Assembly (NCBI GenBank): GCA_024404245.1 | Contig: JAKSQH010000007.1 | Coordinates: 1 to 45,532, forward strand | Length of the DNA stretch: 45,532 bases | Source of the DNA: Clostridia bacterium | GTDB lineage: Bacteria > Bacillota > Clostridia > Christensenellales > Aristaeellaceae | Reading direction: 5' to 3' | Shown here: in pieces, positions 1 through 45,532 of the stretch | Layout: each line of letters opens with the position of its first letter | How positions within the stretch are numbered: position 1 is the first letter of the stretch | Notes under the pieces: generated by a model | Databases searched by the model: none | Told to the model about the DNA's origin: nothing | Seen by the model: only the letters and a program-made list of their open reading frames with translations | Position numbers and translations under genes: made by a program

Positions 1-95
1 TTGAGCACAATGTCCTGGCAGACACGTGCTTCGGCATTTGCTTCGTTATAACCTTCCTGACGTACTTCGTCAATCAATGTGATCAGGCGAATCAT
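1..95 (-). CDS. abiEii: AbiEii/AbiGii-family nucleotidyltransferase toxin, 5' end only
   Basis: Reading frame on the minus strand starting at an ATG whose first base overlaps the TAA of the upstream gene (TAATG) and running off the left edge. The visible N-terminus begins MIRLITLIDEVRQEGYNEAN and continues with AEARVCQDIVL, which resembles the start of AbiEii proteins, where an ANAxAxxCQDIVL segment precedes the nucleotidyltransferase core. A GGAGGT ribosome binding site lies 6 bases upstream of the ATG, inside the end of the antitoxin gene, so the two are translationally coupled. AbiEii toxins are known as nucleotidyltransferases that arrest growth until neutralised by AbiEi. Only about 31 residues are visible, so the catalytic core cannot be judged. 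Confidence 0.75.
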   Translation of the reverse strand, partial: MIRLITLIDEVRQEGYNEANAEARVCQDIVL

Positions 96-646
96 TACAT
101 TACCTCCATTTGGAGAGCATTCATGACCATATTACTCTTGGGTGAAGCCATGGCGTAATCCTGAATCTTTTGTATATCCAGCTGCGGCAATAATTTTCGG
201 TAATTGAGAAGAATTTCCTTGTACAGATCAAAGGGTATGGTGGCTTTGTTCCTCAGAAGTTCAATCAGCATCCTTTCACGATTGTATACGCGAATCGGAT
301 AGCCCTGCGCATCAGCCAGCTCCGCGCCGTCCTCACAGAAGTCGTGGGGCATGAAATACTGATGAACGCGTGAATCTCTGATCTTAGCCGCGTCCCGGTC
401 TGTAGCAAGGTCAAACTTATCCGGTATCACATCCGTCAAGCCATGATGATAGAATGCGCTCGTCATCGTCATAATCGCTTTAGGATATTTGAAAGCAATC
501 ACCGCTTGTTCCGGCACACACTCCTGATCGGAGTATACGCCTTTCTCAATCTGAAAAAGCTGTCCTGCTTTGATCTGCTGTGCAGTCAGGTAATCAGAAC
601 CGTAACGCCTTAAGCAATCATCTCTTGACATCAGCATGACGTTCAT
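95..646 (-). CDS. abiEi: AbiEi-family antitoxin/autorepressor of a type IV toxin-antitoxin system
   Basis: 183-residue protein. The first 50 residues form a winged-helix-like segment (TAQQIKAGQLFQIEKGVYSD), the AbiEi_4-type N-terminal domain; the rest (YNRERMLIELLRNKATIPFDLYKEIL) matches the C-terminal part of AbiEi proteins, which includes the R/ERMLIELLR block. AbiEi proteins are DNA-binding autorepressors and antitoxins; the toxin gene follows immediately with a TAATG overlap. Two inverted repeats with the half-site ATCCGCA flank its promoter, fitting the known two-operator autoregulation of AbiE systems. Base composition and codon use (many AAA, ATT, TTT) are more AT-rich than the genes to the right, suggesting transfer. 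Family assignment is from remembered family patterns, function by inference. Confidence 0.82.
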   Translation of the reverse strand: MNVMLMSRDDCLRRYGSDYLTAQQIKAGQLFQIEKGVYSDQECVPEQAVIAFKYPKAIMTMTSAFYHHGLTDVIPDKFDLATDRDAAKIRDSRVHQYFMPHDFCEDGAELADAQGYPIRVYNRERMLIELLRNKATIPFDLYKEILLNYRKLLPQLDIQKIQDYAMASPKSNMVMNALQMEVM

Positions 647-663
647 CCTTATTACTTTTATTT

Positions 664-694
664 ACATCCGCAAAATGTTCCTTTTTGCGGATGT
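664..694 (-). promoter_or_regulatory. Proximal inverted repeat, probable AbiEi operator
   Basis: Perfect 12-base arms ACATCCGCAAAA (664-675) and TTTTGCGGATGT (683-694) around a 7-base centre. It sits at the predicted transcription start of abiEi and could be an operator, an RNA hairpin in the leader, or both. Confidence 0.65.
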
Positions 695-702
695 TCATCT
701 AA

Positions 703-731
703 ATTATATCGGAGATCGCTGGCTAATTCAA
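703..731 (-). promoter_or_regulatory. abiE promoter
   Basis: Minus-strand -35 TTGAAT (731-726), 17 bp spacer and perfect -10 TATAAT (708-703). The start point would fall near 697, just inside the proximal inverted repeat. Confidence 0.75.
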
Positions 732-750
732 CAGGAGAATTAGGAGAATG

Positions 751-777
751 ATCCGCATTTTCTTGCTTTTTGCGGAT
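751..777 (-). promoter_or_regulatory. Distal inverted repeat, second probable AbiEi operator
   Basis: Arms ATCCGCA (751-757) and TGCGGAT (771-777), the same half-site as the proximal repeat, upstream of the -35 box. The centres of the two repeats are about 85 bp apart, close to eight helical turns, which would put bound repressors on the same DNA face. Confidence 0.6.
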
Positions 778-874
778 ACTTTTCAAAACAAAAAGCTGCT
801 CACACTGCGCTACATACCGGCCAGAGTGATTCCTGAAAGAAATTCATCAACAGTTCACTATATAGGTTTTCTGG

Positions 875-901
875 CAGTTGTTGCAGTTTTTGCAACAACT
901 G
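875..901. repeat. Perfect 11-base inverted repeat in the abiE upstream region
   Basis: CAGTTGTTGCA (875-885), loop of 5, TGCAACAACTG (891-901). It is not followed by a T-tract on the plus strand, so a terminator is unlikely. The surrounding stretch 779-1190 holds no gene I can support; the only open frame there (956-1225) has no homology I recognise. Confidence 0.5.
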
Positions 902-1198
902 AATCTCTGGTCCTCCTCAGATAGCATGACACGGTGAATTCAGATACCGGTCACTGTGATCCGGGTGGAGGTAAGGCCGCTGATCGGCAGGATCATATTG
1001 ATCTACTGCGGGAATCGGCTGAAAGTTGAAGTAGATTATATGTTTGACACCCCGCGGTTTCGCGCCGGTTCTTCATTTCACGCGAATACAGAACGCAAAC
1101 GCGCGTTGTATACCCATCCTAAGGTTTACCCGTTTCCACGGTCCGGAACAGCTCCGCGCCTTTCAGCGGGGATACAGCCCGAATCACGGATATCAGGC

Positions 1199-1226
1199 TT
1201 GTTAGCCGGCAAAAAAAGTGTATGAT
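1199..1226 (+). promoter_or_regulatory. Promoter of the ECF S component
   Basis: -35 TTGTTA (1199-1204), 16 bp spacer, -10 TATGAT (1221-1226). The leader of about 65 bases contains a stem AACGCGG (1250-1256) / CCGCGTT (1272-1278) before the GGAG ribosome binding site at 1290-1293. I cannot match this leader to a known riboswitch class. Confidence 0.6.
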
Positions 1227-1298
1227 ATAAGGGTGGGTTTATGAAAATCAACGCGGGCACGGCAACATATACCGCGTTTTCGGCAGTAAGGAGACATT

Positions 1299-1814
1299 AT
1301 GAAGAAGACCCGGAAAATCACGGTTATCGGGATGCTTACCGCGCTCTATTTTGTCCTTTCGGCTTTGCTGAAGATCCCGGTGGCGGGAAATATCAAGCTG
1401 GATCTCGGCTATATCGCGCTCGCGGTGGGCGCGGTATATCTGGGCGCGTTCCCCGCCGCGTTCATCGGCGCCTGCGGCGTACTGATCGAAAGCATGCTGA
1501 TGAGCCAGCGCGGTATCGCCTTCGGGTGGATCGCGATGAACGCAATCGTCGGGTTTGCCTGCGGCCGTGTTCTGGTCAGCACACCGTATACCCCGCCGGC
1601 AAGGTTCTGGCTGAAAGCGGCCGCGGTTGTCATCCTGTCCATGCTCGCGGGCGTCGCGGTCAAAACAGTGATTGACTGCGTTCTTTACGGGCTCGCGCCG
1701 GCCGTGAAAATCCCGACCGCGCTGGTCGCGTGGATTCTGGATTCGTTTGTGATGCTGGTGCTCGGCATTCCGATCAGCCTCGCGCTTAAAAAGCGTCTCA
1801 AAAAGCTTTTTTAA
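1299..1814 (+). CDS. ECF-type transporter S component, substrate unresolved
   Basis: 171-residue integral membrane protein with about five to six hydrophobic segments (roughly 8-26, 34-52, 55-75, 78-95, 105-125, 135-165). The block KLDLGYIALAVGAVYLG followed by GWIAMNAIVGFACG is typical of S components that give energy-coupling-factor transporters their vitamin or cofactor specificity. No A1, A2 or T module is in the window, so it presumably shares a module encoded elsewhere (group II arrangement). Start chosen at the ATG 5 bases after GGAG. An open frame from 1241 overlaps in another frame and is judged a shadow. The specific substrate cannot be read from the sequence. Confidence 0.82.
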   Translation: MKKTRKITVIGMLTALYFVLSALLKIPVAGNIKLDLGYIALAVGAVYLGAFPAAFIGACGVLIESMLMSQRGIAFGWIAMNAIVGFACGRVLVSTPYTPPARFWLKAAAVVILSMLAGVAVKTVIDCVLYGLAPAVKIPTALVAWILDSFVMLVLGIPISLALKKRLKKLF

Positions 1815-1880
1815 AAGAAAAAGGCCGCGGAAAAGCGGCCCGTGAGTTGATATAGGGCGTCCGCGGTTCCGCGGACGCCC
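1812..1880. terminator. Convergent terminators between the S component and flotillin
   Basis: Hairpin GGCCGC (1823-1828)/GCGGCC (1835-1840) is preceded on the plus strand by AAAAGAAAAA, giving a U-rich tail for minus-strand transcripts. A second 12-base hairpin (1855-1866/1869-1880) is followed by CTTATTATTT and serves plus-strand transcripts. Confidence 0.7.
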
Positions 1881-1904
1881 CTTATTATTTGATTCGTTTT
1901 CCGT

Positions 1905-3317
1905 TTACTCTTCCGTTGTTTCGGCCACTCCGCCTTCAGCCTTGCCTACAAGGCCGCCGGTGGTCACATTGCGGATCGCCTGCGGGATATCCAGACCCAC
2001 AGCCTGCTTCACAGCTTCAAAGGTCTGCAGCATCGTGCCGGCGGTATCCTTCGCCATGGAGGTGGCTCCGCCCTCACCGAAGAGGATAATCTTGTCGGTC
2101 TTGCTCAGAGGCTCCGCAACGGCTCTGGCCATTTCAGGCAGCTTGTCAACGATCATATCCATCATCGCGGCCTGGCCGTATTTCTGCATGGCTTCCGCTT
2201 TCATGCGCATGGCGTCGGCTTCCGCTTCGCCCTTCATACGGATAGCCTCAGCTTCCTTCTGCGCGGCATACAGGGCGGCATCGGCTTCCGCCTGAGCGCG
2301 GTACTTGCGCGCGTCAGCCTCAGCCATTTCACGGTCTCTGTTCGCCTGTGCCTTTTCACGGATCTCAACGTTCAGCTTTTCACGCTCGATTTCAACCTGC
2401 TGACGCTTCAGGTCGGTTTCTTTCTCCAGGCGGGTCAGCTCGGCAGCGGCGTGTTCCTCTTCATAGGTCTTGCGGATACGTTCCTGCTCAATTTCATACG
2501 CCTTGTCAGCCCTGGCTTTCGCTTCGTCGGTTTCCTGTTTGAAGGAAGCCTTCTGCACCTCAAGGTCACGCTGCTGACGGGCGATTTCTTTTTCCGCTTC
2601 CATCTCGGCAAAGCGGGATTCCTTTTCTGCCGCGGCCTCGGCAACACGCTTGTCCTGTTCCTTCTCAGCCACGTTTCTGGCGGCCATGGTGTCAATCACG
2701 TTGCCGTCTTTATCGGAGAAGTTCTGGATCGTCAGGTTGATAATCTCAAGACCCATGTTGCTCATGTCCATCATAGCGGCCTTGATGGATTCCTGGGCGA
2801 ACTTGTCACGGTTCTGCACCAGTTCGGCGATGGTCATCTGACCGATGATCTCACGCATGTTACCTTCCAGAACGTCCTTCGCCAGAGCCTTGATCTGGTT
2901 GCTGTCATAGTGCAGCAGCTGCTCGGCCGCCGTCGCGATGGAAAGGTCATCCGAACCGATCTTGATATTCGCCACGGCGTCAACCAGCACGGAGATATAC
3001 TCGGCGGTCGGCACGGGCTGGGCTGTTTTGATATCCACCTGCGTCAGGCACATATCCAGCTGGTCGATCTTCTCGATCGCGGGGATCCAGAAGGTCGCGC
3101 CGCCGCGTACAATGCGGTAGCCGAATTTCTTTACCTGTACGGTTCCGTCAGGGTTACGTACCTTATAGTTACGGCGGATCAGACCGGAAATGATCAGCGC
3201 CGTATCGGGTGAAGCGATTTTGTATCTGGGGATAAACTTGACCAGAATAATAAACACGACAATACCGATCAGTACCCAGTACCAGTTTTGCTGCAGGAAA
3301 AACAATACGTTATTCAT
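1905..3317 (-). CDS. Flotillin-like SPFH-domain membrane scaffold protein
   Basis: 470 residues. One N-terminal membrane segment (about 11-30, WYWVLIGIVVFIILVKFI), an SPFH/Band 7 domain (about 30-205), then a long Ala/Glu/Lys-rich coiled coil with repeated EAEA and AEAEAD patterns (about 215-385) and a C-terminal oligomerisation region containing MMDMIVDKLPEMARAVAEPLSKTDKIILFG, a hallmark of flotillins. Bacterial flotillins (FloT/YuaG type) organise functional membrane microdomains and affect membrane fluidity and secretion. The usual NfeD-type partner is not adjacent, unlike Bacillus subtilis, so it appears to be a single-gene unit. Ribosome binding site GGAGGG lies 8 bases before the ATG. 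Confidence 0.92.
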   Translation of the reverse strand: MNNVLFFLQQNWYWVLIGIVVFIILVKFIPRYKIASPDTALIISGLIRRNYKVRNPDGTVQVKKFGYRIVRGGATFWIPAIEKIDQLDMCLTQVDIKTAQPVPTAEYISVLVDAVANIKIGSDDLSIATAAEQLLHYDSNQIKALAKDVLEGNMREIIGQMTIAELVQNRDKFAQESIKAAMMDMSNMGLEIINLTIQNFSDKDGNVIDTMAARNVAEKEQDKRVAEAAAEKESRFAEMEAEKEIARQQRDLEVQKASFKQETDEAKARADKAYEIEQERIRKTYEEEHAAAELTRLEKETDLKRQQVEIEREKLNVEIREKAQANRDREMAEADARKYRAQAEADAALYAAQKEAEAIRMKGEAEADAMRMKAEAMQKYGQAAMMDMIVDKLPEMARAVAEPLSKTDKIILFGEGGATSMAKDTAGTMLQTFEAVKQAVGLDIPQAIRNVTTGGLVGKAEGGVAETTEE

Positions 3318-3359
3318 CCTTCTGCCCTCCGATATTTATTTGGGATCAAAGCTGAAAAC

Positions 3360-3388
3360 AATATACAACAAATATGCCGGATTATCAA
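3360..3388 (-). promoter_or_regulatory. Flotillin promoter
   Basis: Minus-strand -35 TTGATA (3388-3383), 17 bp spacer, -10 TATATT (3365-3360). It is divergent from the promoter of the next gene. Confidence 0.6.
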
Positions 3389-3424
3389 TAGAAACCGTAC
3401 GGAAAAACATTTTTCATATATTTA

Positions 3425-3453
3425 TTGCCCCTGTAAGTTACCCGTGCTATATT
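3425..3453 (+). promoter_or_regulatory. Promoter of the first acidic paralog
   Basis: -35 TTGCCC (3425-3430), 17 bp spacer, -10 TATATT (3448-3453). The leader carries a near-perfect direct repeat, CGTACGGCTGATA (3459-3471) and CGTGCGGCTGATA (3506-3518). Confidence 0.5.
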
Positions 3454-3533
3454 GATGCCGTACGGCTGATACACCGTCATTGCTTTCCGCGCGGCTATCA
3501 AACACCGTGCGGCTGATAAAGGAGTATGAGAAA

Positions 3534-4049
3534 ATGAGCAGACTGTTTGTGGACAGTATCCGCTGCGGCATCACCGCCGGCAGCCGGGTCTGCGGACCGA
3601 TCGAGGGGCATCCGGTTGCCGAAGCCGCGATCCGGGACACAGACACCGGCACGGTCACCTTCTGCACCGCGGTGGAGCTGTTCGATATGATATGCTTTTA
3701 TGAAACACCGGTCAGCGTATTCGAGGGGTTTACCGAAACCGCGAAACAAACCGCGGATTTCCGTCTGTTGCTGGCACGGCACGAAATCGCGAAGTATCAG
3801 GATGCCGCGGAGCTATATGAGGATCTGGAGGAAGGATTTATCCCGTCTTCCGATGAAGAAGCGAAGCGGAAGTTCCTGTATTACTGTCTGCAGGCCGATC
3901 CGTCTGATCTGCGCGCCTTCATGCAACGCAACGCCGGCCTGTATCTGAACAGCATGATCATTCCCTCCACGGACGCGGAAGAGGAGTACCTTGAGCGGCG
4001 TGAGGAAGAGGAGTTGTGGGAGGAAGAGGAGGACGACGGTATCTTTTAA
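3534..4049 (+). CDS. Uncharacterised acidic protein, paralog of the next gene
   Basis: 171 residues, no signal peptide or membrane segment. I do not recognise the family. It aligns along its length with the product of 4262-4768: shared pieces include SIRxGIT, VCGxIxGxPV, FYExxVSxF, FT, QADP, RNAGxxLN and AEEEYxERRxEEE. The C-terminal 25 residues are almost all Glu, Asp and Arg. Start chosen at the ATG 9 bases after AAAGGAG (3518-3524); an in-frame ATG 18 codons earlier lies upstream of this site and is unlikely. The N-terminal half (VCGPIEGHPVAEAAIRD) could be a small beta domain and the C-terminal half is helical, by composition only. Cytoplasmic; function unknown. Confidence 0.75.
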   Translation: MSRLFVDSIRCGITAGSRVCGPIEGHPVAEAAIRDTDTGTVTFCTAVELFDMICFYETPVSVFEGFTETAKQTADFRLLLARHEIAKYQDAAELYEDLEEGFIPSSDEEAKRKFLYYCLQADPSDLRAFMQRNAGLYLNSMIIPSTDAEEEYLERREEEELWEEEEDDGIF

Positions 4050-4261
4050 CTCCCCGGTTATTGGAAATTTGATATTTATTCGGTTTTTCGGTTATATCTG
4101 CATATATATTCGGTTATTCGTGTTTTTTAAAGGAAAATCATGCAGGAGTACAGCTCCATGAAAGCGAATAGTGGACCCTAAAAGTTCGGTTCCGGGATTC
4201 TCCCGGAATCCGTCACGTGCCGTGCTGCCGGCAAACGGCAGCGATACCGGAGGGCAATACC
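4050..4261 (+). other. Intergenic region with short repeats and two hairpins between the paralogs
   Basis: Contains TTCGGTT three times (about 4079, 4088 and 4109) in an AT-rich stretch, a hairpin TTCCGGGA (4190-4197)/TCCCGGAA (4201-4208) and a second GCTGCCG (4224-4230)/CGGCAGC (4236-4242) just before the ribosome binding site of the second paralog. A weak promoter (TTGATA about 4069 with TATATC 18 bp later) is possible. Confidence 0.4.
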
Positions 4262-4768
4262 ATGAGAAGGCTGAAAGTGGAAAGTATCCGTACGGGCATA
4301 ACCCGCAGCAGTAATGTATGCGGCAGAATCGGCGGCTGTCCGGTAATCGAAATCCTCGTCCGCAACGTAAGGGACAGAAGCACGCGCTTCCACTCTCTGG
4401 TCAAAAGATCTGGGCGTCTGCATTTTTATGAAAACGCGGTCAGCCTGTTTGACGCGTTCACGAATGCCGAGTTGCAGGATATTTCTTTCCGCAGAGCGCT
4501 TTCAACCGATGAAAAAGGGCGTTTCGACTCCGATATCGATCTGATCCGGACACTGGAGGAGCAGGATAAATGCTCCAAAGAACAGGCGATGATCTGGCGT
4601 TATCTGCACTGGTACGCGCAGGCGGATCCGCTTGAGATTGAAAAATTCCGGGGGCGGAACGCCGGCAAATGTCTGAACGATATCCGCATTCCTCCGTCAC
4701 GCGCCGAGGAAGAATACTGGGAGCGGCGCCAGGAGGAGGAAATCCGGGTAGACACACAGGAAAATTAA
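4262..4768 (+). CDS. Uncharacterised acidic protein, second paralog
   Basis: 168 residues, unrecognised family, paralogous to the gene at 3534-4049 (see shared motifs there). More basic in its N-terminal half (RRLKVESIRTGITRSSNVCG) than its sibling, with the same acidic/Arg tail RAEEEYWERRQEEE. GGAGGG (4249-4254) is 7 bases before the chosen ATG; a longer frame from 4217 starts inside the leader hairpin and is not supported. The reading frame ends at TAA 4766-4768 but stays open afterwards for another 18 sense codons (see next entry), so this copy may be truncated by a nonsense change. Followed by a strong terminator at 4845-4877. Confidence 0.72.
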   Translation: MRRLKVESIRTGITRSSNVCGRIGGCPVIEILVRNVRDRSTRFHSLVKRSGRLHFYENAVSLFDAFTNAELQDISFRRALSTDEKGRFDSDIDLIRTLEEQDKCSKEQAMIWRYLHWYAQADPLEIEKFRGRNAGKCLNDIRIPPSRAEEEYWERRQEEEIRVDTQEN

Positions 4769-4825
4769 CGGAATGCGGATGAACTCGGCAGACTGACCGC
4801 GCTGCTTGAAAAATATACAGGTTAA
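4769..4825 (+). pseudogene. Coding-like 18-codon tail in frame with the second paralog
   Basis: Directly after the TAA at 4766-4768 the same frame continues as RNADELGRLTALLEKYTG and stops at TAA 4823-4825. The composition is that of an amphipathic helix and unlike random intergenic sequence. It may be the original C-terminus of the paralog, cut off by a stop codon, or chance. The first paralog has no such tail. Confidence 0.35.
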
Positions 4826-4844
4826 CCACGTTCCCGCGAAACCC

Positions 4845-4877
4845 GGAATCGCTGCCTTTTACGGCAGCGATTCCTTT
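4845..4877. terminator. Bidirectional terminator
   Basis: Perfect 12-base stem GGAATCGCTGCC (4845-4856)/GGCAGCGATTCC (4863-4874), loop TTTTAC, followed by TTTAT. It lies between the convergent second paralog and the AAA ATPase. Confidence 0.75.
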
Positions 4878-4885
4878 ATCTGTCT

Positions 4886-5788
4886 TTATTTGAACAGGTG
4901 CCTGTTTTTATCAAAGAAATCAAAATAGATGCGGCAGTTTTCCAGCTCCCACCAGTTGCGGTACTGAGCCGGCCGGCTGTCCAGGTCAATAATACGCGCG
5001 CCGTCCATCGCCAGCAGAAAAGGCGAATGGGTGGCGATAATAAACTGACAGCCGCACAGTCGGCTCATCTCCGTGATCATCTTCACCAGCTCCAGCTGCA
5101 GCTTGGGTGACAGGCTGTTTTCCGGTTCATCCAGGCAGTAAAGCGTATCATTCTCCAGCCGTTCCTCAAAATACCGCAGGGCGGTTTCTCCGTTGCTGTG
5201 CAGCACCGTTTCACTGCCGGCCGTTTCCCGGATAAAGTCTCTCCGGCTGACGGATTTTTTCCGGCTCATCACCTGCAGCCGGTACTCTTCATAAACATCC
5301 ATGCCGGTAAACCGGATGTTCCTGCCGTATTTCAGTGAGGCGTAATCCTCTTTCGCCCTGGCCTTGCTCTCAGTGATCTCATCGTTTCCCGTACGCATGG
5401 TCAGCATATAGTCAAACACATCGTCACTGGTAATGATCCGGCTTCCCTCCGGAATCGCGCACCGTTCCCCGTAATCATCCTCGGCCACGGTCATCCCGCA
5501 TTTTTCAACATACAGGTCAAACGTTTCGCCGGTGTTACGCGGCGCGATACGCTTCAGCCCCGCCTTTTCCGCGATCAGGTTCAGCAGAGTGCTTTTGCCC
5601 GATCCGTTTCCGCCGTAAAAAATCGTTACAGATTTGAAAAAAATCTCACTCAGCTGCATATCCGGAAACACACGGCACGGATACGGGTTGTCAATATACC
5701 CGTGTACACCCCCGTTGCGCGCCATTACGGCATCCATGATATCCTGCTCTTCATCAATCGGCAGTGTAAATCGGTCGATATAAATCAT
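4886..5788 (-). CDS. Orphan ABC-type AAA ATPase
   Basis: 300 residues. Walker A GGNGSGKST (59-67), ABC-signature-like HSNGE (197-201), Walker B YCLDEPEN (217-224) and H-loop ATHSPF (252-257). There is no transmembrane segment and no fused nuclease domain. The DEPENSLSP plus IIATHSPFLL arrangement is that of the AAA_15/AAA_21 group of soluble ABC ATPases, often partners of defence nucleases or standing alone. Here it is flanked by convergent and divergent genes with no evident partner, so a housekeeping or signalling role is as likely as defence. Ribosome binding site AGGAG is 7 bases upstream of the ATG. Confidence 0.85.
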   Translation of the reverse strand: MIYIDRFTLPIDEEQDIMDAVMARNGGVHGYIDNPYPCRVFPDMQLSEIFFKSVTIFYGGNGSGKSTLLNLIAEKAGLKRIAPRNTGETFDLYVEKCGMTVAEDDYGERCAIPEGSRIITSDDVFDYMLTMRTGNDEITESKARAKEDYASLKYGRNIRFTGMDVYEEYRLQVMSRKKSVSRRDFIRETAGSETVLHSNGETALRYFEERLENDTLYCLDEPENSLSPKLQLELVKMITEMSRLCGCQFIIATHSPFLLAMDGARIIDLDSRPAQYRNWWELENCRIYFDFFDKNRHLFK

Positions 5789-5887
5789 TGCGCGCTCCTG
5801 TTATTTGCCGGTCATACTTACTGTCAGTTCCACAGGCATTATACCGCTTCGCGGTGCTTTTGTATACGCCCGGATCCGCGGGCGGAA

Positions 5888-5917
5888 TTGACCTTTTTCC
5901 GGCGCGGATGATATAAT
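5888..5917 (+). promoter_or_regulatory. Promoter of the ABC exporter operon
   Basis: -35 TTGACC (5888-5893), 18 bp spacer, -10 TATAAT (5912-5917), with a TG one base ahead of the -10 (extended -10). Confidence 0.7.
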
Positions 5918-5974
5918 AAGCAGGCTGTTTGCCTACGGCGGACAGCCGAATCATTTTTTCGGGAGGACAGACAA

Positions 5975-6676
5975 ATGCTCGAAAGCAGAGAATTGACCAA
6001 GAAATTCGGTTCAGTCACCGCTGTCGATCATGTATCGCTTTGCCTTGAAAAAGGCCATATTTACGGAATGCTGGGTCCCAACGGAAGCGGCAAGACCACA
6101 TGGATGAAAATGGCGGCCGGGCTGATCAAGCCGACCGAAGGCAGTGTATGGTATGACGGCGAACCCGTCAATCTGAAAAGCCGCGCGGAGATCGCCTACG
6201 CTTCCACAGAGCCATATTTCTACAGCTGGATGACTGTCCGTGACGCCGGTAAATATTACGCGGATTTCTTCGCGGATTTCTCCGCGGATGAATACAACCG
6301 GCTGCTCGCGCGGATGGAGCTGGATCCGAAAGCGAAGATCACCGGGCTTTCCTCCGGTATGACGGCTAAAATGAAAATCGCCGTGAACCTTGCCCGTGAC
6401 GCGAAGATCTACATGCTGGATGAACCGTTCAACGGCATTGACCTGCTGGCGCGCGACGATATCCGCGAAGCCGTGCTGAACGTTGCCGGTCCGGATAAGA
6501 TGCTTCTTATCTCCAGCCACCTGGTGGAAGAACTGGAAGCGATTGTCGACAAGGCCGTTTTCATCAGCAAAGGCAAATTGATTGAAGTGAAAGACATCAG
6601 CGCCATGCAGGAAAATGAAGGGCTCTCCCTTGCGGACCGTTACCGTCAGGTATTCGGTCACGCGGGTCAGGACTGA
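5975..6676 (+). CDS. ABC transporter ATP-binding protein
   Basis: 233 residues. Walker A GPNGSGKTT (34-42), shortened signature LSSGM (125-129), Walker B YMLDEP (146-151) and H-loop SSHL. The closest general type is the YtrB/BcrA-like ATPase of two-gene exporters in Bacillota, which work with a permease encoded directly downstream. GGAGG ribosome binding site 9 bases before the ATG. The permease follows 14 bases after the stop. The signature departs from LSGGQ, as is common in this subfamily. Substrate unknown; peptide antibiotic or lipid export would be typical. Confidence 0.88.
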   Translation: MLESRELTKKFGSVTAVDHVSLCLEKGHIYGMLGPNGSGKTTWMKMAAGLIKPTEGSVWYDGEPVNLKSRAEIAYASTEPYFYSWMTVRDAGKYYADFFADFSADEYNRLLARMELDPKAKITGLSSGMTAKMKIAVNLARDAKIYMLDEPFNGIDLLARDDIREAVLNVAGPDKMLLISSHLVEELEAIVDKAVFISKGKLIEVKDISAMQENEGLSLADRYRQVFGHAGQD

Positions 6677-6690
6677 GAGGAGGCGGAATC

Positions 6691-7431
6691 ATGCTGAAAC
6701 TGTTCAAATATGAAATGCGCAAAACGCTGACGGCCAAGCTGATCATGCTGGGCCTGTTCGCCGTTCTCGAAGGTTTCTTTCTGTATGAACTTCTGAAAGG
6801 CAACGAGGAGTCCGCGCTGCTCGTAACGCTGCTTGTCGTGATCGCTTCCTTCATCGGCATGTTCTTCATCGGTATCCGCTCAATCGTGACGCTGCATCAT
6901 GATATCAACTCAAAGCAGGGCTATATGCTTTTCATGACGCCCAATTCCAATTACAGGATTCTGGGCGCGAAGGTGCTGGAATTTGTAATATCCGTCCTGC
7001 TCGCCGGTTTTGTGTTTTTCGGCATCAGCCTGCTGGACTGCAAGCTGCTGATGAACAAATTCCCGAAGCTCAGCGACATACAGGATCTGATGGAAATGCT
7101 GAAGCAGGCCGCGGGTTTCAAAATCAGCATTGATCTCACCTCAGCACTCACGTTTGTGTTCCAGACCGTGCTCAGCTGGCTTGAAACCGTTGTTCTCGCG
7201 TTCTTTGCCGATGTGCTTGCCACATCCCTGCTGAAAGGCAAAAAGCTGGGCGGTCTTCTGGCGTTCATTCTCTTTATCGTGCTTTCGGTTCTCACCGGTG
7301 AGCTGGTCTCCCGGATCGCGAATCTGGTTCCGAAGCAGGAGGTTCTGCTCAGATGCGCCGCGGTGCTGGTGATCTGCGTCGGCGTATGGATCGCGACAGC
7401 GCGTCTGATGGAAAAGAAACTGAGTGTCTGA
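6691..7431 (+). CDS. ABC transporter permease, two-gene exporter
   Basis: 246 residues with about six hydrophobic segments (roughly 16-33, 42-63, 92-115, 155-180, 188-205, 220-238). An N-terminal LFKYEMRKTLTAKLI start is typical of ABC-2-like permeases in Clostridia. It lies 14 bases after the ATPase gene with its own AGGAGG site. It should form the membrane channel of the exporter with two copies each of permease and ATPase. The substrate cannot be inferred. No regulator gene (for example GntR/YtrA) accompanies the operon, which is unusual for the Ytr-like class. Confidence 0.82.
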   Translation: MLKLFKYEMRKTLTAKLIMLGLFAVLEGFFLYELLKGNEESALLVTLLVVIASFIGMFFIGIRSIVTLHHDINSKQGYMLFMTPNSNYRILGAKVLEFVISVLLAGFVFFGISLLDCKLLMNKFPKLSDIQDLMEMLKQAAGFKISIDLTSALTFVFQTVLSWLETVVLAFFADVLATSLLKGKKLGGLLAFILFIVLSVLTGELVSRIANLVPKQEVLLRCAAVLVICVGVWIATARLMEKKLSV

Positions 7432-7443
7432 CCCGCGTATGAA

Positions 7444-7472
7444 TTGCAATCCCTGTTGAAGGCGGTTATGAT
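7444..7472 (+). promoter_or_regulatory. GH51 promoter
   Basis: -35 TTGCAA (7444-7449), 17 bp spacer, -10 TATGAT (7467-7472), 45 bases ahead of the ATG. Confidence 0.6.
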
Positions 7473-7517
7473 AGATACAAAGCTGAAAGCCGTAAATCAG
7501 GATCGGAGGAGCTGCTT

Positions 7518-9125
7518 ATGAAAAAATCGCGTATCACCGTCCATCCCTCATTCATCATCGGTGAAATATCCCCGAAGCTGTTCGGCGCTTTTCTGGAACC
7601 GATCGGAAAAATGGTCAACGGAAGCATGTATAACCCGAAGCATCCCACCGCGGATGAAATGGGGCTCAGGCATGACTTTATTGACGGGCTGCGTTCCGCG
7701 GCGCTTCCTTCCGTGCGTCTGCCCGGCGGCAACTTTGTCTCCGGCTGGAACTGGAAGGATTCCATCGGGCCGAAGGAACAGCGAAAGGTTCGTCTGGATC
7801 TCGCCTGGCACCAGTTCATCCCGAATGACGTCGGGCACGACGAGTATCTCCGCTGGGCTGAAATGACCGGAGCTGAAGCGATGTACACGGTTAACCTCGG
7901 CACGGGCACGCTGAGTGACGCGGCGGATATCGTTGAGTATACCAACTTTGCCGGCGGCAGCTGGTGGTCGGACCTCCGCGCGGCCAACGGGCATCCGGAA
8001 CCCTACGGTGTAAAGGTATGGTATCTCGGCAACGAAATGGACGGTCCGTGGCAGATTGCCTCATGGGAAAAGGATCCGCGCGGATATGGCATTCTCGCGC
8101 ATGAAACTTCCAAAGCCATGAAGTTCATCGATCCGACCGTCCGTACAGCCGCGTGTGTTTCCTCTTCGCCGTTTCTCTCGCATTATCCGGACTGGGACCG
8201 TCAGGTACTGGAGGAATGCTACGAAACCGTGGATATGATTTCCATGCATCACTACCATTCCGCGCCTGTCGGAAATATCGCCGGTCTGCTGGCCGGATAT
8301 CAGGCTTTTGAGGACTATATCCGCACGGAGATCGGTCTGTGCGACTATGTAAAAGCGAAGCACCGTCTCAGGCGCACCATGATGCTCAGCTTTGATGAAT
8401 ACGGCTCCATGATGCGCCCCGCCGGCAAAGCCTCACTCGGTATGTGCGGCCGCATGCCGGAGCAGACATTCTACCGGTTTGATCCGGAGCAGACCTACGT
8501 GCGTCATGATCCGGACAACTGGGATGACATGCGTAAATGGCCCGCCGGCGCGGGTGAAATGACGCGTACGCTCGGCACCTGCACCGTATTGCTGACGCTG
8601 CTGCGCCACGCGGACCGCGTGAAGATCGGTTGCGCCACCGGCGGGCTCGGAGATCTGTGCGCGTCGGACCGTGAGCATGTATGGCGCGGCGCCGCGTATT
8701 ATCCGTTTACGCAGATGATGCGCTTCGCGGGCGGCACCTCCCTGCAGGCCGTAACCGACTGCGATCATTACAATGTGGAAGGTTACGCCATTGATGACAT
8801 GAATCAGTATGCCGGCTTTGAAAACGCGGCATATGTCCAGTCCGCGGCCGCTGTCAGCGCGGACGGCACGGAGATGGCCGTCTTTATTCTGAACGCGGAC
8901 TGGGAGGATGAGGGCGAGTTCACACTGGACACCCGCGGCTTCGCCGGCTGGCGGTTTGAAGAACACCTCACCATGTTCTCGGACAATCCTGAAGCGCGCA
9001 ACACCTTTGAGAATCCGAATGTGCTCGTACCCGTGCGCGTAAAGGATACCGTGTGTGAAAAAGGAATCTGTTCGGCAATCCTGCCGAAGCTTTCCTGGAA
9101 TGTTTTCCGCTTTACGAAAGCCTGA
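7518..9125 (+). CDS. GH51 alpha-L-arabinofuranosidase, cytoplasmic
   Basis: 535 residues, no signal peptide. A TIM-barrel with the GH51 acid/base in YLGNEMDG (Glu173) and nucleophile in LSFDEYG (Glu294), spaced as in the well-studied Geobacillus enzyme (Glu175/Glu294). The N-terminal GEISPKLFGAFLEPIG and VRLPGGNFVSGWNW blocks are characteristic of the family, and the C-terminal ~130 residues form the beta-sandwich seen in GH51. It should remove terminal arabinofuranosyl groups from imported arabino- and arabinoxylo-oligosaccharides. Ribosome binding site GGAGG; single-gene unit with its own promoter and terminator. Related enzymes in the window are GH43, GH10, GH3 and GH4. Confidence 0.94.
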   Translation: MKKSRITVHPSFIIGEISPKLFGAFLEPIGKMVNGSMYNPKHPTADEMGLRHDFIDGLRSAALPSVRLPGGNFVSGWNWKDSIGPKEQRKVRLDLAWHQFIPNDVGHDEYLRWAEMTGAEAMYTVNLGTGTLSDAADIVEYTNFAGGSWWSDLRAANGHPEPYGVKVWYLGNEMDGPWQIASWEKDPRGYGILAHETSKAMKFIDPTVRTAACVSSSPFLSHYPDWDRQVLEECYETVDMISMHHYHSAPVGNIAGLLAGYQAFEDYIRTEIGLCDYVKAKHRLRRTMMLSFDEYGSMMRPAGKASLGMCGRMPEQTFYRFDPEQTYVRHDPDNWDDMRKWPAGAGEMTRTLGTCTVLLTLLRHADRVKIGCATGGLGDLCASDREHVWRGAAYYPFTQMMRFAGGTSLQAVTDCDHYNVEGYAIDDMNQYAGFENAAYVQSAAAVSADGTEMAVFILNADWEDEGEFTLDTRGFAGWRFEEHLTMFSDNPEARNTFENPNVLVPVRVKDTVCEKGICSAILPKLSWNVFRFTKA

Positions 9126-9143
9126 ACAACCCGTATATAAAGA

Positions 9144-9186
9144 ATCCGGCGGACACGTTTAGAGCGTATCCGCCGGATCTGTTTTT
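9144..9186. terminator. Terminator after GH51
   Basis: Stem ATCCGGCGGA (9144-9153)/TCCGCCGGAT (9169-9178) followed by CTGTTTTT on the plus strand. Confidence 0.75.
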
Positions 9187-9192
9187 CGTCGT

Positions 9193-9822
9193 TCACTCCG
9201 GAAACGGCAGCCCGATAATATCCTTCAGATCATCAACCGCGAAGCTTGCCCGCGAGCAGTCGATATCCAGCCCGCTGCTTCTGAGAAAGATCGTGCCGGT
9301 GCCGGCGTTCAGCCCGCATTCGATATCAATGGACCGGTCACCGACATAGTATGTTCCGCTCCGGTCCAGCCCGTATTTTTCCACCAGATAACCGACACCC
9401 GCGCCGTCCGGTTTTCGCGGAAAACGGTAACTGCTGTCCACAATCTCCTCAAAGCAGTCCGACATGCCGAGCCCGGTGAAAATATCCCTGCAACCCGGTC
9501 CGCGGTGTGTATATACAAAGCAGCGGAAACGGCCGCACCGCAGCAGTTCGTCCGCGTGCGGCATCGGTCTGATCATCGCCGGGTTCTCCGGAAAACGGCT
9601 CAGGTCACGCAGCATCATCTCCGGATCAAGGCCGTTCTCCTTCGCGATATCCTCAATACACCGTGACAGCCACGTATGCAGCGCCCGTCCGCGGATTTCC
9701 TCCGCGTCGCACGCGACACCGTGCGCCAGAAAGAGCCGGCGCGTCGCGTCGGCAATCGCGGGATAGGAATCAATCAGTGTGCCGTCACAGTCAAAAATCA
9801 GGTTGATCTTATCATTCGTCAT
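9193..9822 (-). CDS. HAD-family hydrolase, phosphoglycolate-phosphatase-like
   Basis: 209 residues. HAD motif I DCDGTLID (Asp11 nucleophile, Asp13 acid/base), a helical cap inserted after it, a motif II region VYTHRGP, a lysine in the PRKPDG segment and motif III/IV YVGDRSIDIECG. The layout is that of subfamily I phosphatases (Gph/PgmB-like) acting on small phosphorylated metabolites. GGAGGA lies 9 bases before the ATG. It follows the YitT-family gene by 44 bases in the same direction and is probably cotranscribed with it. The exact substrate is not readable. Confidence 0.85.
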   Translation of the reverse strand: MTNDKINLIFDCDGTLIDSYPAIADATRRLFLAHGVACDAEEIRGRALHTWLSRCIEDIAKENGLDPEMMLRDLSRFPENPAMIRPMPHADELLRCGRFRCFVYTHRGPGCRDIFTGLGMSDCFEEIVDSSYRFPRKPDGAGVGYLVEKYGLDRSGTYYVGDRSIDIECGLNAGTGTIFLRSSGLDIDCSRASFAVDDLKDIIGLPFPE

Positions 9823-9866
9823 CCGTATACCGTCCTCCGTATCCGGTACCGACGCCGGAAAACGGT

Positions 9867-10751
9867 TCAGGAATTTTTGATCCTTTTGAAGTTACCCACC
9901 GTATCCGTCACCTGCGATATACTGGCAAACGTATCAGGATACCGCTTCAGGATTTCCGTCAGTTTTGTAATCTGGTGCTTGTTGATCACGCATACAAGCA
10001 GTGTTTTGCCTTCATGGCTGAAGCCGCCTTCCGCGTGGATCAGGGTTGTTGTGTGATGCATGGAGGAAATAACCTCCTGCGTGATTTCATCCGGATGGCC
10101 GGTGATCATCTCCACACGTATGGCGTTCCTGCCGCCCTGCAGGATTCTGTCCGAGGTATAGGTGGTCAGCGAGCAGTAGACAATGCACAGAATAACGGGC
10201 TCAATGCTGAAATCATATACGAAATAACTGATGCACGCCACCGCGGTATTCAGCACAAAGGAGATATGCGTCAGTGAATAGGCGGGCTTCTTTTTGTGGA
10301 TGAAAGCGGATATGAAATCCATTCCGCCCGTGCTGCCGCCCGCTTTAACGCTTTCGCCGTAGATAAAGCCGTTCACCACACCGGCGGCAAAGGGTGCCAG
10401 GAGCGTGCTCCGTCCGTCATCCGTATGATAAACGAGGCGGCGCACATCAATGATATTGTTCTGCAGGAGCAGCAGCACAACGGAAAAAACAATCACGTTC
10501 ACCGTCGTGAGCGCGGCGAATTTCCGGTCAACAAACAGGAACGCGAGAATCGCGAGCGGGATGTTGATAATCAGCGTGGTATAACCCATGCTGAAATGAA
10601 ACACATACTGCGCCATCGTCGCCAGACCGTTGAGCCCCGCCGGCGCGAAAGCGTTGTTCAGAATGAATATCTGGTAATTGAAAGCCATCAGCGCGGCCAG
10701 CGCCGCGACCGCGGCATACTGCCCGGCCGCATGCCGGATTTTTTCCGTCAT
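9867..10751 (-). CDS. YitT-family membrane protein (YitT_membrane plus DUF2179)
   Basis: 294 residues: about five to six membrane segments in the first 190 residues, with the GESVKAGGSTGGMDFI block typical of the family, then a soluble C-terminal domain of about 85 residues (GKTLLVCVINKHQITKLTEIL) of the DUF2179 type. The family is widespread in Bacillota and of unsettled function, with suggestions of ligand-gated transport or regulation. A clear -10 TATAAT lies on the minus strand at 10795-10790; the -35 is weak. It is followed by the HAD phosphatase gene in the same direction. Confidence 0.88.
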   Translation of the reverse strand: MTEKIRHAAGQYAAVAALAALMAFNYQIFILNNAFAPAGLNGLATMAQYVFHFSMGYTTLIINIPLAILAFLFVDRKFAALTTVNVIVFSVVLLLLQNNIIDVRRLVYHTDDGRSTLLAPFAAGVVNGFIYGESVKAGGSTGGMDFISAFIHKKKPAYSLTHISFVLNTAVACISYFVYDFSIEPVILCIVYCSLTTYTSDRILQGGRNAIRVEMITGHPDEITQEVISSMHHTTTLIHAEGGFSHEGKTLLVCVINKHQITKLTEILKRYPDTFASISQVTDTVGNFKRIKNS

Positions 10752-10953
10752 CTCAGCATACTCCTTGCTTCAGTTCATCAGGTTGCCGGATTATAGCAAT
10801 CTCTGTTCATCATTTATCAGAATTATATCGCGTTTACAGCACAGCCGTCAAACCCAAAATGATGCCGCCGGAACGAAAAATCCCGTACGCGTTCTGAATT
10901 TTCATTATTATTGTTCAAATTGATATTTTTTTCACAAAACATGTCCGAAAACG

Positions 10954-10982
10954 TTGTATTCCTGTGTTTCGGGGCGTATAAT
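10954..10982 (+). promoter_or_regulatory. Phosphofructokinase promoter
   Basis: -35 TTGTAT (10954-10959), 17 bp spacer, -10 TATAAT (10977-10982). Confidence 0.7.
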
Positions 10983-11014
10983 GCACAGGTACCACGATGA
11001 GAAGGAGTCCGGCT

Positions 11015-12202
11015 ATGAGCGGTAATCTTGTAATCATGCACGGCGGCGGACCTACTGCCGTTATCAATTCATCCCTTTACGGCGCGATCAGGCAGGCGCA
11101 GAACGCGTCTGAAATCGATAAAGTATATGTCGCCGTCAGCGGAACCGGCGGTCTGATGAAGGAGCAGCTGTTTGATGTATCGGATTATCCCGATGAAAAG
11201 CTGCGCGGTTTGCTGTCCAGCCCTTCCTCCGCCATCGGCTCATCCCGTGACGCGCTTGAAAATGATGAATATGAAGCCATGCGAAAGGTTCTGCTCAAAT
11301 GGAACATCCGTTATGTGCTGATGAACGGCGGTAACGGCACCATGGATACCTGCGGCAAGCTGCAGGCACATGTTAAGAATGACGGCATCAATGTCATCGG
11401 CATCCCGAAAACGATGGATAATGACCTGAACATAACCGATCACGCTCCCGGTTTCGCCAGCGCCGCCCGTTACATGGCAGGCACCATCGGCGAGCTTTGC
11501 TGTGATATTGCCGGTCTGCCGCACACCATCGTGATTGTTGAGGCGCTCGGGCGCAACGCCGGCTGGGTCACCGCGGCGTCCGCCCTCGCGAAGGACAGTT
11601 ACGGTCAGGGGCCGGATCTGATCTACCTGCCGGAGCGTCCATTCAGTGAAGAAAAATTCCTGCAGGATGTAAAAGCGCTGTATGACAGAAAAGGATGCGG
11701 TGTCATCGTTGTCAGCGAAGGTCTCGTCGCTGAAGACGGCAAGCCGGTCGTGCCGCCCGTACTGCAGATCGGCCGCGCGGTGTACTACGGCGATGTGTCC
11801 GCTCATCTCGCCAACCTGATTACCAAAGAGCTGCAGTATAAAACACGCAGTCAGAAGCCCGGGCTGGGCATCCGTGCCTCCATCGCGTGGCAGAGCAGTG
11901 TGGACCGGGATGAAGCTGAAATGTGCGGCCGTGCCGCCGTGGACGCAGTTGTCGCCGGTGAAACCGCCAAAATGGTTGCCATCCGCCGGCTGAGTGACGC
12001 GCCTTACCGCAGTGAAACCTTCCTTACGGATATCCGCGATGTTATGATGACTGAGCGCAAGATGCCGGAAGAATATATCAATGACGAAGGCAACGGCGTA
12101 ACGGAAGCCTTCCTGAACTACGTCCGTCCGTTGCTGGGTGATCCCCTGCCGAAGCTCATTGACCTGCGTGAGGATTATCTGAAAAGTATTGAAACCGTAT
12201 AA
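11015..12202 (+). CDS. 6-phosphofructokinase of the PPi-PFK-like group, phosphoryl donor uncertain
   Basis: 395 residues, longer than the ~320 of bacterial ATP-PFK and typical of the PPi-type clade. Key motifs: GGGPTAVINSS near the N-terminus, GGNGTMD (105-111) and PKTMDND (131-137, catalytic Asp pair). The residue equal to Escherichia coli position 104 is Gly (G108), as in ATP users, while the residue equal to 124 is Lys (K132), as in PPi users. In characterised PFKs Asp104/Lys124 gives PPi use, and Gly104 can restore ATP use. The donor is therefore open. It phosphorylates fructose 6-phosphate in glycolysis. GAAGGAG (11001-11007) sets the start; an in-frame ATG six codons upstream precedes it. 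Single-gene unit. Confidence 0.9.
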   Translation: MSGNLVIMHGGGPTAVINSSLYGAIRQAQNASEIDKVYVAVSGTGGLMKEQLFDVSDYPDEKLRGLLSSPSSAIGSSRDALENDEYEAMRKVLLKWNIRYVLMNGGNGTMDTCGKLQAHVKNDGINVIGIPKTMDNDLNITDHAPGFASAARYMAGTIGELCCDIAGLPHTIVIVEALGRNAGWVTAASALAKDSYGQGPDLIYLPERPFSEEKFLQDVKALYDRKGCGVIVVSEGLVAEDGKPVVPPVLQIGRAVYYGDVSAHLANLITKELQYKTRSQKPGLGIRASIAWQSSVDRDEAEMCGRAAVDAVVAGETAKMVAIRRLSDAPYRSETFLTDIRDVMMTERKMPEEYINDEGNGVTEAFLNYVRPLLGDPLPKLIDLREDYLKSIETV

Positions 12203-12232
12203 GCCTGAATAACCCGTTATCCGGGGCACAAG

Positions 12233-12258
12233 AAAAGCGGACTCGCGCGTCCGCTTTT
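12233..12258. terminator. Bidirectional terminator after phosphofructokinase
   Basis: AAAAGCGGAC (12233-12242), loop TCGCGC, GTCCGCTTTT (12249-12258). It works for the convergent LUD gene as well. Confidence 0.75.
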
Positions 12259-12274
12259 GTCATGTCCGTCATGC

Positions 12275-12904
12275 TCAGAATCCGAGATCCTCATTGACCA
12301 GAATCACATGAACACGCCCCGTATGCCGTTCGTAACGGGTAATCAGAAACTGGCAGCAGATTGTATCCGGGTTTTTGCAGTTCATGCACGATCCTGTCCG
12401 GGCACACGGTGTGCTCAGCCCGAAACGCTGCGCGTTGATCACGGCCGCCTCGTTGCGCGCGCGCTTCATCGCGTGGTCGACATCTTTCGTCACCTTGTTC
12501 ATCCCTACAATCAGCACCAGCTTCTTCGGTCCGTAAGCATACGCGGATACACGGTTGGAGTTGCCGTCAATATTGACCAGCACCCCGTCCTCCGTAATCG
12601 CGTTGGCGCTGCCGAGATACACATCCGCCTGATAGGCGGACAGCTCCGCCGCGCGTTTATCGGCGACCTTCCCGCGGTCGATGTAATCATAGTTACCGTC
12701 AATCACAGCCTGTTCCAGCCCGATTTCGGTCACGGACACGGAGCCGCCCTTCGTCACGATGCTGCCTTCCGGAATCAGTTCAAGCGCTTTTGCCAGCGCT
12801 TCTTCCTTCGTCCGCGCGTAATATCCGGACATATTCCGGGATTCCAGCCCTTTGATGACCTTTTCGGCCAGAAGATCATTTCTCTTTACACGGTTCGGAT
12901 CCAT
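12275..12904 (-). CDS. LUD-domain (LutC/YkgG-like) protein
   Basis: 209 residues. The body contains the LUD-domain pattern KGGSVSVTEIGLEQAV...ADVYLGSANAITEDGVLVNIDGN and VGMNKV, shared by lactate-utilisation proteins LutC/YkgG. The C-terminus has a Cys cluster (PCARTGSCMNC and TICC) seen in the short stand-alone LUD proteins of Clostridia. No lutA or lutB neighbours exist, so a role in lactate oxidation is not supported by context. Start chosen at the ATG 8 bases after GGGAGG; the frame extends 20 codons upstream across the promoter, which argues against the longer form. Confidence 0.83.
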   Translation of the reverse strand: MDPNRVKRNDLLAEKVIKGLESRNMSGYYARTKEEALAKALELIPEGSIVTKGGSVSVTEIGLEQAVIDGNYDYIDRGKVADKRAAELSAYQADVYLGSANAITEDGVLVNIDGNSNRVSAYAYGPKKLVLIVGMNKVTKDVDHAMKRARNEAAVINAQRFGLSTPCARTGSCMNCKNPDTICCQFLITRYERHTGRVHVILVNEDLGF

Positions 12905-12940
12905 ATAAGTTTTCCTCCCGTACACGTATACTTTCTTTAC

Positions 12941-12969
12941 ATAATACATGCTGAAAGCCGGCATTGCAA
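12941..12969 (-). promoter_or_regulatory. LUD gene promoter
   Basis: Minus-strand -35 TTGCAA (12969-12964), 17 bp spacer, -10 TATTAT (12946-12941), located between helD and the LUD gene. Confidence 0.6.
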
Positions 12970-12985
12970 ACGTTTTTTCACAGTG

Positions 12986-15178
12986 TTATTCCAGCAGTTC
13001 CGTCACAGGGCCGCGGCTCAGCACGGTCAGCCGATGAAGCGGACGTGTCAGCAGCACATACAGCACACGGTCATGGAACTCGTCATCCGGGAAATTCGCG
13101 GCGGAAGCGTCACACAGCACCACGCAGTCAAACTCCATACCTTTGACCATGGACGCGGGCAAGATCAGCACACCGCCGTGATACTCGCTGTCGCCTTCCT
13201 TCATCAGGCACACCGGCAGTCTGTCCTTCAGCTTTTTGTAAAGCGCGTCGGCCTGCTTCCGGGTTTTCTCAATCAGGGCGATGCTGTGATATCCGTCCGC
13301 CAGGTATCCGTTCACCTGCTTTTCAATTTCACCGATCCGTTCGTTCTCTGTATTCACAGTGATCATCCGCGGCTTTTCGCCGTGGCGCAGCACAGGTTCA
13401 CCTTCGGATACGCCGGGTATCGGATATCTGGCGGCGGTTTTCCCGGCCAGTTCCATAATCTCCATCGTGGAGCGGTAGCTGACCTTCATCTCGCACAGGG
13501 TACCTTGTCCGCCGAATACCGGTTCCGTCCAGCTTTCCCAGGTACGGATGCCCTCATCCGCGTGTATACCCTGATGCAGGTCGCCGACCAGTGTAAACGT
13601 TGCCGTGGGATGATACCGTTTCAGCACTGCCAGCCGGAACGGGCTCAGGTCCTGACATTCGTCCACTACAATATGCTTGATCGGTTCCGCCTTTATCCCG
13701 TACGCGGCGGCACAGATCAGCAGTACCGGAGCCAGATCCTCCGCGCGGATAACCTTTCCGCCGGCATACCCGGCAGTCGCCTCATAGGTTTCCCGGTCCC
13801 ACTGTTCCAGAAACCGCAGATACAGTTCCACCGGATCCGGGATTACGAACAGGCGCGGCCATTGCTTCAGGAACTCCGTTTTCTTCTGTTCAATCTCCTC
13901 AAACCGCCTGTCGCGCGCGGCGAAAAGCCGTGTCGCGCTCCCGCGGCGCTCAGGTCCGTCCGGCATCGTATTCAGCAGGATGTTCAGCCGGTCCTGTGTC
14001 ATGGCTTCATAGCGTTCGCGCAGCTTATCACACAGGGCAGTCACGCGCCTTTTTACAGGTTTTTTCAGTTCCTCCGCGCGCCGGTGAACCGGATAATGGC
14101 TGTACTGAACCAGGAACATATTCTCCAGTTCCTTCCGCCCGATCACTTCAAACGGACCCATCATCAGCCCGTCTTCCGGCAGTACGCGTTCAGGCAACGC
14201 CTCCAGATACGCGTCCAGCGCGTTCAGCATTTCCAGAGAACCCTTCCTCCGCACCGGCACCGCACGCCGCTCACGCTCCCCGCTGTCAATCGTCAGGTTT
14301 TCCTCCAGCCGGTCCGACACGCGGTACTTCGGAAAAACCTTACCCGCGGTCTTTACACACCAGTCCGCGAAGGTTGTCTGCCGTACGCGTTCCACACCCA
14401 GGTCGGGCAGCAGCTGTGAAATATAGGACAGGAACAGCGGGTTAGGCGCCAAAATCATCATGTTTTCAGGATGCAGTACATCCTGACGCGCGTACAGCAG
14501 ATACGCGATCCTGTGCAGCGCTACGGTCGTCTTGCCGCTGCCGGCGATTCCCTGCACCATCAGGTTGGTGTTCAGCGTCTGCCGGATCACCCGGTTCTGC
14601 TCCGCCTGAATCGTGGTTACGATTTCCTTCAGCCTGTCGGAAGAAACCGATCCCAGCACATCCTGCAGATATGCCTCCTGTGACACAAGGCCGCTGTCAA
14701 ACAGGCTGATCAGCTCCCTGTCACGCACGGTCAGCATGCGTTTGAGCGTCAGCTCGCCTGCCACACGCCCGTCCGGCGCTTCGTAGTCCACTCTTCCGAG
14801 CTGTCCGGAATAATACAGGTTCGCCACGGGGGAACGCCAGTCCACAACCACAGGATCCGCGTTCGTCCCCAGCACGCCCCAGCGACCGAGATACCATGTT
14901 TCCGGTTTTTCGCCGTCCGGCAGAAAATCCAGATGCGCGAAATACGCCTGGCCGGCCGCAAGCTCAAGCTTATGAAGATGATCCAGCCGGATCAGTGCAA
15001 TCTGCTGATCAACTTCCGTATCAACCGAGGAGATGTCGACCTTCACGCTTGCGTCTTCCCCGTCGGCAAGATGCAGCAGGGCGCGCGTCTCACGCGTTGC
15101 TTTGTCGATTTCGTCACGGGTCCTCTGCAGATGTTCATACTCCCGTCTGCCGTCCGGGTGGTTGGGTAATTGCGTCAT
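12986..15178 (-). CDS. helD: HelD-type RNA polymerase-recycling ATPase
   Basis: 730 residues. An N-terminal coiled coil (about 10-80), a 1A domain with Walker A QGIAGSGKTT (209-218), a central insertion, then IVVDECQDLSPF (Walker B) and the 2A domain with KVSYRST and KGMEFDCVVLCDA motifs, ending in VLLTRPLHRLTVL. HelD enters the RNA polymerase channels and releases stalled polymerase from DNA; members of the family can protect against rifamycins. Superfamily 1 helicase motifs are present but HelD proteins are not processive helicases. AAAGGA lies 9 bases upstream of the ATG. Its leader contains a terminator (see next entries). Confidence 0.92.
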   Translation of the reverse strand: MTQLPNHPDGRREYEHLQRTRDEIDKATRETRALLHLADGEDASVKVDISSVDTEVDQQIALIRLDHLHKLELAAGQAYFAHLDFLPDGEKPETWYLGRWGVLGTNADPVVVDWRSPVANLYYSGQLGRVDYEAPDGRVAGELTLKRMLTVRDRELISLFDSGLVSQEAYLQDVLGSVSSDRLKEIVTTIQAEQNRVIRQTLNTNLMVQGIAGSGKTTVALHRIAYLLYARQDVLHPENMMILAPNPLFLSYISQLLPDLGVERVRQTTFADWCVKTAGKVFPKYRVSDRLEENLTIDSGERERRAVPVRRKGSLEMLNALDAYLEALPERVLPEDGLMMGPFEVIGRKELENMFLVQYSHYPVHRRAEELKKPVKRRVTALCDKLRERYEAMTQDRLNILLNTMPDGPERRGSATRLFAARDRRFEEIEQKKTEFLKQWPRLFVIPDPVELYLRFLEQWDRETYEATAGYAGGKVIRAEDLAPVLLICAAAYGIKAEPIKHIVVDECQDLSPFRLAVLKRYHPTATFTLVGDLHQGIHADEGIRTWESWTEPVFGGQGTLCEMKVSYRSTMEIMELAGKTAARYPIPGVSEGEPVLRHGEKPRMITVNTENERIGEIEKQVNGYLADGYHSIALIEKTRKQADALYKKLKDRLPVCLMKEGDSEYHGGVLILPASMVKGMEFDCVVLCDASAANFPDDEFHDRVLYVLLTRPLHRLTVLSRGPVTELLE

Positions 15179-15197
15179 GTGCTGTTCCTTTCTTCAG

Positions 15198-15255
15198 AGG
15201 GGCAAAAAAAGCCCCTGCCGATTCGGTATTGAATCTCGCAGAGGCTTACATGCAT
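15198..15255 (-). promoter_or_regulatory. helD leader attenuator with terminator hairpin and nested short frames
   Basis: On the minus strand AAGCCTCTGC (15247-15238) and GCAGGGGCTT (15218-15209) form a 10-bp stem with an inner GATTC/GAATC stem, followed by a run of seven T (15210-15204): an intrinsic terminator between promoter and gene. AGGGGC (15216-15211) can instead pair with GCCCCT (15203-15198). A four-codon frame ATG ATA TGC ATG TAA starts at 15260. A 26-codon frame starts at 15255, runs through the terminator and ends in a TGA that overlaps the helD ATG. Confidence 0.7.
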
Positions 15256-15279
15256 ATCATCGCAAGCGTGTGGAATGGA

Positions 15280-15308
15280 ATCATATCAGCCCTGATGTTT
15301 TCTGTCAA
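15280..15308 (-). promoter_or_regulatory. helD promoter, consensus -35
   Basis: Minus-strand TTGACA (15308-15303), 17 bp spacer, TATGAT (15285-15280). The start point would be near 15273, giving a leader of about 95 bases. Confidence 0.8.
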
Positions 15309-15387
15309 GAGTTTTTTCGGCACCGGACGGAAAACCGGGCAAAGCAACATGACGCGAAGGGGTCCCGCGGGCTGAAATCTTTCTGTC

Positions 15388-15834
15388 TCACAGATATTTA
15401 TCCATGCATACGGCGTCATCCTCATTCACAAACACGCCGTACTTCGCGCATTCCGTATAGCCGACACGGTGATAGAATTCCACCGCGTGCGTATTGCGGT
15501 CCCTGCACTCAAGCAGAACCCGCGTGTATCCGTATTCCCGGGCAATCCGCTCCATCTCGGCCATCAGCATGGTCGCGAGACCGATTTTGTTTTTCCGGGC
15601 AAATACCCGCTTGATTTCAGCCGTCGTGTCATCCGCGCGGCGCAAGCCGGCGCAGCACATGGGTTCACCGTCAACATAACCGATGATAAAGACCGCGCGT
15701 TCCTCCGCGAATTCCTCATAATGCACATACTTCGTTCCGTTATGCCCGATAATGGAAATCAGCGTGGTATTCAGTTCATTCAGCAGCATCCGCGCGCCCG
15801 CCGATTCAACGGACATGCTTTTGAATTCAATCAT
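15388..15834 (-). CDS. GNAT-family N-acetyltransferase
   Basis: 148 residues. GNAT fold with IGYVDGEPMCCAGLR, then EIKRVFARKNKIGLATMLMAEMERIAREYGYTRVLLEC (acetyl-CoA binding, with the usual Q/RxxGxG/A loop degenerate as RKNKIGLA), and the C-terminal AVEFYHRVGYTEC. Start chosen at the ATG 6 bases after GGGAGCG; the frame is open 55 codons further upstream, but that part covers the divergent promoter and riboswitch region. Substrate unknown. Divergent from the cobalamin-riboswitch transcript. Confidence 0.85.
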   Translation of the reverse strand: MIEFKSMSVESAGARMLLNELNTTLISIIGHNGTKYVHYEEFAEERAVFIIGYVDGEPMCCAGLRRADDTTAEIKRVFARKNKIGLATMLMAEMERIAREYGYTRVLLECRDRNTHAVEFYHRVGYTECAKYGVFVNEDDAVCMDKYL

Positions 15835-15923
15835 TTCAGCGCTCCCGGTTTCCGGTTGATCATACGGCCCGTCAGGCCTGAACCGTATTATACATAACAG
15901 CACCCCGTATTTCAACGCTTCGA

Positions 15924-15952
15924 TTGTCTGTCGTTTGTATTTGTGATATAAT
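15924..15952 (+). promoter_or_regulatory. Promoter of the cobalamin-riboswitch transcript
   Basis: -35 TTGTCT (15924-15929), 17 bp spacer, -10 TATAAT (15947-15952). Confidence 0.7.
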
Positions 15953-15956
15953 ACCC

Positions 15957-16160
15957 GTTGCGGAAGGAAACAGGTGTAAAGCCTGTGCGAGCCCGTCACC
16001 GTATGATCCGTAAGTATTCCGCCTTACCCGCCGCCGCGGGCGGGAAAACGGCCACTGGAAGCATTTCCGGGAAGGCCGGCGGAATCGGATCAAGCCGGAA
16101 TATTTCCGCGTATATCCTCCTCCTGTGCGCGAGCGCCGCCGGGTTCTGCCCGGAGGAAGG
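15957..16160 (+). ncRNA. Cobalamin riboswitch with expression platform
   Basis: Conserved aptamer blocks in order: CAGGTGTAAAGCCTG (15971-15985) after GGAAA, CGAGCCCGTCACCGT, the B12-box-like GCCACTGG (16051-16058), GGGAAGGC (16069-16076) and AGCCGGA (16093-16099). Downstream, TCCTCCTCCT (16115-16124) can pair with GGAGGA (16152-16157) or with the AAAGGAG ribosome binding site (16177-16183), suggesting translational control. There is also a small hairpin CCGGG/CCCGG (16139-16153) without a T-tract. Confidence 0.88.
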
Positions 16161-16193
16161 ACATCGAAAAAACAGTAAAGGAGACGCAAAAAC

Positions 16194-16640
16194 ATGAAAA
16201 GCAAGTTTATCTTCAGGTCCTTGCTTTCGCTGTTCCTTTGCTTCGTACTGCTCGCGGCGGCAGTGTGCGGCATCGCGGAAACCGCGGAAGCCACAGAACA
16301 GATCCCTTTCTCAGCCGGCGGAACGGCTGAGGAACCGGTCCCGCTCGGCGAAGGCGCGACAACATTCCTGTTTATCGCCGTCAATGAAGAAGGCGATGAA
16401 GCCTGGTTCAGCATCAGCACAGACGCTGAAACAGTGGGCGGCGCTCTGCTCGCGCTGAATCTGATCGGCGGTGATTTTGAAGCATACGGTCTGTATGTAA
16501 AAACCGTGTGCGGCATTCTGGCTGACTACAATATCAACGGGCACTACTGGGGGCTGTATATCAACGGTGATATGGCCATGACCGGCGTTGACGGCGTCGC
16601 GCCGGAAAACGGCACGCGGTATATGATGAAGTTCGAATGA
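16194..16640 (+). CDS. DUF4430-domain secreted protein, cobalamin-riboswitch controlled
   Basis: 148 residues. Signal peptide 1-29 (KSKFIFRSLLSLFLCFVLLAAAVCGIAE). A DUF4430 domain at about 55-148 with TVGGALLALNLI, YGLYVKTVCGI and YWGLYINGDMAMTGVDG; this domain is related to the C-terminal domain of animal transcobalamin/intrinsic factor and is common next to B12 genes in Clostridia. Ribosome binding site AAAGGAG at 16177-16183. The stop overlaps the ATG of the S component by four bases (ATGA), so the two are made together. Likely role: an extracellular partner that delivers a cobalamin or precursor to the S component (inference from riboswitch and context). Confidence 0.88.
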   Translation: MKSKFIFRSLLSLFLCFVLLAAAVCGIAETAEATEQIPFSAGGTAEEPVPLGEGATTFLFIAVNEEGDEAWFSISTDAETVGGALLALNLIGGDFEAYGLYVKTVCGILADYNINGHYWGLYINGDMAMTGVDGVAPENGTRYMMKFE

Positions 16641-17146
16641 AAAAGCTCACAGCAAAAGAAATCGCCGTCTTCGGCATGCTGGCGGCAGTGATGTTCGCTT
16701 CAAAAAAAGCGATGGAAAGTCTGCCGAACATTCATCTCGTCGGTGTTTTCATTACGGCAGTCACGGTTGTTTACCGCTGGAAGGCACTCTATCCCCTGTA
16801 TACCTACATTTTGCTGGAAGGTCTCTTCGGCGGATTCAACACCTGGTGGATTCCCTATCTGTATGTATGGACCGTGCTCTGGGGAGCCGTCATGCTCCTG
16901 CCGAAGCACCTGCCGGAAAAGGCAAAGCCGTTCATATACGGAGGTGTCTGCGGTCTGCACGGCATCCTGTTCGGCATTCTGTACGCGCCGAGCCAGGCAC
17001 TGCTCTTTCACTTCAATTTCAAAACAACCGTAGCCTGGGTTGTCGCGGGATTCCCGTTTGACTGCATCCACGGTCTGAGCAATCTGATCCTCGGTACCCT
17101 GCTCATCATTCCGCTGATCCGGATCTTCCGGAGATTCGGGCGGTAG
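16637..17146 (+). CDS. ECF transporter S component, probable cobalamin or precursor specificity
   Basis: 169 residues, about five to six membrane segments, with LPNIHLVGVFITAVTVVYRWKALYPLYTYILLEGLFGGFNTWWIPYLYVW, a block seen in S components of Lachnospiraceae-type Clostridia that accompany DUF4430 proteins. It overlaps the DUF4430 gene by four bases under one cobalamin riboswitch. S components under B12 riboswitches (CbrT, CblT) take up cobalamin, cobinamide or alpha-ribazole. This sequence lacks an energising module nearby and would use a shared ECF module. The exact ligand is inferred from regulation only. Confidence 0.82.
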   Translation: MKKLTAKEIAVFGMLAAVMFASKKAMESLPNIHLVGVFITAVTVVYRWKALYPLYTYILLEGLFGGFNTWWIPYLYVWTVLWGAVMLLPKHLPEKAKPFIYGGVCGLHGILFGILYAPSQALLFHFNFKTTVAWVVAGFPFDCIHGLSNLILGTLLIIPLIRIFRRFGR

Positions 17147-17162
17147 CCCGTAACAAACCGCG

Positions 17163-17197
17163 CCGGCCCGCGTGTTCTTTCACGCGGGCCGGATTTT
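17163..17197. terminator. Terminator after the S component
   Basis: Perfect 12-base stem CCGGCCCGCGTG (17163-17174)/CACGCGGGCCGG (17181-17192), followed by ATTTT. Confidence 0.8.
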
Positions 17198-17220
17198 GAT
17201 AGGTTATTCACTCCCGGCCG

Positions 17221-18093
17221 TCAATCGGCCGGGTTTTCATGAATCATAATATGCTTGATTTCCGGGTATTCCCTCTCCACATTATCATGCACCGCTTCGG
17301 CAATCTCGTGCGCCTTGTTCAGCGTCAGCTGCCCGTCCACCGCGATTTCCGCGTCCAGATAGATCCTGTCGCCGAACCGGCGGCTCTGCAGCAGATCCAC
17401 TCTTTCAACACCGGGTTGTTTCAGAATGAATTCCGTCATCGCTTTATCCCATTCTTCGCCGCAGGATGTATCCAGCATTTTGGATACCGCGTCCCGCAGA
17501 ATGTCATACGCGACCTTCAGAATCAGCACACAGATGATTACGCAGGCGATCGCGTCCATCACCGGCCAGCCGAGCATGGCGCCGGCGATGCCGATCAGCG
17601 AGCCGATTGAGGAGAACGCGTCCGAGCGGTGATGCCACGCGTCAGCCATGAACGCGGATGAGTTCAGTTTCCTCGCGTAGTATCTCGTATACCGGAACAT
17701 GCTTTCCTTGGTTACAATGGATACAATCGCGGCAATCAGGGCAATGAGCGACGGTCTTTCAAGCGCGCCGTAGTTTCCCGCGAGGATCGTCTTCACACCG
17801 TTACCGCCGATACCGATACCGGTGCCAAGCAGGATCAGGCCGAGAATAAGCGATGCGAGACATTCAAATCTTTCATGCCCGTAGGGGTGCACGCTGTCCG
17901 GTTCACGGCGTGAAATGCGCACACCGATATAGGCCACAAATGTCGCGAACACATCGGACAGAGAGTGTACCGCGTCCGAAATCATCGCTTCCGATTTGCC
18001 CGCGATACCCGCGTACAGCTTAAAGATCACAAGCACAATGTTGCCGGCTATGCCGACGCCCGTCACCCGACGGATTATTTTGTTTTCATTCAT
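17221..18093 (-). CDS. Cation diffusion facilitator metal exporter, NiCo-riboswitch controlled
   Basis: 290 residues. Six membrane segments in the first 210 residues with the metal-site motifs DAVHSLSDV (TM2) and DAWHHRSDAFSS (TM5), then a cytoplasmic ferredoxin-like domain (about 210-290) with EIAVDGQLTLNKAHEIAEAVHDNVE, typical of FieF/CzcD-type exporters. It exports divalent metal in exchange for protons. The leader carries an RNA that looks like a NiCo riboswitch, which points to Co2+ and Ni2+ (possibly also Fe2+ or Zn2+) as inducers. GAGGT lies ahead of the ATG with an unusual CCCCCC run between. Monocistronic. Confidence 0.92.
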   Translation of the reverse strand: MNENKIIRRVTGVGIAGNIVLVIFKLYAGIAGKSEAMISDAVHSLSDVFATFVAYIGVRISRREPDSVHPYGHERFECLASLILGLILLGTGIGIGGNGVKTILAGNYGALERPSLIALIAAIVSIVTKESMFRYTRYYARKLNSSAFMADAWHHRSDAFSSIGSLIGIAGAMLGWPVMDAIACVIICVLILKVAYDILRDAVSKMLDTSCGEEWDKAMTEFILKQPGVERVDLLQSRRFGDRIYLDAEIAVDGQLTLNKAHEIAEAVHDNVEREYPEIKHIMIHENPAD

Positions 18094-18152
18094 GGGGGGA
18101 CCTCACTGAAAATGTATTCTCTTTACATTGTGTGTCCCGCGTATACAGCATG

Positions 18153-18201
18153 AAAAAACACGCCTCCCGCGGAACATACATTCTGTCCCGCGGAAGGCAT
18201 G
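18153..18201 (-). terminator. Riboswitch-controlled terminator ahead of the CDF gene
   Basis: Minus strand: arm 18201-18188 (CATGCCTTCCGCGG) pairs with 18172-18159 (CCGCGGGAGGCGTG), 14 bp with two G-U pairs, then TTTTTT (18158-18153). The 5' arm overlaps the 3' part of the aptamer, so aptamer folding would prevent termination. Confidence 0.78.
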
Positions 18202-18282
18202 TCTGCTTTCCGCTGTTACACTCCGGTAACCCAGCCCCACGATTTTCCTCAGAAAATCATCGCCTGCTCAGTTTGTACTGTT
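18173..18282 (-). ncRNA. NiCo (czcD-type) riboswitch aptamer
   Basis: Minus-strand RNA with CTGAGCAGGC (18271-18262), a hairpin GATTTTC/GAAAATC, GCTGGG plus hairpin GTTAC/GTAAC with TAACAG, and GGGACAG near the 3' end. These match in order the conserved pieces I remember of the NiCo aptamer (CUGAGCAGGC, GCCGGG, AACAG, GGGACAG). P1 is formed by AACAGTACAAACTG with CAGAATGTATGTT, allowing a bulge and a mismatch. The overlap with the terminator and the downstream metal exporter support it: metal binding would turn the gene on. Confidence 0.82.
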
Positions 18283-18329
18283 GTCTGCATTTCATTTAAG
18301 GAATGTCTTGCAGTGCAAAGAGTAGCCTG

Positions 18330-18358
18330 ATGATAGCATGCACCTGAATTTTTGTCAA
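18330..18358 (-). promoter_or_regulatory. Promoter of the NiCo-riboswitch/CDF transcript
   Basis: Minus-strand TTGACA (18358-18353), 17 bp spacer, TATCAT (18335-18330). The leader to the ATG is about 230 bases. Confidence 0.8.
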
Positions 18359-18373
18359 GTCCGGTTTGTCAGC

Positions 18374-19774
18374 TTATCTGAACCACCCGTCCGGCAGATA
18401 TTTCCGCTGCGCTTCCAGCATATCGTCAAACAGTTTCTGACCGTCATCCCAGCCGATTCCGCCGAGCTGCGGATCATTCATAAAGGTGGTAAAGCCCAGC
18501 GCGCGGTCACAGGTCAGCGCGGCCTTCAGCGCGTTGCGGTGGTTTTCCACATGCCTTGATACAAGCGGAAGCACACCGTCCGGAGTCGGTCCCGCGTATA
18601 CGGGCTCAATCCGGTCATAGCCGAACAGCGCGTTTGTCTCCACAACGGCGCCGAGCGGCAGATCCGGCACCTGCCCGCGGTTCGGAACATTCACGTTGGA
18701 TACGATATCTCCGAGGCCGAGCAGCGCCTTAAGCAGCAGATGGCCCTCCTCGCCGGAGCCGTTCAGACTGATCTCTTCCTGCCCGCTGATCAGATCATCA
18801 CTGCGTTTCATTCTCTTCGCCAGATCCTCAACCCGCCAGTCCACGCTTGTCAGCCCGAACTTCCAGCTGTGTACGGTTTCCGGCGTCATGGTATACCAGC
18901 GGGGTACAAACTCCGCCAGATGACGGTCACCGGCCGCCGCGATCGCCCCGTATCTGAGGAACAGATCAAACTTGACACGCTGCGCGCAGTTGAACGAGGA
19001 GTTCATCCAGTTATTGTCCCCGCCCTCATCATAGCCTGTTTCATAATACTTTTCGGCGAATTTCCGGTACATCGGCATCAGGTCCATCCCGCGCCAGCTG
19101 GCTTTTGTGATCCATGTGAAGTGGTTGATGCCGGTCACGGTTGTATGAATCTCATGGCGGTCAATGCCCTCGATGCCTTCCTGCTCCCTGATCATCGCGG
19201 ACAGAAGCTTCTGGGTTCCGAACACCTCATGGCAGCAGCCGAATGCTTTCACCCGCGGGAAAATCTCATACAGTGTCTGCACGCACAGCGTCATGGGATT
19301 TGTATAGTTGATCACCCACGCGTCAGGCGCGTAATCCCGGATCGCCTCCGCGATCTCCACATACATGGGAATTGTGCGCATGGCCCTCATAAACCCGCCC
19401 GGGCCCGCCGTATCGCCCACCGGCTGCCAGATACCGAGGCGTTCCGGCATATGCACATCGTGCCGCATTTCCTCAAACGTTCCCGGCAGAATCGAAATCA
19501 CCGCAAAATCCGCGCCTGTCAGCGCGTCCTTCAGTGAGTCGCTGACAACATACCGCCAGCGGGACTTTGCTTCCGCGTGCGCGCTGATCTTGTTGCCGAT
19601 CACTTCATTCCGCTCCGCCGCGCCGCGGTCAATGTCATACAGATGAACCGTACCGCAGATCTGCCCGTCCATCGCCAGGTCCTTCATAAAGCCCCATGCC
19701 CAGCCGCGTGAACCGCCGCCGATGTAGGCGACATGAAGATCAGACACCGTATTGTTTTTCAAATCCCTGATCAT
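18374..19774 (-). CDS. GH4 alpha-galacturonidase-like glycosidase (CHEV type)
   Basis: 466 residues. N-terminal Rossmann fold with IGGGSRGW (18-25), NYTNPM (156-161), the metal-site motif CHEV (181-184, Cys181 expected Mn2+ ligand) and INHF (216-219). GH4 enzymes use NAD+ and Mn2+ in a redox elimination mechanism. The four-residue active-site motif sorts specificities, and CHEV is reported for alpha-galacturonidases such as Bacillus LplD, so pectin-derived galacturonides are the likely substrate. Start chosen at the ATG 7 bases after AAGGAG; an upstream frame extension overlaps the leader. A 12-base palindrome GCAGTGAACTGC (19803-19814) sits in its leader as a possible operator. No sugar transporter is adjacent. 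Confidence 0.9.
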   Translation of the reverse strand: MIRDLKNNTVSDLHVAYIGGGSRGWAWGFMKDLAMDGQICGTVHLYDIDRGAAERNEVIGNKISAHAEAKSRWRYVVSDSLKDALTGADFAVISILPGTFEEMRHDVHMPERLGIWQPVGDTAGPGGFMRAMRTIPMYVEIAEAIRDYAPDAWVINYTNPMTLCVQTLYEIFPRVKAFGCCHEVFGTQKLLSAMIREQEGIEGIDRHEIHTTVTGINHFTWITKASWRGMDLMPMYRKFAEKYYETGYDEGGDNNWMNSSFNCAQRVKFDLFLRYGAIAAAGDRHLAEFVPRWYTMTPETVHSWKFGLTSVDWRVEDLAKRMKRSDDLISGQEEISLNGSGEEGHLLLKALLGLGDIVSNVNVPNRGQVPDLPLGAVVETNALFGYDRIEPVYAGPTPDGVLPLVSRHVENHRNALKAALTCDRALGFTTFMNDPQLGGIGWDDGQKLFDDMLEAQRKYLPDGWFR

Positions 19775-19884
19775 TTTCATTCTCCTTACGTTTTTTCCGT
19801 ATGCAGTGAACTGCCTCTCCGCCGGATCATATAGATACATTTTACCACATTTCCGCAATGGCGCTATCAGTAAAAATCGTCATA

Positions 19885-19914
19885 TTGACATATATTCATC
19901 TGTTTCTCTATAAT
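19885..19914 (+). promoter_or_regulatory. Promoter of the alkD-like/mgtC-like operon
   Basis: -35 TTGACA (19885-19890), 18 bp spacer, -10 TATAAT (19909-19914). Confidence 0.78.
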
Positions 19915-19978
19915 TGCTTTGTTTCCGGCCGCGCGTACCGGCGCGGCACATTAATACCGAACACCGGAGATATGAAAG

Positions 19979-20668
19979 ATGACATATAAGGAATTGCTGG
20001 ATATTCTGTTCAGCCATCGGGATGAGAAATACGCTGACTTTTCCGCGAAGCTGATTCCAACCGTGCCGCGGGAGCGCTTCATCGGAATACGGTCGCCCGA
20101 ATATAAAAAAATACTGAAGGAAATCGGGAGCGACTATGTGATTCCGGAGTTTCTCTCGACCCTCCCGCACAAATATCACGAGGAAAACTGCCTGCATGTG
20201 GCATTGATCAACAGGATCAAAAGCTATCCGGAATGTGTCGCCGAGCTGGACAGATTCATGCCGTATATCGACAACTGGGCGGTCAATGACGCCGTGAACC
20301 CGGCCTGCTTCGCGAAGCATCACAATGAGCTGTGGCCGGAAGTACAGCGATGGATTGCATCGGACGCGCCGTATACACGCCGCTGCGGCATGCGCGTGAT
20401 GATGGAGAATTTTCTGGATGAGGACTTCCGGCCCGAATATCTGGATCTGCCGGCTGATCTGCGTTCGGATGAATACTACGTAAACATCATGACCGCCTGG
20501 CTGTTCGCTGAAGCGCTGACAAAGCAATGGGACGCGGCGATTCCGTATATTGAAAACCGCCGTCTCGATCCGTGGACGCACAATAAAGCCATTCAGAAGG
20601 CCTGCGAAAGCCTCCGTGTTTCCGAAGAAAGAAAAACGTACCTGAAAACCCTGAAGATCAAAAAATAA
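19979..20668 (+). CDS. AlkD-like DNA alkylation repair protein
   Basis: 229 residues, all-helical HEAT-like repeats. RERFIGIRSPEYKKILKEI, LPHKYHEENCLHVALI, IDNWAVNDAV and MRVMMENFLDE match the AlkD family (PF08713-type), with the Trp/Asp of DNWAVND in the catalytic region. AlkD glycosylases remove N3- and N7-alkylated bases without base flipping. GGAG lies 9 bases before the ATG. The start follows a six-codon upstream frame that ends immediately. The MgtC-like gene follows 36 bases downstream and is probably cotranscribed. Confidence 0.9.
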   Translation: MTYKELLDILFSHRDEKYADFSAKLIPTVPRERFIGIRSPEYKKILKEIGSDYVIPEFLSTLPHKYHEENCLHVALINRIKSYPECVAELDRFMPYIDNWAVNDAVNPACFAKHHNELWPEVQRWIASDAPYTRRCGMRVMMENFLDEDFRPEYLDLPADLRSDEYYVNIMTAWLFAEALTKQWDAAIPYIENRRLDPWTHNKAIQKACESLRVSEERKTYLKTLKIKK

Positions 20669-20704
20669 CCGGGCGCTCGCGCGGCCCGGATTCGGAGAAG
20701 AAAC

Positions 20705-21385
20705 ATGAGTCTGACCGTTGAATGCATACTGCGGATTCTGCTTGCCAGTTTTCTGGGAGCCGCGGTCGGTTACGAGCGTACAAAGCGCATGAAGGAAGCC
20801 GGTGTACGTACGCACAGTATCATCGCGGCTGCTTCCGCGCTGCTGATGATCATTTCCAAATACGGTTTCGCGGATCTGGCCGGAGCGGACGGCACGCTGT
20901 TTCCGGGCACCCGCGGCGCGGATGCCGCCCGTATCGCCGCTCAGGTTGTCAGCGGTGTCTCCTTTCTTGGCATCGGTGTCATTTTCCGTAACGGCAACAC
21001 CGTAAAGGGGCTGACCACGGCCGCGGGCATCTGGGCCACATCGGCGGTCGGCATGGCCATCGGCGCGGGGATGTATGTCATCGGTATTACGCTGATCGCG
21101 ATCGTGGTCTGCATTCAGCTGCTGTTTCATCACTTCAGCATCGGCAGCGACGCGTATTCAGAGAATGATGTGAATATCACCGCGGCCGCGACGCCGGAAT
21201 TCAAAAGCTGGTATCAGGCCGCGGTTGAACAGAAGGACTTTCAGACAACGGCTGTCAGGCTGGACCGCGACGAAGCCGGAAAGGGCGCCTATACCATCAC
21301 CTTCCGCGTCCGCCGCGGCATTACCGCGCCCGAGCTGATCAGCCGTCTGGAAACCGCGCCGGATCTCATCAGCTACGCGCTGTAA
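20705..21385 (+). CDS. MgtC/SapB-family membrane protein
   Basis: 226 residues. Four to five membrane segments in the first 145 residues with the family signature GAAVGYERTKRMKEAGVRTHSIIAAASALLMI, the conserved R and E, and GVSFLGIGVIFRNGNTVKGLTTAAGIW; a soluble C-terminal ACT-like domain (about 155-226). MgtC proteins act in Mg2+ and acid stress adaptation, partly by modulating ATP synthase or other membrane proteins; the biochemical role in Clostridia is not settled. GGAG ribosome binding site 8 bases upstream. Ends at a strong bidirectional terminator. Confidence 0.9.
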   Translation: MSLTVECILRILLASFLGAAVGYERTKRMKEAGVRTHSIIAAASALLMIISKYGFADLAGADGTLFPGTRGADAARIAAQVVSGVSFLGIGVIFRNGNTVKGLTTAAGIWATSAVGMAIGAGMYVIGITLIAIVVCIQLLFHHFSIGSDAYSENDVNITAAATPEFKSWYQAAVEQKDFQTTAVRLDRDEAGKGAYTITFRVRRGITAPELISRLETAPDLISYAL

Positions 21386-21430
21386 TACTCTTTTTGAATT
21401 ATTCCATATACTACGTTTTTTATCCGGATA

Positions 21431-21460
21431 CGAAAAGGCACCCTGCGGTGCCTTTTTCGC
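21431..21460. terminator. Bidirectional terminator between mgtC-like gene and tex
   Basis: AAAAGGCACC (21433-21442), loop CTGC, GGTGCCTTTT (21447-21456), with T-runs on both strands. Confidence 0.85.
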
Positions 21461-21468
21461 GTATGTCT

Positions 21469-23730
21469 TCAGTTACCGGATTTGGGAGGAAGCATGGTCA
21501 GAGCAATGCGCTTCTTCTGTTCATTGACTTCCACAACCCACACCTTCACAACATCGCCGACCTTCACCACCTCAGAGGGATGGCGGATAAAGCGGTTCAC
21601 CATGCGGCTGATATGCACCAGACCGTCCTGATGCACGCCGATATCCACGAAGGCACCGAAGTCAATCACGTTACGCACGGTGCCTGTCAGCTCCATGCCC
21701 GGCTTCAGGTCCTTCATGTCCATTACATCCTTGCGCAGAACAGGTGCGGGCACATCGTCACGGGGATCCCGGCCGGGCTTTTTCAGTTCGCTGAGGATAT
21801 CCTGCAGGGTCGGAAGACCGACGCCGATCTCTTCAGCCAGCTTTGCCTTTCCGTATGCCTCCGCTTTAATCTCAACATCCGGTATTCCGCCGTTCCGGAT
21901 GTCCTTCACATCCAGGCCCAGCTTCTCCAGCAGCGCTTTCGCCGCGTCATAGCTTTCCGGATGCACGCCTGTCGCGTCCAGCGGATTCCGTGACCCGTTC
22001 ACACGCAGGAAACCGGCACACTGTTCGTAAGCCTTGGGTCCCAGCTTGGGCACCTTCTTCAGTGCCGCGCGGGACGGAATACCGTTTTCCTCGCGGTAAG
22101 CCACAATATTTTTCGCAAGCGCCGGGCCGATACCCGCCACATGGCTCAGCAGCTCCGCTGAAGCGGTGGATACCTCCACACCCACGGCATTGACGCACTG
22201 TTCAACCACGCCGTCCAGCGCCGCGGTCAGCTCATTCTGTTTCAGGTCATGCTGATACTGCCCCACACCGATGGCCTTGGGATCGATCTTCACCAGCTCC
22301 GCCAGCGGATCCTGCATGCGGCGCGCGATGGAGACAGCGCTTCGCAGGGATACGTCGAAATCCGGGAATTCCGCGGCGCCGAGCTTGCTGGCGGAATAAA
22401 CGGAAGCGCCGGCTTCGCTCACGATCATATACGCGGCACCGGGCAGCTGCGGCAGCAGGGATACAATGAACTGTTCGCTTTCCCGGCTCGCGGTGCCGTT
22501 GCCGATGGCGATCGCCGTAATGTTGTATTTGCGGGCACACCCGATAATGAACCGTGCCGCTTCCGCCTTTTTGTTTTCATGAATAGGCAGGGTGAAATAG
22601 CCGACACCTGTCTCAAGCACCTTGCCGTTCTCATCGATCACGGCCAGCTTGCAGCCCGTGCGGAAGCCCGGGTCCACGCCGAGCGTAACCTTACCCTTGA
22701 TCGGCGGCTGCATCAGCAGCTGGTGCAGATTATCACTGAATACCTTGATCGCGCCCGCGTTGGCTCTGTCTGTCAGTTCATTCCGGATCTCACGCTCAAG
22801 GGACGGATACAGCAGACGGTCCCACGCGTCATCACAGGCCTCCTCCACATAGGCGGAAGCGTCGGACGGACCCGAAGCCGCGGAATTCGCGAGCGCTTTG
22901 GCAAACGCCTTGGCGAAAGCGGAGTTCGCGGGCGCGTTCGCTCCGGGGTTGAAAAGTGAAGCCGCCGTCTCACGGACATAGTTTTTCCGGACAAGCGCGA
23001 CGCATTTTTCAACAGGCGGCTCCACGGTCACTTTCAGGAATTCCTCGCGTTCGCCGCGGTTGACCGCCAGCACTCTGTGCGGGTGTGAAACCAGCGTCGC
23101 GACAGGCTCTTTATAATCATAGTACATACTGTACACGCTGTCCTCATCCTTCGCTTTCACGGAGCGAAGAACGGCTTCACGCATCAGCAGCTCGCGTACA
23201 TCCTTGCGCAGCGCCGCGTCATCGCTGACCTGCTCGGCAATGATGTCCTTGGCGCCTTCCAGCGCCTGCTGCGCGTCCTCAACGCCCTTTTCGGCGTCGA
23301 TATATTTAGCGGCCTCAGCCTGCACATCGCATTTCGGCTTCTGCTCAAGCAGCCACTGCGCCAGCGGTTCCAGTCCCTTTTCCCTGGCGATCATCGCGCG
23401 TGTACGGCGTTTGGGCCGGTAAGGCCGGTAAAGGTCTTCCAGTTCGGTCATCGTGGCGGCGGACGCGAGCTTCGCGTACAACGCCTCATCCTGCACGTCC
23501 AGATTTCGCAGAGCGGTTTCGATCTCTTCCCTGCGCTTGTCCATGTTGCGCAGATAGTCCAGCCGTTCCGCCACTTCACGGATCACCTGGTCATCCATGG
23601 CACCCGTCATTTCTTTCCGGTAACGGGCAATAAAGGGAATGGTGTTTCCCTCATCCAGTAGCTTCACAACAGCGCCCACATGGGCGGGATTCAGATGAAA
23701 TTCTCCCGATAAACGCGCGGCATAATCCAT
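21469..23730 (-). CDS. tex: Tex-family S1 RNA-binding transcription accessory protein
   Basis: 753 residues with the full Tex layout: N-terminal helical domain (RYRKEMTGAMDDQVIREV), linker YRPYRPKRRTRAMIAREKGLEPLA, YqgF-like RNase H fold (LGVDPGFRTGCKLAVID), two helix-hairpin-helix units (HVAGIGPALAKNIVAYREENG and KVPKLGPKAYEQCAGFLR), and a C-terminal S1 domain (GMELTGTVRNVIDFGAFVDIGVHQDGLVHIS). Tex binds RNA and associates with transcription and ribonuclease machinery. An insertion LFNPGANAPANSAFAKAFA, about 35 residues rich in Ala and Asn, interrupts the central region. Start chosen at the ATG 9 bases after AAAGGA; the frame is open 15 codons upstream. Confidence 0.95.
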   Translation of the reverse strand: MDYAARLSGEFHLNPAHVGAVVKLLDEGNTIPFIARYRKEMTGAMDDQVIREVAERLDYLRNMDKRREEIETALRNLDVQDEALYAKLASAATMTELEDLYRPYRPKRRTRAMIAREKGLEPLAQWLLEQKPKCDVQAEAAKYIDAEKGVEDAQQALEGAKDIIAEQVSDDAALRKDVRELLMREAVLRSVKAKDEDSVYSMYYDYKEPVATLVSHPHRVLAVNRGEREEFLKVTVEPPVEKCVALVRKNYVRETAASLFNPGANAPANSAFAKAFAKALANSAASGPSDASAYVEEACDDAWDRLLYPSLEREIRNELTDRANAGAIKVFSDNLHQLLMQPPIKGKVTLGVDPGFRTGCKLAVIDENGKVLETGVGYFTLPIHENKKAEAARFIIGCARKYNITAIAIGNGTASRESEQFIVSLLPQLPGAAYMIVSEAGASVYSASKLGAAEFPDFDVSLRSAVSIARRMQDPLAELVKIDPKAIGVGQYQHDLKQNELTAALDGVVEQCVNAVGVEVSTASAELLSHVAGIGPALAKNIVAYREENGIPSRAALKKVPKLGPKAYEQCAGFLRVNGSRNPLDATGVHPESYDAAKALLEKLGLDVKDIRNGGIPDVEIKAEAYGKAKLAEEIGVGLPTLQDILSELKKPGRDPRDDVPAPVLRKDVMDMKDLKPGMELTGTVRNVIDFGAFVDIGVHQDGLVHISRMVNRFIRHPSEVVKVGDVVKVWVVEVNEQKKRIALTMLPPKSGN

Positions 23731-23779
23731 GTCAGTATATCCTTTCCAGATCCGAGAATACCGTTTCAGGTTCACAAAA

Positions 23780-23807
23780 ATTATACATATTTTCCGCTCG
23801 CGGTCAA
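23780..23807 (-). promoter_or_regulatory. tex promoter
   Basis: Minus-strand TTGACC (23807-23802), 16 bp spacer, TATAAT (23785-23780). It is divergent from the GNAT promoter about 20 bases away. Confidence 0.7.
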
Positions 23808-23827
23808 ATCAATTATTTTTCCGTCTG

Positions 23828-23857
23828 TTGATCGGCGATCCGGCCGCGTGATATAAT
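23828..23857 (+). promoter_or_regulatory. Promoter of the GNAT gene at 23904
   Basis: -35 TTGATC (23828-23833), 18 bp spacer, extended -10 TGATATAAT with TATAAT at 23852-23857. Confidence 0.65.
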
Positions 23858-23903
23858 GCCGGTATTCCGCCGCCGGGAAACGCGGCAGCTGCTGGAGGAA
23901 CGC

Positions 23904-24656
23904 ATGCTGTATGAGCTGAAAGACACATCCTCCGCGGAAATGATGTTCCGCGGCTGGAATGAAACCATGATACAATCCTGTCTGCAGGGAGTCATGGGCA
24001 GAATTCTCGTAACCGACCCGGTCTGTCCTGTATCCGCGGCTGCCGAAATCAGCTGCTTCGTGTTCCTGGCCGGCAGGCCGAACCGTGAGCTCGCGCTGCT
24101 CAGGCACGCAGGATTCACAATTCTCGTGCCCCGGGATGAAGCATGGTCCGCGCTGATTGAAGAAGCGCAGCCGGAAGCGAAACGTGTCACACGCTACGCG
24201 ATCCGGAAAGATACGGTTTTTGATCCTGATCACCTGACAAAGCTGGTTTCCGCCATTCCCGCAGGATATGAGATCCGTCCGATAGACAGCGAGCTGTACG
24301 ATCTGTGTCTGCAAAGTCCGGTCACCGCGGATTTCGTATCCTCCTTCGAAAGTAAAGAGAGCTTTCTGCGTCTCGGTCGCGGAATGGTCATCGTAAAGGA
24401 CGGCGGAATCGTATCCGGAGCGTCATCGTTTTCCCGTTACCGGGAAGGCATCGAAATTGAAGTGGATACAGTGGAAAGTGAAAGGCGCAGGCATCTCGCG
24501 TCAGCCGCGGCCGCCGCGCTCATCCTTCGCTGTCTTGATGAAGGTCTGTACCCGAGCTGGGACGCGATGAACATGGCTTCCGTCCGGCTGGCGGAAAGCC
24601 TCGGGTACGTTTTTGACCGTGAATACACCGCGTATGAAATCACGGCGGGCAGCTGA
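23904..24656 (+). CDS. GNAT acetyltransferase, two-domain type
   Basis: 250 residues. The N-terminal half (about 1-125) has SCLQGVMGRILVTDP and AEISCFVFLAGRPN, the pattern of the GNAT_acetyltran (PF12746-like) family. The C-terminal half is a GNAT core: GMVIVKDGGIVSGASSF, EIEVDTVESERRRHLASAAAAALILRCLDEGLYPSWDAMNMASVRLAESLGYVFDREYTAY, with the acetyl-CoA loop and the WDA.N..S..LAEKLGY motif. GGAGG lies 5 bases before the chosen ATG; the frame is open 16 codons upstream, overlapping the -10 region. Substrate unknown. Confidence 0.85.
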   Translation: MLYELKDTSSAEMMFRGWNETMIQSCLQGVMGRILVTDPVCPVSAAAEISCFVFLAGRPNRELALLRHAGFTILVPRDEAWSALIEEAQPEAKRVTRYAIRKDTVFDPDHLTKLVSAIPAGYEIRPIDSELYDLCLQSPVTADFVSSFESKESFLRLGRGMVIVKDGGIVSGASSFSRYREGIEIEVDTVESERRRHLASAAAAALILRCLDEGLYPSWDAMNMASVRLAESLGYVFDREYTAYEITAGS

Positions 24657-24695
24657 GCCTGCCTGCCGTTCCGCGGCTATACGCGAAAACAAACA

Positions 24696-24727
24696 AAAGC
24701 AGTCCGAACTTTGCGGACTGCTTTTTG
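24696..24727. terminator. Bidirectional terminator
   Basis: AAAAGCAGTCCG (24696-24707), 7-base loop, CGGACTGCTTTT (24715-24726), between the GNAT gene and the convergent MATE gene. Confidence 0.85.
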
Positions 24728-24759
24728 CATACCTCATTCCGTTTCATGCAGAACATCCG

Positions 24760-26139
24760 TTATTCATTCACGGTTTCCGCAGCGGTGAAATCCGCTTTCC
24801 GGATCCTGCGCGCGAGCATCAGGATCACGAGTGCGAGCGAAAGGATATCAGCCACGGGCTGCGCCCAGATCAGGCCGTTCAGACCGATCAGCGCCTGCAT
24901 GATGAATACCGCGGGAATAAAGATGATTCCCTGCCGGAAAACGGAAGCCAGCAGCGCGTCCGCCGCCGCGCCGATCGCCTGCAGCGTATTCTGACAGATG
25001 GCAAAAGCGCCGATCAGCCACGCCGTGGACAGCAGTATCCGGGAAAAGCGCACCCCCGCGTCCAGCGCGGTCACGTCCGTCAGGAACACTTTCACGATCG
25101 GTTCCGCGAAGATAAAGCAAAGCGCGGACACGGCAAAGCAGAATACAACACCGAACAGCGCCGAAAACCGTATGCCTTCCGTCAGTCTGTCCTTCTGCCT
25201 CGCGCCCCAGCAATACCCGATGAAGGGCTGCACACCGCTGCCGATGCCGATCCCGATCAGGGTCACGATCATGATGATCTTCGCGGTCACACCGTACCCG
25301 GCAACCAGCATATCGCCTCCGTCATACTTTGCCAGCTGCGCGTTCACCACGATGGTGGAAACACTGACCAGCAGATTCGCGAGGGACGCCGAAACGCCAA
25401 CCGCGATAACCCCGCCCGGGATCCCGTTTTTCACGGAGAAGTGCCTCGGATGAATGCTGAGCGCGGTTTTCCCGTTGAAGAAATACAGGATATAATAGAG
25501 CGCCGCGACACCGTTACCGATAACCGTGGCGATCGCCGCGCCGGCAACGCCCCATTTGAACCCGAGGATAAAAACCGGATCCAGGATCATGTTAATAAGG
25601 TTGCCGATCAGCGTGCCCGTCATTGCTTTCATGGCTTCGCCCTCGGTGCGCACTATGCTTGAAAAACAATTGGAAATCATGGAGAAGATGCCGCAACCGA
25701 TTGCGATACGGAGATATTCCTTTGTCAGTCCCGCGCTTTCATCGCCCGCTCCCAGCATCACCGTCACCTTGTCCAGGAAGCCCCACAGGAGCACCATAAA
25801 CAGCGCGCCCACCGCGACGCATGCCCAGAAGCAGAAGGAGCTTGTCTTTTTCGCGCGTTCCGTATCTCCGGCGCCCAGCGCGCGGGAGATCACCGATGTG
25901 CCGCCCACGCCGAACAGTGTGCCGAGCGACATAAAGATCATGAACAGCGGCGTCGCGAAGGACACCGCCGTCACCTGCAGGTCATTGTGCGTCAAACCGA
26001 GAAAAAAGGTATCCGCGAGGTTATATACCATCACCATGATCATCGCGATCAAGGCGGGAATACTGTTTCCGATCACAATTTTCGATACGCGTTCCGTTTT
26101 GAATGAGTCGATGGATGAACCGGTTTTTGAATTATGCAT
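24760..26139 (-). CDS. MATE-family efflux transporter, MarR-linked
   Basis: 459 residues with 12 predicted membrane segments in two MatE repeats: GNSIPALIAMIMVMVYNLADTFFLG near the N-terminus and VSASLANLLVSVSTIVVNAQLAKYDG at the start of the second half, plus the ALGAGDTERAKK loop typical of the family. MATE transporters export drugs or metabolites using Na+ or H+. The ATG follows the MarR stop by only 4 bases, so it is cotranscribed with its likely repressor. The drug or signal is unknown. Confidence 0.93.
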   Translation of the reverse strand: MHNSKTGSSIDSFKTERVSKIVIGNSIPALIAMIMVMVYNLADTFFLGLTHNDLQVTAVSFATPLFMIFMSLGTLFGVGGTSVISRALGAGDTERAKKTSSFCFWACVAVGALFMVLLWGFLDKVTVMLGAGDESAGLTKEYLRIAIGCGIFSMISNCFSSIVRTEGEAMKAMTGTLIGNLINMILDPVFILGFKWGVAGAAIATVIGNGVAALYYILYFFNGKTALSIHPRHFSVKNGIPGGVIAVGVSASLANLLVSVSTIVVNAQLAKYDGGDMLVAGYGVTAKIIMIVTLIGIGIGSGVQPFIGYCWGARQKDRLTEGIRFSALFGVVFCFAVSALCFIFAEPIVKVFLTDVTALDAGVRFSRILLSTAWLIGAFAICQNTLQAIGAAADALLASVFRQGIIFIPAVFIMQALIGLNGLIWAQPVADILSLALVILMLARRIRKADFTAAETVNE

Positions 26140-26143
26140 AGGC

Positions 26144-26578
26144 TTATTCTCCGTTCTTTTTTTCTCTGTCGAGTTGTTCGGCCGCGATCAGAAGCCGCTC
26201 GCAGCAATTGCCGAACAGTTCCTGTTCCTCCGGTGACAGGCACTTCAGCACCTCTGCCAGCCACTCGTTGTGGATGTTCATCAGGTCCGCGATCCTTTCG
26301 CGCCCGGCGTCCGTGATCCGCAACCGTTTTCTGCGTTTGTCCGTCTGATCCTGCGTCCGTTCGACACAGCCTTTGGCTTCCAGCGTCAGCATTGCCTTTG
26401 CCACGGTTGTCTTGTCCGTTCTGAGCGCGACCGCGACTTCGTCCTGCGAGCAGTCAGGATGGGAAGAGATCCACGAGCAGATCATACATTCGGTATCACT
26501 CAGATCCTTCATATGGATCTTCTCATGGCTGAAATCCATGCCGCATCTGAACAGTAAATTCAGTGTCCGGAAATCCAT
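26144..26578 (-). CDS. MarR-family transcriptional regulator
   Basis: 144 residues. Winged-helix core with DLSDTECMICSWISSHPDCSQDEVAVALRTDKTTVAKAMLTLEAKGCVERTQDQTDKRRKRLRITDAG, the full MarR helix-turn-helix plus wing, followed by a dimerisation helix. GGAGGT lies 6 bases before the chosen ATG; an in-frame ATG 12 codons upstream overlaps the operator-like palindrome and is less likely. It heads a marR-MATE operon and probably represses it, released by a ligand that the MATE exports. Confidence 0.9.
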   Translation of the reverse strand: MDFRTLNLLFRCGMDFSHEKIHMKDLSDTECMICSWISSHPDCSQDEVAVALRTDKTTVAKAMLTLEAKGCVERTQDQTDKRRKRLRITDAGRERIADLMNIHNEWLAEVLKCLSPEEQELFGNCCERLLIAAEQLDREKKNGE

Positions 26579-26599
26579 AGCTTGACCTCCGTTGATGAT

Positions 26600-26617
26600 T
26601 AGTTGAATCTTCATCTA
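26600..26617 (-). promoter_or_regulatory. Probable MarR operator
   Basis: Imperfect 18-base palindrome TAGTTGAATCTTCATCTA (one mismatch per half), located at the predicted transcription start of the marR-MATE operon, where bound MarR would block initiation. Confidence 0.5.
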
Positions 26618-26620
26618 TTT

Positions 26621-26649
26621 ATGATATCAGATCGCCTGCCGAAATGCAA
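26621..26649 (-). promoter_or_regulatory. marR-MATE operon promoter
   Basis: Minus-strand TTGCAT (26649-26644), 17 bp spacer, TATCAT (26626-26621). Confidence 0.65.
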
Positions 26650-26655
26650 CGGGCA

Positions 26656-26690
26656 CGCACAAAAAGCAGCGGAAAAACCGCTGCTTTGGA
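26656..26690 (-). terminator. Terminator of the second MATE gene
   Basis: AAAGCAGCGG (26663-26672)/CCGCTGCTTT (26678-26687); on the minus strand followed by a T-run. It is embedded in a larger inverted repeat GGGCACGCAC (26651-26660)/GTGCGTGCCC (26717-26726). Confidence 0.75.
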
Positions 26691-26747
26691 ATCGCGCCGT
26701 CTGCGGGAAGCGGAGCGTGCGTGCCCGTATCGGGACCGGCCCGCGTT

Positions 26748-28118
26748 TCAGCAGGCAACCGTTTCTCCGGATACGGTGTCTTTTTTCCGGAACAGCGCGC
26801 TCCGGCGATAGAACACAAACAGCAGTGACGAGCACAGCAGCCATCCTACGGGATACGCCAGCGCCACGAAGAACCTTGAACCGCTGAGCAGTTTCGTGAT
26901 ATACAGATAAATCTGACGGAACACCACAAAGCTGCCGAGCATAATGAATGTCGGTGTTTTGGAGTTGCCGATACCGCGCAGCGCGCCGCTGTAAATCTGG
27001 TTTGTGCATATCAGAAAATAGAACGGGATAATTCGCCGCACAAAATATGTGCCGAACTCCATAACATCCTGCTCATCCGTAAACAGCGATACCAGCTGTT
27101 CCGCCAGAATAAAAACAATTGCCGATAACACAACCGCGCTGAGTATGGAAACCTTCAGGGATACGGTCACACCGTCGCGCGCGCGTTTGCGGTCACCCGC
27201 GCCCCAGTTCTGCCCCACGAATGTTGTGGAAGCCATCGCCACAGCCTGCACGGGCACCAGCACAAACGGGTCCACCTTGGCGTAGCATGTCCAGCCCGCC
27301 ATACATGCCGAACCGAAAAAGTTGATGTAGGACTGCACGAACACATTGCTGAAGGATGTGACCGCCGACTGAAGTGCCGAAGGCAGCCCGACGGCAAAGA
27401 TGCTTTTCAGCAGTGATTTATCCAGGCAGAGTTTCTTCAGCCGGATTCCGTACGCCGCGTCGGTATGCATCAGCGAAATCATCACCAGTACGGCGGACAG
27501 CGCCTCGGCGATAATCGTCGCCAGTGCCACACCGCGCACACCCATGTTGAATCTGATCACAAACAGCAGATCCAGCACAGTATTGACAACAGCCGACACA
27601 ATCAGGAAATACAGCGGTCGTCTGGAATCGCCCACAGCGCGCATGATACCCGTACCCATGTTATAAATCAGCAGGCCTGTTACACCCGCGAAGTAGATTC
27701 TGAGGTATTCGGTCGCGTCAGCCAGCACATCATCCGGTGTCGCGTTCAGCTGCAGCATCGGTCTGACCGTCGCGATGCCGAGCAACGTACCGACGGCGCA
27801 CAGAATCAGCGTAACGGTCATTGTGGTATGCACCGCTCTGCTCAGGCGTTCATTGTCGTGTGCGCCGTATGTCTGGGACACCACAACGCTCGCGCCGGTC
27901 GCCAGCCCGGCAAATGTGCCCACAAGCACATTGATGATATTCCCGTTGCAACCCACAGCGGCCAGTGCTTCCTTGCCAACAAACTTACCGACGACCACCG
28001 CGTCCACCGTATTGTACAGCTGCTGAAACAGCAGACCGATCATCATCGGAACAGCAAACTTCACAATATGTTTCCATATTGTTCCGCTCGTCATGTCAAC
28101 ATCTTTCCTGCGATTCAT
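26748..28118 (-). CDS. MATE-family efflux transporter
   Basis: 456 residues, 12 membrane segments. DMTSGTIWKHIVKFAVPMMIGLLFQQLYNTVDAVVVGKFVGKEALAAVG is the classic N-terminal MatE start, and the second repeat begins KSIFAVGLPSALQSAVTSFSNVFVQSYINFFG. It is distinct from the MarR-linked MATE 600 bases downstream and is not its recent duplicate. The start is uncertain: M1 has GGAGA about 12 bases away, while an internal ATG at codon 9 (28094) has AGGAAAG about 8 bases away. No regulator is adjacent. A -10 TATACT on the minus strand near 28160 is plausible. Confidence 0.92.
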   Translation of the reverse strand: MNRRKDVDMTSGTIWKHIVKFAVPMMIGLLFQQLYNTVDAVVVGKFVGKEALAAVGCNGNIINVLVGTFAGLATGASVVVSQTYGAHDNERLSRAVHTTMTVTLILCAVGTLLGIATVRPMLQLNATPDDVLADATEYLRIYFAGVTGLLIYNMGTGIMRAVGDSRRPLYFLIVSAVVNTVLDLLFVIRFNMGVRGVALATIIAEALSAVLVMISLMHTDAAYGIRLKKLCLDKSLLKSIFAVGLPSALQSAVTSFSNVFVQSYINFFGSACMAGWTCYAKVDPFVLVPVQAVAMASTTFVGQNWGAGDRKRARDGVTVSLKVSILSAVVLSAIVFILAEQLVSLFTDEQDVMEFGTYFVRRIIPFYFLICTNQIYSGALRGIGNSKTPTFIMLGSFVVFRQIYLYITKLLSGSRFFVALAYPVGWLLCSSLLFVFYRRSALFRKKDTVSGETVAC

Positions 28119-28299
28119 ACCCGGTCCATCTCCGTGTCACATATATCCGAACATGGATAAGTATACCACAGCGGATGCGCTCCTTCTATATAAATAAGCT
28201 GTTTTTTTGCCACAAACGGTTTTTCCGTTCCGCCGGAGCACAGTGCGGTCAGAGCGGATTGCGCCCTGTCAACTCTACGGTCCTGAGTACAGGGGGAAA

Positions 28300-28431
28300 A
28301 TGATCCGTACGGAAAGCTGGATCAACATTGACACAGGCGCCGCGGCCGGCGGGAGTCCGATGCTGCTGCGGCTGGAAGACGAAATGCCGTTCTACGCGGA
28401 TAGCATAGAGCTTCCTGACGCGGCGGAATGA
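28300..28431 (+). CDS. Possible 43-residue acidic protein
   Basis: ATG preceded by AGGGGGAA with a short spacer, coding for a 43-residue acidic peptide (RTESWINIDTGAAAGGSPM and further, ending IELPDAAE). No homology recognised, no membrane segment. It is the only plus-strand frame in the gap between two minus-strand genes, and codon use resembles its neighbours. It may be a real small protein or the remnant of a larger gene. Confidence 0.35.
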   Translation: MIRTESWINIDTGAAAGGSPMLLRLEDEMPFYADSIELPDAAE

Positions 28432-28488
28432 CCGGTGTCGGTTGATTGCCGCCGCTGTCCGGATGGAAACAGATTCACGCGCTTCGCG

Positions 28489-28529
28489 AAAAAAAGAGGG
28501 CGATCCGGATCATCATTTCCGGGTCGCCC
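28489..28529 (-). terminator. Terminator of the first epimerase-like gene
   Basis: Stem GGGCGATCCGG (28498-28508)/CCGGGTCGCCC (28519-28529) with one G-U pair; on the minus strand followed by a T-run (28496-28489). Confidence 0.75.
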
Positions 28530-28553
28530 GTTTATACTGTCGAAAAGGTCATC

Positions 28554-29459
28554 TCAGCGTTTCAGTTCACTGTCGATATATCCGATCAGCGGTTTTTTTC
28601 TGACCTCCGCTTCATGATCGCGGTACCACCGCAGGCATTCATTCAGTCCCTCTTCGGGCAAAACGGACGCGGGGCACAGCGCGTTCTGTATGCTCACATC
28701 CAGGCGGTACTCATAATTGTAGAACGGAAAATACTGCCGCTGTTCCCGGCCGTCATTCACATGAACAAACACCGGTGTTTTTCCGAGGCACGCGTAGCAT
28801 TCAGTCACCCATTCCCGTATGCTTACCGGTTCAGTATCGCCCGTATTGATAATATGTTCAGCCGGGGAAGTTTCAATAACCGTCCGCATCAGTCGGCACA
28901 GATCATACACATGGCTGAACTGCAGTTTCATATTCCCGTCCCCGGGCAGGTAAAAAGGCCGGTCGGCGGCAGCGCAGTCAAACACAAAAGCTTCACGGTA
29001 CACATTGTTTCCCGCGCCGTACAGATACGGAGGCCGCAGGATATACGCGTCCGGTACACGGTCTGTCAACGCCTTTTCCGCGGCGATTTTATTCGTACCG
29101 TACTTTCCCCAGATGCTGTTCGGTCCGGTAGGCGTGTTTTCACGGAAGGGCTGTTCGCCCGTTTCCGGATAAACGGCGCTGGAACTGATCAGGATATATT
29201 TCCCGAATGTGTCCAGCGCGTCCAGCAGATCGTTCACATCCTCCGCGTCATATGCCGTCACATCCGCGACCGCGTCAAACCGCAGGCCTTTCAGGCAGTC
29301 CTTCAGGTTGTGACGGTCCGCCTCAATCAACCGCGCGCCGGGGATCTGCGGCCTGGTGTTCCTGTTCAGCACATAAACCTCGTACCCGTTGTCAATAAAA
29401 TACTCCGCAGCACGTCTGCTGACGAACACAGTCCCGCCCGTAATCAGAATTCTGTTCAC
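28554..29459 (-). CDS. NAD-dependent epimerase/dehydratase-like protein (extended SDR)
   Basis: 301 residues, starting with GTG preceded by GAGGT. Nucleotide-binding ILITGGTVFVSRRAAEYF (a variant of TGxxGxxG with Val-Phe and Ser), ISSSAVYP and YGTNKIAAEK (catalytic Tyr-xxx-Lys: YGTNK, the Lys not at the canonical spacing), LRPPYLYGAGNN. This shape fits the atypical SDRs close to chloroplast CSP41-like/isoflavone reductase-like proteins rather than classical UDP-glucose epimerases. The substrate is probably a nucleotide sugar or an RNA-related ligand; unresolved. It follows ybaK by 67 bases in the same direction. Confidence 0.8.
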   Translation of the reverse strand: MNRILITGGTVFVSRRAAEYFIDNGYEVYVLNRNTRPQIPGARLIEADRHNLKDCLKGLRFDAVADVTAYDAEDVNDLLDALDTFGKYILISSSAVYPETGEQPFRENTPTGPNSIWGKYGTNKIAAEKALTDRVPDAYILRPPYLYGAGNNVYREAFVFDCAAADRPFYLPGDGNMKLQFSHVYDLCRLMRTVIETSPAEHIINTGDTEPVSIREWVTECYACLGKTPVFVHVNDGREQRQYFPFYNYEYRLDVSIQNALCPASVLPEEGLNECLRWYRDHEAEVRKKPLIGYIDSELKR

Positions 29460-29526
29460 TGCCGCACCTCACCAAATTGAATTACCGGAAGCTCCGTCCC
29501 GCTGAATATGCTCCTTTTGTGCAATA

Positions 29527-30009
29527 TCACACCGCGGCGCAGCCGTCATAACTGCACACATCAACCCATCCGGCAGGGCACGCGAGCTTTTCCAGTTCCT
29601 CCGGCGTCAGCCGTACGGCACTTGCCGCGTTCCCGCACGCGGGATAGATGATATCAAACCGTTTCAACGATTCGTCCAGATACACGTCAACCCCGTCATT
29701 GATGCCGAAAGGACATACGCCGCCCACATCGTGACCGATCAGCGTACCGACATCCTCCCGGTTCAGCATCTTCGCCTTCACACGGAACAGCGCCTTGAAT
29801 TTCGGGTTGGAAATCTTCGCGTCACCCGCGCAGACAATCAAAACAGGTCTGTTTTCCACCATAAAGGAGAGCGATTTGGCAATCCTGCACGGCTCAGTGC
29901 CGAGTGCTGCCGCCGCCAGGTCAACAGTGGCGCTGGATACGTCAAAAGTCTGAACTCTGTCACCGTATCCGCGTTCCGCGAGATACTTCATCGCTTTGTC
30001 AAATGCCAT
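29527..30009 (-). CDS. ybaK: YbaK/EbsC-family aminoacyl-tRNA deacylase
   Basis: 160 residues, single INS-like domain. TVDLAAAALGTEPCRIAKSLSFMVENRPVLIVCAGDAKISNPKFKALF with the catalytic-site Lys (AKSLSF) and VGGVCPFGI near the C-terminus mark the trans-editing family that hydrolyses mischarged tRNA such as Cys-tRNA(Pro). The sequence is of the ProXp/YbaK-like free-standing type, and substrate specificity is not readable. AGGGAG precedes the ATG. Probably cotranscribed with the downstream epimerase-like gene. Confidence 0.88.
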   Translation of the reverse strand: MAFDKAMKYLAERGYGDRVQTFDVSSATVDLAAAALGTEPCRIAKSLSFMVENRPVLIVCAGDAKISNPKFKALFRVKAKMLNREDVGTLIGHDVGGVCPFGINDGVDVYLDESLKRFDIIYPACGNAASAVRLTPEELEKLACPAGWVDVCSYDGCAAV

Positions 30010-30111
30010 ACGTTCATCTCCCTCTGCCCCGGGTACTCATATATTCAGTATACCCTGCGTTCCGTCCGATGGCAACCCTCCGTTTGTTCTGCCTGCGTAC
30101 AGGAGTTCTTC

Positions 30112-30140
30112 TTGACAAAGATACAGCCGGATATTATGGT
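30112..30140 (+). promoter_or_regulatory. GH3 promoter
   Basis: -35 TTGACA (30112-30117), 17 bp spacer, -10 TATGGT (30135-30140). Confidence 0.68.
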
Positions 30141-30176
30141 ATACCGTGAAACCAACTCCACACGGAGGAAAGTGAA

Positions 30177-32339
30177 ATGAAAGCGGAAGCATTGAAAGAA
30201 CTGCTGGACAGCATGAGTCTGGCTGAAAAGATCGGCCAGCTGGTTCAGTGGAATTATGCCGCTCTGGCGATGACGGACGCCGAAGTAACCGGTCCGGAAA
30301 CACTGCGTTTGTCCGCGGACGCGATGAAGTATTTCGGCAGCGTGTTGAATTTCAGTTCGGCGGATGAGATGATCCGCCTGCAGAAGCAGTATATGTCCGG
30401 CGGAGAACACCCCGTGCCGTTACTGTTCATGATGGACGTGATTCACGGTTACCGCACGGCGTTTCCGATCCCGCTCGCGCAGGCCGGTTCGTTTGATCCG
30501 GATCTGGTCAGGGAATGCGCGAAAGCCGCGTCCGCGGAAGCCGCGGCCGGCGGTGTCCATCTGACCTTTACCCCCATGGTGGACCATGTGCGTGATCCGC
30601 GCTGGGGGCGCGTCATGGAATCCTGCGGAGAGGATCCGTATCTTTCCGGCATCATGGGAGCCGCGCAGGTTGAAGGGTTCCGCGGAAAGGATCTGACGGA
30701 TAAAAACGCGCTCGCGGTCTGCGTCAAGCATTATGCCGGCTATGGCGCGCCGGAAGGCGGCAGGGATTACAATCAGGCGGAGTTGAGCGAGCATGTCCTG
30801 CGTGAATGGTATCTGCCCGCGTATAAAGCCTGCCTTGACGCGGGGGCGGATATGATTATGCCCTCATTCAACGCGCTGAACGGTATTCCGTCCGTCGCGA
30901 ATCCCTGGCTGATGAATCAAGTGCTGAGGGATGAATGGCACTTTAACGGTACGGTCATCAGCGACTATAACGCGCTGGATGAACTGATCACCCAGGGCAT
31001 AGCGGAAAACAGGCGACATGCCGCCGTGCTTGCCATGAACTGCGGCTGTGATATTGACATGGTGAGCGGTTGCTACGCGTCCGATCTGGAAAAAGCGGTT
31101 CGTGACGGGCTCATCAGCGAGGAGCAGATCAATACAGCCGCCATGCGCGTGCTGAAGGTCAAAAACGATCTCGGCCTGTTTGAAGATCCGTTCCACGGCG
31201 CGTCCGCCGATCCGGAAACGGTCGGCAATCTTGTGCGGCAGCACCGAACGCTTGCGGAAAAGGCCGCGGTCGAATCCGCCGTGCTGCTGAAAAACAACGG
31301 TGTACTGCCCTTTGCCGGATCCGTGAAAAAAGTCGCCGTAATCGGTCCCTTTGCAAGCAGCCGCGAGATCGTCGGCGCGTGGTGCTGCAATTGCGATACA
31401 AGTGAAACCGTCACGGTTGCCGAAGGTATCCGCGCCCTGCTGCCGGATGCGGAAATTACAGCCGTTTCAGGCTGTTCCGCGCGCATCGGGGACAAAGACG
31501 GCTCCATGATCAATGAAGCCGTACGCGCCGCTGAAAACGCGGACTGTGTCGTACTGTGCGTCGGCGAGGAGATGGAATGCTCCGGCGAGGGCAGGAGCCG
31601 TGCTTCCGTCACACTGCCCGGCATGCAGGCGGAGCTTGTCCGCAGGGTCACCGGAGCGAACCCGGTTACGGCTGTCGTTCTCTTCGGCGGCAGACCGCTC
31701 GATCTTACGGAAATTGACGCTGTTTCCCCCGCCCTTCTGGAAATGTGGATGCCGGGTACGGAAGGCGGAACTGCCGTGGCAAAGTTGCTGTTCGGCGTTG
31801 CCGAACCGTGCGGCCGGCTGGCAATGTCCTTCCCGAAGTCCGTAGGTCAGCTGCCGCTGTTCTACGCGCGCAGCAATACCGGGCGGCCGAAACAGGTTCC
31901 GGAGGATGAGTATCAGCCTTACTGCTCCAATTATATGGATTGCGGCAATCTGCCGCTGTACAGCTTCGGTCACGGTCTCACCTATACGGAATTCAGATAT
32001 GATGAACTCCGTCCGGAAAAAACCGTACTGCGCGCCGGAGAGGATCTGAACGTGACGGTTCGCCTCACAAACACAGGGAAGCGTACCGGTACGGAAATCG
32101 TACAGCTGTACATCAATGACAAGGTTTCATCGGTTGTAACCCCTGTACAGAAGCTGGCGGCGTTCGCGAAAATCAGCCTGGCCCCCGGGGAAAGCGGAGA
32201 AGTCAGGCTCACCGTATCATCCGAGCGTATGCGGTTGTGGAATTTCTCGGGTCAGTCTGTCATTGAGCCCGGGGAATTTGAGATTTTCGCCGGATACGCG
32301 GATCATCCGCTGCTCACGCGGACCTTCACAGTTATTTAA
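30177..32339 (+). CDS. GH3 beta-glycosidase (beta-glucosidase/xylosidase type), cytoplasmic
   Basis: 720 residues, no signal peptide. Domain 1 TIM barrel (about 1-330) with LLFMMDVIHGYRTAFPIPLAQAGSFD, VKHYAGYGAPEGGRDYNQAELSE and the nucleophile in VISDYNA (Asp263); domain 2 alpha/beta sandwich (about 350-570) with AVIGPFASSREIVGAWCC and VGEEMECSGEGRSRA, which carries the likely acid/base Glu; a C-terminal fibronectin III-like domain (about 600-715). This BglX-like architecture usually cleaves beta-glucosides, sometimes beta-xylosides. Being intracellular it should act on imported oligosaccharides together with the neighbouring GH10. AGGAGG-like site CGGAGGAAAG 8 bases upstream. It has its own promoter and terminator. 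Confidence 0.93.
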   Translation: MKAEALKELLDSMSLAEKIGQLVQWNYAALAMTDAEVTGPETLRLSADAMKYFGSVLNFSSADEMIRLQKQYMSGGEHPVPLLFMMDVIHGYRTAFPIPLAQAGSFDPDLVRECAKAASAEAAAGGVHLTFTPMVDHVRDPRWGRVMESCGEDPYLSGIMGAAQVEGFRGKDLTDKNALAVCVKHYAGYGAPEGGRDYNQAELSEHVLREWYLPAYKACLDAGADMIMPSFNALNGIPSVANPWLMNQVLRDEWHFNGTVISDYNALDELITQGIAENRRHAAVLAMNCGCDIDMVSGCYASDLEKAVRDGLISEEQINTAAMRVLKVKNDLGLFEDPFHGASADPETVGNLVRQHRTLAEKAAVESAVLLKNNGVLPFAGSVKKVAVIGPFASSREIVGAWCCNCDTSETVTVAEGIRALLPDAEITAVSGCSARIGDKDGSMINEAVRAAENADCVVLCVGEEMECSGEGRSRASVTLPGMQAELVRRVTGANPVTAVVLFGGRPLDLTEIDAVSPALLEMWMPGTEGGTAVAKLLFGVAEPCGRLAMSFPKSVGQLPLFYARSNTGRPKQVPEDEYQPYCSNYMDCGNLPLYSFGHGLTYTEFRYDELRPEKTVLRAGEDLNVTVRLTNTGKRTGTEIVQLYINDKVSSVVTPVQKLAAFAKISLAPGESGEVRLTVSSERMRLWNFSGQSVIEPGEFEIFAGYADHPLLTRTFTVI

Positions 32340-32350
32340 TCAAAAGATGA

Positions 32351-32392
32351 AAACAGGGCGGATCGGAAGAAGTGATCCGCCCTGTTTTTGAT
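32351..32392. terminator. Bidirectional terminator between GH3 and GH10
   Basis: Perfect 14-base stem AAACAGGGCGGATC (32351-32364)/GATCCGCCCTGTTT (32374-32387), then TTG. Confidence 0.85.
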
Positions 32393-32412
32393 CTTTATTC
32401 CGTTTCACAGGC

Positions 32413-33654
32413 TCAGAAGGCAACTGTTGTCTCCCCGGTCTGTTTGCTCAGTGTAAACGCCGCTGTCTTCCCGTCACCGGCGCTCAGCCTGTATTCACCG
32501 CGGAAGCCGTGCAGCACCGCGAACCCGTTTTCATCTGTCATCATCGTTTCATCAGTATGCCATTCGGTCGCGAGCATATCACGCAGCCAAAGCAACGCTT
32601 TCTTGGGAGACCCGTCAGAATGAATCAGTCCGCTGGGAGCACCGAGCCACTGATGGTCTTCAAAGTTCCAGTTTGTGAACCCTTCCACAAGCGGCCTGCT
32701 GAACAGATATTCCGCCATTGTCTTCAGGTCCTCCTTCTGCCGCTCCTCACCTTCCGGCGTGCTCGGCCATTCCGGTACCTGATAATCGTTCAGGTCCACG
32801 ATTTCCGGCGGCATCAGATGCCCGGATACAAAGGTATTCTCGGTATAGTGAATCGGCAGGCCGAAGCTTTCGAACCTTTCCGTCACTTCCTGCAGTTTCT
32901 CCATACCCCAGAAGCCCTGATGCTGATGGCTCTGGATACCGATGGTATCAATCCCGACACCGGCGTCCAGACAATCCGCGACCAGCCGGCTGTACCGTTT
33001 GGATGTATTGAAGTCGTTGATCAGCAGCTTCGCTTCCGGATCCACGGCATGCGCTTCGTCAAACAGTGCCTTGACCAGCGGCACACGTCCCATTTCGCGG
33101 CAGATACGCGTCACCGGATTCATACGCGGCATACTTTTCGGCTCATTCACAAATTCCGGCATGATCACCACTTCGTTGATTACATCCCAGAAACCGATTT
33201 TGCCGCGGAAAGCGGTCAGCTCCCGGCGGATACGGTATTTGAAGTATTCAAGCACCTCATCCGACGGCATATCATACATCCACGGCGCCGCGACCGTATG
33301 CCAGCACAGCGGGTGGCCTTTCATGGTCTTCCCGTCCGCCTTCATGCGCTCCGCGGCCCGAAGAGTTTCAGCTTCGGCTGTCTTTCCCTTTTCCGGCTCA
33401 TACCGGCCGAGATAGAAGCTCATCGTACCGTAATTGAAAGTCGATTTCCACAGATCATAGATCTTTTCGAGCCATTCTTTCTGAGCCGCCGGCGTTCCCG
33501 GATCCGTCATCGGCACGGTAAAAAAAGCGCCGGTACCGAAAAGGAATTCATGCTTTGTCAGTTCGGCGCGGACTTTCGTGTTCCGCAGCGGCTCACCGGC
33601 CGGATCGGTAAAGCGGATAGCAGCGGTGGATTTTCTGCATTCCCAGCGTTCCAT
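32413..33654 (-). CDS. GH10 endo-beta-1,4-xylanase-like enzyme, cytoplasmic
   Basis: 413 residues without signal peptide, binding module or linker. The first 40 residues form a small beta segment (IRFTDPAGEPLRNTKVRAELTKHEFLFG), common in the GH10 subgroup of intracellular xylanases. Then GHPLCWHT (113-120), acid/base in FWDVINEV (Glu161), GIQSHQHQ (239-246) and the nucleophile in HYTEN (Glu272; most GH10 have TELD here). A C-terminal beta domain (about 345-413) follows GFTNWNFEDHQWLG. GGAGGT lies 9 bases before the chosen ATG; the frame is open 16 codons upstream. Own promoter with a palindromic operator. It is likely to cut imported xylo-oligosaccharides. Confidence 0.93.
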   Translation of the reverse strand: MERWECRKSTAAIRFTDPAGEPLRNTKVRAELTKHEFLFGTGAFFTVPMTDPGTPAAQKEWLEKIYDLWKSTFNYGTMSFYLGRYEPEKGKTAEAETLRAAERMKADGKTMKGHPLCWHTVAAPWMYDMPSDEVLEYFKYRIRRELTAFRGKIGFWDVINEVVIMPEFVNEPKSMPRMNPVTRICREMGRVPLVKALFDEAHAVDPEAKLLINDFNTSKRYSRLVADCLDAGVGIDTIGIQSHQHQGFWGMEKLQEVTERFESFGLPIHYTENTFVSGHLMPPEIVDLNDYQVPEWPSTPEGEERQKEDLKTMAEYLFSRPLVEGFTNWNFEDHQWLGAPSGLIHSDGSPKKALLWLRDMLATEWHTDETMMTDENGFAVLHGFRGEYRLSAGDGKTAAFTLSKQTGETTVAF

Positions 33655-33700
33655 GAAACAGCACCTCCGGTAATATGAATTGTTCGGACAAATTTTCTTC

Positions 33701-33729
33701 ATTATACCGGATACTTACATCCGGTACAA
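33701..33729 (-). promoter_or_regulatory. GH10 promoter with operator palindrome in the spacer
   Basis: Minus-strand TTGTAC (33729-33724), 17 bp spacer, TATAAT (33706-33701). The spacer is almost entirely the palindrome CCGGATACTTACATCCGG (33707-33724), with perfect 6-base arms; a repressor bound there would exclude RNA polymerase. Confidence 0.65.
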
Positions 33730-33784
33730 TCGGAAAATTTCCCGGAAGCATCGGATTATCGTTTGCCTCCGCGGCGGAACATGC

Positions 33785-35542
33785 TCAGTCTCCCGGTTTG
33801 TCATTCAGAAAAATCGTCAGATTGTTCAGATTCATTGAGTAGGTATAACGTACTTCATCCGCCATTCCCATAACCAGCCGGATTCCGTAGCCGCCTTCCT
33901 GAGTGCGGTTTGCCGCGTAGGTGACAGGGTTGAACTCCCTGCAATCATCCCGGAATCGAAGGGTCCACCGGTTTCCTTTGTGCTGCAACCGGACGGAAAG
34001 ATGGCGGTCCTTCTCCTTTTCAAATCCGTAAGTCACCGTATTAACGCCCGTTTCTTCAATGCACAGGGCAATCCGGTTGCTGACCGTCGTTCCGATACCG
34101 TGCTCAGTACAAAACACGGCAGCCGCTTTTGACGCGTCCGTCACATCCTGCAATGTACGTATATCCCGTTCCAGCAGATCCTCCGCCGGCACGCCGAAGT
34201 CCTCCGGAAGCATCAGCAGCGCTTCCGCGGAAGGAATAAGCCGGCGGCTCTTCCGGTACACCGCGATCCAGATTCCGGCAATCGCCAGAATCTCCCCCGC
34301 GGGATAGCTGAGCCATACGCCCGCGGTATGAAAAGGCAGGCTCAGGAGCCACGCCGCCAGGGACGGGAGTATCGCTCCCTCCATGGTGGAGATCAGTTCC
34401 GTCCGCCCAACACGGCCCGTTCCGTAATAAATGTTCTTCAGTGTGCTGATCACGCAGCACGGAATAATCCCAAGCGCGAACAGACGAGTTCCGAGAATTG
34501 CCATATCCTGTGAACTGCCCGCCTCCGGCAGGAACAGCCGCACGCAGAACGGCGCGGCAAACTGCAGAACCGCTGCCACACATATCCCCAGAATCAGACC
34601 GTACCGAAGCATCAGCCGCAGCATTTCCTTCAGACCGGTTCTGTCTTCTTCACTGAACAGAACCGCCGACAGGGTCAGCGAAACACCGCCGATACCGGTG
34701 TTGATGCAATTGGCTGAGTTGATAATCGTCATGATAACCGAGAACGCGGCAACCGCCATACTGCCGCCGTTGGACGGCAGCAGCAGAATCTTGTTCAGCA
34801 CAAAAGTCAGGACTACCGTGGATGCCATTGTAAACACCGTCGGCACCCCGTCGGAAAGCAGCTCACGTACTTTCTCCGTCCGTACATCCTTCAGTGAAAA
34901 GCGGAAAACGCACTTCTTTGAGCAGAAATAGAAAGCGCCGACCAGCAATGCCGCGTAATAGCTGAGGGAGGAAGCCAGCCCCATGCCGAACATTCCCCCG
35001 TGAAAAACCAGCGCGTTCAGAAGATCCAGAACAACATCCGTCACCGTCATGGTCGCGACCGCGGCAATCAGCAGGCCGCTCTGACCGGCTATCTGCAGAA
35101 AAGGAACCAGGATAAGCGCGCCCATGGATCCGGGCGCGCCGATACTGAAGCCCGCGATATAGTCGGCGGTATCCTCCGCGAGTTTTCCTTCCGTACCGGC
35201 GCCGAGCAGGGACGCCAGCGGCTTTCTGAGTAATATGCAGAAAAGCAGAAAGGCGGCGGAAATGATAAGCGCGATACATGTCATGGAAGAAAAACCCTTG
35301 TTGGTTTCTTCCGGCGATCCTTTTCCGACGGACTTTGAACAGCAGACCTGTGCCCCGGAGGACAGCATGGTTCCGATGGCGCCGATCACCAGCAGCAGCG
35401 GATTTGCCAGCCCGTATGCCGCGATGGCATCCACTCCGAGAAACTGACCGATCATAATGCTGTCGATCAGCAGGCAGAGAGAAACGGTCAGCGCGGACAG
35501 AATCTGCGCGGTCAGCATCTGTTTGATCAATTTGCGGATCAT
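33785..35542 (-). CDS. MATE transporter fused to a C-terminal RsbW-like histidine-kinase ATPase domain
   Basis: 585 residues. Residues about 1-440 form a 12-segment MATE transporter (KQMLTAQILSALTVSLCLLIDSIMIGQFLG, then LLSDGVPTVFTMASTVVLTFVLNKILL). After a linker, residues about 455-580 are a HATPase_c_2 domain as in anti-sigma kinases (RsbW/SpoIIAB): N-box IALCIEETGVNT (491-502, Glu496/Glu497 and Asn501), G1-like box FRDDCREF (DDC in place of DDG) and G2 box GGYGIRLVMGM (550-560). The fusion suggests that export, or a MATE-like sensor, is coupled to phosphorylation or partner switching. The partner (anti-anti-sigma STAS protein) is not in the window. GAGGAG ribosome binding site. A plausible promoter is TCGACA/TAAACT at about 35683-35655 on the minus strand. 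Confidence 0.85.
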   Translation of the reverse strand: MIRKLIKQMLTAQILSALTVSLCLLIDSIMIGQFLGVDAIAAYGLANPLLLVIGAIGTMLSSGAQVCCSKSVGKGSPEETNKGFSSMTCIALIISAAFLLFCILLRKPLASLLGAGTEGKLAEDTADYIAGFSIGAPGSMGALILVPFLQIAGQSGLLIAAVATMTVTDVVLDLLNALVFHGGMFGMGLASSLSYYAALLVGAFYFCSKKCVFRFSLKDVRTEKVRELLSDGVPTVFTMASTVVLTFVLNKILLLPSNGGSMAVAAFSVIMTIINSANCINTGIGGVSLTLSAVLFSEEDRTGLKEMLRLMLRYGLILGICVAAVLQFAAPFCVRLFLPEAGSSQDMAILGTRLFALGIIPCCVISTLKNIYYGTGRVGRTELISTMEGAILPSLAAWLLSLPFHTAGVWLSYPAGEILAIAGIWIAVYRKSRRLIPSAEALLMLPEDFGVPAEDLLERDIRTLQDVTDASKAAAVFCTEHGIGTTVSNRIALCIEETGVNTVTYGFEKEKDRHLSVRLQHKGNRWTLRFRDDCREFNPVTYAANRTQEGGYGIRLVMGMADEVRYTYSMNLNNLTIFLNDKPGD

Positions 35543-35784
35543 ATATCTGTCTCCTCAGCGATTCGCGTGTAATGCCGTGAATACGTTTTCATCCGGAAAG
35601 CGGCCGGTTTCACCGCCGGCGGACCGTAGCCGGATTAATACCGATAATGGAATGTAGTTTATCATCCGGTGGTTGATTTGTCGAGCGTATGACCGGGGCG
35701 CGTCATTCAGTAAATATGTCAGCGTGATATCCGGGCAAAAAACACAAAATATTGTATACAAAGTTCAAAAGATATACAAAATCA

Positions 35785-35813
35785 TTGCATGCCATTACCA
35801 AACGTTGTATAAT
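35785..35813 (+). promoter_or_regulatory. mscS-like gene promoter
   Basis: -35 TTGCAT (35785-35790), 17 bp spacer, -10 TATAAT (35808-35813). Confidence 0.7.
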
Positions 35814-35833
35814 ATCCCCCAAGATCACGGTCT

Positions 35834-35864
35834 GATCAGCATCCCGCCCGGCGGAATGCTGATC
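35834..35864 (+). other. Stem-loop in the mscS leader
   Basis: GATCAGCAT (35834-35842) pairs with ATGCTGATC (35856-35864), with an inner CGCC/GGCG stem; no T-tract follows, so it is not a terminator. It may stabilise the mRNA or be a regulatory element. The upstream stretch 35543-35784 holds only the divergent promoters. Confidence 0.45.
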
Positions 35865-35905
35865 CGGTATCCGCGACCGAATTTATGTTAATATGGAGGA
35901 AAACC

Positions 35906-36826
35906 ATGGGAATCGCATTTGCAGAAGAAGTCGCCGAAGCCGTAGCCACTCCCGTTCCCACCGCCGCCCCTGTTGCCGCGGGTGCCGCGGAACAGCTTGT
36001 TGAAACCGGTGCCGCCGCCCAGGATGTATGGAATACCATCGCCAATTTCGCCACGACGACCGGTATCAAAATCGTGATCGCGATCATCATCCTGCTGATC
36101 ACCTTCAAGATCATCAACGCGATCGGCAAAAAGCTCAAAGCCAAGGTTGAAAAGAACGAAAAACTTGACAAGACTCTGAGCAAGACCCTGTGCTACATCG
36201 TGGTCGTCGGGCTGAAAGTCCTGGTTGTTGTCTGCCTGATCGGTTATCTGGGCATCGAAACCAGCGGCATTTCCGCGCTCATTGCCTCTCTGGGCGTCGG
36301 CGTCGGTCTGGCCGTGAACGGCACGCTGGCAAACTTCGCCGGCGGCGCGCTGCTGCTGATTACCCGTCCTTTCAAAATCGGTGACTATATCAGCGCGCAG
36401 GGCAGTGAAGGTGTCGTTGAAGACATCCGCATCTGCAACACCAAAGTCATCACCATTGACAACAAAGTGGTCTATCTGCCCAACAGCGCCCTGTCCTCCG
36501 GAACTATCGTCAACTATTCCGAAAAGGATCTCCGCCGTGTGGATCTGGACTTCTCCGTCGGCGGAAACGATCCCGACAAGGTCAGCGCGACCCTGCTGGA
36601 CGCGTGCGCCAAAGAGAAGCTCGTGCTCAAGGATCCCGCTCCCTTTGCCCGTATGACCGATTACGGCGCGGGCCGCGGCGTGAAGGTCACCCTGCGCGCG
36701 TGGTGCAACAGCGCCGAATACTGGGATGCTTACTTCGCCATCCTGAACGATGCCCAGAAGGCCTTTGACGCGGCCGGTATCGTTGTTCCCTTCGATCAGC
36801 TGGATGTTCACATCAAGAACAACTGA
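35906..36826 (+). CDS. MscS-family small-conductance mechanosensitive channel
   Basis: 306 residues. A Pro/Ala-rich N-terminal tail (about 1-38), three membrane segments (about 52-70, 92-112 and the pore-lining TM3 around ALIASLGVGVGLAVNGTLANFAGGALLLITRPFKIGDYI), then a beta domain and the C-terminal domain of MscS. Glycine and alanine packing in TM3 and the RPFKIGD(Y) motif are diagnostic. It releases solutes on hypo-osmotic shock. GGAGG 6 bases before the chosen ATG; an in-frame ATG 7 codons upstream precedes the ribosome binding site. Codon use is strongly biased (GGC, ATC, CTG, AAC), suggesting high expression. Confidence 0.92.
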   Translation: MGIAFAEEVAEAVATPVPTAAPVAAGAAEQLVETGAAAQDVWNTIANFATTTGIKIVIAIIILLITFKIINAIGKKLKAKVEKNEKLDKTLSKTLCYIVVVGLKVLVVVCLIGYLGIETSGISALIASLGVGVGLAVNGTLANFAGGALLLITRPFKIGDYISAQGSEGVVEDIRICNTKVITIDNKVVYLPNSALSSGTIVNYSEKDLRRVDLDFSVGGNDPDKVSATLLDACAKEKLVLKDPAPFARMTDYGAGRGVKVTLRAWCNSAEYWDAYFAILNDAQKAFDAAGIVVPFDQLDVHIKNN

Positions 36827-36845
36827 TTCTGAACCGTTTACCCCT

Positions 36846-36874
36846 ATCCGCGGTGCTTGTCACCGCGGATTTTT
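36846..36874 (+). terminator. Terminator after the mscS-like gene
   Basis: ATCCGCGGTG (36846-36855), loop CTTGT, CACCGCGGAT (36861-36870), then TTTTT. Confidence 0.82.
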
Positions 36875-36952
36875 ATGTTGCTCTTCACGGCGACTGTTGA
36901 GCTTGCGTATGATCGCAAAGCCCTTTGGACGGCCCGCGGACCGATCCCCGAA

Positions 36953-37861
36953 TCATCTGCCCCGCGCGATCAGATCCTCAACCTGCAGCCGCAGCCCTTC
37001 CCGAAGATGCGTGTCCGGCAGCCGGATACCCGTCGCTGCCAGCTTTTCAAGATCGTACCGCCGGTCGCACAGATGTCCGCTGCTCGCAGGATGCGCCTCA
37101 AGGTAACCCTCCTCCGGAACTGTTTCAAAAGTGACACCCACACCGAGCAGTTCGCCCAGAATTTCGTAGTACCGGAAATTCGGCACCGCGTCCGGTCCGC
37201 CGATACAGAACAGCTGATTGAAAGTTTTTTCATTGGGTATGCAGTCAAGCATCACCCGAACGAGATCATCCGCGAAGATCGGATGAATCAGGTATTTTCC
37301 TCCGCCCACAAGGCGCATCGGCCTGCCGGCACGCAATTCGGAAAGCAGCTCCGGCTGTCTGGACTGTTCCGGAAAACACCCGGCTTCCGAACCGGGGCCG
37401 AAGATATGTCCCGGACGGAAGATCGTCCATTTCAAAGAAGGCGGGCAGCTGTTGATAAACGCGAGCTCCATCTCTCTTTTTTTAGCGCCGTAACCGCCGT
37501 CCGTCAGATAGCGCTCTCCGTTTTCATCCTGCGGGCAGTGCTTGAACGCCGGATGATACACGGAATCGGTGGAAATCACAACAATTCTGTCCGTCACCCC
37601 GGCAAACAGGGTCATATCCAGCTCCGCCTGCTCCGCGTTAAAGCAGATGCAATCCAGCACGGCATCCGGTTTCACCGGCAGAGTATCAATCAACGCCGCC
37701 ATGGCGTCCCGGTTATTCCGGTCGGCGTGCAGCACGTGAATCCGCTCATCCTGCGAACGGGTCCCCCGCGTTACGGTCCATACACCGTACCCCCGATCCA
37801 GTGCCGCCCGCGTCAGATGCCCGCTGACGAATCCGCTTCCGCCCAGAATCAGTACATTCAT
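36953..37861 (-). CDS. NAD-dependent epimerase/dehydratase-like protein (extended SDR)
   Basis: 302 residues. NVLILGGSGFVSGHLTRAAL (GxxGFVS nucleotide-binding loop), VISTDSVYHP, GYGAKKREMELAF (Tyr-xx-Lys catalytic pair) and FRPGHIFGPGSE. It is related to the SDR at 28554 by fold but not closely. The ATG overlaps a TGA that ends the coding-like tail of GH43 (ATGA), with AAGGAG 8 bases upstream inside that tail, so it is translationally coupled to whatever is read there. Co-location with GH43 hints at a sugar-nucleotide or sugar-oxidation role; the substrate is unknown. Confidence 0.83.
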   Translation of the reverse strand: MNVLILGGSGFVSGHLTRAALDRGYGVWTVTRGTRSQDERIHVLHADRNNRDAMAALIDTLPVKPDAVLDCICFNAEQAELDMTLFAGVTDRIVVISTDSVYHPAFKHCPQDENGERYLTDGGYGAKKREMELAFINSCPPSLKWTIFRPGHIFGPGSEAGCFPEQSRQPELLSELRAGRPMRLVGGGKYLIHPIFADDLVRVMLDCIPNEKTFNQLFCIGGPDAVPNFRYYEILGELLGVGVTFETVPEEGYLEAHPASSGHLCDRRYDLEKLAATGIRLPDTHLREGLRLQVEDLIARGR

Positions 37862-37995
37862 GATCCGATCTCCTTCATCAGCAGTTCCAGTCCGGGTTCC
37901 GCGCAAACCGCGTTGGACGCGAACACACAGTTTGTTTCCTCAAAGTGTACGCCGTCCGGTCTGAGCGGCATCCTGAAAACCCCGCCGGCTTCCTG
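37858..37995 (-). pseudogene. Coding-like tail in frame with GH43 behind an internal TGA
   Basis: After the GH43 TGA (37998-37996, minus strand) the same frame stays open for 45 codons, containing QEAGGVFR, MPLRPDGVHFEETNCVF, then ASNAVCAEPGLELLMKEIGS, and ends in a TGA that overlaps the ATG of the SDR gene. An internal ATG could start a separate 37-residue protein, but no good ribosome binding site precedes it. It may be the original GH43 C-terminus behind a premature stop, a small gene, or a readthrough extension. Confidence 0.45.
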
Positions 37996-39381
37996 TCAGT
38001 CGCCGAAACGTATTCTGTGCATAACCGGGCAGCGCAGATGGTCCCGGCAGGATGCTACCGTATGATAAGCGATCCACCATTCACCTTCCGCGTCCCGGAA
38101 GAATGAATTGTGACCGGGCCCGTATTCACCGGGTACGGAAGTGAAATTCATAAAAGGCGTATCGCACTTGCGCCAGTTTTCCGGCTTCAGCAGATCATCC
38201 GACGCGTCCGCGGTCAGCATGCCGATAACATAGGTATACCCGTTGGCCGATCCGCCCGAATAGGCCAGATATACCTCCCCGTTCCGCACAATCGGATAGG
38301 GACCTTCATTATTGATGGTACCCGCGACGTTCTCCCATCCGTACAACGGTCTGGAAAGCAGCACCGGTTCACTGTCCAGATACCGCGGGTCCGTTTCGTT
38401 CAGCGTGGCAATATACAGCATCGATCCGGTATCCATCGGCGTACCGATATGCTTCCGGTAACTCCATACAACATACGTCCTGTCCGTACGGAAGCAGGTC
38501 ATATCCAATGTTATGCCTTCCGGATCCGTCAGCGGTGACCCGTCCTTCCGCAGCACGGGTACAGGCGTCGTCCATCCGTCCGGATCGGTGATATTGCCGC
38601 CGGGTTTCAGCTTCATCATATGGCACCGCGGTCCCCACTTTTTCCCGCTCACGGCAAACAGAATATACAGTTCACCGCCGATCTCATGAAACTCCGGCGC
38701 CCAGAATGTCTGCACGAAGCCCTTTTCTTCATCCGCGCCGAGAATCAGATGTTCCGTGGCGTCCGGGCGGAAAAGCTCCTCCATGGTCTCTCCGCGGCGT
38801 ACATACAGCCCGATATCATTCAGGTTGTCATTCGTGGCGATAAAATAGTACATGCCTTCCCGGTACAGCAGTACCGGATCCCCGTATCCCTTCACCGGCG
38901 GATACGGCACGCCGGCAGGCAGCTCCCTGTCCACGCGGAAAGGATACCCGCACGGATCGGACCAGCGTTCCATGACCAACCCGTAAATACGCGCGCTGAT
39001 CTCCGCCGTATCGCACCACAGCCCGGCAGGCCGCGCGATCATCCCCAGCGGTTCAAAGGCACAGAAGTCTGCCGTGCGCCATGCCTGTACACGGTCCGCG
39101 TTGTCCTCCGGCAGTCCGTTTTCATAGCACCGTTTGGCAAACACCAGCCATGTGCCGTCCTCTTCCGGGCGGATCGCGGGTGAAATAAGCGATCTCGGGC
39201 TGATCCGGTCCTGTTCGTCAATCAGACCGGTCGCGAAAAGGATCCCGTAATTATGGTTCAGCAGTGTTTCCTCACCGCCTTCGGCACGGCATGCCATATG
39301 AATGCTCAATGCAAGGCCGTCCGGATAAGTATCGTGATCCGGCCTGCGTATAAAAACACGTATAAAATGTCTGTCACCCAT
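37996..39381 (-). CDS. GH43-like arabinofuranosidase/arabinanase, cytoplasmic
   Basis: 461 residues, no signal peptide. Five-bladed beta-propeller signatures: GYGDPVLLYREGMYYFIATND (Asp168, candidate general base), FWAPEFHEIGGELYILFAVSG, GITLDMTCF (Asp293, pKa modulator), NNEGPYPIVRNGEVYLAYSGG (Glu359, general acid) and GPGHNSFFRDAEGEWWIAYH (His424). The first ~150 residues are an extra domain before the propeller. Substrate likely arabino- or xylo-oligosaccharides. AGGAGG 7 bases before the ATG. A palindromic TGATACAATTATATCA (39408-39423) overlaps the extended -10 and may be an operator. The frame stays open after its TGA (see previous entry). Confidence 0.9.
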   Translation of the reverse strand: MGDRHFIRVFIRRPDHDTYPDGLALSIHMACRAEGGEETLLNHNYGILFATGLIDEQDRISPRSLISPAIRPEEDGTWLVFAKRCYENGLPEDNADRVQAWRTADFCAFEPLGMIARPAGLWCDTAEISARIYGLVMERWSDPCGYPFRVDRELPAGVPYPPVKGYGDPVLLYREGMYYFIATNDNLNDIGLYVRRGETMEELFRPDATEHLILGADEEKGFVQTFWAPEFHEIGGELYILFAVSGKKWGPRCHMMKLKPGGNITDPDGWTTPVPVLRKDGSPLTDPEGITLDMTCFRTDRTYVVWSYRKHIGTPMDTGSMLYIATLNETDPRYLDSEPVLLSRPLYGWENVAGTINNEGPYPIVRNGEVYLAYSGGSANGYTYVIGMLTADASDDLLKPENWRKCDTPFMNFTSVPGEYGPGHNSFFRDAEGEWWIAYHTVASCRDHLRCPVMHRIRFGD

Positions 39382-39407
39382 CTGTATTCCTCCTGTCTCC
39401 TGTCAGC

Positions 39408-39423
39408 TGATACAATTATATCA
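39408..39423 (-). promoter_or_regulatory. GH43 extended -10 promoter and operator-like palindrome
   Basis: Minus-strand TGATATAAT (39423-39415) is an extended -10 without a good -35. The surrounding TGATACAATTATATCA is an imperfect palindrome (one mismatch per half). Confidence 0.5.
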
Positions 39424-39574
39424 CGCGCGGGCCGGAATTGATATACCGCGGTTTCCGTCAGGCATCAATCACGAAAATTTCGCGTTCCGCTCCCGGTCAG
39501 GACCGTCGCTTATCCGGTATTTCAACCGAAATTGTTTGTGATGTTCCGATAACGAAAGTCGCCGCAAAATACTA

Positions 39575-39603
39575 TTGTTTTTTTCATGTATTACTGATAT
39601 AAT
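39575..39603 (+). promoter_or_regulatory. Promoter of the ABC importer
   Basis: -35 TTGTTT (39575-39580), 17 bp spacer, -10 TATAAT (39598-39603). Confidence 0.72.
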
Positions 39604-39618
39604 GATCTAAATGATTTA

Positions 39619-39632
39619 TGGGAACGTTTTCA
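39619..39632 (+). promoter_or_regulatory. cre-like (LacI/CcpA-family) operator downstream of the importer promoter
   Basis: TGGGAACGTTTTCA matches 12 of 14 positions of the cre consensus TGTAARCGYTWWCA with the central CG. It lies about 10 bases past the predicted start of transcription and would act as a block to elongation or initiation. Confidence 0.5.
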
Positions 39633-39669
39633 TTCCCGCCGATTTTCATATTTTGAAGGAGGATCCACC

Positions 39670-40698
39670 ATGAAAAAGATCGTATCCCTGCTTCTGGTCA
39701 TCTGCCTGGTTCTCGGCATCAGCTGCGCGCTGGCTGAAGAAGAAAAGGTCCTGCGGATCTGCACCCCCAACAGTGACGGTCTCCGCTCCATCTATCCCCT
39801 GTTTGAAGAAACCACCGGCATCAAAATCCTCAGCGAATCTCTGGGAACCGGTGACTGCATGGCCAAAATCAAGGCTGAAAAAGAGCAGGAATATTGCTCC
39901 TTTGACCTGATGTACGGCGGCAGCCTGGCCAACTATGTTGCCAATGCCGATCTGTTCCAGGAATACTATTCCTCCCAGGATGAATTCCTGATGGAAGCCT
40001 ATCAGAACAAGCTCGGTTACTGCACCAACTACACCGTTGACGGCAGCGTGCTGCTGGTCAATACCAAGCTTCTCGCCGAGCTCGGCGTTGAGGTGAACGG
40101 CTATGCCGATCTGCTCCAGCCCGAACTGAAGGGCAAGATCGTTTCCGCCGATCCTTCCTCCTCTTCCTCCGCTTTCTGCCAGCTGACCAACTGGCTGCTG
40201 GTGATGGGTGAAGGCGAAACCGCCGCTGAAAAGTACGAGAGCGCTGCCGCCTGGGACTACACCGAAAAGCTGCTTGCCGGTCAGGAAGTTGCCATCACTT
40301 CCGGTTCCTCCGCTGTGTACAAGGGAGTTATCAACGGCGAATACGCTGTCGGCCTGACCTATGAAGATCCCTGCGTCACCATGATCAAGGACGGCGCCCA
40401 GGATGTTAAGATCGTTTACCCCGTTGAAGGTTGCGTTTTCCTGCCCGCTCAGATCGGTATCCCCACCAACTGCGAGCATCTGGAAGAGGCTCAGGCCTTT
40501 ATCGATTTCATGCTGTCCGAGACCGCTCAGAAGTTCCTGGCCGAGCAGACCACGAGCCGCAACATCCGTGTTGTTGAGTATCAGAATGACGTTATGACTC
40601 CTCTGGCTGACATCGTTCTGGCCTACGAAGACAGCGAGTATGTGATCGCTCACACCGCCGAACTCAAGACCCGCGTAGGTGACATCGTCAACAAGTAA
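39670..40698 (+). CDS. Extracellular solute-binding protein of an Fe3+/polyamine/sugar-phosphate-type ABC importer
   Basis: 342 residues. Signal peptide 1-22 with probable type I cleavage after CALA. Type II periplasmic-binding fold of the SBP_bac_6/8 kind: VLRICTPNSDGLRSIYPLFEETTGIKI, then DLMYGGSLANYV, AITSGSSAVYKGVINGEYAVGLTYEDP and PAQIGIPTNCEHLEEAQAFIDFMLSETAQKFLAEQ. Relatives bind Fe3+, thiamine, polyamines, 2-aminoethylphosphonate or hexose phosphates (AfuA). Ligand tyrosines of iron binders are not obvious, so the ligand stays open. AAGGAGG 6 bases upstream. Codon use is strongly optimised, as expected for an abundant binding protein. Followed by a terminator-like hairpin before the ATPase gene. 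Confidence 0.88.
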   Translation: MKKIVSLLLVICLVLGISCALAEEEKVLRICTPNSDGLRSIYPLFEETTGIKILSESLGTGDCMAKIKAEKEQEYCSFDLMYGGSLANYVANADLFQEYYSSQDEFLMEAYQNKLGYCTNYTVDGSVLLVNTKLLAELGVEVNGYADLLQPELKGKIVSADPSSSSSAFCQLTNWLLVMGEGETAAEKYESAAAWDYTEKLLAGQEVAITSGSSAVYKGVINGEYAVGLTYEDPCVTMIKDGAQDVKIVYPVEGCVFLPAQIGIPTNCEHLEEAQAFIDFMLSETAQKFLAEQTTSRNIRVVEYQNDVMTPLADIVLAYEDSEYVIAHTAELKTRVGDIVNK

Positions 40699-40716
40699 TT
40701 TTACCGCCAACCATAC

Positions 40717-40742
40717 GGAGGGCCCGTCCGGCCCTCCTTTTT
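40717..40742 (+). terminator. Internal terminator between binding protein and ATPase
   Basis: GGAGGGCC (40717-40724), loop CGTCC, GGCCCTCC (40730-40737), then TTTTT. It would give more binding-protein than transporter mRNA. Confidence 0.75.
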
Positions 40743-40779
40743 CAAATCATCAGTCGGTATACAGAAAGGAATGCAGGCC

Positions 40780-41877
40780 ATGAGTGTCGCGATCACGTTT
40801 GAAAACATCATCAAGGCATACGGAAAAAATGTCATCATTCCGGATTTGTCACTGAAGATCAGGGAAGGTGAATTTTTTACCCTGCTCGGTCCTTCCGGCT
40901 GCGGAAAGACCACACTTCTGCGTATGGTCGCCGGTTTCAATACGATTGAGGGCGGCACCATTTCCTTCAATGATCAGGTTATCAACGATATTCCCCCCGC
41001 GAAAAGGAATATCGGTATGGTTTTCCAGAATTACGCCGTATTCCCGCATATGACCGTCCGTCAGAACGTGGAGTTCGGTCTGAAGAATCGCCGCGTTCCG
41101 AAAGACGCCATGAAAAAGCGTGTGGATGAAATTCTGGATACCGTGAAGATCACCGAATACGCCGACCGTCTGCCTGAAAGGCTGTCCGGCGGTCAGCAGC
41201 AGCGCGTGGCGCTCGCGCGTGCCATCGTCATCAAACCCGATGTGTTGCTGATGGACGAGCCGCTTTCCAATCTGGACGCGAAACTGCGTATTGAGATGCG
41301 CAACGCGATCCGGCAGGTGCAGAACAGCGTCGGCATCACCACGGTCTACGTCACGCATGATCAGGAGGAAGCCATGGCGGTTTCCGACAGGATCGCCGTA
41401 ATGAACGCCGGCGTGATTCAGCATGTTTCCACGCCGAAGTCCATCTATCAGCGGCCGGCGAATCTGTTCGTGGCGAATTTCATCGGTCACAGCAACACGG
41501 TCGACGCGACAGCGGATACCGTAAACGGCACGCTGACCGTCGGTAATTATGTCATGCCCTATGATAACTTCTCCGCGGACGCCGAAAGCGGAAGCGTCAA
41601 GATTTCTGTCCGTCCGGAAGAGTTTGTGATCCGTGAGGACAACGGCCCCGGTATCCGCGCGGTTGTCAGATCAAGTATCTTCCTCGGTCTGAATACAACC
41701 TATTTTGTTGAGCTGTTTGACGGAAGCACAGCCGAAATCATCATGGAATCCTCCATCTCCAATATCATTCCGGACGGTACGCAGATCACGCTTACCCTCA
41801 AGCAGGACAAGATTAACGTATTCAATGCCGATGGAACCCGCAGCCTGACAAAGGGGGTCGTCAATGATGCGGATTAA
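40780..41877 (+). CDS. ABC importer ATP-binding protein (FbpC/PotA type)
   Basis: 365 residues. Walker A GPSGCGKTT (37-45), Q-loop VFQNYAVFPH, signature LSGGQQQR (135-142), Walker B LLMDEP (156-161), and H-loop VTHDQEEA, followed by a C-terminal TOBE_2 regulatory domain (about 270-360) with VSVRPEEF-like KISVRPEEFVIRED. Start chosen at the ATG 9 bases after AAAGGA (40764-40769 region); an ATG three codons upstream abuts the ribosome binding site. The 3' end overlaps the permease gene by 14 bases. Confidence 0.9.
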   Translation: MSVAITFENIIKAYGKNVIIPDLSLKIREGEFFTLLGPSGCGKTTLLRMVAGFNTIEGGTISFNDQVINDIPPAKRNIGMVFQNYAVFPHMTVRQNVEFGLKNRRVPKDAMKKRVDEILDTVKITEYADRLPERLSGGQQQRVALARAIVIKPDVLLMDEPLSNLDAKLRIEMRNAIRQVQNSVGITTVYVTHDQEEAMAVSDRIAVMNAGVIQHVSTPKSIYQRPANLFVANFIGHSNTVDATADTVNGTLTVGNYVMPYDNFSADAESGSVKISVRPEEFVIREDNGPGIRAVVRSSIFLGLNTTYFVELFDGSTAEIIMESSISNIIPDGTQITLTLKQDKINVFNADGTRSLTKGVVNDAD

Positions 41878-43867
41878 TGCGCCCTCCAGAAGGCAGCTGC
41901 GCCTGCTCAAGCTTGCCGGCGTCATCCTGCTGACGCTCGGCGTGCTGTTCATCGCGTGCGGTCTCATGGGCAAAGGCCAGGCGGATTTCTATGCCAAAAA
42001 GTGCAAGATTGACACTGCAGAATGGCTTGAATACGCTTCAGGCCGGAAGGAAGTCGCGCCGCTGGATGACGAAGACTACAACGGCCGCAACCTGAACGAA
42101 AGCGGCAAGCTGAAAAAGAACCTGACGGACTATCTGGCAAAGGTCACCGTGTTTGACAGAATCTGCATGCCCGCCTCAATTCCGCTGATCATCGCGGGCG
42201 CTCTGATTATTCTCACCGGTGCCTGGATCCTGATCAAAAATGATGTATGGTCCATGGTCACGGTTCTGGCGATTCTGTTCTATCTTGTCTTCCTGCTTTA
42301 TCCGCTGTTCTCCATTCTGCGTCAGGCGGTTGTAAACACGGACGGGCAGATCACACTCGAGTACTTTAAATCAATTTTCAGCAAGGCCTATTACAGCAAC
42401 GCGATCTGGCACAGCCTGCTGATTTCCGGTGTGGTTACGCTGGTTTCCGTACTGATCGCCACACCCATGGCGTACATCATGTCCACCATGAAGATCCGTT
42501 TTGCCGGAGCGCTGCAGATTCTGATTCTCGTCAGCTCCATGTCCGCGCCTTTCATCGGCGCTTACGCGTGGATTCAGCTTTGCGGCCGTAACGGCATTGT
42601 TACAAACCTGCTTGCAAACATCGGTATCCAGCTGGGTGACATATACGGCTTCAAAGGCTGTGTAATCGTCATGAGCTTCCAGCTTTACAGCCTTGTGTAT
42701 ATGTTCATCTCCGGCGCGTTCAAGAACATGGACAATTCTCTGATTGAAGCCAGTGAGAGCCTCGGCTGCACAGGATTGAAAAAGATGTTCCGTGTTGTGC
42801 TGCCCCTGATGCTTCCCACCCTGCTGGCCGGTGCGCTGCTTGTATTCATGCGCGCGTTCGCGGATTACGGCACGCCGATGCTGATCGGCGAGAATTACAT
42901 TACGCTCCCCGTGCTTGTCTATAAGGAGTTCTTCAGTGAGCTGGGCGGCTCGGACGGGTTGGCGGCCGCGATTTCCATCATCGCGATCCTGATCACCACG
43001 GCGATCTTCCTGCTGCAGAAGTACATTTCAAACCGGAAAGTGTTCTCAATCAACGCGCTTCATCCGGTAGAGCAGCGTCAGGCCAAAGGGCTGAAGAATG
43101 TGCTCGCGCATATCTTCTGCTATCTGATGGTCGGTATCGCGATTATGCCGCAGGCATTCGTCATCTACTGCTCATTCCGCAAAACCAGCGGCCGGCTCTT
43201 TGTACCGGGCTTCTCGCTGAGCAGTTATAAAGAGGCGTTTGACACCGTCGGTCACTCAATCTGGATGACCTACCTTATGGCATTTATCTCCATTTTCTTC
43301 ATTGTCGCCATCGCCTGCATGATCGCCTACGTTGTTGTACGCAGGCGCAATCCGTTCAACTCCGCGGTGGATGTTGTCTCCATGTTCCCGGAAACCGTGG
43401 CGGGTTCCATTCTGGGCATCGCCCTGCTGACCGCGTTCAACCGGCGTCCGCTTCTGCTCTCCGGCGGCATCTTCATTATGATCCTGTCCTACACCATCCG
43501 CAGACTGCCGTATACGATCCGTTCCTCCTCGGCAATCCTCAGAAATATCTCTCCCAGTATTGAGGAAGCGGCCATCAGTCTCGGCGCCAGCAACGCGAAG
43601 ACCTTCCTGAAGGTCACCACACCCATGATGATGCCCGGTGTTATCTCCGGCGCGATTCTCAGCTGGATCATGATTATTACGGAGCTTTCCACATCCATTA
43701 TTCTGTATACGACCAACACCAAAACCATGACGCTGGAAATATACAGCCAGGTCATCCGCGGAAATGACGGTCCCGCTTCCGCTATTTCCGCCATCCTTAC
43801 CTTCTCCACCATTATCGCCCTTGCTGTCTTCTTCAAGGTCAGCGGTAAAAAAGAGATTACAATGTAA
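41864..43867 (+). CDS. ABC importer permease, two permease units fused
   Basis: 667 residues. Two N-terminal membrane segments flank a polar loop (about 15-36 and 100-125), followed by two BPD_transp_1 units: first about 170-390 with the EAA loop IEASESLGCTGLKKMFRVVLPLMLPTLLAG, second about 440-660 with IEEAAISLGASNAKTFLKVTTPMMMPGVISG. This fused form is typical of Fe3+/2-aminoethylphosphonate-type importers (AfuB/FbpB-like), so one chain supplies both half-channels. AAGGGGG (41851-41857) is the ribosome binding site; two adjacent ATGs (41864 and 41867) are possible starts. Terminator follows at 43883. Confidence 0.92.
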   Translation: MMRINAPSRRQLRLLKLAGVILLTLGVLFIACGLMGKGQADFYAKKCKIDTAEWLEYASGRKEVAPLDDEDYNGRNLNESGKLKKNLTDYLAKVTVFDRICMPASIPLIIAGALIILTGAWILIKNDVWSMVTVLAILFYLVFLLYPLFSILRQAVVNTDGQITLEYFKSIFSKAYYSNAIWHSLLISGVVTLVSVLIATPMAYIMSTMKIRFAGALQILILVSSMSAPFIGAYAWIQLCGRNGIVTNLLANIGIQLGDIYGFKGCVIVMSFQLYSLVYMFISGAFKNMDNSLIEASESLGCTGLKKMFRVVLPLMLPTLLAGALLVFMRAFADYGTPMLIGENYITLPVLVYKEFFSELGGSDGLAAAISIIAILITTAIFLLQKYISNRKVFSINALHPVEQRQAKGLKNVLAHIFCYLMVGIAIMPQAFVIYCSFRKTSGRLFVPGFSLSSYKEAFDTVGHSIWMTYLMAFISIFFIVAIACMIAYVVVRRRNPFNSAVDVVSMFPETVAGSILGIALLTAFNRRPLLLSGGIFIMILSYTIRRLPYTIRSSSAILRNISPSIEEAAISLGASNAKTFLKVTTPMMMPGVISGAILSWIMIITELSTSIILYTTNTKTMTLEIYSQVIRGNDGPASAISAILTFSTIIALAVFFKVSGKKEITM

Positions 43868-43882
43868 GGCGTATAAACACGT

Positions 43883-43925
43883 GACCGGGGAAACACAACC
43901 GTGTTTCCCCGGTCATTCATTTTCT
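43883..43925 (+). terminator. Terminator of the ABC importer operon
   Basis: Perfect 14-base stem GACCGGGGAAACAC (43883-43896)/GTGTTTCCCCGGTC (43901-43914), then ATTCATTTTC. Confidence 0.82.
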
Positions 43926-43976
43926 TCTGTATTAATTATCCAACCGTACTTCCGTGTTCTGTCACGTGTAATACGC

Positions 43977-44885
43977 TCAGAACAAATCCAGCATACTGTC
44001 CAGATAAATTTCCTCACGGACCTTCAGCTGATATTCCGGCTTTGTCATATAATACAGCAGGAATTCAAGAATCAGCGCGCTGCCGAGTCCGCGTCCCTCA
44101 ATTTTAAAGTTCGAAAAGCCCATCGGCAGATAGGTATTGTAAATATCATCAATTCCGATGAACCCCGGATTCTTCATAGCTTCCGAAAAACGGTATCCCC
44201 TGCTGCCGCCGGGTGCCGTACAGATGTGGTCCGGGCAGTCCTCTCCCAGGCTCTTGCGGCTGACATTCTCGTAACACTTTTTTCTGTCCCCGCAGGTAAA
44301 CGAACAGCACTCATTGCACAGGAACTCCGTCCTGTCCTTCAGCCCGGCGGGCATCCCCGCCAGTTTTTCAAAAGCTTTGTTCAGCCGGAAGTCCGGCACG
44401 ACATACGCGAATTCCTCACGTTCCGTCTCCTTCAGGAAATCGCTGAATTCCGTAAGGACCTTCGTGGTCGATGAAACGAGATACAGCCGGGGATACTTTT
44501 CTCTCAGGAAATTCATCAGCAGGTCGGAATGAACAATAACACCGTTTCTGACATCACCGTCCTGTTCAAACAGTGTGCAGAGTGTGTTGCATTTCCGGTC
44601 CGTCAAATGCTCCTCCGTCAGCAATGAATTGCTGAATGTCAGTCTGGATGAAATCCCGTAACGGTTCATAAGGTTCAGCACTTTCCGCGGGTCCGCGTCC
44701 CCGAAACCGACACGTCCTCCGCCCCATATGCAATCAGCCGGTGCCCCGTAGACTGAACCGATTTCACACCGCGGGCGGAAATATTCCCTGTGTTCATAAA
44801 ACAGCGGCAGAAAGGCGCTGTAAAAATCGTAGAATTCAAACAGACCGGGCAGATGAAAATAAATATTTTTTTCAGTTCCGATCAT
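43977..44885 (-). CDS. U32-peptidase-like protein with a conserved cysteine cluster
   Basis: 302 residues. The first 160 residues look like a TIM-barrel half (GGGRVGFGDADPRKVLNLMNRYGISSRLTFSNSLL, NGVIVHSDLLMNFLREKYPRLYLVSSTTKVL). Then EFLCNECCSFTCGDRKKCY (Cys190, 193, 194, 198, 204) and further Cys217 and Cys222, and FKIEGRG (260-266). The Cys-rich NECC segment plus KIEGR is the pattern of the U32 family, whose members (UbiU/V, RlhA, TrhP) hold an iron-sulphur cluster and hydroxylate RNA or ubiquinone precursors; the name peptidase is historical. The start is the ATG following GAAGGGAT; the frame is open 28 codons upstream. No partner gene adjacent. Confidence 0.7.
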   Translation of the reverse strand: MIGTEKNIYFHLPGLFEFYDFYSAFLPLFYEHREYFRPRCEIGSVYGAPADCIWGGGRVGFGDADPRKVLNLMNRYGISSRLTFSNSLLTEEHLTDRKCNTLCTLFEQDGDVRNGVIVHSDLLMNFLREKYPRLYLVSSTTKVLTEFSDFLKETEREEFAYVVPDFRLNKAFEKLAGMPAGLKDRTEFLCNECCSFTCGDRKKCYENVSRKSLGEDCPDHICTAPGGSRGYRFSEAMKNPGFIGIDDIYNTYLPMGFSNFKIEGRGLGSALILEFLLYYMTKPEYQLKVREEIYLDSMLDLF

Positions 44886-44969
44886 ACGGTTTTCATCCCT
44901 TCTGCAACATTCACACCGCGGTAAATACAAGATATAGTATATCACCGGCCGGCATAAATCGGGAAACAA

Positions 44970-45254
44970 CTATCATTTTTTATTTCTGCAAAATATAACA
45001 AAAATGTACGCACAAATCTGCCGAATTTTTGTAAAATATTTGTTCTTTTTCTGTTTGTAAATACTTTCAACATGTGATAGTATATTATAACAACATAAGA
45101 GAAATTTTTACTGCGGACATGTTTCGTGTAACATATAATACACATGGATATAACTAAACTTTCGCATCTGCGTATCGAAAGTCTGTATCCTGAAATATAA
45201 CCGTTAGTGACCACCCGGAACAGTATGTCTGCAAGTATTACGGAGGTAACAAAA
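44970..45254 (+). other. AT-rich intergenic region with a hairpin in the leader of the secreted protein
   Basis: AT-rich stretch between divergent genes. A -10 TATAAT at 45134-45139 is plausible for the plus strand, with a poor -35. Downstream, ACTTTCG (45158-45164) pairs with CGAAAGT (45176-45182), extended by GGATA (45146-45150)/TATCC (45186-45190) around an internal loop. GGAGGT at 45242-45247 is the ribosome binding site. I do not match the leader to a known riboswitch. Confidence 0.45.
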
Positions 45255-45532
45255 ATGGCACAGAAGAGACTTGTTGCAATCTTCATGGCGATCATGCTGG
45301 CAATGTCAGTATTGCCGGTCGGCACGGTTTCCGTAGCCGAACAGCCTGTGGAAGAGATTCCTGCCGCGGAGGAGGTTCTCGTTGAAGAGCCGGCCTCTGT
45401 TGAGGTGTCTCCGGACGCGGCTGAAGAGCTTCCCGTTCAGGATGCTCCCGTGATTGCGGAAGAAACTCCCGCCGTGCAGGAAATTGTTCCGGAGGAAACT
45501 TCTCCCGTTGAAGAAACTCCCGTCGAGGAAGT
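45255..45532 (+). CDS. Secreted Pro/Glu/Val-rich protein, 5' end only
   Basis: Frame starts MAQKRLVAIFMAIMLAMSVL and runs off the right edge (92 codons visible). Residues 1-28 form a signal peptide (cleavage likely near VSVA/EQP). The rest is low-complexity: repeated E-E-x-P, V-E-E and P-V-E-E units, an acidic, extended stalk often found between the signal peptide and the functional domains of large secreted or cell-wall-attached Clostridia proteins such as enzymes or adhesins. The functional domain lies beyond the window. GGAGGT lies 7 bases before the ATG. Confidence 0.8.
   Translation, partial: MAQKRLVAIFMAIMLAMSVLPVGTVSVAEQPVEEIPAAEEVLVEEPASVEVSPDAAEELPVQDAPVIAEETPAVQEIVPEETSPVEETPVEE

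Follow-up and report, generated by a model that had tools for sequence, protein, structure and literature searches.

The window, that is, the whole stretch of 45,532 nucleotides analysed here, comes from the draft genome of a gut bacterium of the Clostridia (65% complete, 86 contigs). On its minus strand, at 33785..35542, it carries a gene of 585 codons (P0001) that is open from ATG to stop and encodes a protein of 585 aa, in which a MATE transporter is joined to a predicted GHKL domain. In the same register the plus strand over 33785-35542 is not open and contains stops. The initial annotation had described a single uninterrupted frame combining MATE and HATPase_c_2, and the Pfam searches bear this out: MatE matched in two stretches (E=8.9e-21) and HATPase_c_2 at residues 464-576 (E=1.5e-13), both above the Pfam cut-off. 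Three parts of the protein can be told apart, all encoded on the minus strand. Residues 1-435 (34238..35542) make up the putative DinF-like MATE transporter body, recognised by MatE, by TIGR00797 and by comparison of a family profile with PDB entry 5c6o. A linker follows at residues 436-458 (34169..34237), in which L445 and F449 were invariant and E458 nearly so in the 49 rows of that profile. Residues 459-582 (464-576 according to Pfam; 33797..34168) form the probable RsbW/SpoIIAB-type GHKL domain, assigned from Pfam and from its PDB relatives RsbW and SpoIIAB.

Around the fused gene lie carbohydrate genes and a gene for an MscS channel. The carbohydrate-degrading genes were found at 7518-9125 (arabinofuranosidase C-terminal domain), 18374-19858 (GH4), 30177-32339 (GH3), 32413-33702 (GH10) and 37996-39381 (GH43). 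Two MATE genes without a GHKL tail are present on the minus strand at 24760-26139 and 26748-28118, about 6 to 8 kb off the fused gene. Towards the end of the window the frames at 43764-44474 and 43977-44969 overlap on opposite strands, and neither gave a Pfam match at 1e-5.

Apart from the fusion and the paralogue described next, the genome yielded five matches to plain MATE proteins, in frames of 453-475 aa, whereas the fusion family adds about 150 residues with the GHKL domain. It also contains, on contig C5, a paralogue of the fusion with 30% identity over residues 1-546 in a frame of 603 aa. This paralogue (L002, G000:C5:8659-10275) has EEIGNYILKNN as its N-box, while its G1 box reads RDNG; its tail gave no match to the HATPase_c_2 model at 1e-3.

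The MATE body matched the NCBIfam model TIGR00797 with E=1.3e-37 and 129.6 bits, which is below the cut-off of 147.4. A 49-row family profile, built from the window copy and 48 of the best 80 loci from 117 relatives, aligned end to end over positions 2-436 with DinF-BH (PDB 5c6o, E=2e-27). Asp27 in TM1 (35462..35464, minus strand) was invariant in 49/49 rows and falls in a column occupied by D in the entry 5c6o and by N in the entry 5c6n; we take this acidic TM1 residue to matter for transport coupling. Judged by its sequence, the MATE part thus qualifies as a DinF-like MATE transporter.

HATPase_c_2 domains of the type found in the tail are known from bacterial stress-signalling switches. A profile of the tail (13 rows) matched the structures of RsbW (6m36) and SpoIIAB (1tid, 1th8, 1til, 1l0o) with modest E-values of 4e-4 to 7e-4, the alignment spanning only the stretch from the N-box to G1, and it is on such profiles that the predicted GHKL fold rests. 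The three motif boxes proposed in the initial annotation were all found in place: the N-box EETGVN at residues 496-501 (34040..34057), the G1 box DDC at 532-534 (33941..33949) and the G2 box GGYG at 550-553 (33884..33895), all on the minus strand. A count by eye on the printed alignment places Glu497 opposite Glu46 and Asn501 opposite Asn50 of SpoIIAB; Glu46 of SpoIIAB is the catalytic base. Compared with the hallmarks of RsbW and SpoIIAB, the window copy has a HATPase_c_2 domain with an E-xxx-N box and a G2 box whose final Gly is preceded by GG, as in the canonical domains encoded nearby in relatives, and it departs from them at G1, where DDC stands in place of DxG.

The initial annotation had read the DDC box correctly and had taken it to mean that ATP binding may be altered. 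The box is no isolated defect. Across 162 MATE-fused domains position 534 was occupied by C in 134 cases, by G in 20, by S in 5 and by another residue in 3, while E497 was kept in all 162, N501 in 147, D532 in 155 and G553 in 158. In 93 aligned orthologues, compared in two alignments, E497, D532 and G553 were present in 93, N501 in 92 or 93 and C534 in 89 or 90. The remaining 28 HATPase_c_2 domains at the loci examined gave a different picture (19 lone RsbW-like, 6 PP2C-fused and 3 STAS-APH-HATPase): C534 occurred in none of them and G in 28/28. Removal of copies at least 90% alike left C534 in 132/156 fused and 0/26 other domains. A second contrast concerns GG at 550-551, which was present in 27/27 other domains reaching G2 and in only 1/162 fused domains, that one being the window copy. 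Decay of the G1 box in a single copy can accordingly be dismissed, C534 being typical of the fused domains and absent from other HATPase_c_2 domains. In a tree of the GHKL domains, calculated from 99 rows and 136 columns with SH-aLRT as the only support measure, all fused domains lay on one side of a branch with an SH-aLRT value of 99 (72 versus 27 rows), a result to be read with the warnings that columns are few and that long branches meet. The DDC box is a sequence signature of a distinct GHKL clade. The position of the fused domains on one side of the branch, together with the C534 and GG contrasts, fits a division of labour between fused and canonical GHKL domains.

It might be suspected that the fused gene is an assembly artefact or a chance frame, as the genome is only 65% complete and broken into 86 contigs; an assembly join was also among the cases that the initial annotation had named as undoing its reading. 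This suspicion did not survive the comparison with other genomes. Near-full-length homologues, 51-83% identical, were present in 35/99 other relatives, which gives 36/100 genomes with the window genome included, 31 of them in the genus and 5 in the family. A match at 1e-20 or better was obtained in 60/100 genomes, again counting the window genome, in a survey that scored at most 13 candidates per genome in most genomes. Some survey rows showed stops; their matches run to the protein end, and the fused frame of G006 (L250) is open throughout. A contig scan recovered 117 relatives, of which the best 80 were kept as loci; these relatives are labelled MAG or uncultured, and many have the rumen or another gut habitat as their source. 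When the C-terminal bridging part served as query, matches were found in 20/391 other Clostridia genomes (at least 85% complete) and in 9/397 other genomes of the phylum (at least 90% complete), three genomes being common to the two draws. The MATE-HATPase_c_2 architecture is thus patchy in Clostridia. Among the class-level matches in other genomes 24/25 lay in frames of at least 570 aa. Moreover, in a comparison with L037 (83% identical) dN/dS was 0.13 in the MATE part and 0.14 in the GHKL part, so that purifying selection is seen on both domains. Homologues, long class-level frames and dN/dS together lead us to reject an assembly join or a chance frame, which we consider virtually impossible.

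Loss of the tail was seen at one of the best 80 loci, L112, where it disappears inside the contig and no HATPase was found in the DNA behind the break; L055, a near-copy of L112, is fused. At L056 and L113 the matches end early at the contig end. A tree of the MATE part (79 fused and 13 nonfused rows, duplicates included), in which midpoint rooting served only for display, grouped the nonfused rows together except for L112. Since these nonfused rows lie inside the fused ones, the tree is no proof of one fusion origin, although a single origin is likely. The fusion is a stable one, marked by the DDC box. No match at 1e-20 was found in 72,556 plasmid records, and PADLOC gave no match that would place the fusion in a defence system.

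The initial annotation had suggested looking for STAS or PP2C partners among the genome neighbours. At the window no STAS, PP2C or RsbW gene was found within 6 kb of the fused gene; in part of the relatives, such partners are encoded close by on the same strand. Three samples, picked by protein match alone and blind to neighbours, were compared: the window's group (the best 80 of the 117 relatives' loci, with 79 different fused proteins), paralogues (40 of the paralogue stretches on the survey list, with 42 fused genes) and the class level (20 of the 25 Clostridia matches). Neighbours were counted by HMM scans, as clustering of greedy gene calls, with their long antisense frames, was too noisy. 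With iteration, MATE-fused domains became predominant in the local RSBW profile, and matches inside fused frames were excluded from the counts. A STAS, SpoIIE-type PP2C or RsbW-like gene lay within 6 kb on the same strand at 20/79, 9/42 and 9/20 loci of the three samples, respectively; on the opposite strand the same gene classes were found at 0, 3 and 1 loci. No signalling neighbour was present within 6 kb on the same strand at 59/79, 33/42 and 11/20 loci, where some of the flanks end at contig ends. The class of neighbour varied, STAS and PP2C being found at 16 versus 6 of 79 loci in the window's group, at 2 versus 8 of 42 in the paralogues and at 6 versus 6 of 20 at the class level. Set against Poisson expectations (based on 144 STAS matches in about 122 Mb, with rounded genome sizes), which overstate the significance because related loci are not independent, a STAS gene lay within 3 kb of 11/31 genus orthologues, all 11 on the same strand (0.25 expected), and of 4/45 distant paralogues in the genus, 3 of them on the same strand (0.46 expected).

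Taking all 162 loci, a set that is partly enriched because some loci were fetched for a known neighbour (the fragment L172 was dropped), 47 had at least one of STAS, PP2C and RsbW-like; at least two were present on the same strand within 6 kb in 24, and all three in 9. Canonical RsbW-like domains were encoded near the fusion in 23/162 loci. Another HATPase_c_2 domain was found within 6 kb in 16 (10/21 and 6/9) of the 30 loci with a same-strand STAS gene, and none in the other 14. Pfam searches with representatives recovered SpoIIE in 4/4 PP2C proteins, HATPase_c_2 in 5/5 lone RsbW-like proteins and STAS in 1/1 lone STAS protein. The serine motif SS(A/G)GLR, with the phosphorylatable Ser of the STAS loop, was present in 34/35 STAS domains of the fused-gene loci, the remaining one being cut short; a few of these domains lie at a distance of more than 3 kb or on the opposite strand.

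Several arrangements were seen with all genes on the same strand and separated by short gaps. The fusion is the last gene in the orders STAS-X200-PP2C-[fusion] (L224), STAS-X200-[fusion] (L038, L044, L045, L207) and PP2C-RsbW-[fusion] (L119), and the first in [fusion]-STAS-X200-RsbW (L062, L113, L116, L228) and [fusion]-PP2C-RsbW (L152, L220, L222, L223). L038 and L119 belong to a single contig stretch and have one PP2C-RsbW pair in common. At two loci that also carry the fusion, L202 (8437-10035) and L209 (7142-8716), STAS, an APH-type phosphotransferase and HATPase_c_2 are joined in single chains. At L220 (5074-6675) and L223 (4682-5554) STAS and the fusion are separated by a gene for a GH3-family or an LPG_synthase_C protein; such neighbours could possibly hint at the exported substrate.

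The companion designated X200 in these gene orders is a protein of about 200 residues that often adjoins STAS (for example at L062:8299-8901, L066:3870-4484 and L202:4232-4813). None of the five X200 proteins tested had a Pfam match over the cut-off. A profile comparison of X200 with GHKL aligned 40 columns with 78.6% probability, so that X200 is perhaps a degenerate GHKL protein. It was present in 39/45 genomes of the genus, including 13/13 near-complete ones, and was not found in the window genome and in G028, both of which are incomplete. STAS-X200 pairs also occur in G001, G008, G022 and G035, where no orthologous fusion was found. The switch therefore seems to be a wider one, with the fusion as an optional client. 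As to the window genome itself, STAS genes adjoin the two SpoIIE-HATPase fusions on its contigs C20 and C30, which indicates that partners are present in trans.

Partner switches are known above all for the release of sigma factors, and the initial annotation had pointed to anti-sigma kinases, which use this type of domain to phosphorylate an antagonist and to hold a sigma factor. Gene order gives no support for the holding of a sigma factor by the tail. In 21 genomes with fused genes, Sigma70_r2 gave 245 matches in about 54 Mb, a density from which about one fused gene would be expected by chance to have such a match within 3 kb. It was observed for 2 of about 38 fused genes, at G029:C13 (1.6 kb upstream) and at G011:C24 (0.3 kb, on the other strand), and a third fused gene, at G012:C7, had a match within 6 kb. 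Sigma-factor genes were thus not enriched near the approximately 38 fused genes of these 21 genomes. Nor was a sigma family seen among the 25 of 67 families listed when 58/96 unlabelled operon neighbours were searched in Pfam. A sigma factor as a regular member of the module is rejected, Sigma70_r2 being near chance level in these 21 genomes.

The gene order beside switch parts in some relatives suggests that either the switch controls export or export controls the switch. We propose that the exporter belongs to a partner switch that works without a sigma factor and that a STAS protein docks on the tail to set transport, a reading that we find plausible at a confidence slightly short of even. 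In this model the tail, as a diverged GHKL domain of the SpoIIAB/RsbW type, would bind an RsbV-like STAS protein. Phosphorylation of the STAS serine would be set by a PP2C phosphatase of the SpoIIE type together with a canonical GHKL kinase, and the STAS protein would alternate between the kinase and the exporter tail, whereby transport would be raised or lowered. The output of the partner switch would then be a transporter, without a sigma factor. We infer the physical docking, its direction and its effect on transport, and likewise that the window copy relies on partners whose genes lie in other parts of its genome. In favour of the docking model are the clustering of STAS, PP2C and RsbW-like genes, the SS(A/G)GLR motif, the invariant Asp27 and the lack of enrichment of sigma genes. 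Because canonical domains are encoded alongside in 23/162 loci, the diverged tail is best read as a docking site for STAS. Slightly more tentatively, we suggest that STAS phosphorylation may gate MATE export by way of the GHKL tail and that the DDC clade and X200 may have evolved for this job.

Some observations do not sit easily with the docking model. A pure receiver would not need the Glu, Asn and G1 Asp that were kept in 162, 147 and 155 of the 162 fused domains. Most loci, the window included, lack a same-strand signalling neighbour within 6 kb, STAS was within 3 kb of only 4/45 distant paralogues, and only 16/30 loci with a same-strand STAS gene have another HATPase_c_2 domain within 6 kb. 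The main rival is a membrane-bound kinase: the exporter would be the sensor and the tail an active kinase, so that MATE flux or occupancy would set the rate of STAS phosphorylation and downstream targets would follow. The conserved Glu497, Asn501 and Asp532 speak for this reading; the window copy with its GGYG at G2 and the 14/30 same-strand STAS loci without another HATPase_c_2 domain within 6 kb point the same way. We nevertheless regard it as rather unlikely, because canonical RsbW-like domains are available near the fusion in 23/162 loci, because most of the fused clade lacks the Gly at G1 and the GG at G2 found in canonical domains, and because no recurring output gene appeared among the operon neighbours scanned (58/96).

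The tail could alternatively behave like RsbT, binding and activating a neighbouring PP2C, in which case the exporter would tether or gate the phosphatase. RsbT activates RsbU by binding (PMC12143880), PP2C genes adjoin the fusion in L224, L235, L248, L211 and L154, among others, and PP2C was commoner than STAS in the paralogue sample (8/42 versus 2/42). Since STAS prevails in the window's own group (16/79 versus 6/79) and the two tie at the class level (6/20 each), we think this explanation improbable. A further view would confine the tail to sensing ATP or to stabilising or oligomerising the exporter, the clustering being a product of shared regulation or chance. It would agree with the lack of partner-switch neighbours at most loci and with the divergence of the MATE-fused domains in sequence. 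It does not explain why exactly the three partner-switch classes are found with a strand bias and short gaps, even in class-level relatives, and we judge it decidedly unlikely, if somewhat less so than an RsbT-like role.

Like the RsbW and SpoIIAB kinases (6m36, 1th8, 1l0o), the fusion has a GHKL domain, as predicted, with an E-xxx-N box, the G1 Asp and the final G2 Gly, and some of the relatives have STAS and PP2C genes close to the fused gene. Unlike them it is joined to MATE, carries DDC at G1 and is not accompanied by an enrichment of sigma genes; G2 GG, moreover, is missing in 161/162 fused domains, the window copy being the one that has it. DinF-BH (5c6o) resembles the fusion over profile positions 2-436 and in the TM1 Asp. 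The SLC26/SulP transporters offer a parallel, as they too have one member of a partner-switch pair for a cytoplasmic domain, in their case a C-terminal STAS domain (PMC8256260). The fusion differs in that its tail is the GHKL half, that STAS, where found, is separate and that the transporter belongs to another family. A partner switch with a target other than a sigma factor has been proposed for SiaABC-SiaD of Pseudomonas, where it would act on a diguanylate cyclase (PMC7647112). As described there, SiaABC shares with the fusion modules a PP2C phosphatase, a kinase, a STAS-like protein and a non-sigma target; its target is a diguanylate cyclase and no transporter is fused. The best NCBIfam match of the PP2C of L224 was SiaA, with 82.4 bits against a cut-off of 700.

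The initial annotation knew of no characterised protein of this architecture, and our literature searches, by titles and abstract openings among the matches listed, found no paper on a MATE and HATPase_c_2 fusion or module. Uncharacterised UniProt/InterPro entries with MatE and HATPase_c_2 may well exist. The fusion is new in its combination, and its parts are already known. The small soluble parts of the modules allow direct testing. If the proposal is true, export would be controlled post-translationally by partner-switch chemistry, and a transporter carrying the GHKL half would mirror the SLC26 transporters that carry the STAS half.
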